Positions 1 to 64,000 of a stretch of DNA of 64,000 nucleotides are shown here, piece after piece; position 1 is the first letter of the stretch; each line of letters starts with the position of its first letter. The stretch is from contig JAJPWY010000033.1 of the NCBI GenBank assembly GCA_021205725.1, forward strand, positions 1 to 64,000, written 5' to 3'. A program made the translations under genes and the position numbers. This stretch comes from Clostridiales bacterium (GTDB taxonomy: Bacteria > Bacillota > Clostridia > Oscillospirales > Oscillospiraceae). The notes beneath the pieces were generated by a model. It did not search any database. It saw only the letters and a program-made list of their open reading frames with translations, and was not told where the DNA came from.

Positions 1-2
1 GC

Positions 3-44
3 GCCTACGATACTTGGCTGGAGACGGCCCGGGAAAATCGGTAG
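3..44 (+). CDS. C-terminal end of an upstream protein truncated by the window edge (…AYDTWLETARENR*)
   Basis: Open frame ending in TAG at 42-44, followed directly by a terminator-like hairpin. Confidence 0.35.
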   Translation, partial: AYDTWLETARENR

Positions 45-55
45 TGCCAACACAG

Positions 56-95
56 GAAAGACAGCCAGTCTGAGGACTGGCTGTCTTTGTTTGCT
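56..95 (+). terminator. Rho-independent terminator
   Basis: AAGACAGCCAGTC-TGAG-GACTGGCTGTCTTTGTTTGC: perfect stem followed by a T-rich tail. Confidence 0.75.
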
Positions 96-480
96 TTATC
101 CGTTGGCCCTGACTGGTTTTGTCACTTTCGTCACTGGCCGATAATGATGTCGGCGTACCTGCTTCGTCTGGCATCAGCCAGCGTCTTCCGCAGTCCAGAT
201 ATCCGCTCCCATCGCATTTGAGACAATCCCTGTCGGTGTGACCGGCATTTGTCGGTGGAGACAGGTCGTGAGATGAACGGCCTGCGTACCAGGTAGGATC
301 GTTTTACGGGCCGCTCTTGTGCTTTTGCCCAGAATCCGGGGGCAAAGTTGCCAAAAATTTAACAATGAATTCACGTTTTCCTCTTGCGTCCCGGGAACAA
401 AGCGAGTATACTACAGTCGAACGTTAAAAAAATAACGAATCCACTTTCAGTATTTCACAACGCTGAGGAGGAAAACCAAA

Positions 481-1265
481 TGTCATTTATCCAGTATGAG
501 GTACAGGGGGCTGTGGCCGTGCTGACCATCGACCGGCCCAAGGCACTCAACGCACTCAACAGCGCCGTTCTGGAGGAGCTGGACGCCACCGTCTCCGCCA
601 TCGACCTGGACGCGGTCCGCTGCCTGGTCATCACCGGCTCCGGCGAAAAGAGCTTCGTGGCCGGGGCGGACATCGGCGAGATGAGCACCCTGACCAAAGC
701 GGAGGGCGAGGCCTTCGGCAAGAAAGGCAACGACGTGTTCCGCAAGATCGAGACGCTCCCCATCCCGGTCATCGCCGCGGTCAACGGCTTTGCCCTGGGC
801 GGCGGCAATGAGCTGGCCATGAGCTGCGACATCCGCATCTGCTCGGACAACGCCGTCTTCGGTCAGCCGGAGGTGGGCCTGGGCATCACCCCGGGCTTCG
901 GCGGCACCCAGCGTCTGGCCCGCCTGGTCAGCCCCGGCATGGCCAAGCAGCTGATCTACACCGCCCGGAACATCAAGGCGGACGAGGCCCTGCGCATCGG
1001 TCTGGTCAACGCCGTCTATCCCCAGGAGGAGCTGATGCCCGCCGCCCTGAAGATGGCCGCCGGCATCGCCAAAAACGCCCCCATCGCCGTCCGGGCCTGC
1101 AAGAAGGCCATCAACGAGGGCCTGGAGAAGGGCATGGACGACGCCCTGGTGCTGGAGGAGGGGCTGTTTGGCTCCTGCTTCGAGACCCACGACCAAATCG
1201 AAGGCCTGGGCTGCTTCATGAGCCGTGAAAAGCCCAAGCCGAAGCCTGTGTTTACCAACAACTGA
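481..1265 (+). CDS. crt: Enoyl-CoA hydratase / crotonase (3-hydroxybutyryl-CoA dehydratase)
   Basis: MSFIQYEVQGAVAVLTIDRPKALNALN…, crotonase oxyanion motifs AGADIGEM and GGGNELAMSCD; GAGGAGG RBS just upstream of ATG 481; first gene of the crt-hbd-bcd-etfBA order. Confidence 0.95.
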
Positions 1266-1329
1266 ACAGCGGCAGCAGAATTTGTCTGGATTCAGGAATA
1301 TATCTCATATCAAACAGGAGGTCATTACA

Positions 1330-2199
1330 ATGAAAGTCGGCATTATCGGTGCAGGCACCATGGGCCAGGGCATTGCCAAGGCGTTTGCCCAGTGTGGGAT
1401 TCAGGTCGCCCTGTGCGACATCAAGCAGGAGTGGGCCGAGGGCGGCAAGGCCAAGATCGAGAAGGGCTACGCCCGTCTGGTGACCAAGGGCAAGCTGACC
1501 CAGGAGAAGGTGGACGCCATTCTGGCCGCCATCACCCCGGGCCTGAAGGAGGATCTGTGCGGTGACTGCGATCTGATCGTGGAGGCCGCCTTTGAGGACA
1601 TGAAGGTGAAGAAGACCACCTTCTCCGAGCTGGACGCCATCTGCAAGCCGGATTGCATCCTGGCCTCCAACACCTCCTCTCTGTCCATCACCGAGATCGG
1701 CAAGGGCATCAACCACCCCGTCATCGGCATGCACTTCTTCAACCCCGCCGACCGGATGAAGCTCATCGAGGTCATCGCCGGGGCCAACACCGCCCCCGAG
1801 ACGGTGGAGACCATCAAGGCCATCTCCGAGCAGATCGGAAAGACCCCCGTCCAGGTCAACGAGGCCGCCGGATTCGTGGTCAACCGCATCCTCATCCCCA
1901 TGATCAACGAGGCCGCCTTCATCAAGATGGAGGGCGTGTCCGACATCGAGGGCATCGACACCGCCATGAAGCTGGGCGCCAACCACCCCATGGGCCCCCT
2001 GGAGCTGGGCGACTATGTGGGCCTGGACATCTGCCTGGCCATTATGGACGTGCTGTATCAGGAGACCGGCGACAGCAAGTACCGGGCCTGCCCGCTGCTG
2101 CGGAAGATGGTCCGCGGCGGCCAGCTGGGCGTCAAGACCGGCAAGGGCTTTTACGTCTACAACGCCGACCGCACCAAGACCCCGGTGGATCAGCTGTAA
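1330..2199 (+). CDS. hbd: 3-hydroxybutyryl-CoA dehydrogenase
   Basis: MKVGIIGAGTMGQGIAKAFAQ Rossmann motif, GMHFFNPADRMKLIEVI; AGGAGG RBS. Confidence 0.95.
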   Translation: MKVGIIGAGTMGQGIAKAFAQCGIQVALCDIKQEWAEGGKAKIEKGYARLVTKGKLTQEKVDAILAAITPGLKEDLCGDCDLIVEAAFEDMKVKKTTFSELDAICKPDCILASNTSSLSITEIGKGINHPVIGMHFFNPADRMKLIEVIAGANTAPETVETIKAISEQIGKTPVQVNEAAGFVVNRILIPMINEAAFIKMEGVSDIEGIDTAMKLGANHPMGPLELGDYVGLDICLAIMDVLYQETGDSKYRACPLLRKMVRGGQLGVKTGKGFYVYNADRTKTPVDQL

Positions 2200-2290
2200 G
2201 ACACAACGCATCATATCATTCCGACCGACCATGCAGCTGTTACCGGCTGCATGGTTCGGACTGTGGAGATTATATTAGGAGGACTCTTTT

Positions 2291-3466
<1,176 letters not shown>

Positions 3467-3482
3467 GGAGGGTGTTGTTACA

Positions 3483-4271
3483 ATGAAAGCGATTGTTTGT
3501 GTCAAGCAGGTACCCGATACCTCCGGCAAGGTGGCCGTCAAGCCGGACGGCACCCTGGACCGGGCCTCTATGGCCACCATCACCAACCCCGACGACCTGA
3601 CCGCCGTGGAGGCCGCTCTTCAGCTCAAGGACAAGACCGGCTGCGAGGTGGTTGTCGTCTCCATGGGCCCCTTCACCGCGGAGGGGATGCTCCGCGAGCT
3701 GCTGGCCATGGGCGCTGACCGGGCGGTGCTGGTCTCCGGACGGGAGTTCGGCGGCTCCGATACCTTTGCCACCTCTCAGATTCTGGCCGCTGCCGTCAAC
3801 AAAATCGGCGTGGACGAGGGCGACGTGGTCTTCTGCGGCCGTCAGGCCATTGACGGCGACACCGCCCAGGTGGGCCCCCAGATCGCCGAGAAGCTGCACC
3901 TGCCCCAGGTGACCTATGCCGCCGGTATCGAGCAGCAGGAGGACGGCTCTCTGGTGGTCAAGCGCCTGCTGGAGGACGGCTATATGCTCCTCAGGGTCAA
4001 GACACCCTGCCTCATCACCTGTGTCAAGGAGCTGGCCACTCCCCGGTATATGTCCGTGGGCGGTATCTTCGAGTGCTACAGCAAGCCTCTGGAGGTCTTT
4101 GACTACGAGGCGCTGAAGGACGACCCCCTCATCGAGGTGGACACCATCGGCCTGAAGGGCTCTCCCACCAACGTGTTCAAGTCCTTCACCCCTCCCCAGA
4201 AGGGAGCGGGCACCATGCTGGAGGACGCCGGTCAGCTGGTGGGCATCCTGAACGACAAGCATCTGATCTGA
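3483..4271 (+). CDS. etfB: Electron transfer flavoprotein subunit beta
   Basis: MKAIVCVKQVPDT…; operon context after bcd. Confidence 0.95.
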   Translation: MKAIVCVKQVPDTSGKVAVKPDGTLDRASMATITNPDDLTAVEAALQLKDKTGCEVVVVSMGPFTAEGMLRELLAMGADRAVLVSGREFGGSDTFATSQILAAAVNKIGVDEGDVVFCGRQAIDGDTAQVGPQIAEKLHLPQVTYAAGIEQQEDGSLVVKRLLEDGYMLLRVKTPCLITCVKELATPRYMSVGGIFECYSKPLEVFDYEALKDDPLIEVDTIGLKGSPTNVFKSFTPPQKGAGTMLEDAGQLVGILNDKHLI

Positions 4272-4287
4272 GAGAGGAGCGACAATC

Positions 4288-5397
4288 ATGTCTGACTACA
4301 ATTTCACGGATACCGCCGCATTCCACGGCGTCTGGGTGTTCTGCGAGCAGCGGGACGGCGTGCTCCAGTCGATCAGCTATCAGCTGCTGAGCGAGGGCCG
4401 CAAGCTGGCCGACGACATGGGCGTGGAGCTGTGCGGCGTGGTGCTGGGCAGCAACGTCAACGAGAACTATATCAAGGCCCTGGGCGGCTACGGCGCTGAC
4501 CGGGTGTACTACTGCGACAGCACCCTGCTCAAGGACTACACCACCGACGGCTATGCCAAGGTGCTGTGCGACCTGGTGATGGAGAAGAAGCCGGAGATCG
4601 TCCTCATCGGGGCTACCAACCTGGGCCGTGACCTGGGCCCCCGCTGTGCTGCCCGTCTCCACACCGGCCTGACCGCCGACGCCACCCATCTGGACATCGA
4701 CACCGGCAAGTATGTGGAGTTCCTGAAGGAGTCCTCCTCTCTGGACCTGTCCAAGCAGAAGTTCGACTATGAGGACCGCAACCTGAAGATGACCCGTCCC
4801 GCCTTTGGCGGCCACCTGATGGCTACCATCATCTGCCCCCGGTTCCGTCCCCAGATGTCCACCGTCCGCCCTGGCGTCATGCAGACCCAGGCCTTTGACG
4901 AGGCCGCTGCCGCCAAGGTCGTGGTGGAGAACGTGGCCGTGGATCTGAAGCCGGAGGACATCGGCGTGGAGATCCTGGAGATCAAAAAGACCGCCGAGAA
5001 GATGGTCGATCTCATCGGGGCCGATGTCATCGTCTCCGTGGGCCGCGGCATCAGCTCCGACCCCAAGAGGGGCATCGCCCTGGCCGAGGAGCTGGCCGGT
5101 GTCCTGGGCGGCGTGGTAGGCGCCTCCCGGGCCGTGGTGGACGCGGGCTGGATCTCCGCCGACCATCAGGTGGGCCAGACCGGCAAGACGGTCCATCCCC
5201 GGATCTATGTGGCCCTGGGCATCTCCGGCGCAATTCAGCACACCGCCGGTATGCAGGACTCCGAGACCATCATCGCCGTCAACAAGAACGAGAGCGCGCC
5301 CATCTTCGGCGTCGCCACCTACGGCATCGTGGGTGATCTGTTCAAGGTCGTCCCCCAGCTCATCTCCGAGATCAAGGCAGTCAAGGCCGCCCGGTAA
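4288..5397 (+). CDS. etfA: Electron transfer flavoprotein subunit alpha
   Basis: C-terminal FAD region VGASRAVVDAGWISADHQVGQTGKTVHPRIYVALGISGAIQHTAGM. Confidence 0.95.
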   Translation: MSDYNFTDTAAFHGVWVFCEQRDGVLQSISYQLLSEGRKLADDMGVELCGVVLGSNVNENYIKALGGYGADRVYYCDSTLLKDYTTDGYAKVLCDLVMEKKPEIVLIGATNLGRDLGPRCAARLHTGLTADATHLDIDTGKYVEFLKESSSLDLSKQKFDYEDRNLKMTRPAFGGHLMATIICPRFRPQMSTVRPGVMQTQAFDEAAAAKVVVENVAVDLKPEDIGVEILEIKKTAEKMVDLIGADVIVSVGRGISSDPKRGIALAEELAGVLGGVVGASRAVVDAGWISADHQVGQTGKTVHPRIYVALGISGAIQHTAGMQDSETIIAVNKNESAPIFGVATYGIVGDLFKVVPQLISEIKAVKAAR

Positions 5398-5416
5398 GAC
5401 AAAACCGCAATATCAT

Positions 5417-5460
5417 CGCCCTACAGCCCGGAAGCCCGGGCTGCAGGGCGACTTTTTTGC
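5417..5460 (+). terminator. Rho-independent terminator of the butyrate operon
   Basis: CGCCCTaCAGCCCGG-aag-CCCGGGCTGcAGGGCG followed by ACTTTTTT. Confidence 0.85.
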
Positions 5461-5522
5461 CTGTCCCATGAAAAGAGACGACCCCTCTCCGAATACCCTG
5501 ATGGGAGAAAGGAGTTGGGGCT

Positions 5523-6218
5523 ATGCTATCCCTCTTGACCATGCTGATGCTCCAGGGACATCTGTTCACTCTGCGCCTGACCTCCACCGGCTCGTTCCCC
5601 CGGCCGTTAAAGGAGGCGGAGGAGCGGGAGTACCTCCGCCGGGCGGCGGAAGGAGACGTGGAGGCCAGAAACAAGCTGGTGGAGCACAATCTCCGACTGG
5701 TGGCCCACATTGCTAAGAAATACTTCGCTCAGTCCGGAGACACCGACGATCTCATCTCCATCGGCACCATCGGGCTCATCAAGGCAGTCAACACCTACCA
5801 GCCGGGGCGACAGATCAAGCTGGCTACCTATGCCGCCCGGTGTATTGAAAACGAGAATTTGATGCACCTGCGCAAGACCCGGCGGCTGGCGGGGGAGGTC
5901 AGTCTGTCGGAGGCCCTGGAGAGCGACGACTCCGACAACGCCCTCTCCCTGATGGACGTCATCCGGGTGGAGGACAATATGCTGGACGATCTGGCCGTCC
6001 GGGACGCCTGCCTCCGGGTGCGGGCCTCGGTGGACGAGGTGCTCACCGACCGGGAGCGGACAGTGATCGTTCAACGCTACGGTCTGGACGGCAGACCGCC
6101 CCGCACCCAGCGGGAGGTGGCGGCAGAGTGCGGCATCTCCCGCTCCTATGTATCCCGCATTGAGAAGCAGGCACTGGCGAAGCTGCGCTCTGCCCTGGAA
6201 GGGCCCCAGGAGCGATAA
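5523..6218 (+). CDS. sigK: Sporulation-type RNA polymerase sigma factor (SigK-like)
   Basis: Sigma70 region 2 (NLRLVAHIAKKYFAQSGDTDDLISIGTIGLIKAVNTYQPGRQIKLATYAARCIENE) and region 4 HTH; uninterrupted ORF. Confidence 0.85.
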   Translation: MLSLLTMLMLQGHLFTLRLTSTGSFPRPLKEAEEREYLRRAAEGDVEARNKLVEHNLRLVAHIAKKYFAQSGDTDDLISIGTIGLIKAVNTYQPGRQIKLATYAARCIENENLMHLRKTRRLAGEVSLSEALESDDSDNALSLMDVIRVEDNMLDDLAVRDACLRVRASVDEVLTDRERTVIVQRYGLDGRPPRTQREVAAECGISRSYVSRIEKQALAKLRSALEGPQER

Positions 6219-6220
6219 AA

Positions 6221-6260
6221 AAGCCCTGACCGGAGCCGGACGCTTCGGTCGGGGCTTGCC
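6221..6260 (-). terminator. Terminator-like hairpin between convergent genes
   Basis: AAGCCCTGACCG…CGGTCGGGGCTT; on the minus strand the stem is followed by TTTTTT. Confidence 0.65.
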
Positions 6261-6263
6261 CTG

Positions 6264-6449
6264 TCAACTCCGGAGATCCGACACCAGAGACTGCATCTCC
6301 GCCTTTGAGCGAGCCTGTCGTGCCCGGGCGACCAGAGCCGCCCGGCTCTTGGGAGGCAGGGAGAGGAACCGATCCAGTCCCTCCGGGTCGTTGGCCAGGG
6401 CCATGGCGAGACCGGCGGGAAGAATGTCGTGGGGCGAGGCGTTGTCCAT
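6264..6449 (-). CDS. Small conserved-looking protein (61 aa)
   Basis: MDNASPHDILPAGLAMALANDPEGLDRFLSLPPKSRAALVARARQARSKAEMQSLVSDL; AGGAGG-like RBS upstream on the minus strand; own terminator. Confidence 0.6.
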   Translation of the reverse strand: MDNASPHDILPAGLAMALANDPEGLDRFLSLPPKSRAALVARARQARSKAEMQSLVSDLRS

Positions 6450-6739
6450 GCTTTATCCCTCCTTTTCCTGTAATCTGCCCCGGATCTGCGCCGTTATCCG
6501 CCAAAGATGGGACAAAAACGGTCGAATCCGATGCCGGGGCGGGAAAATAGCAGCCATCCGGCCAAGGAAAACGCCGACCTGGGTATCAAATTCGCCGTTT
6601 TGTCGGTTGGCAAACGGAATAAAACCGTGTATAATACAAAATCAGGGAAGGCGACCTTCCCGGAGACCCTTTGAATGACCGGCCCGGCTCGGGGGAATAC
6701 CGGCCTGTGGCCACCTCACTGTACAAAGGAGGAACCAAT

Positions 6740-8767
6740 TTGTATCGTATTCTGGAACTGAATCCGCAGCTCAAGCCCTTTGAGGGAGACATCGACCTGC
6801 GTATGGCCTGCTATTATGGCACCAAGAGCCGTCTGCTCCCCAACGGCGGTTCGCTGACGGAATTTGCCAACGCATATAACTATTTCGGCATCCATCACGT
6901 GGACGGCGGCTGGGTCTACCGGGAGTGGGCCCCCAGCGCCTACCAGCTATATCTGGCGGGTGAGTTCAACGACTGGAACATCACCCAGTATCCCATGAAG
7001 CGGCTGCAAAACGGCAACTGGGAGCTGTTTCTGGAGGGGGACGACGCCCTGTGGGACGGCTGCAAGGTTAAGACCTTCGTGGACGCCAATCTCCAGCGCA
7101 CGGGCCACATCCCTCTGTATGCCCGCCGGGTAGTGCAGAATAAGGACACCCTGGAGTGGCAGGCGGAGGTGGTGGACGACCGCAAGACCTTCGAATGGAC
7201 AGACCAGGACTTCAAGCCTGCCGCCGCCGATTCCCTCTACATCTATGAGGCCCATGTGGGCATGGCCACCGAGGAGGAGCGGATCGGCACCTACCGGGAG
7301 TTTGCCCGGGACGTGCTGCCCCGCATCAAGAAGGCGGGCTATAACACCGTCCAGCTCATGGCCATCATGGAGCATCCCTATTACGGCAGCTTCGGCTATC
7401 AGGTGTCCAACTTCTATGCCGCCTCCAGCTGGTTCGGCAAGCCGGAGGATCTGAAATACCTGGTGAACCGGGCCCACAAGCTGGGTCTGCGGGTGCTGCT
7501 GGACGTGGTACACTCCCACGCCGTCAAGAACACCACCGAGGGCATCAATATGTTCGACGGCACCGAGTGGCAGTTCTTCCACGCAGGGGCCAAGGGGGAC
7601 CACCCCGCCTGGGGCACCAAGTGCTTCAACTACGGCAAGGATGAGGTCATCCACTTCCTGCTGTCCAACCTGAAGTTCTGGATGACGGAGTACCACTTCG
7701 ACGGCTTCCGCTTCGACGGCGTCACCTCCATGCTCTACCATGACCACGGCCTGGGGAGCAACTTCGACGACGACCACAAGTATTTCTCCTTGAATACCCA
7801 TGTGGAGGCCATCACCTACCTCCAGCTGGCCAACGAGCTGGTGCGTCAGGTGAACCCCAACGCCATCACCATCGCCGAGGATATGTCCGGCATGCCCGGC
7901 ATGTGCCTGCCCATCCAGGACGGCGGCATCGGCTTCGACTACCGCCTGGGGATGGGCCTGCCCGATCTGTGGGTGCGCACGGTAAAGAAAAAGGACGAGG
8001 ACTGGAACCTGGGCCAGATCTGGGGGGATATGTGCCTCCGTCGCCCGGGAGAGAATACCGTCGCCTACGCCGAGAGCCATGACCAGGCCCTGGTGGGAGA
8101 CAAGACCCTGATCTTCCGGATGGCCGACGCCAATATGTACACCGACATGGACAAGGCCATGCACAACCCCACCATTGACCGGGCCATCGCCCTGCACAAG
8201 ATGATTCGTCTGCTGACCCTGGCCGGAGGCGGTGAGGCGTATCTGAACTTCATGGGCAACGAGTTCGGACATCCGGAGTGGATCGACTTCCCCCGGGAGG
8301 GCAACAACTGGAGCTTCTACTACTGCCGCCGTCAGTGGAGTCTGCGGGACAACGGCTATCTGAAATATCAGTGGCTGGGGGACTTCGACCACGACATGAT
8401 TCTCATGGCCAAGCGGAAGGGCCTGTTCCAGCAGCGGATGGCGGACATGAAGCTGCTCCGGGAGGAGGACAAGCTCCTGGCTTTCTACCGGAAGGGGCTG
8501 CTCTTTGCCTTCAACTTCAACCCCACCGAGTCCTTTACCAACGTGCTGGTGCCGGTACCCAACAACGCCGACTACACCGTGACTCTGTGCACCGACGACG
8601 AGAAGTACGGCGGTCAGAACCTGGTGGAGCACATGACCTACCCCGCCAAGGCGTTTGACGGACAGTACTTCGTGGAGCTGTACCTCCCTGCCCGAACTGC
8701 CGTGGTGCTCAAGGAGGGCCGGGTGCGCAAGGCGACTGCCAAGAAATCGACCACGAAGGAAAAATAA
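6740..8767 (+). CDS. glgB: 1,4-alpha-glucan branching enzyme (GH13, eukaryote-like GH13_8 type)
   Basis: MEHPYYGSFGYQVSNFYAASSWFGKPEDLKYLVNRAHKLGLRVLLDVVHSHAVKN, FDGFRFDGVTSMLYHDHG. TTG at 6740 preferred over the track start 6671 because AAAGGAGGAACC lies directly upstream of it. Confidence 0.88.
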   Translation: MYRILELNPQLKPFEGDIDLRMACYYGTKSRLLPNGGSLTEFANAYNYFGIHHVDGGWVYREWAPSAYQLYLAGEFNDWNITQYPMKRLQNGNWELFLEGDDALWDGCKVKTFVDANLQRTGHIPLYARRVVQNKDTLEWQAEVVDDRKTFEWTDQDFKPAAADSLYIYEAHVGMATEEERIGTYREFARDVLPRIKKAGYNTVQLMAIMEHPYYGSFGYQVSNFYAASSWFGKPEDLKYLVNRAHKLGLRVLLDVVHSHAVKNTTEGINMFDGTEWQFFHAGAKGDHPAWGTKCFNYGKDEVIHFLLSNLKFWMTEYHFDGFRFDGVTSMLYHDHGLGSNFDDDHKYFSLNTHVEAITYLQLANELVRQVNPNAITIAEDMSGMPGMCLPIQDGGIGFDYRLGMGLPDLWVRTVKKKDEDWNLGQIWGDMCLRRPGENTVAYAESHDQALVGDKTLIFRMADANMYTDMDKAMHNPTIDRAIALHKMIRLLTLAGGGEAYLNFMGNEFGHPEWIDFPREGNNWSFYYCRRQWSLRDNGYLKYQWLGDFDHDMILMAKRKGLFQQRMADMKLLREEDKLLAFYRKGLLFAFNFNPTESFTNVLVPVPNNADYTVTLCTDDEKYGGQNLVEHMTYPAKAFDGQYFVELYLPARTAVVLKEGRVRKATAKKSTTKEK

Positions 8768-8877
8768 CCGAATTTAGCACAACTGCCGTCGCCGGAGTCA
8801 GCTCCGGCGGCGGCAGTCTGCCTGTTAAGAGAGAGCCTGCAAGGATGCGACAGATGAGTGCCTGACAGACGCTTTGC

Positions 8878-9660
8878 TCAAGATATAGATATCATTTTAT
8901 TCGGGCAGTCGATGGTAACAACAGAGTCCAACAGGCAGCATGAGCCAATAATGCCATATAAAGAGGCCCCTTTCTTAATATCGTCAAGATTTTGATTCAG
9001 GAAGGTTACATTGTTAAATTGCCTGCCAAAGACTGAGAAGCCAGTCGATGCAAACAGCCCCGCTTTCTCATCTAACCATGAGCCGAACAAATCCTGTTTC
9101 AGATCATCCTCAACCACGCACACCGATGCGCCGGTATCCACAATAAAGGGATAGCTGGCGTCATTGACACAGACAGGCGTGGTAATCAGCCCGTTGGGAA
9201 GGAAAGCGATGGGAGATATTTGCGTGTCATCGGCGATCTCTGTATCAAAAGCGATCTGGCTGTCTCTATAATTAATACTTACCGTGTGCTGGCTGATGAT
9301 ATCCATTCCGATCGTGCCCAGCACCTTCACGTCCTCTTTCACAGCCTTCAGTTGCTTTTCCACATAGTCCAAATTGAGAGACAGCCCTTCCAGGGTGCGG
9401 AAGACTTCGCCGCCAACCCTGATTTCTTCGATGACGACTTCACTGATTGGCGATTTCACGACCTGGCCATTTTCATCTACGGTGGTTGCCGCCTTTGAAA
9501 CGGTGGGAGCTTTGTCTTCCTCCGCAAAATAGGATGCGTTTATGACGGAACGCTGGGATCCCGAGTCCAGTATCACATTTCCATCCATTCCGTTGACGCT
9601 CCCTTGCAGGAGCAAAATTCCGCCGACGGTTTCAAAGGGAATCCAGCTTCGCATATTCAT
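8878..9660 (-). CDS. Retropepsin-like aspartyl protease, two-lobed
   Basis: Two active-site-like motifs, VILDSGSQRSVI and FIVDTGASVCVV; minus-strand AGGAGGT upstream of ATG at 9660. Confidence 0.7.
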   Translation of the reverse strand: MNMRSWIPFETVGGILLLQGSVNGMDGNVILDSGSQRSVINASYFAEEDKAPTVSKAATTVDENGQVVKSPISEVVIEEIRVGGEVFRTLEGLSLNLDYVEKQLKAVKEDVKVLGTIGMDIISQHTVSINYRDSQIAFDTEIADDTQISPIAFLPNGLITTPVCVNDASYPFIVDTGASVCVVEDDLKQDLFGSWLDEKAGLFASTGFSVFGRQFNNVTFLNQNLDDIKKGASLYGIIGSCCLLDSVVTIDCPNKMISIS

Positions 9661-9892
9661 ATGATCGAATACCTCCTGTGTCGTTTTCTTCCATTGTATC
9701 ACCGGCAGCACGATAATGGAAGCGTTTTATTGCCACCCTTAAACCGCTGAAGTCAGCTCCGGCGGCGGTTATGTTGTCATATGCCTCCAGCCTGCGACGA
9801 CGGTTTGGGCTCAACCATACTCGTGCCCCGTAGCAGGCGCCTCTTTATCAGGGCCGCTTTAGCGTGATAGCACGTTACCGGATAAAATTTTC

Positions 9893-9921
9893 TTGACAAT
9901 ACGCTGGGAAGCCGCTATAAT
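9893..9921 (+). promoter_or_regulatory. Sigma-70-type promoter of the T-box/aspS-gatCAB operon
   Basis: TTGACA (9893-9898), 17-nt spacer, TATAAT (9916-9921). Confidence 0.85.
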
Positions 9922-9927
9922 AACCGC

Positions 9928-10195
9928 AATAAAGGCTGAGAAGGGGATCGTCCTTCCGCAAGCTGTGTCAGAGAAACAGGGCCACCGGCTGAAAGTCCTG
10001 TCCACAGTGGGAAACGGCGCAACGCCCCGGAGCTGGGGATTCGAGTGGTCTACAGGACCAGGAGGGTCTCCCGTATCTCTGCGTTAAGGAGTTCAAAGTG
10101 GTGCTGACAACGGGGCCAGCGCAATTCGGGTGGTACCACGGAGAGAGTGTTTTTTCCGTCCCGGACTGAATGACAGTCCGGGGCGTTTTTCTATG
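9928..10195 (+). promoter_or_regulatory. T-box riboswitch leader with terminator
   Basis: T-box AATTCGGGTGGTACCACGG (10122-10141); terminator CGTCCCGGACTG-AATGA-CAGTCCGGGGCG-TTTTT; directly upstream of an aminoacyl-tRNA synthetase. Confidence 0.93.
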
Positions 10196-10221
10196 CTCCG
10201 GACGTAAAGGAGGAGCTGGAA

Positions 10222-11547
10222 ATGAAATTTGTGACCGGAACGTCGGAGACCGGACGGCTGGAGCTGTCAGAGCTGAAAACGGGAGCATACGACGGGCAGA
10301 CCGTCACCGTCCACGGGGCGGTGCACAGCAAGCGGCCCATGGGGGAGGGGCTGACCTTTCTGACCCTGCGGAAGCGGGACGGGGTGCTCCAGTGCGTCTG
10401 CGGCGCAGGAATCGATCTGTCGAATGTGAGCGAGGAGTCCGCCGTCATCGTCACCGGGACCCTCTGCCGGGAGCGGCGGGCGCCGGGCGGGATGGAGATC
10501 CGGGTGGAGGACATTCAGGTGCTCTCCTCTCCGGCGGAGCCCATGCCCGTACCGGTGAACAAGTGGAAGCTGGATTTGAACCTGGACACCGAGCTAGCCC
10601 TGCGGCCAGTGGTACTGCGCAACCTGAGAAAGCGCTCCGTGTTCAAAATTCAGGAGGGCCTGGGCCGAGCCTTCCGGGAATATCTCTCCGGGGAGGGCTT
10701 TACGGAGATCCACACCCCCAAGATCGTCCACGCCGGGGCGGAGGGGGGCAGCAACATCTTCCGGCTGGAATACTTCAACCGCAAGGCGTTTCTGGGCCAG
10801 TCCCCCCAGTTTTACAAGCAGATGATGGTGGGGGTCTATGAAAAGGTGTACGAGGTGGCCCCGGTGTTCCGGGCGGAGAAGCACTCCACCCCCCGGCACC
10901 TGAACGAATACACCTCTATGGACTTCGAGATGGGGTATATCCGCTCCTTTTACGACATCATTGAAGTGGAGACGGGCTACCTCCGGTATGCCATGGAGCT
11001 GCTTCGGCGGGAGTACGCCGACGACCTGGAGCGGCTGGGGATTGAGCTGCCCAACGTGGAGCAGATCCCGATCTGCACCTTCCGGGAGGCCAAGGAGCTG
11101 GCCGCCGCCAAGTATCACCGGCCCATCCGGGATCCCTACGATCTGGAGCCGGAGGAGGAGGCCAACATCGGCCGCTACTTCCAGGAGGAATACGGGGCGG
11201 ACTTCGTCTTTGTCACCCACTATCCCACCAAAAAACGGCCCTTCTACGCCATGGACGACCCGGAGAATCCCAGATACACCCTGTCCTTCGACCTGCTGTT
11301 CCGGGGCATGGAGGTCACCACCGGAGGCCAGCGCATCCACGACTATCAGATGCAGGTGGAAAAAATGCTGTCCAAGGGGATGCACCCGGAGGAGTTCACC
11401 TCTTATCTGACCATCCACAAGCACGGGATGCCCCCCCACGGCGGCCTGGGCATCGGTCTGGAGCGGCTGACCATGAAGCTGTGCGGCCTGGACAACGTCC
11501 GGTACGCCTGCCTGTTTCCCAGAGATTTGAGCCGTCTGGAGCCGTAA
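10222..11547 (+). CDS. aspS: Aspartyl-tRNA synthetase, archaeal-type, probably non-discriminating
   Basis: Class II aaRS; short 441-aa archaeal-type AspRS without a GAD insertion; co-encoded with gatCAB. Confidence 0.85.
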   Translation: MKFVTGTSETGRLELSELKTGAYDGQTVTVHGAVHSKRPMGEGLTFLTLRKRDGVLQCVCGAGIDLSNVSEESAVIVTGTLCRERRAPGGMEIRVEDIQVLSSPAEPMPVPVNKWKLDLNLDTELALRPVVLRNLRKRSVFKIQEGLGRAFREYLSGEGFTEIHTPKIVHAGAEGGSNIFRLEYFNRKAFLGQSPQFYKQMMVGVYEKVYEVAPVFRAEKHSTPRHLNEYTSMDFEMGYIRSFYDIIEVETGYLRYAMELLRREYADDLERLGIELPNVEQIPICTFREAKELAAAKYHRPIRDPYDLEPEEEANIGRYFQEEYGADFVFVTHYPTKKRPFYAMDDPENPRYTLSFDLLFRGMEVTTGGQRIHDYQMQVEKMLSKGMHPEEFTSYLTIHKHGMPPHGGLGIGLERLTMKLCGLDNVRYACLFPRDLSRLEP

Positions 11548-11569
11548 GCCATAAAGGAGGAATACTGTT

Positions 11570-11857
11570 ATGAAAATTACCGAAGAGATGGTGGACTACG
11601 TCTCCGCTCTCTCCCGACTGAAGCTGCCCCCGGAGGAAAAGACCCGGATGACCGGAGAGCTGGAGCAGATTATCGGCTATATGGACATTTTGAACCAGCT
11701 GGACACCACCGATATCGAACCCATGAGCCACACCTTCCCGGTGAAAAACGTCCTCCGGGAGGACGTGGTGGAGCCGTCCTTCCCCCGGGAGGCGCTGCTG
11801 GCCAACGCCCCCGCCCCGGACGGGGAGAGCTATCTGGTGCCCAAGACGGTGGAATAG
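11570..11857 (+). CDS. gatC: Asp-tRNA(Asn)/Glu-tRNA(Gln) amidotransferase subunit C
   Basis: Size and sequence MKITEEMVDYVSALSRLKLPPEEKTRMTGELEQIIGYMDILNQLDTTDIEPMSH; operon order. Confidence 0.92.
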   Translation: MKITEEMVDYVSALSRLKLPPEEKTRMTGELEQIIGYMDILNQLDTTDIEPMSHTFPVKNVLREDVVEPSFPREALLANAPAPDGESYLVPKTVE

Positions 11858-11869
11858 GAGGGACGAGAC

Positions 11870-13345
11870 ATGAGCCTGCTGGAACTGACTGCCCTGGAGC
11901 TGGGCAGAGCCATCAAAGCCGGGGAGGTCTCCGTTCCCGAGGCCACCCAGGCCGCCCTGGCGGCCATCGAGGCCAAAAACCGGGAGAACAACGCCTTTAT
12001 CACCGTCCTCAACGATCGGGCCATGGAGGAGGCGGAGGCGGTGCAGAAAAAAATCTCCGCCGGAGAGCTCACCGGCCCGCTGGCAGGGGTGCCCCTGGCC
12101 ATCAAGGACAATATCTGCACCAAGGGGGTCAAGACCTCCTGCGCCTCCAAAATACTGGGGGACTTCGTGCCTCCCTATGACGCCACCCTCACAGAGAAAA
12201 TTCACGCCATGGGGGGCGTGGTGCTGGGCAAGCTGAACATGGACGAATTCGCCATGGGCTCCACCACCGAGACCTCCTTCTACGGCCCCACGAAAAACCC
12301 ATGGGATCTGAGCCGGGTGCCCGGCGGCTCCTCCGGCGGGGCGGCGGCGGCGATTGCCGCCCGGGAGTGCTGGTACGCCATCGGCTCGGATACCGGCGGT
12401 TCCATCCGCCAGCCCGCCTCCTACTGCGGCGTCACCGGTATGAAGCCCACCTACGGCACCGTCTCCCGGTACGGGCTCATCGCCTACGCCTCCTCTCTGG
12501 ACCAGATCGGCCCTCTGGCCCGGACTGCCGAGGACTGCGCCGCCATCCTGGACGGCATCCAGGGGAGAGACCCCAGAGACGGCACCAGCCTGGACGCCCC
12601 TCACGGCACGCTGCTGGAGAACCTCTCCGGCGACCTGACAGGGATGCGCATCGGCGTGCCCACCGACTGCTTCGGGGAGGGCCTGGACAGCCAGGTGTCC
12701 GAGCGGGTGCTCGCCGCTGCCCGGGTGCTCCGTGACCGGGGAGCCACAGTGGAGGAGTGCAGCCTGCCCGTTATGGAGTACGTGGTGCCCACCTACTATA
12801 TCATCGCCGCCGCCGAGGCCAGCAGCAACCTGTCCCGGTTCGACGGGGTGAAGTACGGCTGGCGGGCGGAGGGGTATACTGACCTGACCGATCTCTACAA
12901 CAAGACCCGCACCGAGGGCTTCGGGGCGGAGGTCAAGCGGCGCATCCTGCTGGGCACCTTTGTCCTCTCCACCGGCTACTACGACGCCTATTACAAAAAG
13001 GCCCTCCAGGTGAAGGCGGTCATCAAGAACGCCTTCGACCGGGCGTTTGAGAAATATGACCTGCTGCTCATGCCTGTGGCCCCCACCACCGCCCCCAGAC
13101 TGGGGGAGAGCCTGTCCAACCCGTTACAGATGTACCTGTCCGACATCTACACCGTCTCGGTCAACCTGGCGGGTCTGCCCGGTATCTCTATCCCTTGCGG
13201 ACTGGACGGGAACGGGATGCCGGTGGGCGCCCAGCTGGTAGGCCCCGTCTTGGGAGAGCAGAGGGTGCTCAATGCTGCCTACGCCTTCCAGCAGAGCACG
13301 AACTACCACACTCTCATCCCCGCAGAGCAAGGAGGCGTTCGATAA
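11870..13345 (+). CDS. gatA: Asp-tRNA(Asn)/Glu-tRNA(Gln) amidotransferase subunit A
   Basis: Amidase signature GGSSGGAAAAIAARECWYAIGSDTGGSIRQPASYCGVTGMKPTYG. Confidence 0.95.
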   Translation: MSLLELTALELGRAIKAGEVSVPEATQAALAAIEAKNRENNAFITVLNDRAMEEAEAVQKKISAGELTGPLAGVPLAIKDNICTKGVKTSCASKILGDFVPPYDATLTEKIHAMGGVVLGKLNMDEFAMGSTTETSFYGPTKNPWDLSRVPGGSSGGAAAAIAARECWYAIGSDTGGSIRQPASYCGVTGMKPTYGTVSRYGLIAYASSLDQIGPLARTAEDCAAILDGIQGRDPRDGTSLDAPHGTLLENLSGDLTGMRIGVPTDCFGEGLDSQVSERVLAAARVLRDRGATVEECSLPVMEYVVPTYYIIAAAEASSNLSRFDGVKYGWRAEGYTDLTDLYNKTRTEGFGAEVKRRILLGTFVLSTGYYDAYYKKALQVKAVIKNAFDRAFEKYDLLLMPVAPTTAPRLGESLSNPLQMYLSDIYTVSVNLAGLPGISIPCGLDGNGMPVGAQLVGPVLGEQRVLNAAYAFQQSTNYHTLIPAEQGGVR

Positions 13346-14778
13346 TGGATTGGGAAATCGTCATCGGTCTGGAGACCCACGTGGAGCTGGCCACCCGGAC
13401 GAAGATCTTCTGCTCCTGCACTACCGAGTTCGGCGGTGCGCCCAACACCCACTGTTGCCCCATCTGCACCGGTATGCCGGGCACCCTGCCTGTCATGAAC
13501 AAACGGGTGCTGGAATACGCTGCCAAGGCGTGTCTGGCCCTCAACTGCGAGATCACCCGGTACTGCAAATTTGACCGGAAGAACTATTTCTACCCCGACC
13601 TGCCCAAGGCCTACCAGATCTCCCAGCTCTATCTCCCCATCGGCCGCAACGGGAAGGTGCCCATTCAGGTGGGCCAGGAGGAAAAGATCATCCGCATCCA
13701 CGAGCTGCACATGGAGGAGGATGCAGGCAAGCTGGTGCATGATAACTGGATCGACCAGACCCGGGCGGACTACAACCGCTGCGGCGTTCCCCTCATCGAG
13801 ATCGTCACCGAGCCGGACTTCCGCTCTGCCGACGAGGTCATCGCCTATCTGGAAAAGCTCCGCTCCACCCTGGAGTATCTGGGGGTCTCCGACTGCAAGA
13901 TGCAGGAGGGCTCCCTCCGGTGCGACGTGAACCTGTCCGTCCGTCCCATGGGCTCCTCTGAACTGGGCACCCGGACGGAGATGAAGAATCTGAACTCCTT
14001 CAAGGCCATTGCCCGGGCCATCCGCTATGAGGCCCGCCGCCAGCAGGAGCTCATTGAGATGGATCACAAACAGGTCGTCCAGGAGACCCGCCGCTGGGAC
14101 GAAAACAAAGACGCCTCCTTCTCCATGCGCTCCAAGGAAAACGCCCAGGACTACCGGTACTTCCCGGAGCCGGACATCCCACCCATGGAGCTGAGCGAGG
14201 ACTATCTGGCGGAGCTGCGTTCCGGCCTGCCGGAGATGGCTCAGGCCCGGCAGGAGCGGTATGTCCGGGAATTCGGTCTCCCGGAATATGACGCCGGGCT
14301 GCTCACCGGCACCCGGGCCCTGGCGGACTTCTTTGAGGCCGCGGTGGCTCTGGGGGCCCCGCCCAAGGAGGTCTCCAACTGGATGATGGCAGAGCTGCTC
14401 CGCACGTTAAAGGAGAAGGGCATGGAGGCCAAGGATATGGCCCTGACGCCCGGGACGTTGGCCGCCATCATCCAAATGGTGTCCGACGGCAAGCTGAACC
14501 GGAGCACCGCCTCTCAGGTGTTCTCCGCCGTCTTTGACGACGATGCCGACCCGGTGGCCTATGTGAAGGCCCACGGCCTGGAGCAGATCAGCGACGCCGG
14601 ACTGGTGGAGGAGACGGTAAAGACCGTCCTGGCCGCCAACGCTGCCCAGGTGGCGGAATACCGCTCCGGAAAGCAAAAGGTGTTCGGCTTCCTGGTGGGC
14701 CAGTGTATGCGGGCCCTCAAGGGCAAGGCCGACCCCAAGGTGGTCAACCGAACCCTGCGGGAGCAGCTGGACGGGTGA
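13345..14778 (+). CDS. gatB: Asp-tRNA(Asn)/Glu-tRNA(Gln) amidotransferase subunit B
   Basis: MDWEIVIGLETHVELATRTKIFCSC…; start overlaps the gatA stop (TAATG). The track start 13195 lies inside gatA. Confidence 0.95.
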   Translation: MDWEIVIGLETHVELATRTKIFCSCTTEFGGAPNTHCCPICTGMPGTLPVMNKRVLEYAAKACLALNCEITRYCKFDRKNYFYPDLPKAYQISQLYLPIGRNGKVPIQVGQEEKIIRIHELHMEEDAGKLVHDNWIDQTRADYNRCGVPLIEIVTEPDFRSADEVIAYLEKLRSTLEYLGVSDCKMQEGSLRCDVNLSVRPMGSSELGTRTEMKNLNSFKAIARAIRYEARRQQELIEMDHKQVVQETRRWDENKDASFSMRSKENAQDYRYFPEPDIPPMELSEDYLAELRSGLPEMAQARQERYVREFGLPEYDAGLLTGTRALADFFEAAVALGAPPKEVSNWMMAELLRTLKEKGMEAKDMALTPGTLAAIIQMVSDGKLNRSTASQVFSAVFDDDADPVAYVKAHGLEQISDAGLVEETVKTVLAANAAQVAEYRSGKQKVFGFLVGQCMRALKGKADPKVVNRTLREQLDG

Positions 14779-14819
14779 GGGGTTGGTGCGGATTTGCCGG
14801 GAGTTTCCTGCCGAATGAT

Positions 14820-15015
14820 AGCCCCTACTGCTCTCCCTCAGTCAGCTTCGCTGACAGCTCTACCGCCTACGGCGGCACTTCGCCTCAGAGAGGGAGCCAA
14901 GGTTTTCGCACACCCCTCTTGCCTCCCTCTGTGAGGGAGGTGGCACGGCGTAAGCCGTGACGGAGGGAGAGCAGCACGCACTCACAACACCATAAAAATC
15001 TCCCGGCGAATTCGT
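14820..15015. repeat. Composite intergenic repeat element, copy 1 (truncated core)
   Basis: CTCCCTCAGTCAGCTTCGCTGACAG… arm, GCCTCCCTCTGTGAGGGAGGTGGCACGGCGTAAGCCGTGACGGAGGGAGAG arm and half-core CTCCCGGCGAATTCGT, shared with copies at ~39.4 and ~41.9 kb. Confidence 0.85.
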
Positions 15016-15065
15016 AAACCCCTCTGCTTTGCAAGACATCCTGCAAAACAGAGGGGTTTCTTTTC
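15016..15065 (+). terminator. Rho-independent terminator-like hairpin
   Basis: AAACCCCTCTG…CAGAGGGGTTT followed by CTTTT. Confidence 0.7.
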
Positions 15066-15138
15066 CGCACTAAATCGTGTTAGCGAAATATGCACAGGAA
15101 AAATCCATGATTGAACGACAGATTTTTCAAAAATGTAC

Positions 15139-15166
15139 TTGACAAGCGGAATCCTCCGGCTATAAT
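15139..15166 (+). promoter_or_regulatory. Sigma-70-type promoter
   Basis: TTGACA, 16-nt spacer, TATAAT. Confidence 0.8.
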
Positions 15167-15232
15167 AGGAGTTGCAAGGGAGATGGTTCTCCCACACGAA
15201 GGAATACGTCTTTTGGACTGGAGGAAATTGTT

Positions 15233-15349
15233 ATGAAGAATTTCATTCAAAATTTGCTGCGGTGCAACCACACCAGGGAGCGCACCTGGCGGACGGACAG
15301 CTGGGACGAGTACTGTGTTCTGCGCAATGCCTGGAGCTGCTGGCGCTAA
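15233..15349 (+). CDS. 38-aa Trp/Cys-rich small ORF (MKNFIQNLLRCNHTRERTWRTDSWDEYCVLRNAWSCWR)
   Basis: ATG preceded by GGAGG at 6-8 nt spacing; lies between a strong promoter (15139) and a strong terminator (15508); below the ORF-track length cut-off. Confidence 0.55.
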   Translation: MKNFIQNLLRCNHTRERTWRTDSWDEYCVLRNAWSCWR

Positions 15350-15462
15350 GCGGCTTCTGGAACGTCACCGCACAGATCCGGCGTCTCACCCTGGGGAAAC
15401 CCTTCCTGCCGGGAAACGCCAGCCCATCTTTGCGATGAAGTCCTGAAAAATTTCCTTTTTTT

Positions 15463-15508
15463 CACCCTCTCCCCGCATATCCGTGTGGGGGAGAGGGTGA
15501 TCTTTTTT
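15463..15508 (+). terminator. Rho-independent terminator
   Basis: CACCCTCTCCCC…GGGGGAGAGGGTG followed by ATCTTTTTT. Confidence 0.85.
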
Positions 15509-15588
15509 ATTGGCTCATTTTGTTCTGCGGGAACAGCTGCGGTGTTTGGCCGGTCTGCCTGCCGCCGGGCCATTGGGAAGGGGGATGC

Positions 15589-16068
15589 TTACAGGGTCTC
15601 CACCCATTTTTTCAGATCAGCTACGGTCTGCCTCCCGTTTAAGAGCTTCCCGACGACGAGCTCTGTGTCCGCTGATACAGACGCTTTCAGGACATCCGCA
15701 GTTCTCCCAAATCCGCTGCCGCCGGAGGTGGCAAAGAGGACGATCCGCTTTCCGGAGAAGTCATAGCTTTCCAGAAATGTGTTGACGATGGTAGGTGCAA
15801 CGCCCCACCAGATGGGAAAGCCCAGAAGGATCGTGTCATATTTGGCAATGTCGGCGTTCCGGTCTGCCAGCCCAGGGCGGCTGGAGAGGTCGTTCATCTC
15901 TAGCGTGCTGCGTGATCTCTTATTCGTCCAATCCAGATCGGCGGCGGTGTACGGCTCCCGGGGCCTGATCTCATACAGATTGCCCTCTGCCGCCTGTGCC
16001 AGCTTCTTTGCTACATCGGCAGTGACGCCGCTGGCCGAAAAATAGGCTACCAATGTTTTACCAGACAT
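15589..16068 (-). CDS. Flavodoxin
   Basis: MSGKTLVAYFSASGVTADVAKKLA…; GFPIWWGVAPTIVNTFLESYDFSGKRIVLFATSGGSG. Confidence 0.88.
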   Translation of the reverse strand: MSGKTLVAYFSASGVTADVAKKLAQAAEGNLYEIRPREPYTAADLDWTNKRSRSTLEMNDLSSRPGLADRNADIAKYDTILLGFPIWWGVAPTIVNTFLESYDFSGKRIVLFATSGGSGFGRTADVLKASVSADTELVVGKLLNGRQTVADLKKWVETL

Positions 16069-16096
16069 GTGATACCGCTCCCTTCAATATCTGTTT

Positions 16097-17071
16097 TCAG
16101 CGCAGATAAGTCTCAAAGAAGGATGCCAATTTGTCAAACGGGATAATATCCATCCGGTCATACAGATCGGTGTGGACAGCCCCGGGGATAATCATCAGCT
16201 CCTTGTTGTCGCCGGTGAGTTTTGCAAAGGCGTCCCGGCTGAAATAGCAGGAGTGGGCCTTCTCACCGTGGATGACGAGGACGGCAGAGCGGATCTCCTG
16301 GCTGTACTCCAGGATGGGCATATTCAGGAAGGACTGACAGCCCGTCACGTTCCAACCGCCGTTGGAGTTCAGGCTGCGGGGATGGTAGCCCCGCTGAGTC
16401 TTGTAGTAGTCGTAATAGTCCTTGACGAAAAAGGGCGCATCCTCCGGCAGTGGATCTACTACGCCGCCGCCCAGGGCATAGGAGCCGTTTTTGTAATCGG
16501 CAATGCGCTGGGCGCAGAGGGCCTTGCGCTTTTCATACCGGGCCTCCTCGCTGTCCTCGCTGTCAAAGTAGCCTTTGGCGTTCACCCGGGCCATGTCGTA
16601 CATGGTGGAGGCGACGGTGGCCTTGATGCGGGTGTCCAGCGCCGCTGCATTGAGCGCCATACCGCCCCAGCCGCAGATGCCGATAATGCCGATCTTGTCC
16701 GGGTCTACGTTGTCCTGTACGGACAGGAAGTCCACCGCCGCCATGAAGTCCTCGGTGTTGATGTCCGGGGAGGCCATATAGCGGGGCGTGCCGCCGCTCT
16801 CGCCGGTATAAGAGGGGTCAAAGGCGACGGTCAGGAAGCCCCGCTCCGCCATGGTCTGGGCGTACAGGCCGGAGGACTGCTCCTTCACCGCACCGAACGG
16901 GCCGCAGACGGCGATGGCTGGAAGTCTGCCATGCGCATCCTTTGGCACGTACAAATCGGCCGCCAGTGTAATGCCGTACCGGTTGTGGAAGGTCACCTTG
17001 CTGTGGTTTACCTTGTCGCTCCTGGGAAACACCTTGTCCCACTCTGTTGTCAGATTCAGTTTTTCTTCCAT
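16097..17071 (-). CDS. Alpha/beta hydrolase family protein
   Basis: GICGWGGMALNAAALD nucleophile-elbow-like region; DxxxxGESGG; C-terminal GAVHTDLYD. Confidence 0.8.
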   Translation of the reverse strand: MEEKLNLTTEWDKVFPRSDKVNHSKVTFHNRYGITLAADLYVPKDAHGRLPAIAVCGPFGAVKEQSSGLYAQTMAERGFLTVAFDPSYTGESGGTPRYMASPDINTEDFMAAVDFLSVQDNVDPDKIGIIGICGWGGMALNAAALDTRIKATVASTMYDMARVNAKGYFDSEDSEEARYEKRKALCAQRIADYKNGSYALGGGVVDPLPEDAPFFVKDYYDYYKTQRGYHPRSLNSNGGWNVTGCQSFLNMPILEYSQEIRSAVLVIHGEKAHSCYFSRDAFAKLTGDNKELMIIPGAVHTDLYDRMDIIPFDKLASFFETYLR

Positions 17072-17118
17072 GATGATTGCCTCGCTTTCTAAATGGATCG
17101 TAAAAGGATAGGGTACAC

Positions 17119-18192
17119 TTAATCCAGTGAAAAGGTGACGGTCACATCGCCGCTGCCCAGGGCTTCCTCCCAGCCGGTCAGGTCGTCGATGCGGCCCAGC
17201 CGGGTGTAGCTCCAGGAATTGGAGCCGTAGAAGATCACGATCTGATCGCCGCAGTACAGGACGATGTCTCCCGCCTGGGTGGTGGTCTGGCTGTCGTCAG
17301 CGGGCAGGCTGGCACCAAGAGAACCGACCTTCTCAAAGCCGGAGTAGTCGCTCATCTCAATTACGACGGGGGCCTCCTCCATCCGTTCGACAAGGGCGCT
17401 GACCGCCTCATTTTCTTCCAGCGTGGCGGTAAACACGCTGTCTCCGATCTGCACGTTCATTTTCAAGGGTGTCACCTCCGAGTCTTCTTTTGGCAGCGTA
17501 AGACTGCCTACCCATTCAGCTACGTCGTTCTCTGTTGCGTCCCCGGAGAACCGCTGTCCCTCCAGCCAGGTAACGGCGTCCGAACAGAGCCCGTGCAGAT
17601 TCTCTGCGCTGGAGCCGATGCCGCTGCTGTGGGAGGTGCAAAAGGGGATGATCGTCACATCAGAGAACTCATAGCGCTCTAAAAAGGTGCTGATGATTCT
17701 CGGCGCCTGTCCGTGCCAGATGGGGTAGCCGAGGAAGATCACATCGTACTGCGCCATGTTCTCCACGCCACCGGAAATGGCAGGCCGTGCGGATGCGTCT
17801 GCCTGTTCCTGATTGGCCCGGCTGGAGGAGTCGTTATAGTCTAAATCCTCCGCTGTATAGGGCGTTTCCGGTATGATTTGATAGCTGTCTGCGCCGGTTT
17901 CGTCGACGATCCACTGGGCGATCTGCTCTGTTGTGCCGGTGCAGGAAAAATAGGCGACCAGTATATTGCTGCCGGAAGAAGTGCTGTCAGCATCCACCGC
18001 CTCATCGTAAGCTTCGTCTGCCGAAGCCGACGCTTCCGGCGCTATGGTTTCGCTTCCTGCTTCCGACTGATCTTCCACCGCTGCTTCAGCGGTAGATTCC
18101 GCATCAGACGAAGTCTCTGTATACCCTGCGCCGCAGGCTACCAGCAGAGCCAACATGCAGGCGGAGAGGAATAATGCAAAAAATCGATTCAT
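17119..18192 (-). CDS. Lipoprotein with flavodoxin domain and C-terminal cyclophilin-like domain
   Basis: Lipobox LLVAC; flavodoxin ILVAYFSCTGTTEQIAQW; C-terminal MNVQIGDSVFTATLEENEAVSALVERM…. Start 18192 with AGGAGGAGAG RBS rather than track start 18261. Confidence 0.8.
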   Translation of the reverse strand: MNRFFALFLSACMLALLVACGAGYTETSSDAESTAEAAVEDQSEAGSETIAPEASASADEAYDEAVDADSTSSGSNILVAYFSCTGTTEQIAQWIVDETGADSYQIIPETPYTAEDLDYNDSSSRANQEQADASARPAISGGVENMAQYDVIFLGYPIWHGQAPRIISTFLERYEFSDVTIIPFCTSHSSGIGSSAENLHGLCSDAVTWLEGQRFSGDATENDVAEWVGSLTLPKEDSEVTPLKMNVQIGDSVFTATLEENEAVSALVERMEEAPVVIEMSDYSGFEKVGSLGASLPADDSQTTTQAGDIVLYCGDQIVIFYGSNSWSYTRLGRIDDLTGWEEALGSGDVTVTFSLD

Positions 18193-18193
18193 C

Positions 18194-18427
18194 CTATCTC
18201 TCCTCCTGATTGAGCCGATAGACCAGATAGTCCAGACAGTCCAGCTTTTTCTGCTCTGCATGGATATGGTTCAGCAGATCACGACGACCGCCCTGCAGGG
18301 TGCGCAGCAGTTCCCTGCGCCGTCCTCTTTCCCTCAGCAGGACGCAGCGGGAGATCATCTCCTCCTCAAAGCCGATGTCCACCAGATTTTGATAGAAGCG
18401 CTGGGCCTCGTTGTTCACATCCGGCAC
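18194..18427 (-). CDS. Small conserved-looking protein (77 aa) of unknown function
   Basis: MPDVNNEAQRFYQNLVDIGFEEEMISRCVLLRERG…; same strand, 1 nt upstream of the flavodoxin lipoprotein start. Confidence 0.6.
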   Translation of the reverse strand: MPDVNNEAQRFYQNLVDIGFEEEMISRCVLLRERGRRRELLRTLQGGRRDLLNHIHAEQKKLDCLDYLVYRLNQEER

Positions 18428-18687
18428 CGATGACCACCTCCTCTGTTTCCTATATTTTAGATGAAGAAGGCGGGAATAGCAAATGCTTTCTTCCTATGGC
18501 TGGCTATGCCTAAAAGGAATAGCAGAACACAGGATACGGCTTCGGGAGCCCCTGACCGGTCGAGGCATATCGGACTGTCTGCGAATCGTTTGCTGCTGGC
18601 TTGCCTCCGCTCACGGCTCCCTGTGGCAGCTTTCTGACGGGGAGCCGTTTCCGTCCGGAGCATGAGAACGAAAAATCCCGGCGAAGC

Positions 18688-19590
18688 TCATTCGCCGGGA
18701 AATCGTATGGTGGTGCGCCGTCCGCTGTAGCCCAGGGAGGCGGCGGGGAACAGGTCGGTGGCTGCGGAAAGGCAGTCCTCCGGGTGGTTCAAGGAGGGGC
18801 TGAAATGGGTCAGCCACAGCTCTTTGGCTCCGGAGCGCTTAGCGGTCTTGGCGGCCTCCTGGAACATCATATGGCAGGTCTCCCTGGCCTTGGGGAGCTT
18901 CTCCGCCTCGCCGTACATCCCCTCGCAGATGAGCAGGTCGGCATCGGCGGCAGCCCTATAGAGCGCCTTTGCCGGGCGGGTGTCGGTGGCGTAGACCAGA
19001 CGGATGCCCTGTCGGGCGGGGCCCAGCACCATGTCCGGGGTGAAGCCCTCCACCGTCTCCCCCTGCTGGAGATGCTTCCAGAGCTGCTTGGGGATGCCCG
19101 CCCGGGCAGCCCGGGCCGGGTCAAATTTCCCCTTCCGTGGCACCTCCGCCAGATAGCCGAAGCAGGGCACCGTATGCCGCAGGGGAAAGGCGGTGATCCT
19201 CCAGTCCCCCAGGTCAATGGTCTGCTCCGTCTCCGGCGGCAGCTCCCGGACGGTCACAGGGAAGGCCAGCTCCGGGGCGATGACCTTCACCGCCTCCATC
19301 ACCCGGCCGATGCCCACCGGCCCGATGACCGTCACCGGCTCCGTCCGGTCCATGTTGCCCATGGTCAGCAGCAGTCCCGGCAGCCCGGCGGTGTGGTCGG
19401 CGTGGAGGTGGGTGATGCAGATGGTGTCCAGGCTCTTAAAGGTACACCCTGCCTCCCGGGCGGCGATTTGGGTGCCCTCTCCGGCGTCGATGAGCAGACT
19501 GCGTCCGTTGCACCGCAGCACCAGAGAGGTCAGCCACCGTCCAGGCAGGGGCATGGTTCCCCCTGTCCCCAGCAGACAGACATCCAACAT
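18688..19590 (-). CDS. rnz: Ribonuclease Z (MBL fold)
   Basis: LLGTGGTMPLPGRWLTS, ITHLHADHTAGLPGLL, LVYATDTRP, LWLTHFSP. Confidence 0.9.
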   Translation of the reverse strand: MLDVCLLGTGGTMPLPGRWLTSLVLRCNGRSLLIDAGEGTQIAAREAGCTFKSLDTICITHLHADHTAGLPGLLLTMGNMDRTEPVTVIGPVGIGRVMEAVKVIAPELAFPVTVRELPPETEQTIDLGDWRITAFPLRHTVPCFGYLAEVPRKGKFDPARAARAGIPKQLWKHLQQGETVEGFTPDMVLGPARQGIRLVYATDTRPAKALYRAAADADLLICEGMYGEAEKLPKARETCHMMFQEAAKTAKRSGAKELWLTHFSPSLNHPEDCLSAATDLFPAASLGYSGRRTTIRFPGE

Positions 19591-19629
19591 TCCCCTCACC
19601 TCGCCTCTTTCCAATGTGATATGATACCG

Positions 19630-22215
19630 TCAGCCGCTGATGAGCATGATCTGGTCGTTCTCCGCTGTGGCCTGGAGGAAGGTGATCTGCTGATCGTAGT
19701 TCTGAATGAGCCGCTGGGCGATCACGTCCTCCAGCTCCTTCTGGATGAGCCGCCGGAGGTTCCGGGCCCCGTAGGTCAGGGAGTAGGACTTCCGGGTCAG
19801 ATAGTCCACCAGGGCGTCGTCCCAGGTGAAGGTGATGCCCTTCTCCTCCAGGGAGTCTCTCAGCTCGCCCAGCATAATGCCGGTGATGCCCTTGAAGTTC
19901 TCCTCGCTCAGGTGGTTGAAGTGGACGATCTCGTCCACACGGTTGATGAACTCCGGCCGCAGGAAGGACTGAAGGGCCTTCATGGTCTTCTCCTTGTCCT
20001 GCTCGTCGGCGGTGCGGCCAAAGCCCACGCTGCCGTTTTTGGACTCGCTGCCCGCGTTGGAGGTCATGACGATGACGGTGTTCTCAAAGTTCACCTTCCG
20101 CCCGTGGGAGTCGGTAATCTGGCCGTCGTCCAAAATCTGGAGCAGGATGTTGAGTACATCCGGGTGGGCCTTCTCGATCTCGTCAAAGAGGATGACGGAA
20201 TAGGGCTTCCGGCGGATCTTTTCGGTGAGCTGCCCCGCCTCGTCATAGCCCACATAGCCGGGAGGCGACCCCACGATGCGGGAGACGGCATGCTTTTCCA
20301 TAAACTCGGACATGTCCAGCCGGATCAGGGACTCAGGGCTGTTGAACAAATCCTGGGCCAGCTGCTTGACCAGCTCGGTCTTGCCCACGCCGGTAGAGCC
20401 GACGAAGATGAAGGAGACCGGCTTGTGCTTGGGGGAGATACCCACCCGGTTCCGGCGGATGGCCCGGGTGACGGCGTCCACCGCCTCGTCCTGGCCGATG
20501 ATGTGCTGCTTGAGCCGCTGATCCAGCTGGCTCAGGCGGGCAAACTCCTCCTCCTGGATGCGGCTGGCGGGGATGTTCGTCCACAGCTCGATGACCCGGG
20601 CCAGGTTTTCCACCCCCAGCTGGGGACGGCCCAGGCTCTCCAGGCTGCGCTGCTCCTCGTCCAGCTTTAGCTCGGCGCTGCGGAGGTAGGCCAGCCGCTC
20701 GTAGCCCCGGTTGTCCTCCGGGGTGGTCTGGATGTTGTTGCGCTCCTCCTGGAGGGTGCGCAGCTCCTCCCGGAGCTTCTCCGACCGCTGCCCGATCAGG
20801 CGCAGCCGCTCCTCCCGCTGGGACTGGTCTCCACCGCCGCTCTGCAGGCTGATGGCCTCGTTGTTGACGGCGGTGAGCTGCTGGCGGCACCGGGACTGCT
20901 TCTGCTCGTTCTCCTTGAGCCGGGCGGAGCGCTGGGAGGACTGCTGCTCCTGGCTGGCCAGGATCAGCTCCTTCTCCTTGGCCAGATCCGCCCGCTCCTT
21001 CTGGATGGCGGCCAGCCGGGCCAGGTTGGCGTTGTGGAGGTTCACGTCGGAGCAGGCCTCGTCGATGAGGTCGATGGCCTTATCCGGCAGATACCGGTCG
21101 GTGATATACCGCTCGGACAGGGTGACCGCCTGGCGCAGGATGGGCCGGGGGATGGTCACCTGATGGTAGTCCTCATAGAAGTGGGCGATGCCCTCCAGAA
21201 TCTTCACCGAGTCGTCGATGGACGGCTCCGCCACGTTCACCGGCTGGAACCGGCGCTCCAGGGCGGCGTCCTTCTCGATGTATTTCCGGTACTCGTTGTA
21301 GGTGGTGGCACCGATGACCTGGATCTCGCCCCGGCTCAGGGCGGGCTTGAGGATGTTGGCGGCGTTCATGGAGCCCTCGGCGTCTCCGGCCCCCACGATG
21401 TTATGGATCTCGTCGATAACCAGGATGATGTTGCCGATCTTCTTGATCTCCTCGATCAGGCCCTTCATCCGGCTCTCAAACTGACCCCGGAACTGGGTGC
21501 CCGCCACCAGAGCGGTCAGGTCGAGAAGATAGACCTCCTTGTCCTGGAGCTTATAGGGCACGTCGCCGGAGGCGATGCGCAGGGCCAGGCCCTCGGCGAT
21601 GGCGGTCTTGCCTACGCCGGGCTCGCCGATGAGACAGGGGTTGTTCTTCTGGCGACGGTTCAAAATCTGCATCACCCGGGAGATCTCCTGCTCCCGGCCG
21701 ATGACCCCGTCCAGCTTGCCCTCCCGGGCCTGTCGGGTCAGGGAGGTGCAATAGTTCTCCAGGAATTTCCGCTTCTGGCCGCCGTTTTTCTGCTGCTTCT
21801 GGTCGGAACGGTTCCCGTCATCCCGGCTGCGGTTGTCCTCCCGCTCCTCCCGCTGGGGGGTGGGGGGATTGGAGGAGCCGAACAGACGATTCAGGAAGGG
21901 GAAGGTGGCGGTCTTGCCGTCCTCCTCGTCCTCGTCGTCGCTGTCGTCGTTCTCTCCGTCAGTGGGCTGCTGGCTCTCCATCAGGGATTCCATGGCCTCT
22001 GGGCCGCCGAAGGCGGACATCATGTCGTTGGTCAGGTTGTCCAGGTCGTCGTCCGAGATGCCCATTTTGTTGAGCAGGTCGTCCACAGGCTTGATGCCCA
22101 TGCCCTTGGCACAGCTCAGGCAATAGCCCTCATTCTTCGTCTCCCCGCCGTCCATTTTGGTCAGGAAGATCACTGCCACATTTTTGTGGCATTTGGAACA
22201 CAGTACAGGCTGCAT
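19630..22215 (-). CDS. ATP-dependent Clp protease ATP-binding subunit, ClpE-like with N-terminal zinc finger
   Basis: [13 protein letters not shown]…GYCLSCAKG; two AAA modules ([30 protein letters not shown]). Confidence 0.9.
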
Positions 22216-22311
22216 ATAGATACTCCTTAACTCCCTCTGAGAGGGTCTTCACAATTTTAGGGAAAGAATATCATATAATTGTGAACAAATCTAGTCCTGT
22301 TCTCCTTATTT

Positions 22312-22971
22312 CTACAGAGAAAAGGTGGTAAAGGAGGCGAGCAGCTCCAGCAGGAGGCTGCTTTCCAGGCTCTCCTGACCGATCAGACCGAAGGACGCCC
22401 CCAGAGAGCAGACCACAGCCACGATGATAAGCCCCCGCACCAGGCCGCACACGCCGCCCAGGGACTTGTTCAAAAAGTGCAGTCCCGGCAGACGGGCCGC
22501 TACGTTGAGTACCCGGGCGATCAGGTGGCCCAGCAGCAGGATGATAACAAAGGCGAGTACATATACCACCAGCCAGGCGATAGAGCTGGAGAGGCTGATG
22601 GCCATGCTCTCCGCCACGTCCGCCGTGGCCGCCTGCACTCCCTGGTCTACAGACTGGGAGAAGGACTGATACACCTCTGAATCGAAGATCTGGGCCAAAA
22701 AGCCCCCGTCCTCCAAAGCGGCGGAGGCCTCCTCCTCCGTCTGAGGCTCCGTGTCCAGGGCCTCGTCGATGGACTGCTGGATGCTGCTCTGGATAGACGG
22801 CTGGATGGCCTGGGCCAGGGCGGGAGACAGGCTGTCCGCCGCCATCTGCGCCCCCACCAGGGCCAGAATCGCCGTCACCAGGCCGCACAGGGTCATGATG
22901 AGCCCCCGGCGTGCGCCCAGAACAGCAAAGAGTACCAATACAATGATGATGACCAGGTCAAACAGATTCAT
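22312..22971 (-). CDS. CvpA family membrane protein
   Basis: MNLFDLVIIIVLVLFAVLGARRGLIMTLCGL… with four hydrophobic segments. Confidence 0.75.
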   Translation of the reverse strand: MNLFDLVIIIVLVLFAVLGARRGLIMTLCGLVTAILALVGAQMAADSLSPALAQAIQPSIQSSIQQSIDEALDTEPQTEEEASAALEDGGFLAQIFDSEVYQSFSQSVDQGVQAATADVAESMAISLSSSIAWLVVYVLAFVIILLLGHLIARVLNVAARLPGLHFLNKSLGGVCGLVRGLIIVAVVCSLGASFGLIGQESLESSLLLELLASFTTFSL

Positions 22972-22995
22972 ATTCCGATTCCTTCCTCTTGTGGC

Positions 22996-24198
22996 TTATG
23001 GCAAAAAGACATGGGCCGTGTCGACGCCGATGAGCATGGCCGCACCGTCAGACCGGGCCAGCGCCCGGAGCGTGCCGTCGCTATTCTCAATAGAGGCGTA
23101 TTCCTCCAGATCGGAGGTATAGACCGTCAGCTCGCTGCCGGTGAGCACGGCAATATATCGTCCCGCCGCCGTCACGGACAGCACCTCTCCTTCGACCTCC
23201 AGAGTGCCGGAGACTGCACCCTGGTCGTCCAGCACCACGATCTCTCCCAGGGCGCCGGAGCGGTAATAGCTGAAATACTCCACTGCATACCCGTCCTGGA
23301 GGGAGTAGCTCTGGAGGTAATAGCTGCTCTCTGCCCAGCTCCCCAGCTCCTGGAGCTGGGTATCCAGGCGGCGGACGCCGTTCTCCTCCTGGAGCCAGAT
23401 GCCGTCGTCATCCCAGGACAGATCCAGCACTACGCCGTTGGTTACCTGGGCGGAAACGGTCTCGCTGCCGTCGGTGCAGCTGTACAGCGTCAGGGTGGAC
23501 ACGAAGTCCATGCCGTCCTGGCCGATGGTCAGCAGGGCCACCTGGCTGTTGTCCGGGGACACTGCGGCGTCCATGACAAAGCTGGAGGAGATGTTTTCCG
23601 TAATGATCTTATTCTGGCCGGCGTCGTACACCGTCACCGCCGCCTTGTAGCCGGTAGCCTGCTCCGCCACGGCCAGCCAGCCCTGGTCGTTCACCCGGGC
23701 GGAGATCAGCTCATAGCTCCCTGACGTCTCATACTCCCAGATGAGCACACGACCGGAGAACAGATACAGCTCGCTTCCGCCTGCGTCGTAGACCAGAGCA
23801 TAGTCCCCCGCCGTCTGGATCACCGGCTGGGCCAGGGCCGCCTCCATATCCACATAGGCCGTGCCCCCGTCGGAATAGACCCAGATGTGATTGGCGTTGC
23901 AGACGACGAGGCTGTCGCTCAGGGCGGCATAGACGTTATCCGTCTCAGAGGAGATGGTGAACTCCACCCCCTGGCCCTCCTCAGTCCGCTCCAGGGCCTG
24001 ATAGGTGAGATACCGCTTGACCAGATCCAGGTTGAGCTGATCCCGATTGAGCACCAGCACCACCGCCAGGGCCACCAACAGGGCGGTGAAGATGCTGGCC
24101 AAAATGCGCAGCAACACCTTCAGCCAGCCGGGAGCCTCCTTCTTTTGGCGGCCCTCCTCTTTCCGGGCCGTTGCCTGATTTTCTCTGTTTTCTTCCAT
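22996..24198 (-). CDS. DUF5711-like membrane-anchored beta-propeller-type protein
   Basis: Cytoplasmic N-term, one TM (LLRILASIFTALLVALAVVLVLN), repetitive beta-rich ectodomain. Confidence 0.6.
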   Translation of the reverse strand: MEENRENQATARKEEGRQKKEAPGWLKVLLRILASIFTALLVALAVVLVLNRDQLNLDLVKRYLTYQALERTEEGQGVEFTISSETDNVYAALSDSLVVCNANHIWVYSDGGTAYVDMEAALAQPVIQTAGDYALVYDAGGSELYLFSGRVLIWEYETSGSYELISARVNDQGWLAVAEQATGYKAAVTVYDAGQNKIITENISSSFVMDAAVSPDNSQVALLTIGQDGMDFVSTLTLYSCTDGSETVSAQVTNGVVLDLSWDDDGIWLQEENGVRRLDTQLQELGSWAESSYYLQSYSLQDGYAVEYFSYYRSGALGEIVVLDDQGAVSGTLEVEGEVLSVTAAGRYIAVLTGSELTVYTSDLEEYASIENSDGTLRALARSDGAAMLIGVDTAHVFLP

Positions 24199-24202
24199 GG
24201 GC

Positions 24203-24973
24203 TCATTCCTCCGGGTCTGTGTCCAGACCCACCGGTTCCCGGTACCATAGCCGGGTCATGTAAAGTCCGCCGGGGGGTACCGTGGGCCCGGCCTCTACCC
24301 GGTTCCCACGCAGCAGGATATCTCCAATCTCCGCCGGGGTCAGCTTGCCCTCGGCGGCGTAGAGCACCGTCCCCACCATGATACGAACCATGTTGTACAA
24401 AAATCCGTTGGCGCACACCTTCAGGGTGATCAGATCTCCCTCCCGGGCCACGTCGAAGTAATAGACCGTCCGGACGGTGGAGCGGACATTGGTGCCCACG
24501 TCCCGGACGGCGGCAAAGTCATGGGTGCCCACAAACTGCTCCGCCGCCTGAGCCATGGCGCCCTCGTCCAACCGCTTGGGATAGAAGTAGGCCCGGTTGA
24601 CATAAAATGCGTTCCGTATCCGGGAGTTGAACACCTGATAGGTGTACTCCTTTTTGATGCAGGAGGCGATGGCGTTGAATTCCGGAGACACCTCCCGGGC
24701 GGAGACCACCACGATGTCCTCCGGCAGCTGGGCGTTGAAGGCCAGGGGCATCCGGTCACAGGGGATGGTGCAGTCCGTGCGGAAGTTGGCGATGTACACC
24801 TTTGCGTGAACCCCGGCGTCGGTGCGACCCGCCCCGGTGAACCGGACGGGATGCTTCACCACCCGGGACACCGCTTGCTCCAGCGTCTCCTGGACGGTGG
24901 CGCCGTTATTCTGAATCTGCCAGCCGTGGTAGGCGGTGCCCACATACATCAGCTGTAAGGCGATATTACGCAT
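24203..24973 (-). CDS. truA: tRNA pseudouridine(38-40) synthase
   Basis: MRNIALQLMYVGTAYHGWQIQNN, RFTGAGRTDAGVHAKVYIANF. Confidence 0.95.
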   Translation of the reverse strand: MRNIALQLMYVGTAYHGWQIQNNGATVQETLEQAVSRVVKHPVRFTGAGRTDAGVHAKVYIANFRTDCTIPCDRMPLAFNAQLPEDIVVVSAREVSPEFNAIASCIKKEYTYQVFNSRIRNAFYVNRAYFYPKRLDEGAMAQAAEQFVGTHDFAAVRDVGTNVRSTVRTVYYFDVAREGDLITLKVCANGFLYNMVRIMVGTVLYAAEGKLTPAEIGDILLRGNRVEAGPTVPPGGLYMTRLWYREPVGLDTDPEE

Positions 24974-25004
24974 AGGCCCCCTCCTTTCGACGGCAGCGGC
25001 TTTG

Positions 25005-25814
25005 TCACACCCCGAAGCCCATGGCCAGCACCATGACCACAGCGGTCAGAGCGACCCCCAGTCCCAGGGCCATATAGTCCTCTTTGGTATAGGCCAGATT
25101 TTTCAGCCGGGTGCGGCCCTCGCCCCCGTGGTAGCAGCGGCACTCCATGGCGGTGGCCAGCTCGTCCGCCCGCCGGAAGGCAGAGACAAACAGGGGCACC
25201 AGCAGAGGGATGAGGGCCTTGGCCTTGTCCAGCAGATTGCCGGAGTCGAAGTCCGCTCCCCGGGCCTTCTGAGCGGACATGATCTTGTCCGTCTCCTCGA
25301 TCAGTGTGGGAATGAACCGCAGGGCGATGGACATCATCATGGCCAGCTCGTGTATCGGCACATGGAGCTTTTTCAGCGGCCCCAACAGATCCTCGAGGCC
25401 GTCGGTGAGCATGATGGGGGAGGTGGTGTAGGTCAGCAGGAAGGTGCCGCTGATGAGCATTAAAATGCGCACCACCATAAAGAAAGCCGTCCGGACGCCC
25501 CCGGTGGTGATGGTGAACACCCACCAATGCACCAGCACGTCGCCGGTGGTGTTGTAAAAGAGGTTGAGCACGCCGGTGAAGATGAGGATGATGACCACCG
25601 GGCGCATACCGTTCAAAATCGCCTTGGCCCCCACCTTGGACAGCCGGATGCAGGTGATGAGAAAGAGCAGCATCAGGCCGTAGGTGACGACTCCCTGGGC
25701 GGAGAACAGGGCCACGATATAGAGCACCACGATGATGATCTTCGTCCTGGGATCCAGGTTGTGGACGATGGTGTCTCCCGGGAAAAACTGACCCAGAGTG
25801 ATATCCTTCAGCAC
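25005..25814 (-). CDS. ecfT: Energy-coupling factor transporter transmembrane protein EcfT
   Basis: EcfT arrangement with ARG motifs and hydrophobic segments; adjacent to two EcfA ATPases. Confidence 0.92.
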   Translation of the reverse strand: MLKDITLGQFFPGDTIVHNLDPRTKIIIVVLYIVALFSAQGVVTYGLMLLFLITCIRLSKVGAKAILNGMRPVVIILIFTGVLNLFYNTTGDVLVHWWVFTITTGGVRTAFFMVVRILMLISGTFLLTYTTSPIMLTDGLEDLLGPLKKLHVPIHELAMMMSIALRFIPTLIEETDKIMSAQKARGADFDSGNLLDKAKALIPLLVPLFVSAFRRADELATAMECRCYHGGEGRTRLKNLAYTKEDYMALGLGVALTAVVMVLAMGFGV

Positions 25815-26683
25815 GCAGACCGCCCCCTTTTCTCTGCCAGGGCCAGCAGCACGTCCCTGGCCTCGTCCATGGTGTAGACGCAGTCGTCCTGGATGGGCAG
25901 TCCCAGCTCCCTGAGCCGCTGGAACACCTGTGTCACCTGGGGGATGCCCAGACCCATGGAGCGCAGCTCCTGGCTGTGGGAGAAGATGTCGTGGGGGGTG
26001 CCGTCCAGGGGGATCTTCCCGTCGTTGACCACCACGATGCGCTCCACCGACCGGGCCACCTCCTCCATGGAGTGGGAGACCAGGATGATGGTGGAGCCCT
26101 TGGACTGGTGATAGTCCCGGATGTTGGCGAGGATGGCGTCCCGGCCCGCCGGGTCAAGGCCCGCCGTGGGCTCGTCCAGGATGAGCACCTCCGGCTCCAT
26201 GGCGATGACCCCGGCGATGGCCACCCGGCGCTTCTGGCCGCCGGAGAGCTCAAAGGGGGACTTGTCCAGATGCTGCTCCTTCAGGCCCACAAAGTGGGCG
26301 GCCTCGTGGACGCGGCGGTCGATATCTTCCTTGCTCAGCTTCATGTTGGTGGGGCCAAAGGCGATATCCTTATATACCGTCTCCTCAAAGAGCTGATACT
26401 CCGGATACTGAAAGACCAGGCCCACATGGAACTTGGCCTCCCGGACGCTCTCCTTGCTCTCCCAGATGTCCTTTCCGTGGAGCAAAATCTGGCCCGAGGT
26501 GGGCTTGAGCAGCCCGTTCAAATGCTGGATGAGGGTGGACTTGCCCGAGCCGGTGTGTCCGATCATACCCACATATTCCCCGGGGTAGATGGAGAGGCTC
26601 ACGTCGGACAGTGCCTGATGTTCAAAGGGCGTTCCCTGGCTGTAGACGCAGCTCAGGTTCCGCAGCTCTAATATTGGTTCCAA
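25808..26683 (-). CDS. ecfA2: Energy-coupling factor transporter ATPase EcfA2
   Basis: Walker A GHTGSGKST, LSGGQKRRVAIAGVIAMEPEVLILDEPTAGLDPAGR. Confidence 0.92.
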   Translation of the reverse strand: MEPILELRNLSCVYSQGTPFEHQALSDVSLSIYPGEYVGMIGHTGSGKSTLIQHLNGLLKPTSGQILLHGKDIWESKESVREAKFHVGLVFQYPEYQLFEETVYKDIAFGPTNMKLSKEDIDRRVHEAAHFVGLKEQHLDKSPFELSGGQKRRVAIAGVIAMEPEVLILDEPTAGLDPAGRDAILANIRDYHQSKGSTIILVSHSMEEVARSVERIVVVNDGKIPLDGTPHDIFSHSQELRSMGLGIPQVTQVFQRLRELGLPIQDDCVYTMDEARDVLLALAEKRGRSAC

Positions 26684-26764
26684 ACAATAATTCCTCCCTG
26701 TTCCGGTACCGCTCCCCAGCCCGGGGATGCCATCCGGAGTTCGGTATTTACCATGTTTCCTGTC

Positions 26765-27613
26765 TTATGCCAGCGCCCGGTAGATTTCCTGGGCACACTC
26801 CTCCACTGAGAGGGCGTCCAGGGGTACGTCCACCCCGCCCTGTCTCAGCTGATAGAGCAGGCCCACCGTCTCCGGGACGGTGAGTCCCACCGATTTCAGC
26901 AGCTCCACCTGCTGGAAAACCTGCTTCGGAGGGCCATCGGCGATGATTTTGCCCTGGTCCATGACCACCAGGCGATCGGCCTGGGCCGCCTCGTCCATGT
27001 GGTGGGTGATGAGGACAATGGTGGTGCCCCGCTCCCGGTTGAGCCGGGTGATGGTGCGCATCACGTCCTCCCGACCGATGGGATCCAGCATGGCGGTGGG
27101 CTCGTCCAGGACGATGCACCGGGGGAGCATGGCGATGACGCCCGCAATGGCGATGCGCTGCTTCTGTCCGCCGGAGAGGAGATGGGGGGCGTGTCTGGCA
27201 TACTTGCTCATCCCCACGATCTTCAGCGCCTCATCCACCCGTCGGCGAATTTCCTCCGAGGGAACTCCCAGGTTTTCCGGGGCGAAGGCCACGTCCTCCT
27301 CCACCACGTTGGCGACAATCTGGTTGTCCGGGTTCTGGAACACCATGCCCACCGTCCGCCGGATGTCCAGCAGATGCGCCTCGTCGGCGGTGTCCATGCC
27401 GTCCACAGAGACGGTTCCCCTGTTGGGGAGATAGACGGCGTTCATGAGCTTTGCCAGGGTGGACTTACCCGAGCCGTTGTGTCCCAGGATGGCCACGAAG
27501 CTTCCCTGCTCGATGGAAAGATTCACTCCGTCCAGCACCAGGCTCGACCCCTCCGGCACGTCCGGGTACTGGAAAGCGACGTCCTTGATTTCGATGATGT
27601 TTTTCTGTTCCAT
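26765..27613 (-). CDS. ecfA1: Energy-coupling factor transporter ATPase EcfA1
   Basis: Walker A GHNGSGKST, LSGGQKQRIAIAGVIAMLPRCIVLDEPTAMLDPIGR. Confidence 0.92.
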   Translation of the reverse strand: MEQKNIIEIKDVAFQYPDVPEGSSLVLDGVNLSIEQGSFVAILGHNGSGKSTLAKLMNAVYLPNRGTVSVDGMDTADEAHLLDIRRTVGMVFQNPDNQIVANVVEEDVAFAPENLGVPSEEIRRRVDEALKIVGMSKYARHAPHLLSGGQKQRIAIAGVIAMLPRCIVLDEPTAMLDPIGREDVMRTITRLNRERGTTIVLITHHMDEAAQADRLVVMDQGKIIADGPPKQVFQQVELLKSVGLTVPETVGLLYQLRQGGVDVPLDALSVEECAQEIYRALA

Positions 27614-27614
27614 A

Positions 27615-28484
27615 TTATCTCCTGTCTGCGATCCACCGCCCCGCAGAGCCGCAGGGCAGAACCAGGCCGGTGGCTGTCACCGGCAGGCCCAGCTCGCTGC
27701 ACTCCGTATGGCCCCCATGCTTTGGCGTCACCAGCACGTCCAGCAGGTATCCCAGCACGGAGGGCGCCAGGCCGGTGGTATAGGAATTGATGAGGAAGAA
27801 CAGGGGCCGGTCGCTCAAAAGCTGCACCGCCCGCTCCAGGAAGGGATAGAGGCTGTCCTCCAGCTTCCAGACCTCCCCGGAGGGCCCCCGGCCATAGGAG
27901 GGCGGATCCATGATGATGGCGTCGTACCGATGGCCCCGGCGAATCTCCCGCTCCACGAACTTGCCGCAGTCGTCCACGATCCAGCGGATGGGGGCGTCGG
28001 TCAGGCCGGAGAGGGCGGCGTTCTCCCGGGCCCAGGCCACCATCCCCTTGGCGGCGTCCACGTGGCACACCTGCGCCCCGGCGGCGGCGCAGGCCACCGT
28101 GGCCCCGCCGGTGTAGGCGAACAGATTCAGCACCCGCACCGGCCGCCCGGCGGAGCGGATCATCTCCCGGGCAAAGTCCCAGTTCACCGCCTGCTCCGGG
28201 AACAGGCCCGTGTGCTTGAAGTTCATGGCCCCCACCTGAAAGACCAGGTCGTCATACCGCACCTGCCACCGGTCGGGCATACGGCCCTTGTCCCAGTGTC
28301 CGCCCCCGGAGCTGGAGCGGTGATACCGCCCGTTGGGGCGTTTCCACTCCCGGCGCTCTCTGGGGGTGTTCCAGATGGCCTGGGGGTCGGGGCGCACCAG
28401 CACCGTCTTTCCCCATCGTTCCACCTTTTCCCCGCCGCCGCAGTCGATCAGCTCATAGTCTTTCCAGCGGTCTGCAATCCACAT
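27615..28484 (-). CDS. Class I SAM-dependent (rRNA-type, RlmI-like) methyltransferase
   Basis: VLNLFAYTGGATVACAAAGAQVCHVDAAKG, IIMDPPSYGRG; start 28484 preferred. Confidence 0.85.
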   Translation of the reverse strand: MWIADRWKDYELIDCGGGEKVERWGKTVLVRPDPQAIWNTPRERREWKRPNGRYHRSSSGGGHWDKGRMPDRWQVRYDDLVFQVGAMNFKHTGLFPEQAVNWDFAREMIRSAGRPVRVLNLFAYTGGATVACAAAGAQVCHVDAAKGMVAWARENAALSGLTDAPIRWIVDDCGKFVEREIRRGHRYDAIIMDPPSYGRGPSGEVWKLEDSLYPFLERAVQLLSDRPLFFLINSYTTGLAPSVLGYLLDVLVTPKHGGHTECSELGLPVTATGLVLPCGSAGRWIADRR

Positions 28485-28792
28485 AAGTCCTGCTCTCCCA
28501 TTTTGATTTCTCCCCATTTTACCATTCCACGCCCCCCTCCGTCAATGTAGGATGTGTGAATTAATTCATTTGACAACACAGATTTCAGGGAAGAATTTTG
28601 CAGATACCGGGGACAGCCGGGCGGACGGGCCTGCAGGCGACTCCGGAAACGATACCTGTCCTGCCCTGGAGGGAAATCCAAATTTGTGCACAACGGATAA
28701 TAGAAAAGTCGTATAAAAGACCAAAACCGGACGATATGACGAAAGGACAAGAGACATATTAAAAGAGAATGACTGATATGTCAAATATACAT

Positions 28793-28821
28793 TTTACATA
28801 TTGCAAAACCCGCACTATAAT
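28793..28821 (+). promoter_or_regulatory. Candidate promoter of the atp operon
   Basis: TTTACA (28793-28798), 17-nt spacer, TATAAT (28816-28821). Confidence 0.6.
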
Positions 28822-28988
28822 AGCCCCGTCTGAGAGCCTGGAAAAGGTTCGAATCGATAATAAATGACGGCAGACGGAGAACATCTGCCGTCATGATCGA
28901 GGGACAGTGTGCGGAGACGGCAGAGCGGTCTCCGGGCGAGCTTGCTTCGATGCGGCCTGTTGGCCGGGGTCGAAAAAGGGGTGGTTTC

Positions 28989-29843
28989 ATGAGAATTGGC
29001 AAGCAAAAGGTGGCGCTGATCTCCTGGCTTTTGATTCTGGCGGCTCTGTTGATCGGCGTGTTTTTGACAGGCTCCCTGGGCGGTGGCGAGACGGAGTCAG
29101 TCCAGGTGGCTATGAAGGACGCCGTCCTCCACGATGTCAACCAGATCAGTCTGTTCGGCATCAAGGACGTCAACCCGGGGCTGATCTCCGCCTTTACGGT
29201 GACGGCGGTGCTGCTCATTTTGGCGGCCCTCCTGCGCATTTTTGTCATTCCCCGTTTTCAGCTAATCCCCGGCAAGCTCCAGCTGCTGCTGGAGCAGCTG
29301 GTGGGTATGTTCGACGGGATGGCAAAGCGGAACAGCCCCTGGCGGAACAGGGCGCTGGGCGCTTACCTGTTTGCGGCGGCCAGCTATATTTTTGTGGGCA
29401 CCTGCTTTGAGCTGTTCGGCTTTCAGGCAGTCACCACCGGAGGCAGCTCCATCGCACTCCCGGCGCCCCTCTCCGACATCAACGGGGCCATTGCCCTGGG
29501 CTGTCTGTCCTACCTGTTCATCATGTCCGGCGGCATCGCAGGCAACGGGATACGGGGCATCGGGCGGACGCTGAAGGAGTTCTCGCTCCCCATCTCCATG
29601 AGCTTCCGTCTTTTCGGAGCTCTGCTCAGCGGACTGCTGGTGACAGAGCTGGTGTACTACTATATCAACCTGAGCTTCGTCCTGCCGGTGGTGGTGGGGG
29701 TGCTGTTCACCCTGCTCCATGCCCTCATCCAGAGCTACGTGCTCACCATGCTGACTGCCCTGTACTACGGCGAGGTGTCCGAGCCGGGGGAGAAGAAGCC
29801 CAAAAAGACAAAGAAAAAGTGTTCGGCTCAGGCCGCAGCATAA
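28989..29843 (+). CDS. atpB: F0F1 ATP synthase subunit a
   Basis: [27 protein letters not shown] and [28 protein letters not shown]-like RBS before ATG 28989 (track start 28893 is upstream). Confidence 0.93.
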
Positions 29844-29859
29844 TTGGGAGGTAATCGCT

Positions 29860-30252
29860 ATGAAAACCATGAAGAAGAACATTTCCGCACTTTTGATCGC
29901 TCTGGTCGCCCTGCTGGTGCTGGCCGTGCCCGCCTTCGCCGCAGAGACCGGCGTTCCCGCTGACGATCAGAGCGCCCAGACCACCGTAACGGAGGCGGCA
30001 GAGGACGAGGAGACCAGCGAGGACACCGTCACCAGTACGAAGGCCATCGCCTCCGCTCTCGCCATCGGTGTGGCCGCCGTTGCCGGCTGTATCGGCATGG
30101 CTATGGTTTCCAGCAAGGCGGTGGAGAGCATCGCCCGTCAGCCCGAGGCGGAGGGCAAGATCCGAACCACCCTGATGCTGGGCCTGGTGTTCATCGAGAC
30201 GGCGATCATCTACGCTCTGCTGGCGGTGATTCTGATCATCTTCGTCCTGTAA
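29860..30252 (+). CDS. atpE: F0F1 ATP synthase subunit c with N-terminal signal-peptide-like extension
   Basis: C-terminal hairpin [39 protein letters not shown]-terminal [28 protein letters not shown] and an acidic linker. Confidence 0.92.
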
Positions 30253-30257
30253 GGTGG

Positions 30258-30764
30258 GTGAGCGTCATGACGTTACCCCTGAATATCGACTGGCAGCAGA
30301 TTTTGCTGCACCTGTTTAACTTTGCGATCCTGGCAGGCGGGCTGTACTTCCTGCTCTACAATCCAGTCAAGCGCTTTATGGAGCAGCGGGAGGAATACTA
30401 TCAGAAAATGGACAAGGACGCCCGGGAGCACCTGGAGCAGGCGGAACAGCTGAAGGCAGAACGGGAGGAGCAGCTCCGGCAGGTGGACCAGGAGATGGAG
30501 CAGCACCGTGCCCGGGCCGCCCAGGAGGCAGAGCAGGAGGCCCAGCAGACCATCGCGCAGGCCCGGAAGAAGGCGGAGCAGCTGATGGAGAAGGCGAGGG
30601 CCAGCACCGAGCTGGAGCATGAGAAGATGCTCCAGTCCGCCCGCCGGGAGATGACCGATCTGGCGGTGTCCGCCACGGAAAAGCTGCTGCTGCAATCGGA
30701 AAGCGACCCTTATGACCAGTTTTTAGACCTTGTCGAAGGGAAGGAAGCTCATGAAGATGAGTGA
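30258..30764 (+). CDS. atpF: F0F1 ATP synthase subunit b
   Basis: N-terminal TM followed by a long charged coiled coil; operon position. ATG at 30267 is an alternative start. Confidence 0.9.
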
Positions 30765-32523
30765 GAAAACGCCGTTCAAGGCCCTCCTCCGGAGCAGCGC
30801 CTCCCCCAGCGGGGAGCAGCTGGCCCGACTGACGGCCTTTGTCCGCCGGAGGTATGGGCAGGACTGCGCCCTGGAGTGGCAGGAGGCAAAGGACATTGAG
30901 TACGGCTTCCAGCTGATCGTGGGCGGAGACATCTACGACTGGACGGCGGAGGGCCGTCTCCGGCAGCTGAGAGAGGAGCTGGAGGAGGTCAAGGCCGACT
31001 CTGCCGACAGCGGCCGCTTTATCCCCCTGATGCGGGAGGCGGTGGAGCGCTGGAATCCCCAGGTGGAGCCGGAGGAGATCGGCGAGGTCATCACTGTAGG
31101 CGACGAGATCGCCACCGTCCGGGGCCTGGAGCACGCCGAGTACGGGGAGATCCTGATCTTCGCCTCCGGCGTCAAGGGCATGGTACAGGAGCTGCGCCGG
31201 GACGAGGTGGGCTGCATCCTCTTTGGAGACGACTCCGAGATCACCCAGGGCAGCTATGTCCGCCGCACGGGAAAAACCGCTGGTACGCCGGTGGGCGAGG
31301 GATTTCTGGGCCGTGTGGTGGACGCTCTGGGCGCTCCCATCGACGGCCTGGGGGACATCCAGGCCGATGGCTACCGGCCCATCGAGAACCCCGCCCCGGG
31401 CATCATCCAGCGTCAGTCGGTGGACACCCCCATGGAGACCGGCCTGCTGGCCATCGACTCCATGTTCCCCATCGGCCGGGGCCAGCGGGAGCTGATCATC
31501 GGCGACCGGCAGACCGGCAAGACCGCCATCGCCCTGGACACCATTCTGAACCAGAAGGGGAAGAATGTGGTCTGCATCTATGTGGCCATCGGACAGAAGG
31601 CCAGCTCGGTGGCGAGACTGGCGGAGACCCTGCGGCAGCGGGGGGCTATGGAGTACACCATCATCGTCAACGCCTCCGCCAGTGCGTCCGCCTCTCTCCA
31701 GTATATCGCTCCCTATGCCGGGTGCGCCCTGGGAGAGTATTTCATGTACCAGGGCAGGGACGTGCTCATCGTCTATGACGACCTCTCCAAGCACGCCATC
31801 GCCTATCGTGCCCTGAGCCTGCTGCTGGAGCGGTCTCCCGGCCGGGAGGCCTATCCCGGCGACGTGTTTTACCTCCACTCCCGTCTGCTGGAGCGGGCGG
31901 CCCACCTGTCCAACGAGCTGGGCGGCGGCAGCATGACCGCCCTGCCCATTGTGGAGACCCAGGCGGGGGACGTGTCCGCCTATATCCCCACCAACATCAT
32001 CTCCATCACCGACGGACAGATCTTCCTGGAGAGTGACCTGTTCTTCTCCGGTCAGCGGCCCGCCGTCAATGTGGGACTGTCCGTCTCCCGTGTGGGCGGC
32101 GACGCCCAGACGAAGGCCATGAAGCAGGCCGCAGGGGCCATCCGTCTGGATCTGGCTCAGTACCGGGAGATGGAGGTGTTCACCCAGTTCTCCAGCGACC
32201 TGGATGAGACCACCCGGCGACAGCTGGTCTACGGCCAGGGGCTGATGCGGCTGCTGCGGCAGAACCAGTACCACCCCCTGAACCAGCACCAGCAGGTGAT
32301 CCTGCTGGTGACCGCCCTGAACCACGTCATGCAGGAGCTGAGCCCCAACCAGGTGGAGCGGTTCAAGGGCGCTCTGCTGTCCTATACGGAGGCACAGGAC
32401 GGGGCGCTGTGCCACCGGATCGACGCTACGGGACGGCTGCCCCGGGAGGATCGGGAGCGCATCCTGGAGCTGGCCCGGGCCTGCCTCGACCGGTTCCTGG
32501 CCCGGGAAACGGCTGGTGATTGA
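30751..32523 (+). CDS. atpA: F0F1 ATP synthase subunit alpha with an N-terminal fusion resembling the delta-subunit C-terminal domain
   Basis: N-term [60 protein letters not shown], then a full alpha subunit ([20 protein letters not shown]). Confidence 0.93.
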
Positions 32524-32525
32524 GC

Positions 32526-34836
<2,311 letters not shown>

Positions 34837-34837
<1 letters not shown>

Positions 34838-35253
34838 TGGAGACCTTCACCATACACTTTTTCACCGCCGACCATCCGGTCTATGAGGGCCCCTGCCTCT
34901 CGCTGACCGTTCCCATCGGGGACGGACTGTACGGCATCCTGGCCCACCACAGCAATATGATCGCCGCAGTCATCCCGGGAATGATGACCGTCCACCTGCC
35001 GGAGCAGGAGCCCATGACGCTGGCCGTGTCCGACGGCCTGGTCAAGGTAGAGGACAACGAGGTGCTGCTGCTGGTAAAGTCCGCCGAGCGGCCGGAGGAC
35101 ATCGACCTCCACCGCTCTGAGCTGCGGGCTGCCCAGGCCCGGGAGGTGCTGCTCCAAAAGGCCAGTATCCAGGAGCATCGTCTGGCCGAGGCGACCCTGG
35201 CCCGGGCCATGAACCGTCTCCGGGTGAGGCGGCATTACGACGGACTGGAATAG
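34837..35253 (+). CDS. atpC: F0F1 ATP synthase subunit epsilon
   Basis: GDGLYGILAHHSNMIAAVIPG; ATGA overlap with atpD. Confidence 0.9.
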
Positions 35254-35257
35254 AACG

Positions 35258-35312
35258 AAAAACCACCGCAGTCTGCTGTACGGGATACAGCGGCCTGCGG
35301 TGATTTTTGCGC
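35258..35312 (+). terminator. Terminator of the atp operon
   Basis: ACCACCGCAG…CTGCGGTGATTTTTGCG. Confidence 0.75.
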
Positions 35313-35325
35313 TATGGCTCAGGCT

Positions 35326-35832
35326 TTAGCCCAACCGGAACTCTCCCTGATAGGGCAGCTCCAGCTCCTCTCCGCCCAGAGCGGCGTAGACCAGCCGGTC
35401 GCCCTGGTATTCCAGCTTCAGGGAGAAGAAGGGGGCCTCCGCCTCCAGCAGGTCGAGAAAGATGTGATCTCCCTCCCACATGGGGAGGGCCCGGAGCGCA
35501 TCCCTGCCGATCCACTCCAGTACCCCCTCGTTGCAGGGGCCTACCGTCCCGGAAAAGCCCTCGGCGGTGAACAGGTGCATATACTCTCCCTCCCACTCGT
35601 CGGAGACAAAGGTGACAAGTCCCCGGTAGCGGTAGTCGGTGAGGGTCAGGGCCGTCTCCTCCCAACACTCCCGGAGCAGGCACTCCTCGGGACTTTCGTT
35701 CTCCTCGCACTTGCCGCCCACGCCGATCCACTTGTCATGGTTCAGGTCGTGGGCCTTTTTGATGCGGTGGAGCATCAGGTATTCGTCCTCCCGCTGGATG
35801 TAACAGAGGGTGGTATTTTTCATATGTCTCAC
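35326..35832 (-). CDS. NUDIX hydrolase (8-oxo-dGTP diphosphatase-like)
   Basis: GVGGKCEENESPEECLLRECWEETALTL Nudix box. Confidence 0.9.
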   Translation of the reverse strand: MRHMKNTTLCYIQREDEYLMLHRIKKAHDLNHDKWIGVGGKCEENESPEECLLRECWEETALTLTDYRYRGLVTFVSDEWEGEYMHLFTAEGFSGTVGPCNEGVLEWIGRDALRALPMWEGDHIFLDLLEAEAPFFSLKLEYQGDRLVYAALGGEELELPYQGEFRLG

Positions 35833-37664
35833 TCCTTAGAGGGATGTTCCTGATAGGTGCGGATGGCCTCCAGAAAGGGTGCGGCGTACCGCTCCGCCTT
35901 TTTCGCCCCCACTCCCTTGACCTGGAGGAACTCCTCCCGGTTTTGGGGCTGCACCCGGCACAGCTCCCGGAGGGTGGCGTCGTTGAAGATGATAAAGGCG
36001 GGGACGGACTCCGCCTTGGCAAGCCGCATGCGCACCTCCCGGAGAACGGGGAACAGGGGGCTGTCCGGGTCGCCGGAGGCCTGGGCCTGCATCTGACGGC
36101 GCTCCTTTTTGGTGGCCTGGGCCTTGACGGTGAGCCGGGCCTTGCCGGAGACCAGGGACGGGGCCAGCCGGGTCAGCTCCAGCACGGGACGCTCTCCCTC
36201 CGAACGGCGGAGAAATCCCTGATCCTCCAGGGCGGCGGCCACCCGGCGGAGCTTGGCCGGAGAGGAATCCGCCAGCACCCCCCAGCAGTCCAACCGCTGA
36301 GGCCGGAGCCAGTCGAGGGCGGGGTCTTCCGTCCCCGTCAGGATGCTGATGATGGCCTTGGAGCCGAAGGCCCGTCCCTCCCGGGAGAGCAGGGCCACGC
36401 AGTAGATGAACTGCCGTCCCTCCCGGGTCACGTCCTCCGGGGCCTGGCCGCCCAGACAGTTGGAGCAGTTGCCGCACCGGTCGGGGGACTGCTCCCCAAA
36501 GTAGGAGAGCAGGGCGTGGCGGAGACAGCCGGGGTCAGAGCAGTACCGGGTCATCTGCCGGAGCCGCAGGAGGTCGTGCTCCCTGCGCTGACTGGACTGC
36601 TCCGGGGTGAGGTCGCCGTTCTCCTCCCCCTGCTCGATGAAATAGCGGTTGGTGGCGATGTCCCGGCGCTGAAAGAGCAGGATGCACTGGGCGGGGCTGC
36701 CGTCCCGACCGGCCCGGCCTGCCTCCTGATAGTAGCTCTCCAGGCTGCCGGGCATGCCGCAGTGGATGACAAAGCTCACGTTGGACTTGTCGATGCCCAT
36801 GCCAAAGGCGTTGGTGGCCACCATGACGGTGCGCCGGTCGTAGAGGAAGTCCTCCTGATTTTGCTTTCGCTCCTGAGGCTCCAGCCCGGCGTGGTACCGG
36901 GTGGCGGGGTAGCCGTTGTCACAGAGCAGCTGGCACAGCTCCTCCACCTTCTTCCGGGAGAGACAGTAGATGATGCCGGAGCGGTCGGGGAACCGGGCCA
37001 GTGTCTCCAGCACGTCCCGATCCCGGTGGGAGGACTCCCGCACCTCGAAGTACAGGTTGGGCCGGTCGAAGCCGGAGACGAAGGTGAGAGGGTCGTTCAG
37101 CCCCAGAGAGCGGACAATGTCCTCCCGGACGGACTGTGTGGCGGTGGCGGTAAAGGCGGCCACCGGAGGCCGCTGGGGGAGGCTCTCCAGAAAATCGGCG
37201 ATCTCCAGATAGCTGGGGCGGAAGTCGTGGCCCCATTGGGAGATGCAGTGGGCCTCGTCCACCGTCACCAGGGCGATGGGGGTCTGCTGGGCAAACCGTC
37301 GGAAGGCGGGCAGGCTCAGCCGCTCCGGGGCCACATAGATGATCTGGTAGGCGCCCTGAGCCGCCCGCTCCAGGGCCAGCTGCTGCTGCCGGGGGGTCAG
37401 GGTGCTGTTGATCCAGGCCGCCCGGATGCCCGACTGGATGAGGGCCTGCACCTGATCCTGCATCAGGGAGATGAGGGGAGAGATGACCAGAGTGACCCCC
37501 TCCAGCATGACGGCGGGGAGCTGATAGCAGACGGATTTCCCCGCCCCGGTGGGCATCACCGCCAGCACGTCCCGGCGGCGGAGGATGGCCCGCACCACCT
37601 GCTCCTGGTAGGGCCGGAACCGGTCGTATCCAAAATAACGTTTGAGGGCCTGTTCCGGCGTCAT
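35829..37664 (-). CDS. recQ: ATP-dependent DNA helicase RecQ
   Basis: MTPEQALKRYFGYDRFRPYQEQVVRAILRRRDVLAVMPTGAGKSVCYQLPA, VDEAHCISQWGHDFRPSY; HRDC C-term. Start 37664; the upstream extension to 38081 is antisense to ylmC/ymxH. Confidence 0.94.
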   Translation of the reverse strand: MTPEQALKRYFGYDRFRPYQEQVVRAILRRRDVLAVMPTGAGKSVCYQLPAVMLEGVTLVISPLISLMQDQVQALIQSGIRAAWINSTLTPRQQQLALERAAQGAYQIIYVAPERLSLPAFRRFAQQTPIALVTVDEAHCISQWGHDFRPSYLEIADFLESLPQRPPVAAFTATATQSVREDIVRSLGLNDPLTFVSGFDRPNLYFEVRESSHRDRDVLETLARFPDRSGIIYCLSRKKVEELCQLLCDNGYPATRYHAGLEPQERKQNQEDFLYDRRTVMVATNAFGMGIDKSNVSFVIHCGMPGSLESYYQEAGRAGRDGSPAQCILLFQRRDIATNRYFIEQGEENGDLTPEQSSQRREHDLLRLRQMTRYCSDPGCLRHALLSYFGEQSPDRCGNCSNCLGGQAPEDVTREGRQFIYCVALLSREGRAFGSKAIISILTGTEDPALDWLRPQRLDCWGVLADSSPAKLRRVAAALEDQGFLRRSEGERPVLELTRLAPSLVSGKARLTVKAQATKKERRQMQAQASGDPDSPLFPVLREVRMRLAKAESVPAFIIFNDATLRELCRVQPQNREEFLQVKGVGAKKAERYAAPFLEAIRTYQEHPSKE

Positions 37665-37740
37665 GGCGTGGTTCCTTTCTGACGGGCGGGCATAGGACAT
37701 CCCCGCCTCTGCATACCGTCTCCCAGAGGGAGGCGGGACG

Positions 37741-38013
37741 ATGGAGAGCAATCTGGAGGAGCTGCGGTTCAAGGAGGTCATTTCCGTCACCGACGGGAGC
37801 CGGTTCGGATACGTGGGCGACCTGAACATCGACCTGGACACCGGGCGCATCCTGGCCCTGGTGGTGCCGGGACAGCGGCGGTATTTCTTCGGTCTGCTGG
37901 GCAGCCGGGAGATACGCCTGGTTCCCTGGGCGCAGGTGAAGCGGTTCGGCCCGGACGTGATTTTAGTGGAGGGCGAGCCCATCCCCCGGGAACGCCCCCG
38001 GCGGCGCAACTGA
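37741..38013 (+). CDS. YlmC/YmxH family PRC-barrel sporulation protein
   Basis: MESNLEELRFKEVISVTDGSRFGYVGDLNIDLDTGRILALVVPG. Confidence 0.85.
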   Translation: MESNLEELRFKEVISVTDGSRFGYVGDLNIDLDTGRILALVVPGQRRYFFGLLGSREIRLVPWAQVKRFGPDVILVEGEPIPRERPRRRN

Positions 38014-38064
38014 AAAGCCGCCGCCCCGGAGTAACGCAGGACGGCGGGCAGAATGTGATGAGGT

Positions 38065-39228
38065 TCAGGCCAGCAGCTCATCCGCCAGCTGCTCCAGCTT
38101 GGGAAGATCGGCGTCCTTCAGGGTGGACTTGACGGTGACGACGGTGGGGCAGAGGGTGATGTTCTTCATCTTGTCCACATAGCCCTTCATCACCCGGCCT
38201 GCGGAGGGAGCCCAGGAGCCGTTCTCCACCAGGGCGACCCTCCGGTTCTGATAGGCCTTGGCGGTGAGAGTGCACAGGAAATTCTCCATGGGCGGGAACA
38301 CCCCGCCGTCATAGGAGGCGGCGGCCAGCACCAGACGGCTGTAGCGGAAGGCGTCCTCTACCGCCTCCGCCTTGTCGTCCCGGCTCAGGTCGAACAGGCT
38401 CACCTTTTTGGCCCCCTTAGCGGTGAGAATCTCCGCCAACCGTTTGGCTACCCGGGCGGTGTTGCCGTGGATGGAGGCATAGGCAATGGTGACCCCCTCG
38501 TCCTCCGGCTGATAGCTGGACCAGATCTGATACTTCTCCAGGTAGTGGCCCAGATTTTCGGTGAGAATGGGGCCGTGGAGGGGGTAGATGGTCTGAATGT
38601 CCAGCTTGGCGGCCTTTTTCAGCAGGGTCTGGACGGGTGCGCCGTACTTGCCCACAATATTGAAGTAGTACCGCCGGGCCTCACAGTCCCAGTCCTCCTC
38701 CGTGTCCAGGGTGCCGAACTTGCCAAAGGCGTCGGCGGAGAACAGGGCCTTTTCGCTGGACTCATAGCTGACCATGACCTCCGGCCAATGTACCATGGGG
38801 GCCATGACGAAGGTGAGGACGTGGCTGCCCAGGGAGAGGGTATCCCCCTCCTTGACGGGGATGACCCGGCCGGAGAGGTCGAGGGTGAAGAACTGGGGCA
38901 GCATGCTCACAGCCTTGGCGGAGGCGACGATGCGCAGGTCGGGATAGCGCTCACAGAGCCGCTGGATGTTGGCGGCGTGATCCGGCTCCAGATGATGCAC
39001 CACCAGATAGTCCGGGGTGCGGCCCTCCAGGGCGGCGTCCAGATTGGCCAGCCATTGCTCCGTCACCCGGCGGTCGGCGGTGTCCATAATGGCGATCTTG
39101 TCGTCCAGAATGACGTAGGAATTGTAGCTGATGCCGTTGGGAACAAGGTATTGGCTCTCAAACAGATCGATGGTCTTGTCGTCGCAGCCGATGTAACGGA
39201 CAGCGGGGGAGACACTGGGAACAGACAT
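38065..39228 (-). CDS. FprA-type flavodiiron protein (A-type flavoprotein)
   Basis: MBL diiron motif HHLEPDH, HWPEVMVSY, LFSADAFGKFG; C-terminal flavodoxin ASIHGNTARVAKRLAE. Confidence 0.92.
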   Translation of the reverse strand: MSVPSVSPAVRYIGCDDKTIDLFESQYLVPNGISYNSYVILDDKIAIMDTADRRVTEQWLANLDAALEGRTPDYLVVHHLEPDHAANIQRLCERYPDLRIVASAKAVSMLPQFFTLDLSGRVIPVKEGDTLSLGSHVLTFVMAPMVHWPEVMVSYESSEKALFSADAFGKFGTLDTEEDWDCEARRYYFNIVGKYGAPVQTLLKKAAKLDIQTIYPLHGPILTENLGHYLEKYQIWSSYQPEDEGVTIAYASIHGNTARVAKRLAEILTAKGAKKVSLFDLSRDDKAEAVEDAFRYSRLVLAAASYDGGVFPPMENFLCTLTAKAYQNRRVALVENGSWAPSAGRVMKGYVDKMKNITLCPTVVTVKSTLKDADLPKLEQLADELLA

Positions 39229-39335
39229 GGCTCATACCTCCTGATGAAACGGTTTTTGATCGACAAAGTTATATCATATTGGGATGGGAAAGTAAACAGG
39301 GAAATGACGAGGGGACGCATGCCTTCAAGGAAAAA

Positions 39336-39582
39336 GCCCCTTGGCTCCCTCCTTGAGGGAGCTGTCAGCGAAGCTGACTGAGGGAGAGCGGTAGGGGCTA
39401 CCAAACTGCTAAAAACTCCCGGCGAATTCGTACTGACTCCTGACGAATTCGCCGAAGGTGCCTATCTTGTCGAGGGTGCGTGCCGCTCTCCCTCCGTCAC
39501 GGCTTCGCCGTGCCACCTCCCTCAAGGAGGGAGGCAAGGGTCTGCGCACCCCTCTCGGCTCCCTCAGAGAGAGAGCCAAGGG
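39336..39582. repeat. Composite intergenic repeat element, copy 2
   Basis: Arm-core-arm; core contains perfect IR CGGCGAATTCGT (39420-39431) / ACGAATTCGCCG (39443-39454). Confidence 0.9.
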
Positions 39583-39589
39583 GCCACGC

Positions 39590-40174
39590 TCACTCCCCCC
39601 GCTCCCTCCGCTTGATGGACTGATCCACCATGATCTTGAAGTAGTGGTGGACGGAGGGGTCGGTGGTCAGCTCCGGGTGGAAGGAGGTGACCAGCTGGTT
39701 CTCGTACCGGGCGGCGGTGACCTCTCCCCGGGTCAGGGAGAGAATTTCCACCTCGTCGTCCATCTCCGTGACCACCGGGGCGTTGAGGAACCGCATGGGG
39801 ATGCTCCGGATGGCGGCAAAGGCCCCGTTCACCTGGAAGGAGGGGAGCTGACGGCGGCGGACGGTGATGGGCATGGTGCCCAGATAGTAGGGGGCCTTGC
39901 TGTTTTCCACCTGCCGGGCCAGGAGGATCATGCCGGAGCAGGTGCCCAGCACCGGCATCCCCTGACTGATGCGTTCCCGGATGGGCTCCATCAGCCCCCG
40001 CTGCCGGAGGAGCTTGCTCTGCTTGTCGCAGTCGCCCCCGGGGAGGATGAGCCCGTCAAAGGGCCGCTCCAGATCTGCCTGCTCCCGGAGGGGGAAGGAC
40101 TCCACGCCCATACGGGTCAGGAGATTCTGGTGCTCCAGGAAGGTGCCCTGGACGGCAGAGACGGCGATAATCAT
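39590..40174 (-). CDS. pdxT: PdxT-like glutaminase (pyridoxal 5'-phosphate synthase glutaminase subunit family)
   Basis: LPGGDCDKQSKLLRQRGLMEPI, GTCSGMILLA, APVVTEMDDEVEIL, TSFHPELTTDPSVHHYF. Confidence 0.85.
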   Translation of the reverse strand: MIIAVSAVQGTFLEHQNLLTRMGVESFPLREQADLERPFDGLILPGGDCDKQSKLLRQRGLMEPIRERISQGMPVLGTCSGMILLARQVENSKAPYYLGTMPITVRRRQLPSFQVNGAFAAIRSIPMRFLNAPVVTEMDDEVEILSLTRGEVTAARYENQLVTSFHPELTTDPSVHHYFKIMVDQSIKRRERGE

Positions 40175-40180
40175 GGTTGC

Positions 40181-40723
40181 TCACTCCTTTGGGGAAACTG
40201 GTGGGAAGTCCGGCGGCTGTTTCAGCAGCTTCCGCCGCTCCAGATGGTCAGGGAGGACGGAGGCCACGAACCCGTGAAAGGCGGGACTGTGGTTCTTGTA
40301 GCGGATGTGGGCCAGCTCGTGGACGACCACGTAGTCGATGGCGGCCTCCGGGTAGGCCATCAGCCGCCAGGAGAAGCAGAGCCGGTTCTTCGGGGAGCAG
40401 GAGCCAAACCGGGTCTTTGCCCCGGTGACAGTGATGCCGGTGGGGGAGACCCCCATGATGCCGGCGTAGTGGGCCACCTTTCCCGGGAGGATGTCCTTCG
40501 CCCGTTGAATCAGGGCCTCGGCCTGCTCCCGGGTGGGCTCCGGACGCTGGCGGGCCTGCATCTGGGGCATATGCCGCTCCAGCCAGTCCTGGTGGCGGAG
40601 GACGAAGTCCCGGATGTCCGCCTCGGGCATCCTCAGGGGCGCACGGACGAGGACGGAGCAGTCCGGGCGGATCTCCAGCGAGACGGTTTTCCGCCGGGAA
40701 CGGACGATCTGGTAGGGATACAT
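40181..40723 (-). CDS. YgjP/SprT-like zinc metallopeptidase
   Basis: YVVVHELAHIRYKNHSPAFHGFVASVLPD; HELAH motif with downstream H. Confidence 0.88.
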   Translation of the reverse strand: MYPYQIVRSRRKTVSLEIRPDCSVLVRAPLRMPEADIRDFVLRHQDWLERHMPQMQARQRPEPTREQAEALIQRAKDILPGKVAHYAGIMGVSPTGITVTGAKTRFGSCSPKNRLCFSWRLMAYPEAAIDYVVVHELAHIRYKNHSPAFHGFVASVLPDHLERRKLLKQPPDFPPVSPKE

Positions 40724-40811
40724 GGCAAGTCCTCCTCTTTCCCCCCTATTATGATTTCATTCGGGGGAAATTGCAAGGGGATTTTGTACAGCCCGGGCCG
40801 TTCCCGCCGTG

Positions 40812-41561
40812 TCAGATCCTCCAGGTGGAGGGGTCAGTGACCTCCCACTCGTCCCGCTGACTGGAGGGCTGCTCCGGCGGCTTCACCCGTTCCCGTCTGG
40901 CCCAGCTGCGGAGAGCGGCCCTCCAGTCCCGCATCCGGGTGTTGCCCAGCATCCAGCCCCGGGCCTGGTAGTAGTCCACGAACCCCTCCGGGTCGATGGC
41001 GTAGCCCTGCTCCCGGCAGTACGCCCTCACCTCCTCCACCGTGGGGGGCGAGGCGGGCTTTGCCCGCTCTCTCTTGGTATTTTTTAGTTCTTTGTTATTT
41101 CTTAGTGTGTCAATTTCGCCTGTACAGGTCTTTTCCTGCACTGGTTTTTCGCCTGTGTGGTGGTTTTCCTGTGCTGGAGATTTACCGGTGCAGGTATTTT
41201 CCTGCGCTGGAGATTTACCAGTGCGGGTCTTTTCCTGTGCAGGAGTAACGCCATTGCAAGCGTTCTCCTGTGCAGGTGCTTCGCAGACGGTGTACAGGTA
41301 AACGCCGAAGGTGCCGTTTTCTCTGCGCTCCCGCTCCCGGGTCACGTAGCCGTACTGAGTCAGCTCCTTTAGCACCCGGGTCACGCTCCCGGCAGCCATC
41401 CCGGTCATCTGAGACAGTCCCCGGACGCTGAACCGCCAGCCGTCGGCCATGCTCAGCATCATAATCAGCAGAAATCTGGCTTTCAGGCTCAGCCGCCCGT
41501 CCCGGATCACCCGGTTGTCGATGACGGTGTAGCCGGTCTTGTGCTCTGCCCGTTCTATCAT
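40812..41561 (-). CDS. Helix-turn-helix (replication/regulatory type) protein with tandem 11-aa PAQE(N/K)xxTG repeats
   Basis: MIERAEHKTGYTVIDNRVIRDGRLSLKARFLLIMMLSMADGW…; five consecutive 11-aa repeats. Start 41561; the track ORF extends into repeat copy 3. Confidence 0.8.
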   Translation of the reverse strand: MIERAEHKTGYTVIDNRVIRDGRLSLKARFLLIMMLSMADGWRFSVRGLSQMTGMAAGSVTRVLKELTQYGYVTRERERRENGTFGVYLYTVCEAPAQENACNGVTPAQEKTRTGKSPAQENTCTGKSPAQENHHTGEKPVQEKTCTGEIDTLRNNKELKNTKRERAKPASPPTVEEVRAYCREQGYAIDPEGFVDYYQARGWMLGNTRMRDWRAALRSWARRERVKPPEQPSSQRDEWEVTDPSTWRI

Positions 41562-41745
41562 AGTCCCTCGTCCCTTCCGTTGCGGCGTAAGCCGTCTATG
41601 AGATGCCTCTATTATACCGTATCCAGGGAGAATGGACAATGCAACGGGAGAGGAATGGGAACTTTTCTGGGCGGTTTTGTGCTGTTTGATGCGTTGTTGC
41701 GGAAAATGGGGAATGGATGGGGGAGTGTGAGGGTTTGCAAAAACC

Positions 41746-42062
41746 CCCTTGGCTCCCTCAAGGAGGGAGCCAAGAGGGGAACGCAAAGACCCCTTGCCTC
41801 CCTCTTTGAGGGAGGTGGCACGGCGAAGCCGTGACGAAGGGAGAGCGGCAGGCACTACCGACACGCAAACAGCTCCCGGCGAATTCGTACTGACTCCCAA
41901 CGAATTCGCCGATGGTGCCTATCTGGTCGTGAGTGCGTACCGCACTCCCTCAGTCGCCTAACGGCGACAGCTCCCTCAAGGAGGGAGCCAAGAGACAAGG
42001 AGGGAGCCAAGAGACAAGGAGGGAGCCAAGAGGCTAGGAGGGAGCCAAGAGGGGTGCGCACC
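41746..42062. repeat. Composite intergenic repeat element, copy 3, with 19-bp tandem repeat tail
   Basis: Arm-core-arm with IR CGGCGAATTCGT (41877-41888) / ACGAATTCGCCG (41900-41911); AAGGAGGGAGCCAAGAGAC repeated ~4 times at 41978-42054. Confidence 0.9.
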
Positions 42063-42080
42063 CCCAAAACAGCAAGCACA

Positions 42081-42109
42081 TTGACAAAAAACAAAAACAG
42101 TGGTACTCT
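42081..42109 (+). promoter_or_regulatory. Promoter of the rubrerythrin gene
   Basis: TTGACA, 17-nt spacer, TACTCT. Confidence 0.65.
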
Positions 42110-42172
42110 ATAAGCGGTAGCAGATGCGACGCAACGGAACCCATTTTATCATCTGCCAGGGAGGTCACTGTT

Positions 42173-42706
42173 ATGGAATTGAAGGGCAGCAGAACGGAAC
42201 AGAACCTGAAAACCGCCTTTGCCGGCGAGAGCGAGGCACGGAACAAGTACACCTATTTCGCATCCGTGGCGAAGAAAGAGGGCTATGAGCAGCTGGCGGC
42301 CATCTTCCAGAAGACGGCGGACAACGAGAAGGAACACGCCAAGATGTGGTTCAAGGAGCTGGGCGGCATCGGCAACACAGCGGAGAACCTGAAAAGCGCC
42401 GCTGAGGGCGAGAACTACGAGTGGACGACCATGTACGCCGAGTTTGCCCAGGTAGCGGAGGAGGAGGGCTTCAAGCAGCTGGCCGCCAAGTTCCGCATGG
42501 TGGCTGCCATCGAGAAGACCCATGAGGAGCGTTATCTGGCTCTGCTCCACAATGTGGAGATGCAGCAGGTGTTTGAAAAGGGCGAGCTGACCATGTGGGA
42601 GTGCCGCAACTGCGGCCATCTGGTGGTGGGCAAAAAGGCCCCCCAGGTCTGCCCGGTCTGCGGACATCCCCAGAGCTATTTTGAAGTCCGGGCGGAGAAC
42701 TACTAA
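42173..42706 (+). CDS. rbr: Rubrerythrin
   Basis: N-terminal ferritin-like ExxExxH motifs ([15 protein letters not shown]); C-terminal rubredoxin [30 protein letters not shown]. Confidence 0.95.
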
Positions 42707-42729
42707 GGAGCAAAGGAGACTGCATCGTC

Positions 42730-43020
42730 ATGATGAAGCACGTCGTCTGCTTTAAGCTGGCAGACAACCGCCCGGAGAATGTGGAGCGGGCAAAGGAGCT
42801 GATCCTCTCCATGGAGGGCAAGGTGCCCACCATCCGGGGCATCTCGGTAGGGGTGGACTTTCTCCACTCTCCCCGCTCCTATGACATCATCCTGGAGGTC
42901 TTGCTGGACGGCCCGGAGGTGCTGGACGAGTACCAGAACGACCCCTACCACGCCGGAGTGGTGAAAAAGTGCATGGGCGAGGTGTCCTGCGCCAGCGTAG
43001 CAGTGGACGTTTTGCTCTGA
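42730..43020 (+). CDS. Dabb (stress-responsive A/B barrel) family protein
   Basis: MMKHVVCFKLADNRPENVERAKELILSMEGKVPTIRGISVGVDF…. Confidence 0.85.
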   Translation: MMKHVVCFKLADNRPENVERAKELILSMEGKVPTIRGISVGVDFLHSPRSYDIILEVLLDGPEVLDEYQNDPYHAGVVKKCMGEVSCASVAVDVLL

Positions 43021-43037
43021 GACAGCGATATCCGAAG

Positions 43038-43085
43038 AAAGGCTCCCCTGAACCGTTTGCCGGTTCGGGGGAGCTTTTGGTGTGC
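43038..43085 (+). terminator. Rho-independent terminator
   Basis: GGCTCCCCTGAACCG-TTTG-CCGGTTCGGGGGAGC-TTTTGG. Confidence 0.75.
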
Positions 43086-43189
43086 GGCAACGAACCACTT
43101 GACACGAATATAGAAACGTGATAATATAATTTTAAAAACTAGATATCGGGGAGAACAAAAAGACAAAACCCGACACGGCCCCCTTGACA

Positions 43190-43218
43190 GCGGAGAAAGT
43201 TGGAGTATAATAACGCTT
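43190..43218 (+). promoter_or_regulatory. Promoter of the acyl-CoA synthetase gene
   Basis: TTGACA, 16-nt spacer, TATAAT; a second TTGACA…TAATAT lies ~90 bp upstream. Confidence 0.65.
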
Positions 43219-43293
43219 GTCGCTGAGAATAAGGGATGGAGACGTACCGTTTGTGGGTAAAATAGGTACAAATAGAGTAAGAAGGGATCAACC

Positions 43294-44946
43294 ATGTCTG
43301 CACAGCGAACCTACAATGACGAGATGTTTGAGCACGAATATACCTGGCTCAACGGCTTTCTGCGCAATGTACGGCGCTATGGCGGCAAGGAGGCCATGAT
43401 CGACCCCCTGACCCGGCGCACCTGGACGTATGACGAGCTGAACCGGGAGGCCAACCGCTTCGCCCACGCCCTGGCGTCGGACGGGGTGGGGAAGAACGAC
43501 GTGGTCATGTGCGTGCTGCTCAACTCCCCGGAGTTTGGGGTGAGCTATGTGGCGCCCCGGAAGGTGGGGGCCATACTCAACCCGGTGAACTACAACCTGT
43601 CCCCGGGGGAGATCGCCCTGCTGCTGGAGCACAATCAGCCCAAGGCGGTGATCTACTCCGCCGAGGTGCGCCGGACGGTGGAAAAGGCGGAGGAGCTGTC
43701 CTCCTGGAAGCCTGCCCGGTTCATTATGGCGGACAATTTGAAGGACGAGACGCCGCCTCCCGGCCATGTGGACTACCGGGACTATCTGGACGGGCAGCCG
43801 GAGACCGACCCGGTGATGGCGGTGCGGCCCCACATCTATGACGAGGTGTTGCGGCTGTGTACCTCCGGCACCACGGCCCTGCCCAAGTGCGTGCCGGTGA
43901 ACGACATCAACGAGGTGCTCTCCGCCCACGACATCATTATGCACTATCCCCTGAACGCCTACGACGTCTGCCTGAACATGACCCCCTGGTTCCACCGGGG
44001 CGGCTGTCATGTGGGAGGGCCCTGCCCGGCCTTTTACGTGGGGGCCACGGTGCTGACCATGCGGGTGTTCATGCCCAAGCAGAGCCTCCAGTGGGCCGAG
44101 CGGTATCATGTCACCTTCCTGATGGGTGCGCCCTCCTCCCTGGAGATGCTGGCCCGCATCCAGGAGAAAAGCCCGGTAGACCTGAGCCACGTGAAGGGCC
44201 TGGTCACCATGGGAGCGCCCCTGGAAAAGGACGCCTGTATGGAATACTTGAAGATCCTGACCCCCAACATCTTCAACGGCTACGGCACCACCGAGACCCT
44301 GTGGAACACCTTCCTCCGGCCCTACGACCTGCCTGACCATGCGGGGACGGCGGGACGGAGCTGCATCGACGACGAGGTGCGGGTGGTGCGCCTGGTGGAG
44401 AACGGCCGGGCGGAGCCGGAGGACACGGTGCCCCAGGACGGGGAGACGGTGGGGGAGATCATCCTCTGGTCACCGGCCAAGAGCACCTACAGCTATTACA
44501 ACAACCCGGAGATGGAGCGGGAGAAGTTCTACCGGGGCTGGATGTACACCGGCGACCTGGGCACCTGGGACAAGGACAGCTTTGTCACCGTCAGCGGCCG
44601 GAAGGACGACATGATTATCTCCTCCGGGGAGAATATCTACCCCTCCCAGGTGGAGGAGGTGTTCAGCGGCTGCCCCGGGGTGGAGGACACGGTGGTCACG
44701 GCAGTCCCCGACCCCGTCCGTGGTCAGGCGGTGGTGGCCTATGTCAAGGCCTCCGACCCGGAGCTCACCGTCCGGGATCTGATGGAGTTTGCCGCAGAGA
44801 ACGATATGCTCTCCGCCTACAAAAAGCCCCGGTACTACCGCATTGTGGACAAGCTGCCCTATACCGCCACGGGAAAGAAGCAGCACAACCTCATGAAGGC
44901 CCAGGCAGAGAGAGATCAGCGAGAGGGAAAGCTGAAGCGAAGCTGA
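43294..44946 (+). CDS. AMP-binding acyl-CoA synthetase/ligase
   Basis: LCTSGTTALPKCVPV, NGYGTTETLWNTF, YTGDLGTWDKDSFVTVSGRKDDMIISSGENIYPSQVEE, C-terminal TGKK. Confidence 0.92.
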   Translation: MSAQRTYNDEMFEHEYTWLNGFLRNVRRYGGKEAMIDPLTRRTWTYDELNREANRFAHALASDGVGKNDVVMCVLLNSPEFGVSYVAPRKVGAILNPVNYNLSPGEIALLLEHNQPKAVIYSAEVRRTVEKAEELSSWKPARFIMADNLKDETPPPGHVDYRDYLDGQPETDPVMAVRPHIYDEVLRLCTSGTTALPKCVPVNDINEVLSAHDIIMHYPLNAYDVCLNMTPWFHRGGCHVGGPCPAFYVGATVLTMRVFMPKQSLQWAERYHVTFLMGAPSSLEMLARIQEKSPVDLSHVKGLVTMGAPLEKDACMEYLKILTPNIFNGYGTTETLWNTFLRPYDLPDHAGTAGRSCIDDEVRVVRLVENGRAEPEDTVPQDGETVGEIILWSPAKSTYSYYNNPEMEREKFYRGWMYTGDLGTWDKDSFVTVSGRKDDMIISSGENIYPSQVEEVFSGCPGVEDTVVTAVPDPVRGQAVVAYVKASDPELTVRDLMEFAAENDMLSAYKKPRYYRIVDKLPYTATGKKQHNLMKAQAERDQREGKLKRS

Positions 44947-44958
44947 GCGAGCAAAATA

Positions 44959-45016
44959 ACCGACCCGGCAGACCGCCATGGAAGCGCCATGGACAGCCTG
45001 CCGGGTCGTTTTTTAC
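44959..45016 (+). terminator. Rho-independent terminator
   Basis: CGACCCGGCAG…CTGCCGGGTCGTTTTTTA. Confidence 0.8.
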
Positions 45017-45037
45017 TTCTTTATCTTTTTTACTTCT

Positions 45038-45793
45038 TCACTTTAAAACGCCATACTGGCTGTCGTCCACCGGCTCCAGCCACTCGTTGGAGCAGTTTTC
45101 GCCGGGCACCTCCACCGCCAGATGGGAGAACCAGCTGTCCGGGGCGGCCCCGTGCCAGTGCTTGACCCCAACGGGGATGTTGATGCAGTCGCCGGGAAGC
45201 ATCTCCACCGCCTCTTTGCCCCACTCCTGATAGTAGCCACGACCGGCCACGCAGACGAGGATCTGTCCGCCGCCCTGGTCGGCGTGGTGGATGTGCCAGT
45301 TGTTGCGGCACCCCGGCTCAAAGGTCACGTTGAAGATGCCCACCTGGCTGGTGGATACCGGGGCGAGATAGCTCTGGCCGATGAAATACCGGGCAAAGGC
45401 GTCGTTGGGTGCGCCGATGGGGAACACCATCTGTGCAGCGTGAGCGGCCTTGGCGTCTGCGGGAGTCTCCTCCTCCGCCCAGACCTCCTTCGCCATATAG
45501 AACACCGCCCAGCCCTTGGGCCAGCCCACATAGAAGGCGACGTGGGTGATGATGGCCGCGATCTCCGCCTTTGTCACTCCGGCTTTTTTGGCGTTCTCCA
45601 GGTGGTATTTCAGGGAGGAATCGGTGACGCCGGAGGACATCAGGGCCACCACCGTGATAATGCAGCGGGTCTTGTGGTCGATATCCCGGTTGTTCCAGTT
45701 CTCGCCAAAGAGCACGTCGTCGTTGAAGTGGGCGAACTCCGGCGCAAAGTCGCCCAGGGTGTTCCGCCCTGCGGTCTGTACGATCTGTTCCAT
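45038..45793 (-). CDS. Carboxymuconolactone decarboxylase-family domain fused to a cupin
   Basis: DHKTRCIITVVALMSSGVTDSSLKYHLENAKKAGVTKAEIAAIITHVAFYVGWPKG; cupin NNWHIHHADQGGGQILVCVAGRGYYQEWG. Confidence 0.9.
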   Translation of the reverse strand: MEQIVQTAGRNTLGDFAPEFAHFNDDVLFGENWNNRDIDHKTRCIITVVALMSSGVTDSSLKYHLENAKKAGVTKAEIAAIITHVAFYVGWPKGWAVFYMAKEVWAEEETPADAKAAHAAQMVFPIGAPNDAFARYFIGQSYLAPVSTSQVGIFNVTFEPGCRNNWHIHHADQGGGQILVCVAGRGYYQEWGKEAVEMLPGDCINIPVGVKHWHGAAPDSWFSHLAVEVPGENCSNEWLEPVDDSQYGVLK

Positions 45794-45989
45794 ACAAATT
45801 CCCTCCTGAGATTGGGAGCCTTACCGAAAGGGTAACGGCGTCTCCTTTGCTTTACCGATATCATAGCACATCCGGTCATAAATGACAAATACCCAAAAAG
45901 CAGCCATGACTATGCTTCTGGGGCATACCTGATCGCAAAGAAATGCACCGCCCCGGTCGGGACGGTGCATTTTGTATCAGATGGATGAA

Positions 45990-46586
45990 TCACGTCCCCA
46001 GCCACTGGATGTGGGAAAAGGGGAAAAAGACGCAGACCGCCTCGCCGATGATATAGCCCTCGTCCACCAGGCCCAGGGCCTGGGTGAAGCGGCTGTCGGT
46101 GGAGTGGTTCCGGTTGTCCCCCATGACGAAGACGGAGCCCTCCGGGACGACGACGGTGGTCACGTCTCCCTTCTCCTCCATGATGTCCTCGTCCTCCTGG
46201 TTCAGATAGTCCTCCACCAGCAGCACGCCGTCCACATAGACCTTGTTTTCGGCGTAGTCGATCTCCACCGTCTGGCCCCCTGTGGCGATGATGCGCTTGA
46301 CGATGGTCTCCTGGATGGCCTCCGTCTCCTTGTGGATGATGACCACGTCTCCCGCCTGGGGCTCGTAATTCAGCCGCCAGGCCAGGAGCAGATCCCCGTC
46401 GTGGAGGGTGGGGTACATGGAGCTGCCCACCACCACAATGAGCTGGGTCATAAAGTGAAAGAGAATGATGACCACCGCCAGCACCACGGTCAGAATCTTC
46501 AGCTCGCTGTATACATCCTGCTGCCAGGTGCTTTTTTTCGCCTCCGGCCCATCGTCGGGAAGGGTCTGCTTTTCCTCGTCTGCCAT
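45990..46586 (-). CDS. lepB: Signal peptidase I
   Basis: VVGSSMYPTLHDGDLLL, DVVIIHK, VKRIIATGGQTVEID, VFVMGDNRNHSTDSR; start 46586. Confidence 0.93.
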   Translation of the reverse strand: MADEEKQTLPDDGPEAKKSTWQQDVYSELKILTVVLAVVIILFHFMTQLIVVVGSSMYPTLHDGDLLLAWRLNYEPQAGDVVIIHKETEAIQETIVKRIIATGGQTVEIDYAENKVYVDGVLLVEDYLNQEDEDIMEEKGDVTTVVVPEGSVFVMGDNRNHSTDSRFTQALGLVDEGYIIGEAVCVFFPFSHIQWLGT

Positions 46587-46599
46587 GCTGTCTGTCTCC

Positions 46600-47391
46600 T
46601 TACCTGTGGCGGCTGCCGTCCAGCCGGAGCTGTTTGACGCCGACACATTTCCCGCTGGCGGTATCCAGAGTGAACACCGCAGCCTCCAGTTTGCTGGGGC
46701 CATCCGCCGCCTCGTACTTCTGGGGCAGGCCCCCGAGAAATTTGTTGATGGACTGCTCCGGCTTGACGCCCAGCACCGAGTGGGCGGGGCCGGTCATGCC
46801 CAGGTCGGTGATATACCCGGTGCCTCCGGGGAGCACCTGTCCGTCCGCCGTGGGGACGTGGGTATGGGTGCCCCACAGGGCGGAGACCCGCCCGTCCAGA
46901 TACCAGCCCATGGCCAGCTTTTCGCTGGTGGCCTCGGCGTGGAAGTCCACCAGAACCACGTCTGCCTCCATCTGCTTTAAGACGGCGTCCGCCGTGGTGA
47001 AGGGGTTCTCCACATTGGGGTCCATGGAGACCCGGCCGATCAGGTTGACCACCCCGATGCGCAGTCCCCTTGGCCCGTCGTAGACGTGCCAGCCCCGGCC
47101 GGGGGAGCGGGGGGCAAAGTTGGCTGGCCGGAGCAGGCAGGGGTTGGCGTCCAGGGTGTCGGCGATGCGGAGCTTCCCCCAGGTGTGGTTGCCCAGGGTG
47201 ATGACGTCCGCCCCGGCGTCCAGAATCTCCTCCGCCTGATGGGGGAGCAGGCCGTTTCCGGCGGCGTTCTCCCCGTTGACCACGGCGAAGTCGATGGCCT
47301 CCTCCCGCCGGAGGCGGCGGAGATTGCGGCTGAGGCAGTCCAGCCCGGACTGGGCCACCACGTCCCCCACCGCCAGAATGTTGACCGTCAT
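46600..47391 (-). CDS. YmdB-family metallophosphoesterase (TIGR00282)
   Basis: MTVNILAVGDVVAQSGLDCLSRNL, VVNGENAAGNG, ITLGNHTWGK, GTHTHVPTADGQVLPGGTGYITDLGMTGP. Confidence 0.92.
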   Translation of the reverse strand: MTVNILAVGDVVAQSGLDCLSRNLRRLRREEAIDFAVVNGENAAGNGLLPHQAEEILDAGADVITLGNHTWGKLRIADTLDANPCLLRPANFAPRSPGRGWHVYDGPRGLRIGVVNLIGRVSMDPNVENPFTTADAVLKQMEADVVLVDFHAEATSEKLAMGWYLDGRVSALWGTHTHVPTADGQVLPGGTGYITDLGMTGPAHSVLGVKPEQSINKFLGGLPQKYEAADGPSKLEAAVFTLDTASGKCVGVKQLRLDGSRHR

Positions 47392-47408
47392 AAGGCGCTC
47401 TCTCCCTC

Positions 47409-47954
47409 TTACGGAATCCGCTTCTTCGGCTTGATGTACCGCTCCTCCTCGGAGAAGATACAGCCGCAGTACTTCTGCATATAGAACCCCAGCTCTCTGG
47501 CCCGATCCTGCCCCTGGCGGAACAGGGGGCGGAAGTCCCGGTAGAGGAATTCCACGTGATACGCATCTCCGGCGGCCTGGGCCACCTGGCGGAGGAGGTC
47601 GTGCTTCTGATAGGGGCTGATGAACAGGCTGGAGGTGAAGCTGTCAAAGCCGTTTTCCGCGGCGTACTCCGCCGCCCGGTACAGCCGCATCTCATAGCAC
47701 TTGACGCAGCGGTTTTCAATGTCCTCCGCCACCGCCCGGACAAAGGGCCGGAGGGCGTATTCGTTGATCACCACCAGAGGCAGGTCGATGGTTTTGGCGT
47801 ACGCCTCCAGGGTGTTCCGTCTGGCCCGGTATTCCGTCACCGGGTGGATGTTGGGATTGTACCAGAAGCCGGTGACCTCCCGCCCCTCCTCCCGGAGGGT
47901 GTCGATGCACATATTGGCGCAGGGGGCGCAGCAGCAGTGAAGCAGGGTTTTCAT
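47409..47954 (-). CDS. queH: Epoxyqueuosine reductase QueH
   Basis: LLHCCCAPCANMCIDTL, FWYNPNIHPVTEYRAR, RCVKCYEMRL, YCGCIFSEEERY. Confidence 0.92.
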   Translation of the reverse strand: MKTLLHCCCAPCANMCIDTLREEGREVTGFWYNPNIHPVTEYRARRNTLEAYAKTIDLPLVVINEYALRPFVRAVAEDIENRCVKCYEMRLYRAAEYAAENGFDSFTSSLFISPYQKHDLLRQVAQAAGDAYHVEFLYRDFRPLFRQGQDRARELGFYMQKYCGCIFSEEERYIKPKKRIP

Positions 47955-48217
47955 AAAGGGGCCGTCCTTTGTCCGTTCGTTTGTCGGCCCGGCGCATTTG
48001 ACGCACCGGTATCACGTAGTATAACACATTCTTTCCGGAATGAGAAGGGGCGACGGGTCAATTTGCCGCCGTTTCAGCGGGCCCCAGGCGGCTTGCCGTT
48101 CCCCCTGTTCCGGCGGTGGAACGGCTCTTTTTTTCAAATTCAGAAGAATTCAGAACTTTCTCTGTTGCATCCGGCACAAAAACGTTTTATGATAGTCGCA
48201 GAGGAAGGTGTTGCAAT

Positions 48218-49747
48218 ATGTCGGGACAAAATCGGAAGAAACGCCGCTCCGGTCTGATCCCCTATCTGCTAATCTTTGCGCTGGTGATGGGAGGTCTGGG
48301 CCTGGCCGCTGCCAAATTCTGGGATTATACCCAGGGAAGCACCCCCTCCACAGCGACCGTCAACACTGCGCCCGCCGATGAACCGGATTCGCAGGACGCC
48401 CAGGACGCAGCTGACCGGGCGGCACGGGAGGCGGCGGAGCAGGCGGAGCTGTCGGAGCCTGAGCCGGACGGGACAGAGGATGCCGGGGAGCAGGCACAGC
48501 CGGAGGAGGGAGCTCCCGACACGGAGGAGGCGCAGACCTCCCCGGAGGAGGACGCCCAGACCGGGCCGGACACCGGCGACACGGAGACGGAGCAGGAGCA
48601 GACGACAGAGGAGGACACGTCAGAACCGGCGGAACAGGAGGATACCAGTGTGGAGCCGGACAACGCCTCCCGTGCCCTGACCGTGGACGAGGCCGCCCAG
48701 GTGCTGCTGGAGGGCATGACCCTTCACGAGAAGGTCTGCCAGCTGTTCATCGTCACCCCGGAGGAGCTGACGGGCATCTCCGGCACCGCCACCGTGGGCG
48801 GAGCCTCCACGAAATCCGCTCTCCAGGATTACCCCGTGGGCGGGCTGGTCTATTTCGCCGGGAACATCCTCACCCCGGATCAGTGTACCTCTATGATCGA
48901 AAACACCCAGAGCTACAGCCAGCTGGGGCTGTTCATCGCCGTGGACGAGGAGGGCGGGACGGTGGCCCGGATCGGGCGCAATTCCGCCATGGGAACCACC
49001 TCCTTCCCCAACATGGCCACCGTGGGCGCTCAGGGCACGGACGCCGCCTACAACGTGGGCCTGACCATCGGCAGCGAGATCACGCAGTTCGGCTTCAACC
49101 TGGACTTTGCCCCGGTAGCAGATGTAAACACCAACCCGGACAACCCGGTCATCGGCAGCAGGGCCTTTAGCAGCGATGCGGAGAAGGCGGCGGAGCTGGT
49201 GGCCTCGGCAGTCCAGGGCTTCCGGGACGGGGGCATCCTCTGCTGCCTGAAGCACTTCCCCGGCCATGGGGACACCGCCACCGACTCCCACTACGGCCTG
49301 GCGGAGACCACCAAGACGCTGGACGAGCTGCGGGAGACGGAGTTCCTGCCCTTCCAGGCGGGCATCGACGCCGGAGCGGAGCTGGTCATGGTGGGGCACA
49401 TCTCCACCCCCAACATCACCGGAGACAGCGTCCCCGCCTCTCTGTCGTCCTACATGGTCACGGACATCCTCCGGGGCGAGCTGGGCTTTGACGGGCTGGT
49501 GGTCACCGACTCCCTCTCTATGGAGGCTGTCACCGACCAGTACGGCTCCGGCGAGGCCGCTGTCCTGGCGGTGCAGGCGGGAGTAGACCTGCTGCTCATG
49601 CCGGAGGATCTGTCCGCCGCCGTCTCCGCCCTGGAGAGCGCCGTGGACAACGGTACGCTCACCGAGAGCCGCATCGACGAGAGCGTGCTGCGTATCCTGT
49701 CGGTCAAGCTGGAATACGGGATCATCGACATTCGCACAGTGAGCTGA
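48218..49747 (+). CDS. Secreted/membrane-anchored GH3 beta-N-acetylhexosaminidase-type enzyme
   Basis: N-terminal TM and long acidic linker; GH3 motifs VDEEGGTVARIG, CLKHFPGHGDTATDSHYGL, VMVGHISTPNI, VVTDSLSMEAVT; start 48218. Confidence 0.9.
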   Translation: MSGQNRKKRRSGLIPYLLIFALVMGGLGLAAAKFWDYTQGSTPSTATVNTAPADEPDSQDAQDAADRAAREAAEQAELSEPEPDGTEDAGEQAQPEEGAPDTEEAQTSPEEDAQTGPDTGDTETEQEQTTEEDTSEPAEQEDTSVEPDNASRALTVDEAAQVLLEGMTLHEKVCQLFIVTPEELTGISGTATVGGASTKSALQDYPVGGLVYFAGNILTPDQCTSMIENTQSYSQLGLFIAVDEEGGTVARIGRNSAMGTTSFPNMATVGAQGTDAAYNVGLTIGSEITQFGFNLDFAPVADVNTNPDNPVIGSRAFSSDAEKAAELVASAVQGFRDGGILCCLKHFPGHGDTATDSHYGLAETTKTLDELRETEFLPFQAGIDAGAELVMVGHISTPNITGDSVPASLSSYMVTDILRGELGFDGLVVTDSLSMEAVTDQYGSGEAAVLAVQAGVDLLLMPEDLSAAVSALESAVDNGTLTESRIDESVLRILSVKLEYGIIDIRTVS

Positions 49748-49753
49748 TATAGA

Positions 49754-49792
49754 GAAGCACGGCCGGGCCCAAAATGAGCCCGGCCGTGCCGT
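49754..49792. terminator. Hairpin between convergent genes (possible bidirectional terminator)
   Basis: GCACGGCCGGGC-ccaaaatga-GCCCGGCCGTGC. Confidence 0.65.
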
Positions 49793-49810
49793 CTGTCACA
49801 AGAATTGTTT

Positions 49811-50821
49811 TTATCGTTGTGCCACTGAGCCGCCCGCCCGGAAGGTGGGCTGGAGCTGGATATGCTGGTGCCCGCCGGTGCCCTCGATCACCTGGGTCAG
49901 GATACGGACGCAGGTTCGGCCCAGCTCCTCCTGGGGCTGTACCAGGGTGGTCAGAGGCGGGAGGGTGTACTCCGTGGTCTCCAGGCCGTCCAGACCCATC
50001 ACTGAGCAATCCTCCGGCACCCTTCGCCCGCCGTCGTGGAGGGCCTTGATTGCCGTCAGAGCCAGCATATCCGAGATGGCCAGCACCGCCGTACACGGCT
50101 CCCCGCTCTCCAGCAGCTCCCGGACGGCGGCATAGCCGAAGTTCATGTCATACCCTGCGCACTCCAGCACCAGCCGCTCCCGCAGAGAGATGCCCAGCTG
50201 CTCCAGCGCCCGGCAATAGCCCCGGTAGCGGAGCTCCCCCACCGAGCGGTCATGGGTGTCCGGCAGGAGCAGGGCGATGTCCCTGTGCCCCATCTGATGG
50301 AGGTACTCCACCGCCCGGAATGCGGCCTCCTCGTCGTCGATGGTCACGGAGGAGTACTCGCTCTCCGGCAGGTCGCCAAAGCAGTTTTCATACGTACAGC
50401 AGGCAAAGGGAACCGTCACCGCCGCCGCCTGCTCCGCCGTGGAGTCAGAGCGGCCGCCCAGCAGAATGATGCCCTTCAGCTTTTCCGAGCGCTCCAGCTT
50501 CGCAGCGTAGGCCAACTCGTCCTGCTCCCGTTTCACCTGACGGAGACAGACGCCATAGCCCCGCTCCTCCAATTCTCCTTCGATCGCCTCCAAAATCGGC
50601 GCATGGAATGGATTCCCGCTCCCACAGGTAATCACACCGATGGTGTTGCGCTGGGGCCGCACCAGATTCCTCGCTGCGCTATTGGGGATAAAGTGATGCT
50701 CCTCTACCACAGCCAGAACCTGTGCCCGGATCGGCGCACTGACATCGGGGTGATTATTCAGGACACGGGATACCGTGCTGACGGAGACGCCTGCCATCCG
50801 CGCAATATCCTTGATTGTCAT
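49811..50821 (-). CDS. LacI-family transcriptional regulator
   Basis: MTIKDIARMAGVSVSTVSRVLNNHPDVS HTH. Confidence 0.95.
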   Translation of the reverse strand: MTIKDIARMAGVSVSTVSRVLNNHPDVSAPIRAQVLAVVEEHHFIPNSAARNLVRPQRNTIGVITCGSGNPFHAPILEAIEGELEERGYGVCLRQVKREQDELAYAAKLERSEKLKGIILLGGRSDSTAEQAAAVTVPFACCTYENCFGDLPESEYSSVTIDDEEAAFRAVEYLHQMGHRDIALLLPDTHDRSVGELRYRGYCRALEQLGISLRERLVLECAGYDMNFGYAAVRELLESGEPCTAVLAISDMLALTAIKALHDGGRRVPEDCSVMGLDGLETTEYTLPPLTTLVQPQEELGRTCVRILTQVIEGTGGHQHIQLQPTFRAGGSVAQR

Positions 50822-51302
50822 GTCACCTCATCCTTCCCGGTCAGTCTGTTTGCTTGGGGATCGCCAACCCAAATTGTGTATTCCTTCTTCGCCGGTTATC
50901 TATCCGCCGGGATGGGAGCAGCGGTGCGCACACCTCCCGGAGTCCTCCCCCGGGAACCGCTGTCCACTTCCGGCTTACTTCCTTTTTTACTTTTATCTAG
51001 TTTAGCGTATAACGATACAAAAGTCAATCCTATTTTTGGCATTTTGTACATCATTTTCCACACTTTTTCGGATTTGTCCTTTTTTCCAACGGAAAAAGTC
51101 ATTGTTTCGCTTCAGGAAAGGAATTGGAAACGTTCCAGATGGCTGTGGAAGCGTTTATTTGATCCTTTTTTACGTCAAAAGGAGCGCTGCGGAGATGGGA
51201 GACCGCAGCGCTTCTTTTCGTGATGCCCTGTCTTGCCGCCGCCCCTCTTTTCCCGTCGGCTGCACGGCGGCACATTTACGGGGCAGGCACTTGAAAAACC
51301 AT

Positions 51303-51325
51303 AAACCCTATAGTATAATGGGTTT
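51303..51325 (+). promoter_or_regulatory. Candidate Rrf2 autoregulatory operator overlapping the -10 box
   Basis: AAACCC-TATAGTATAAT-GGGTTT inverted repeat spanning TATAAT, ~25 bp upstream of the Rrf2 start. Confidence 0.55.
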
Positions 51326-51348
51326 TATCATTTCACGAGGTGAACCGT

Positions 51349-51777
51349 ATGATTTCAACAAGAGGCCGCTACGCCCTGCGGGTCATGATCGACCTGGCGG
51401 AGCATCAGGGCGGCGGCTATGTGCCCCTGAAGGAGATCGCCGACCGGCAGGAGATCTCCGAGAAGTATCTGGAGAATATCCTGAAGGCTCTGGTGCAGAA
51501 CCGACTGCTCACCGGCCTCCGGGGCAAGGGGGGCGGCTATCGTCTGGTCCGCCCCCCGGAGGAGTATACGGTGGCCAGCGTCCTCCGGCTCACCGAGGTG
51601 AGCATGGCCCCGGTGTCCTGCCTGGAGCCGGGGGCGGAGCAGTGTCCCCGGATGTCCGGCTGCCGCACCCTGCCCATGTGGAAAAAGCTGGACGACATGG
51701 TCAGCGGCTATCTGGACAGCGTCACCATCGCCGACCTGATGGAGACGGAGAGCGAGGGAAACGACTACGTCATCTGA
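51349..51777 (+). CDS. Rrf2-family transcriptional regulator
   Basis: MISTRGRYALRVMIDLAEHQGGGYVPLKEIADRQEISEKYLENILKAL…; Cys-containing C-term CLEPGAEQCPRMSGCRT. Confidence 0.92.
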   Translation: MISTRGRYALRVMIDLAEHQGGGYVPLKEIADRQEISEKYLENILKALVQNRLLTGLRGKGGGYRLVRPPEEYTVASVLRLTEVSMAPVSCLEPGAEQCPRMSGCRTLPMWKKLDDMVSGYLDSVTIADLMETESEGNDYVI

Positions 51778-54203
51778 GGCCCATTCTCTGTCGACAATGT
51801 CAGCTGCTCCCCCGACGCCGAGACGGTGAGAACGGAACCGGCGGGCAGCCTTCCCTCCAGCAGCAGCCGGGAGGCGGGATCCTCGACGCTGCGGCGGATA
51901 TACCGGCGCAGCGGCCGGGCGCCATAGCTCCTGTCCTGTCCCTGAGCCGCAATGACCGCCAGAGCGTCCCCGGTCACGTTCAGGGTGACGCCCAGCCGCC
52001 GGAACCGCTCTCCCGTCTGCCGGAGTATCAGACCGGCGATCTGCCGCATCTCTCCCTCGCCCAGAGGCCGGAAGCAGATCACCTCGTCGATGCGGTTCAG
52101 AAACTCCGGCCGGAACAGCCGGGAGAGGGCCTTTCGTGCCGCCTGGCCCTCCGCCTCCTGTCCCGGCGTGCCGAAGCCCAGGGGCTGGCGGGCCTTTGCC
52201 AGCTCGTCTCCTCCTGCGTTGGTGGTCATCACCAGCACCGTATTGCGAAAATCCGCCCGTTGGCCCTGGCTGTCCGTGAGGGAGCCCTCCTCCATGATCT
52301 GGAGGAGCAGGTTCCACACGTCGGCGTGGGCCTTTTCCAATTCGTCCAGCAGGATGACCCGATAGGGCCGCTGCCGCACCGCCTCGGTGAGCCGTCCGCC
52401 CTCCTCGTGGCCCACATAGCCCGGCGGGGAGCCGATGAGCCGGGAGACGGAGTGGGCCTCCATATACTCGCTCATGTCCAGCCGCAGCAGGGCGCTCTGG
52501 TCCCCGAACAGCGCCTCCGCCAGGGCACGGCACAGCTCCGTCTTGCCCACCCCGGAGGAGCCGGCAAACAGGAAGCAGCCGATGGGCCTTGTCTCCTCCT
52601 GGAGCCCTGCCCGGCTCCGGCGGATGGCGGCGCTGACCGCCTGCACCGCCTCGTCCTGGCCTATCACCCGGCGGCGGAGCCGCTCCTCCAGACAGAGCAG
52701 CCGCTCCGCCTCCCCCTGGGTGATGCTCTGCAACGGCACCCCTGTCCAGCGGGCGATCACCTCCGCCACGTCCTCCGCCTCCACCTGGGGCGGGGGCTGG
52801 ACGCCCGGACGTCGTCTCGCCTCCTGGAGCTGGCGGCGGAAGCTCAGCTCGGCGTCCCGGAGGAGGGCCGCCTGTTCAAAGTCCTGACTGCGCACCGTCT
52901 CCTCCAGCTGCTGCTGGACGGACTGGAGCTTCTCCTCCAGCTGGCGGCACCCGTCGGAGGGGGTCTCCAGCCGGATGCGCACCCGGGCCGCCGCCTCGTC
53001 CATCAGGTCGATGGCCTTGTCCGGCAGAAAACGATCCGGCAGATAGCGGACGGAGTAGTCCACCGCCGCCTCGATGGCCCCCTGGGAGATGGTCAGCTGG
53101 TGGTGTGCCTCGTACCGGGGCCGGAGGGACGTCAAAATCGCAACGGATGTGGCCCGATCCGGCGGCTCCACCTGGATGGGCTGGAACCGGCGGGCCAGGG
53201 CTGCGTCCTTACAGATGTGCTTTCGATATTCCTCCTGGGTGGTGGCCCCAATGACCTGTAGCTCTCCCCGGCTCAGGGCGGGCTTGAGAATGTCCGCTGC
53301 GTCGATGGAGCCCTCCGCCGAGCCTGCGCCGATGAGGGTGTGGATCTCGTCGATGAACAGGATGATGTTGCCCAGCCGCTGCACCTCCCGGAGGATGCGC
53401 TTCACCCGTTCCTCAAACTCTCCCCGGTACTTGGTGCCCGCCACGGTGGAGGACAAATCCACCGCCAATATCCGCCTCTCCCGCAGGGGAGAGGGCACCC
53501 GGCCGTCGGCGATCCGCTGGGCCAGAGCCTCCGCCACGGCGGTCTTGCCCACCCCCGGGTCGCCCAGGAGGATGGGGTTGTTCTTTGTCCGGCGGCAGAG
53601 GATCTGGATTATCCGGTCAAGCTCCTGCTCCCGGCCGGTCACCGGGTCTAACCGGCCATTTTCCGCCATCCGGGTCAGGTCCCGGCCAAACTGGTCCAGC
53701 AGCCGGGACTCCCGCACCGTCTCCGTCTCCCGGCCCGGCTTTCGGGAGGGGGAGGCCGCCCCGCTGCCGTCTCCCATGAGGGCGGCCAGCTGCCGGTAGA
53801 CCAGGGGACAGTCCAGCTTCGCCCGCTTCAGCAGCAGACAGGCCATCCCCTCCCGCTCCCGGAGCAGTCCCAGCATCAGGTGATCCGGCGTCACCTCGCC
53901 GCTTCGGAGGCGGCCCCGCTCCTCCGCCGCCAGCTGGATGATGTGTCGGCAGCAGGGAGTCAGCCCCAGCTCCGGGGCGGCTCCCGGCGTCCCGGCGCCC
54001 ACCAGCTCCAATACCGAGCGGCGGAGGGCTGACTCCTGTACCCCGTAGCGGAGCAGCAGCTGCGCCCCCTGTCCCCGCTCGAAGTGGAGCAGGGACAGGA
54101 GCAGATGCTCCGAGCCAACGTAGCCGTGGCCCAGCCTGCTGGCGATCTCCCTGGAATAGCCGATGGCCTCCTGGGCCGTGGCGGAAAAGACTGCGTCTCC
54201 CAT
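51765..54203 (-). CDS. clpC: ATP-dependent Clp protease ATP-binding subunit ClpC-like
   Basis: Clp_N repeats (YVGSEHLLLSLLHFERG), [66 protein letters not shown]; start 54203. Confidence 0.9.
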   Translation of the reverse strand: MGDAVFSATAQEAIGYSREIASRLGHGYVGSEHLLLSLLHFERGQGAQLLLRYGVQESALRRSVLELVGAGTPGAAPELGLTPCCRHIIQLAAEERGRLRSGEVTPDHLMLGLLREREGMACLLLKRAKLDCPLVYRQLAALMGDGSGAASPSRKPGRETETVRESRLLDQFGRDLTRMAENGRLDPVTGREQELDRIIQILCRRTKNNPILLGDPGVGKTAVAEALAQRIADGRVPSPLRERRILAVDLSSTVAGTKYRGEFEERVKRILREVQRLGNIILFIDEIHTLIGAGSAEGSIDAADILKPALSRGELQVIGATTQEEYRKHICKDAALARRFQPIQVEPPDRATSVAILTSLRPRYEAHHQLTISQGAIEAAVDYSVRYLPDRFLPDKAIDLMDEAAARVRIRLETPSDGCRQLEEKLQSVQQQLEETVRSQDFEQAALLRDAELSFRRQLQEARRRPGVQPPPQVEAEDVAEVIARWTGVPLQSITQGEAERLLCLEERLRRRVIGQDEAVQAVSAAIRRSRAGLQEETRPIGCFLFAGSSGVGKTELCRALAEALFGDQSALLRLDMSEYMEAHSVSRLIGSPPGYVGHEEGGRLTEAVRQRPYRVILLDELEKAHADVWNLLLQIMEEGSLTDSQGQRADFRNTVLVMTTNAGGDELAKARQPLGFGTPGQEAEGQAARKALSRLFRPEFLNRIDEVICFRPLGEGEMRQIAGLILRQTGERFRRLGVTLNVTGDALAVIAAQGQDRSYGARPLRRYIRRSVEDPASRLLLEGRLPAGSVLTVSASGEQLTLSTENGPQMT

Positions 54204-54330
54204 GATTTGTCCTCCTGTGAGAAGTGGCCCGGCCTTCGGGCCGGTTTCCTCTATTGTAGTCCATCGGGAGGTCATTCAAACGGGGATTGTGGGAGGGAGC
54301 AGATTTATTTGAAAACTCTGGGCCAAACTC

Positions 54331-54359
54331 TTGACATTTTTCCCCATATCCGATATTCT
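54331..54359 (+). promoter_or_regulatory. Promoter upstream of the yybP-ykoY-type leader
   Basis: TTGACA, 17-nt spacer, TATTCT. Confidence 0.65.
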
Positions 54360-54399
54360 TTTTAACGGAGCCGCCGGAGCTTTGCCGGGCGCTCCATTC

Positions 54400-54540
54400 C
54401 CGCAGGGGGGAGTAGCTTGCGGCCGGTTTCCCGGACGTGATGGCCCCGTCAGTACGGCGCAATGCCCGGAGCCTTCTCAAAGAGCGAGACCTTTGCCGGA
54501 GACAGAGTGTGTATTCTTCTGTCCCCGGCAAAGGTTTTGT
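54400..54540 (+). promoter_or_regulatory. yybP-ykoY-type (Mn2+) riboswitch with Rho-independent terminator
   Basis: GCAGGGGGGAGTAGC … GTGATGGCCCCGTCAGTACGGC … GCGAGACCTTTGCC; alternative terminator CCTTTGCCGGaGACAG…CTGTCcCCGGCAAAGG-TTTTGTCTTTC. Confidence 0.85.
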
Positions 54541-54590
54541 CTTTCTCCCCTCTCCTGTAGCACTGAGACACAGAAAGGAGCGTTTTCCCT

Positions 54591-55712
54591 ATGGCAGACC
54601 TGTTTGGCAATGTTCTCAATCTCCAGTGGCAGCAGGTGGTCATGTGGCTCATCGGCGGGCTGCTGATCTATCTGGCCATCGCCAAAGACATGGAGCCTAC
54701 CCTGCTGCTGCCCATCGGCTTTGGCACCATTCTGGTGAACCTGCCCCAGTCCGGGGCGGTGACCCAGATCATCGACGGCATCGAGGAGACCGGCGTGCTG
54801 GATGTGCTCTTTGACTCCGGCATCTCCAACGAACTGTTTCCCCTGCTGCTCTTTGTGGGTATCGGGGCGATGATCGACTTCACCCCCCTGCTCTCCAACC
54901 CCAAGCTGATGATCTTCGGGGCGGCGGCCCAGTTCGGCATCTTCTTCACCCTCATCATGGCCTCTCTCCTGGGCTTTGACATCGCCGACGCCGCCTCTAT
55001 CGCCATCATTGGCGCCGCCGACGGCCCCACCTCCATCTTTGTGGCAAACTACCTCAACAGCCAGTATGTGGGCCCCATCATCGTGGTGGCCTACTCCTAC
55101 ATGGCCCTGGTCCCCATCATCCAGCCTCCGGTCATCCGGCTCATCACCACCCAGAAGGAGCGGCGCGTCCGGATGAAGTACGCCGGGCGGGAGGTGACCA
55201 AGACAACGAAAATCCTTTTCCCCATCATCATCACCATCATCGCCGGACTGGTGGCCCCCAGGAGCGTGGCCCTCATCGGCTTCCTCATGTTCGGCAACCT
55301 CATCCGGGAGTGCGGCGTGCTGGACAGCCTGTCCGACACCGCCCAGAAGGTGCTGGCCAACCTCATCACCCTGTTTCTGGGCATCACCGTGGCCTCCAAA
55401 ATGCAGGCGGAGGCCTTCCTGAACAAGGAGACCCTGATGATTTTGGGCTTGGGCCTGGTCGCCTTCATCTTTGACACGGTGGGCGGCGTACTGGTGGCCA
55501 AGATCTACAACCTGTTCGCTAAAGACAAAATCAACCCCATGATCGGTGCGGCGGGCATCTCCGCATTCCCCATGTCCGCCCGGGTCATCCACAAGATGGG
55601 TCTGGAGGAGGATCCCCAGAACTTCCTGCTCATGCACGCCGCCGGAGTCAACGTCTCCGGCCAGATCGCCTCGGTCATCGCCGGGGGCCTGATTCTGACG
55701 CTGTTCGCCTGA
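54591..55712 (+). CDS. Na+-translocating decarboxylase beta subunit-like (OadB/GcdB/MmdB family) membrane protein
   Basis: AIIGAADGPTSIFVANYL (family-conserved Asp region), multiple TMs, NVSGQIASVIAGG. Confidence 0.9.
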   Translation: MADLFGNVLNLQWQQVVMWLIGGLLIYLAIAKDMEPTLLLPIGFGTILVNLPQSGAVTQIIDGIEETGVLDVLFDSGISNELFPLLLFVGIGAMIDFTPLLSNPKLMIFGAAAQFGIFFTLIMASLLGFDIADAASIAIIGAADGPTSIFVANYLNSQYVGPIIVVAYSYMALVPIIQPPVIRLITTQKERRVRMKYAGREVTKTTKILFPIIITIIAGLVAPRSVALIGFLMFGNLIRECGVLDSLSDTAQKVLANLITLFLGITVASKMQAEAFLNKETLMILGLGLVAFIFDTVGGVLVAKIYNLFAKDKINPMIGAAGISAFPMSARVIHKMGLEEDPQNFLLMHAAGVNVSGQIASVIAGGLILTLFA

Positions 55713-55730
55713 TAGAAAGGAGCGTTTTCT

Positions 55731-55865
55731 ATGGATATCGGAACCATCGTCCTCAAGTGTCTCATGGGCTGGCTGGGCGTCTTTGTGGTCACGCTGGTCA
55801 TCATCGTGGTCATCCAGCTGCTCAACATCATCACTCTGGCCGCACAGCGGCGGAACAAGAAATAG
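55731..55865 (+). CDS. 44-aa single-TM protein, OadG-like
   Basis: MDIGTIVLKCLMGWLGVFVVTLVIIVVIQLLNIITLAAQRRNKK; AGAAAGGAG RBS, 18 bp after the OadB-like stop; too short for the ORF track. Confidence 0.7.
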   Translation: MDIGTIVLKCLMGWLGVFVVTLVIIVVIQLLNIITLAAQRRNKK

Positions 55866-55929
55866 GCAACGGGCAAAGCCCACAGCAAACCGCCCGGAGA
55901 CAGACGGTGACACTTTGCCTCCGGGCGGT

Positions 55930-55988
55930 CGGATATGATATAGAAAAGTGCCCGGCAATGCGTCTCTTGCATTGCCGGGCACCGTATT
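55930..55988 (-). terminator. Strong minus-strand Rho-independent terminator
   Basis: Minus strand reads GTGCCCGGCAATGC-aagagac-GCATTGCCGGGCAC-TTTTCTATAT. Confidence 0.8.
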
Positions 55989-56009
55989 TGCATATAAGCC
56001 CCGCCGTGG

Positions 56010-56165
56010 CCGTGTGACCCAGTTCAAACCTGCACAGAATGGCAGGTGGGACGCTTCCGCCTGGCTTTGCTGCTTCCAACTTCCGGCGCAAACAGCGCAG
56101 GGAGGCCTGCAAACCACCAGTCGAGAGGTGCATCCCGTATTTGAATTGTGGGTTTAAATATGGGC
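56010..56165 (-). ncRNA. Rod-shaped structured RNA candidate, 6S-like
   Basis: Minus strand folds by eye into one long interrupted rod: CCCA/TGGG, TTCAAA/TTTGAA, TGCAC/GTGCA, GGTGG/CCACC, internal bubble, GCCTCC/GGAAGC, CCTG/CAGG, GCTGTTT/AAGCAGC; strong terminator downstream. Confidence 0.45.
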
Positions 56166-56205
56166 CATCACGCACCGGGCAGGGCGCTGTGACGATAGAA
56201 CCGCC

Positions 56206-56529
56206 TCAGTCCTCGTCCTCGGAGGATTCCTCATCCTCCTCGTCCTCGAACATGGACTCCATAAACAGCTGATAGACGGCATTCAGCTCATCCTCATCCT
56301 CGATGGTGACCAGCTCCTCCTCCTCGCCGTTGTCGGAGACGACCCGGAGGATAATCATGCCGTAATCCTCGTTGTCCTCGGCGGTCTCCGCCTCGTCCTC
56401 GGGGATGGTGGGGAAGAAGGACATATAGACGGAGCCGTTGTACTCCACGGTATCCAGGTACTCCAGCTCGATCTCGTTCCCGTCCTCATCCGTCAGGGTA
56501 ATAAAGGTGCTCTCGAACTCATCGCCCAT
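56206..56529 (-). CDS. DUF1292 family acidic protein
   Basis: MGDEFESTFITLTDEDGNEIELEYLDTVEYNGSVYMSFFP…. Confidence 0.88.
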   Translation of the reverse strand: MGDEFESTFITLTDEDGNEIELEYLDTVEYNGSVYMSFFPTIPEDEAETAEDNEDYGMIILRVVSDNGEEEELVTIEDEDELNAVYQLFMESMFEDEEDEESSEDED

Positions 56530-56705
56530 GCGCACTCACCGGCCTTTCTGTTTCATGCTCCTATTGTACCCTGTAACCGGGAAAAAAGCAAGGGGCGGAG
56601 GTGCTCAATTTTTGGGTTCTGTCCAAAAACGGCATTTTGACGGTATTCTGTCGAAGACAACCGGGCGAGACGGAGACGAAATTGTGTGGCCTGCACAAAG
56701 ATCGC

Positions 56706-57053
56706 TCAGGAGCCCAGATCCTCCAGCAGCGCTGACAGCGCCTGCTCATCCTCCACCGGAATGCCGGTTTCCAGGGCCTGGCGATCCTGCCGGGGGAGCA
56801 GGGCGGTGGAGACGCCGGTATAAATGACGATCTCTCCCTCCCGGAGAACGCAGATCTCACCGTCCACCGACCGGAGCACCCAGGGAGACGAGGCCGTGTC
56901 CTCCGTCTGGGGCAGAGTGACGGACGCCTCCTGCCAGGCAGGAGACTGGGCGGTCAGGAGAGACTGGCGCTGCCAGGTCAGCAGCAGGGAGGAGTACAGG
57001 GCCAGCCCTGCCAGGGCCAGGGCGAGAGACAGGATGTGACTTCGGTTTTTCAT
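56706..57053 (-). CDS. Hypothetical protein with N-terminal membrane anchor/signal
   Basis: MKNRSHILSLALALAGLALYSSLLL…; start 57053 with GGAGGTGC RBS. Confidence 0.65.
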   Translation of the reverse strand: MKNRSHILSLALALAGLALYSSLLLTWQRQSLLTAQSPAWQEASVTLPQTEDTASSPWVLRSVDGEICVLREGEIVIYTGVSTALLPRQDRQALETGIPVEDEQALSALLEDLGS

Positions 57054-57289
57054 GAGAACAGCACCTCCGGCTCTCATCATCCCCGGAAAAGACTGAAAAT
57101 ATCCTGAAAACATTCTAAAATTTTCGTGAATCAGCGGTTTTCTATTGCATTGAGCGGGAAAATTTGGCATAATAGGGAAAAGACGGTTCAAGATGATTCC
57201 GAATTTGCATTTATTTGGTATCTGTGGTATACTGTCAGGAATGAGTTTGTCCCGGCAGAGCGACCGGCACATTCCCGGAGGAACGAGAT

Positions 57290-59338
57290 ATGGCAAGTGA
57301 ACGATCCGGCACAGCCGGGAGAGTGTTCAGCGGAATATTGAAATGGATCCTGATGGTGCTGGGGACGATCCTGCTCATCGGTGCGGCGACGGCCGCTATC
57401 CTGGCAGTCTATGCCGCCAGCTATGTGCAGGAGGTAGTGGTTCCGGAGGCGGAGGAGGCCAACGCCGCCCTGTCTCTGGTGCGCTCGGACACCGACCTGA
57501 CCTCCGCCATCTATTACTACGACGAGACCACCGGCACCTACCAGACGGAGCAGACGCTCTATCAGTCGGAGAACCGGGTGTGGGTGACCTATGAGGACAT
57601 CCCCCAGAATCTGGTCAACGCCACGGTCGCCATCGAGGACAAGCGCTTCTGGGAGCATAACGGCGTGGACTGGACCCGCACGGCGGCGGCGGCGTTCTAT
57701 ATGCTCACCGGCCAGCGGCAGGAGGGCGGCTCCACCATCACCCAGCAGCTCATCAAAAACCTGACCAACAACACCGACACGACGGTAAAGCGGAAGGTGC
57801 TGGAGATCTTCGAGGCGCTGGAATTCGACAGCACCCACACGAAGGAGGAGACTCTGGAGTGGTATCTGAACAAGATCTACCTGGGCTCCTATAACGGCAC
57901 CAACTGCTATGGCATCTACACGGCGGCTCAGACCTACTTTGGCAAGGATTTGGACGAGCTGAGCCTGGCGGAGTGCGCCGCCCTGATTTCCATCACCAAC
58001 AACCCCTCTGCCTACAACCCCTCCACCCACCCGGAGAACAACCTGAGACGCCGCTGCCTGGTGCTGGATCAGATGTGCGAGCAGGGCTATATCACCGAGG
58101 AGGAGCGGGACGCAGCCAAGGCGGAGGAGTTGGTGCTGGCCTCCAAGGACGATACCGAGGAGGAGGAGGAGACGACCACCCTCTCCAGCGACTACTACTC
58201 CTGGTACACCGAGACGGTGATCTCCGCCGTCATCTCCGACCTGATGGAGACATACGAGCTGGACAGCGAGACGGCCAGTCAGCTCATCTACTCCGGCGGA
58301 CTGAAAATTTACAGCTGTCTTGACCCGGAGGTTCAGGCGGCGGTGGACGAGGTCTACACGGACAGCGCTACCCTGAGTGGCCACAGGTCGGACGGCGGCC
58401 AGAACCTCTGGTCTGCCATCACCGTCATCGACAACGATACCGGCGCAGTGGTGGCAGTCTCCAACGCCTCGGGAGAAAAAACGGGAAACCGGGTGTGGAA
58501 TGTGGCCACCCAGACCCTCCGGCCCCCAGGCTCCTCCATCAAGCCCCTGTCCGTCTACGCCCCCGCTCTGGAGATGGGGCTGGTCACGCCGGACTCCCTG
58601 CTGGAGGACAGCCAGATCCGCCTCAGTGACGGCACCCTGTATCCCACCAGCAACTCCGGTAAGAAGCCCACAGGCGACCTGGTGACGGTGGAGTATGGCC
58701 TCCAGGAGTCGCTGAACACCATTGCGGTGCAGCTGCTCCAGCGGGTCAGCATCCAGTACTCCTTCAACTTCCTCCAGGAGCGGTTTGGCATCACCAGCCT
58801 GGTGGAGGAGCGAACCACCACCTCCGGCAAGTACAAGTCCGATCTGGACTTCGGCCCATTGGCTCTGGGCGGTCTGACCGACGGCGTCTCCGTCTATGAG
58901 ATGACAGCGGCCTACGCCGTCTTTGCCCGGGACGGCATCTATGTGGAGCCCTATGTCTACACCATCGTCACCAACAGCGAGGGAGAGGTCATCCTCAGTC
59001 AGGACGGCTACAGCATCACCTACGACGCCAACGGTAGCGTTATTATCACCGGCTACGCCGAGGGTGAGGCGGTGCTGAAGGAGACCACCGTTGAGGACAT
59101 GGATTCCATGCTCCAAAATGTAGTAGAGAAGGGTACTGGTACCGGCGCACAGATCGATGGCGTCACAGTGGCGGGCAAGACCGGCACCACCAACGACGAC
59201 TTTGACCGCTGGTTTGTGGGTTATACGGACAAGTACACCGCCGCTGTCTGGAGCGGCTATGAGTACGCAGAGAGTATTAACTATGACGGTAACCCCTCTG
59301 TAGATATGTGGCGTGAGGTCATGGAGCTCATCAATTAA
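57290..59338 (+). CDS. Class A penicillin-binding protein (transglycosylase/transpeptidase)
   Basis: GT51 motifs VAIEDKRFWEHNGVDWTRT, GGSTITQQLIKNL; transpeptidase PGSSIKPLSVYAPALE, AGKTGTTND. Confidence 0.95.
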   Translation: MASERSGTAGRVFSGILKWILMVLGTILLIGAATAAILAVYAASYVQEVVVPEAEEANAALSLVRSDTDLTSAIYYYDETTGTYQTEQTLYQSENRVWVTYEDIPQNLVNATVAIEDKRFWEHNGVDWTRTAAAAFYMLTGQRQEGGSTITQQLIKNLTNNTDTTVKRKVLEIFEALEFDSTHTKEETLEWYLNKIYLGSYNGTNCYGIYTAAQTYFGKDLDELSLAECAALISITNNPSAYNPSTHPENNLRRRCLVLDQMCEQGYITEEERDAAKAEELVLASKDDTEEEEETTTLSSDYYSWYTETVISAVISDLMETYELDSETASQLIYSGGLKIYSCLDPEVQAAVDEVYTDSATLSGHRSDGGQNLWSAITVIDNDTGAVVAVSNASGEKTGNRVWNVATQTLRPPGSSIKPLSVYAPALEMGLVTPDSLLEDSQIRLSDGTLYPTSNSGKKPTGDLVTVEYGLQESLNTIAVQLLQRVSIQYSFNFLQERFGITSLVEERTTTSGKYKSDLDFGPLALGGLTDGVSVYEMTAAYAVFARDGIYVEPYVYTIVTNSEGEVILSQDGYSITYDANGSVIITGYAEGEAVLKETTVEDMDSMLQNVVEKGTGTGAQIDGVTVAGKTGTTNDDFDRWFVGYTDKYTAAVWSGYEYAESINYDGNPSVDMWREVMELIN

Positions 59339-59349
59339 ACAACGTTTCA

Positions 59350-59394
59350 CCCGGGGCTTTTCGGCGATGGCCGAGAGGCCCCGGGCTTTTTGAT
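59350..59394 (+). terminator. Rho-independent terminator
   Basis: CCCGGGGCTTTTCGGCgatGGCCGAGAGGCCCCGGGCTTTTTG. Confidence 0.8.
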
Positions 59395-59465
59395 GTGGAC
59401 AGTCCGTTGCCCGGGGCAGGAAACTGTGATACAATGGAGAAAAATGAAGGAAGAAGGTCGCTGTT

Positions 59466-60383
59466 ATGCAAATCAGTCAGACGGCGGGACTCATCGAGGC
59501 GGCCAGCCCCAACGGGGCCCTCTCTCAGCGGCAGGCGGGCTCCATCACCATCCTCAAGCGCATCGTTCTGACCCTCCAGCAGGCGGGGGTCTTTCCCATC
59601 GTCGTCCTCACCGGGGCGGAGGAGGAGCTGGTGCGTTACCAGCTCTCGGATTACGGCGTCATCTTTCTCCACAGCGAGGCACAGGAGCCCATGGACGCCG
59701 TCCGCACCGGTCTGACCTATCTGGCGGACAAGTGCGGCCGGGTGGCCTATACCCCGGTGACTGCCCCCATGTTTGTCCCGGAGACCCTGCTCCGCCTCCG
59801 GGAGACGCCCGGAGACATCGTCACCCCAGTCTATCAGGGCAGGGGAGGCCATCCGGTGCTGCTCTCCGCCGCCGTTATCCCGGAGATTTGCGCCTGGCAG
59901 GGGGAAGGCGGACTTCGGGGGGCGCTCCGGACTATGGAGGAGCGGCGAGTCCGGGTGAATGTGGAGGATGAGGGGATTTTGGCCAGCGCCCACGATCAGG
60001 GTCAGCTGGACGCCCAGCTCTCCCGGCACAACCGGGCCATCCTCCATCCCTATATTCAGATCCGCTTCGAGCGGGAGGACCCCTTTTTCAACGACCGGCT
60101 CAAGCTGCTGCTGTTTCTCCTGTCGGACACGGAAAATCTCCGCCATGCCTGCGACCAGATGGCCCTGTCGGTGAGCAAGGCGTGGAACATGATCAACCAC
60201 CTGGAGGAGGAGCTGGGCTACCCTGTCGTAGAGCGACGGCGGGGCGGCAAGAACGGAGGACAGACGGTGCTCACGGACGCAGGGAGGGATTTTCTGCTGG
60301 CGGCCCAGCGGTACGAGGAGGCGGTAATCCGGTTTGCCCAGCAGCGGTTCCGCTCGGATTTCCTGGAGCGGGGAATGATCTGA
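59466..60383 (+). CDS. Degenerate MocA-like nucleotidyltransferase domain fused to a ModE-type winged-helix domain
   Basis: N-term resembles the MocA fold but lacks LAAGxSxRMG and PGDMP; C-term HACDQMALSVSKAWNMINHLEEELGYPVVERRRGGKNGGQTVLTDAGRDFL is ModE/LysR-like. Confidence 0.82.
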   Translation: MQISQTAGLIEAASPNGALSQRQAGSITILKRIVLTLQQAGVFPIVVLTGAEEELVRYQLSDYGVIFLHSEAQEPMDAVRTGLTYLADKCGRVAYTPVTAPMFVPETLLRLRETPGDIVTPVYQGRGGHPVLLSAAVIPEICAWQGEGGLRGALRTMEERRVRVNVEDEGILASAHDQGQLDAQLSRHNRAILHPYIQIRFEREDPFFNDRLKLLLFLLSDTENLRHACDQMALSVSKAWNMINHLEEELGYPVVERRRGGKNGGQTVLTDAGRDFLLAAQRYEEAVIRFAQQRFRSDFLERGMI

Positions 60384-60491
60384 GGAATTTTGCAGCCCAC
60401 AGACCGAATGACTTTCAGAAAGCATTTGCTATTGTGACCGGATCGGGTATAATGGAACTGTTATAATGGCGTCTTTTCAAAAAGGAGGGCG

Positions 60492-61166
60492 GTGTCTGTG
60501 TCCAGGCTGGCGGGACTGGTGACAGCGGCAGGGCAGTCCTCCCGGATGGGGGCGTTTAAGCCTCTGCTTCCCTTAGGGGAGCATACCGTCATTGAGAGAA
60601 CGGTGAGCAGCCTGCTCACCGGCGGAGCAGGGTCGGTGACAGTGGTCACCGGCTACCGGGGAGACGAGGTGGAGGCCGTCCTCTCCCGGCGCTTCGGCAG
60701 ACAGGTGAGCTTTATCCGCAACGGAGACTTCGCCTCCACCGATATGCTCCAATCTGTCCGGCTGGGCTGCGGAGCGCTGCCCTGCTGCGACGCCTTTTTC
60801 CTCCTGCCGGGGGATATGCCTGCCGTAGGGGAGGAGACCTTCCGCCTGCTGGCGGACGCCTGGAGCGAGACGCCGGACAGGGTCATCTTTCCCACCCTGA
60901 ACGGACGACGAAAGCATCCGCCTCTTATCCCGGCAGCCTTTCTCCCGGAGATTCTGTCCTTTCACGGAGAGGGCGGTCTTCGGGCGTTTTGGGGACAGCT
61001 GGGCGGGCGACTGCGCACCGTCCCGGCAGAGGATCCGGGCACCGGGCTTGACCTGGACACCCCGGAGGACTACCGAACCTGCCTGGCCCTGCTGGAGGGC
61101 CGACGGAGGCAAAAAGCATCTTCTGATACTGATTTGAAACAACATGACTGGAGGGAACCCCGATGA
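60492..61166 (+). CDS. MocA-family molybdenum cofactor nucleotidyltransferase
   Basis: AGLVTAAGQSSRMGAFKPLLPLGEHTVIERTV and LLPGDMPAVG; GTG start with AAAGGAGGG RBS. Confidence 0.88.
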   Translation: MSVSRLAGLVTAAGQSSRMGAFKPLLPLGEHTVIERTVSSLLTGGAGSVTVVTGYRGDEVEAVLSRRFGRQVSFIRNGDFASTDMLQSVRLGCGALPCCDAFFLLPGDMPAVGEETFRLLADAWSETPDRVIFPTLNGRRKHPPLIPAAFLPEILSFHGEGGLRAFWGQLGGRLRTVPAEDPGTGLDLDTPEDYRTCLALLEGRRRQKASSDTDLKQHDWREPR

Positions 61167-63286
61167 AGGAAATCAGCTGCCCGGTGGTCAAAAAGGATCA
61201 CGGGGATAAGGTGTCCGGCCGCTCCCTGTATGTGGGGGACTATGACGGTGAGGGCGTCCTCACCGGAAAGCTGCTCCATGCGAAGGTAGCCCACGCCAGG
61301 ATCGTAGAGGTATCGCTGCCGGAGCTGCCCCAGGGCTATCTGTATGTAGACCGGAACGATGTGCCGGGAGACAATAACGTCAACATCGTCAAGGACGACA
61401 CCCCGGTTTACGCCCGGGAGACGGTGGAGTACATCGGCGAGCCCATCGGCATGGTGGTGGGCCCAGACCCCAAAGAGGTGGAGCGGCTGCTCTCGGAGAT
61501 TCAGGTGACCTATGAGGAGCTGGAGCCGGTGCTGGACTTGCGCAAGGCCAGCGAGGTCTTTTTCCACTATGAGTACGGCAAGGGAGACCTGGAGGCTGCC
61601 TTTGCCCAGGCTGACAAGGTCTACGAGGAAGAGTTTGAGACGGGCTATCAGGAGCAGGCCTATCTGGAGACCCAGGGCATGATGGCTGTGCCGGAGGCGG
61701 ACGGACGGATGTTCGTCCACGGCTCCATGCAGTGCATCTACTACGTCAAGGGGGCGGTCATGCGGGCTCTGGGCTGTGGGCCGGACGGGGTGCATATCCT
61801 CCAGGACCCCACCGGCGGCGGCTTCGGCGGCAAGGAGGCGTTTCCCTCCATCCTGGCCTGTCAGGTGGCGGTGGCCGCTCACAAAGCCCAGGCCCCGGTT
61901 CGCTGCGTCTTTGACCGGCGGGAGGATTTGGAATACACCTCCAAGCGCCACCCCTCCCTGTGCGTTTATAAGGTGGCGGTCAAGGACGGCAGAGTCACCG
62001 CCATGGACATCGACGTGAAGTTCAACGGCGGGGCGTACACCACCCTGTCCGCCGTGGTGCTCCAGCGGGGACTGATCTGTGCCGACGGGGTGTACAACAT
62101 TGAAAACCTCCACGTCGTCGGCGAGGCGCTCAAGACCAACACCACCCCCACCGGGGCCTATCGGGGCTTCGGTGCGCCACAGACCTTCTTCGCCGTGGAG
62201 CTGATGATGGACCATATCGCCCGGGACCTGGGGGTGGATTCCCTGGAGTTCAAGGAGGCCCACATGGTAAAGCAGGGGGACGCCACCTCCACCTCCGGAA
62301 TGTACCATTTCCCGGTGCCCCTCCCCGCCATGATCGACGAGGTGGACCGGGCCTGCGATTTCCGCAGGAAGCATAAGGAGTACGCAAAGCCCCAGACTGG
62401 GCGGTATCGCCGGGGCATCGGCATGTCGGTCTACTTCCACGGCGCCGGCTTCACCGGGGCCGGAGAGCGGGACACCATCAAGGCGGTCTGCAAGCTCCAC
62501 AAGTACCCGGACGGCACGGTGGAGATTCTGGCCTCCAACGGCGAGATCGGCCAGGGCGTGCGAACCACCTTCCCCAAGATCGTGGCCCGGGAGCTGAATC
62601 TGCCCCTGGAGAAGGTCTACTACGACCAGCCGGACACCGCCCGGGTGCCGGACTCCGGTCCGACGGTGGCCTCCCGCTCCCTGATGATCGTGGGCGAGCT
62701 GCTCCGCCGGGCGGCCATCCAGCTCCGGGACAAATGGGTGGACGGCGAGGATCAGATGGTGGAGGAACACTATAAGGAGCCCAACTTCATGATCCCCTTC
62801 TCCCTGGAGGACTTCCATGGAGACGCCTATCCCACCTACGCCTGGGGCGTCCACGCCATCGAGGTGGAGGTGGACACCTGCACCGGCAGGAGCCAGGTGC
62901 TGGGGGCCACCGGTTCCTTCGATGTGGGCACACCCATTGACTACAATGTGGTCATGGGCCAGATGGAGGGCGGCTTCCTCCAGGGCATCGGCTACGCTTC
63001 CATGGAGCATATGAATTACGACAACAAGGGCCGTATTCGGAACAACTCCTTCTCCGACTACCTCATCCCCACCACCAGAGACGTGCCCAATCTGAACTGC
63101 ATCCTCCATGTGGAGGAGTACCCGGACGGCCCTTACGGGGCCAAGGGCGCCGGGGAGCTGCCTCTGGTGGGCGGCCCCGGGGCCTATGTGGAGGCGCTGG
63201 AGCAGGCGCTGGGCGGCGTGAAGCTGCACCACGCCCCCTTCACCATCGAGGACACCATGAACGTGATTTTGAAGGAGGGCCTGTGA
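61163..63286 (+). CDS. Xanthine dehydrogenase-family molybdopterin-binding subunit
   Basis: QDPTGGGFGGKEAFPSILACQVA, GAYRGFGAPQ, YGAKGAGELPLVGGPGAYVEAL. Confidence 0.92.
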   Translation: MKEISCPVVKKDHGDKVSGRSLYVGDYDGEGVLTGKLLHAKVAHARIVEVSLPELPQGYLYVDRNDVPGDNNVNIVKDDTPVYARETVEYIGEPIGMVVGPDPKEVERLLSEIQVTYEELEPVLDLRKASEVFFHYEYGKGDLEAAFAQADKVYEEEFETGYQEQAYLETQGMMAVPEADGRMFVHGSMQCIYYVKGAVMRALGCGPDGVHILQDPTGGGFGGKEAFPSILACQVAVAAHKAQAPVRCVFDRREDLEYTSKRHPSLCVYKVAVKDGRVTAMDIDVKFNGGAYTTLSAVVLQRGLICADGVYNIENLHVVGEALKTNTTPTGAYRGFGAPQTFFAVELMMDHIARDLGVDSLEFKEAHMVKQGDATSTSGMYHFPVPLPAMIDEVDRACDFRRKHKEYAKPQTGRYRRGIGMSVYFHGAGFTGAGERDTIKAVCKLHKYPDGTVEILASNGEIGQGVRTTFPKIVARELNLPLEKVYYDQPDTARVPDSGPTVASRSLMIVGELLRRAAIQLRDKWVDGEDQMVEEHYKEPNFMIPFSLEDFHGDAYPTYAWGVHAIEVEVDTCTGRSQVLGATGSFDVGTPIDYNVVMGQMEGGFLQGIGYASMEHMNYDNKGRIRNNSFSDYLIPTTRDVPNLNCILHVEEYPDGPYGAKGAGELPLVGGPGAYVEALEQALGGVKLHHAPFTIEDTMNVILKEGL

Positions 63287-63287
63287 G

Positions 63288-63761
63288 ATGAATGGTATCT
63301 GTTTTACGCTAAACGGCGCTCCTGTGACCTATGAGGGCAGCGCAGCGGATCGCCTGCTGGAGGTGCTGCGGGACACCTACCGCACCACCAGCGTCAAGTG
63401 CGGCTGCAAGGAAGGGGAGTGCGGGGCCTGCTCCGTGCTCCTGGACGGAGTGCTGGTGAACTCCTGCTGTGTCGCCATGGGAGCCGTAGAGGGCCGGAGC
63501 GTGGTTACGCTGGAGGGCTACCGGGAGACGGAGCGGTTCGCCGTGCTCAGCCGGGCCTACGGAGAGCTGTCCGCCGTCCAGTGCGGCTTCTGCACTCCCG
63601 GCATGATACTGGCCAGCGAGGCCCTGCTGTCCCGGAATCCCCACCCCAGCGAGGAGGAGATCCGGGAGGGGCTCTCCGGCAATCTGTGCCGCTGCACCGG
63701 ATATAACGCCATCATCAAGGCCGTCTCGCTGGCCGCAGAGGAGGGGAATGGACTATGGTAA
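63288..63761 (+). CDS. Xanthine dehydrogenase-family (2Fe-2S) subunit
   Basis: [17 protein letters not shown] and [16 protein letters not shown]…[16 protein letters not shown]. Confidence 0.95.
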
Positions 63762-64000
63762 ACGGATATACGGCCCACTCTCTGGCGGAGGCGCTGGAGA
63801 TCAGGGCGGCCCATTCGGTGATCCCCTACGCCGGGGGCACCGACCTGATGGTGGAAAATCGCCCGAACCCCACCTACCTGTTCCTGGCCCGGGTACCGGA
63901 GCTGTGCGGCATCCGTGAGGATGAGACTTACATCCGCATTGGCGCGGCGGTCACCTATACCCAGGCTCTGGAGTCCCCTCTGGTGCCGCCGCTGATGAAG
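63755..64000 (+). CDS. Xanthine dehydrogenase-family FAD-binding subunit (truncated by window end)
   Basis: [53 protein letters not shown]…; overlaps the upstream stop by 7 nt. Confidence 0.88.

Follow-up and report, generated by a model that had tools for sequence, protein, structure and literature searches.

Known systems resembling the fusion protein

ModE is the protein by which bacteria sense molybdate, and Moco is thought to be sensed by an RNA element. BirA and NadR each fuse an enzyme domain of a cofactor pathway to a DNA-binding domain. NrtR, a Nudix-related regulator of NAD synthesis, is a further example; its activity is lost in some lineages where regulation stays, and a 23-bp palindrome lies between the regulator gene and the target operon (PMC6800001). 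The operator of ModE has the consensus ATCGCTATATAN6TATATAACGAT (PMC2700814), and PucB of B. subtilis is a relative of MocA (PMC2997495), the CTP:Mo-molybdopterin cytidylyltransferase.

We analyzed a 64,000-nucleotide stretch of a Clostridiales genome (contig JAJPWY010000033.1; hereafter the window) in which one gene joins a MocA-like domain to a ModE-type winged helix. Its product has the same winged-helix type as ModE (PDB 1b9m, 1o7l, 2ijl), which also controls molybdenum-related genes, but the helix-turn-helix (HTH) is C-terminal here and N-terminal in ModE, no Pfam match to the Mop/TOBE molybdate-binding domains was found in it up to an E value of 1, and the DNA motif described below, CAARTTCTTT-N4-AAAGAAYTTG, differs from the TATATA-N6-TATATA type of the ModE operator. 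With MocA (TIGR03310) it has in common the fold, C-terminal motifs, and an operon with xanthine-oxidase-family enzymes; unlike MocA, it lacks the catalytic loop and metal motifs and carries an extra DNA-binding domain. The DVU_1551 family (NF045665) is matched only over profile positions 25–186 of 359, and the HTH falls outside that family. The likeness to NrtR, where a cofactor-pathway enzyme domain is likewise combined with a DNA-binding domain and a conserved operator near pathway genes, does not extend to homology: the enzyme domain is Nudix in one and nucleotidyltransferase in the other, and the cofactor is NAD in one and the molybdenum cofactor in the other. The window protein is neither ModE, given its other operator and its lack of Mop domains, nor MocA, given a domain that by its motifs is dead. 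No description of a MocA-ModE fusion was found in the part of the open-access literature covered by our search. It very probably evolved from MocA and regulates the transcription of a purine/Mo-hydroxylase regulon.

Domain architecture and gene neighborhood

The fusion gene occupies positions 59466..60383 of the forward strand, begins with ATG downstream of a ribosome-binding site, and encodes 305 amino acids. A sigma-A-like promoter, TTGCCC-N17-TACAAT (59407..59435, +), was read directly and by comparison of relatives, six of which keep both hexamers and their flanks. The degenerate MocA-like domain spans roughly aa 1–190 and the winged helix aa 205–290. Pfam places NTP_transf_3 (PF12804) at aa 25–157 with 60.2 bits (cut-off 27) and HTH_1 (PF00126), a LysR/ModE-type winged helix, at aa 219–274 with 31.0 bits (cut-off 26.6). 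The NCBIfam matches of both parts, to DVU_1551/MocA transferases and to the ModE repressor domain, all fall below curated cut-offs: the best match of the first domain is NF045665 (DVU_1551 family NTP transferase; 95 bits, cut-off 315), MocA TIGR03310 scores 45 bits against a cut-off of 186 that the intact neighboring MocA also misses at 135, and ModE_repress TIGR00637 at aa 218–294 reaches 48.2 bits (E 8.5e-13, cut-off 98.5). Among solved structures, the window protein matched the ModE-type HTH 2ijl (E 2e-6), and a profile of the family matched MocA/MobA-like 3d5n (6e-21) and 2we9 (2e-18) as well as ModE 1b9m (8e-17). An AlphaFold2 model of the window protein, built with five near-identical relatives, had a pLDDT of 43, too low for structural interpretation. 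The TIGR00637, PF00126, and 2ijl/1b9m matches delimit an HTH domain at aa 218–290 (60117..60335, +), so that the ModE-like C-terminus recognized in the first-pass annotation is borne out, with the likeness covering the DNA-binding domain only.

Downstream on the same strand lies mocA (60492..61166; PF12804 112.8 bits), with intact AAGQSSRMG and PGDMP motifs, and then the Mo-binding subunit of a xanthine-oxidase-family hydroxylase (XdhA/PucD-like; 61163..63286, +; PF02738, PF20256, PF01315; TIGR02965 373 bits), a 2Fe-2S subunit (63288..63761, +; PF01799, PF00111), and the start of an FAD-subunit gene (63755..64000, +) that continues beyond the window. Further along the contig, at 64621-67197, a selenium-dependent xanthine dehydrogenase is encoded (TIGR03311 1228 bits, cut-off 830). 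An Rfam scan of the window returned neither the Moco nor the Tuco riboswitch; its sole match was a 6S RNA at 55994-56188 on the reverse strand (RF00013, 75.8 bits).

Loss of catalytic motifs in a conserved domain

In alignment with other fusions and with MocA, the nucleotide loop AAGxSxRMGxxK is absent from the window protein. The adjacent mocA product reads AAGQSSRMGAFKP at this position and the fusion reads EAASPNGALSQR (59496..59531, +), 4 residues shorter than AAGxSSRMGxFKP. The metal-binding LPGDMP is replaced by TPVTAP (59751..59768, +), which removes its Asp. The first-pass annotation had read EAASPNGALSQ in place of AAGQSSRMG and PVTAP in place of PGDMP and had taken the active site to be degenerate; the alignment agrees on each point, adds the four-residue gap, and uncovers a third loss that it had missed, the DxD of 'LDLDTPED', which reads SAH in the window protein. 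The window clade has thus lost the loop, the first Asp, and the DxD motif alike, and to judge from these motifs the fused MocA domain is catalytically dead. The DxD position carries a His in all seven genomes of the clade with the common loop deletion (SAH, SVH, TVH, TIH, SIH; in the window at 59991-59993, aa 176), and this conserved residue may mark a new position for a ligand or metal. In MocA/MobA proteins it is the C-terminal half that faces the pterin, and the window clade retains the MocA-fold motifs of that half, GHP, GexGLrgA, and EDEGI.

Strong purifying selection acts on the dead domain. Across the window gene and five relatives (~93% identical), mean dN/dS was 0.08 for the dead domain, 0.037 for the HTH, and 0.23 for the intact neighboring MocA gene, which rules out a decaying pseudogene. 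Since near relatives have the same motif changes fixed and dN/dS in the domain is 0.08, these losses are more than chance.

Distribution and evolution of the fusion family

Full-length fusions were found in 47 genomes of Bacillota, near-identical metagenome-assembled genomes (MAGs) not included, among approximately 1,500 genomes searched; a search of plasmids found no full-length relative. They are of two kinds, those that keep the loop (AAGMSSRMGxFKP, with PVDIP or PxDVP) and those that have lost it, and in the loop-lost fusions of the window's clade the Asp is mostly lost as well. When the loop and Asp columns were left out of the alignment, the resulting tree had the loop-dead forms branching from within the loop-intact ones; it requires 4 changes, of which well-supported branches force at least 3, so the sequences indicate that the catalytic loop was lost at least 3 to 4 times. 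One loss is apparently recent, G1144 being dead and its sister G1288 intact. Because many relatives retain the catalytic loop, the family probably descends from a bifunctional protein that was both a MocA and a DNA binder.

The loop-intact fusions may still be MocA enzymes; one of them (L106) scores 199 bits against NF045665. A separate MocA, scored as a TIGR03310 match above 100 bits at another place in the genome, is present in 24/26 genomes with loop-dead fusions compared with 3/18 genomes with intact ones, a difference whose Fisher value of 4e-7 overstates the case since the species are related. Confined to supported branches, the contrast comes down to three independent pairs, a mean of 2.6 of which go in the expected direction and 0 in the opposite one (sign test p 0.25). 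The exceptions among dead fusions are G204, where no separate MocA was found, and G1244, where two fragments may be one MocA split between contigs; draft assemblies make up many of the genomes compared. This distribution suggests that intact fusions serve as the cell's MocA, and that fusions gave up catalysis where a separate MocA does the work.

Loop-intact fusions have XdhC and other maturation genes among their neighbors, and some dead ones have xdhC, MoCF, and moaA genes. The first-pass annotation had tied the gene to molybdenum enzymes, and our neighborhood survey upholds this association, with Mo enzymes found beside fusions in other genomes. Two dead fusions (G1024 and G1112) share a locus type of their own, and the genes scanned in G1024 had no clear link to Mo, the neighbors of its fusion (L115) being a symporter, a serine dehydratase-like protein, and DUF2229. 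We also noted two loci with an unfused version of the pair, in which a MocA-like gene adjoins a separate ModE-type gene encoding the HTH only (L122 8027-9000 and L123 8222-9219). A fusion with the loop LASGKGTRFGGGKL (L250 8386-9393, G1228) is only weakly similar to the others and is perhaps an independent fusion. Taken together, the fusions form a real and coherent regulator family.

A conserved dyad at the downstream promoter

In every locus of the window clade, a 24-bp dyad close to CAARTTCTTT-N4-AAAGAAYTTG follows the fusion gene and precedes the operon downstream of it, at the promoter that drives mocA and/or the Mo hydroxylase genes. This dyad is newly recognized here. Scored with a symmetric motif from which the locus's own group was left out, it was the best match of the whole 15–21 kb locus in 14/14 window-clade loci, which represent eight independent groups, the window and three MAG relatives being counted as one case. 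The 24-bp motif did not find the 23-bp version of the dyad in L110. In the window the predicted operator, CGAATGACTTTCAGAAAGCATTTG (60405..60428, +), is a diverged copy in a block conserved in 5 relatives; at 16 bits, 14/24 palindromic, and with its left arm shifted by one base, it is among the weaker copies and is still the top motif match of its 19-kb locus. Other predicted sites of the family read CAAGTTCTTTTnnnAAAGAATTTG and CAAGTTCTTTTCACAAAGAATTTG. The motif considered first, a CTTTCnGAAAG core noticed in the window, proved confined to near relatives and was given up for the wider dyad. In L003 and L004, a near-identical insert of ~240 bp lies between the fusion stop and the mocA promoter block and is absent from the window, L006, and L007; it looks like a small repeat element.

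The dyad sits in a fixed relation to the promoter. In the window, the −10 element TATAAT (60448..60453, +) follows 19 bp past the dyad, and in 14 promoters the gap from dyad end to TATAAT/TACAAT is 19–21 bp; from this spacing, the final TTG of the dyad forms the −35 element, and the window operator overlaps the −35 region of the mocA promoter. The first-pass annotation had named the regions upstream of 59466 and 60492 as places to check for DNA binding. A search upstream of 59466, the start of the fusion gene, found no dyad, whereas the region before mocA contains the predicted operator.

When 1.6 Mb were scanned, nearly all high matches adjoined fusions. The motif trained on the window clade also reached beyond it: among 37 other fusion loci, 9 had their best match no more than 200 bp from the fusion, where 1.26 were expected (P 4e-6). 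In four loop-intact fusions (L106, L237, L238, and L239), a related dyad of equal length lies directly upstream of the fusion's own gene.

Two candidate targets lie in trans. In G324, a second dyad (L109 1618-1641) precedes the xanthine permease gene pbuX (TIGR03173 455 bits, over the cut-off), which is the first hint of a regulon extending past the operon. In a whole-genome pattern search, perfect dyad matches, among the matches listed, occurred only beside fusions; the background, genomes without a fusion, held among the matches listed only dyads with one or two mismatches, and is an incomplete control. Of the two best matches away from the fusion in G361, one is located 80 bp upstream of a further Mo hydroxylase of the window type, with the same kind of gap to TATAAT (20 bp) as at other promoters. 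A third dyad in G361, with one mismatch, falls inside a fabG-like open reading frame and was taken as chance. With the dyad at the promoter of every window-clade locus and these two targets, the earlier proposal that the protein regulates the adjacent Mo-hydroxylase genes gains support.

Proposed mechanism and alternative explanations

We propose that the family began as a working MocA with a C-terminal ModE-type winged helix. In the window lineage, where the next gene supplies a separate MocA, the fused domain would have lost its loop and metal ligands and kept its regulatory role. From the placement of the motif we infer that the fusion protein, presumably dimeric, binds the 24-bp dyad over the −35 of the mocA/Mo-hydroxylase promoter, and that in relatives it would also bind the promoters of the xanthine permease and the second Mo hydroxylase. 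The dead domain would most likely sense cofactor, either Mo-molybdopterin (Mo-MPT) or MCD, and purine hydroxylases would then be made only with cofactor available. This ligand is favored because intact relatives are MocA-like and lie with XdhC and maturation genes, some dead ones lying with xdhC, MoCF, and moaA; a nucleotide, the other ligand suggested in the first-pass annotation, is disfavored because the nucleotide loop is lost while motifs of the C-terminal half are kept. As the operator sits over the −35 beside a consensus −10, we lean towards repression relieved by cofactor, and class II activation is possible. The account as a whole, of a regulator derived from a bifunctional MocA and a winged helix that binds the dyad and likely senses cofactor through its dead domain, is in our estimation reasonably probable.

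Its main rival keeps the regulator and changes the ligand. The dead domain might bind a purine such as xanthine or uric acid, or a nucleotide, and the switch would then answer to substrate. The predicted targets fit such a reading, being a selenium-dependent xanthine dehydrogenase, Mo hydroxylases of the purine type, and a xanthine permease that in one relative has a dyad to itself, and the MocA fold is a nucleotide-binding fold. We consider it unlikely nonetheless: the part that was lost is the nucleotide loop, cofactor is the natural signal for intact ancestors that are MocA-like and adjoin XdhC and maturation genes, and other dead fusions lie beside moaA, MoCF, and xdhC genes. Rather improbable, in turn, is a dead domain that acts as a protein-interaction module, pairing with active MocA, XdhC, or apo-hydroxylase and reporting their state to the promoter. 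It would explain why the dead form nearly always has a separate MocA for company and why the domain is strongly conserved despite lost catalysis, but a related dyad is also present at the promoter of the loop-intact fusions, which lack a partner MocA, and so regulation needs no partner.

In the window clade no dyad precedes the fusion gene, which could also mean that the dyad belongs to another regulator and that the fusion is merely adjacent. Such a regulator would have to account for a related dyad of the same 24-bp geometry at fusions in other clades, where it precedes the fusion gene in the loop-intact forms, and for perfect matches that, among the matches listed, are all at fusions with none in control genomes; we regard it as very unlikely. 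Least credible of all is a window protein that is still an enzyme, with a different specificity and with DNA binding secondary. Purifying selection on the domain would suit it, but the loop, first Asp, and DxD motif are gone throughout the window clade and a conserved DNA site adjoins the gene.

Implications for molybdenum sensing

If the account centered on a cofactor ligand is true, the protein would close a gap in bacterial molybdenum sensing by reading the cofactor itself. What would be new is a protein transcription factor that senses finished cofactor (Mo-molybdopterin or MCD), not molybdate, by means of a dead MCD-making enzyme, together with living relatives that form a series of bifunctional, still intact enzyme-regulators, and with several conversions of enzyme to sensor that arose independently; we put this forward tentatively, at somewhat less than even confidence. 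The family also offers a natural experiment in the passage from enzyme to regulator, since it includes intact bifunctional forms, several lineages that lost catalysis separately, and a DNA site to match, and it provides a switch, open to testing, for the selenium-dependent breakdown of purines by gut Clostridia.
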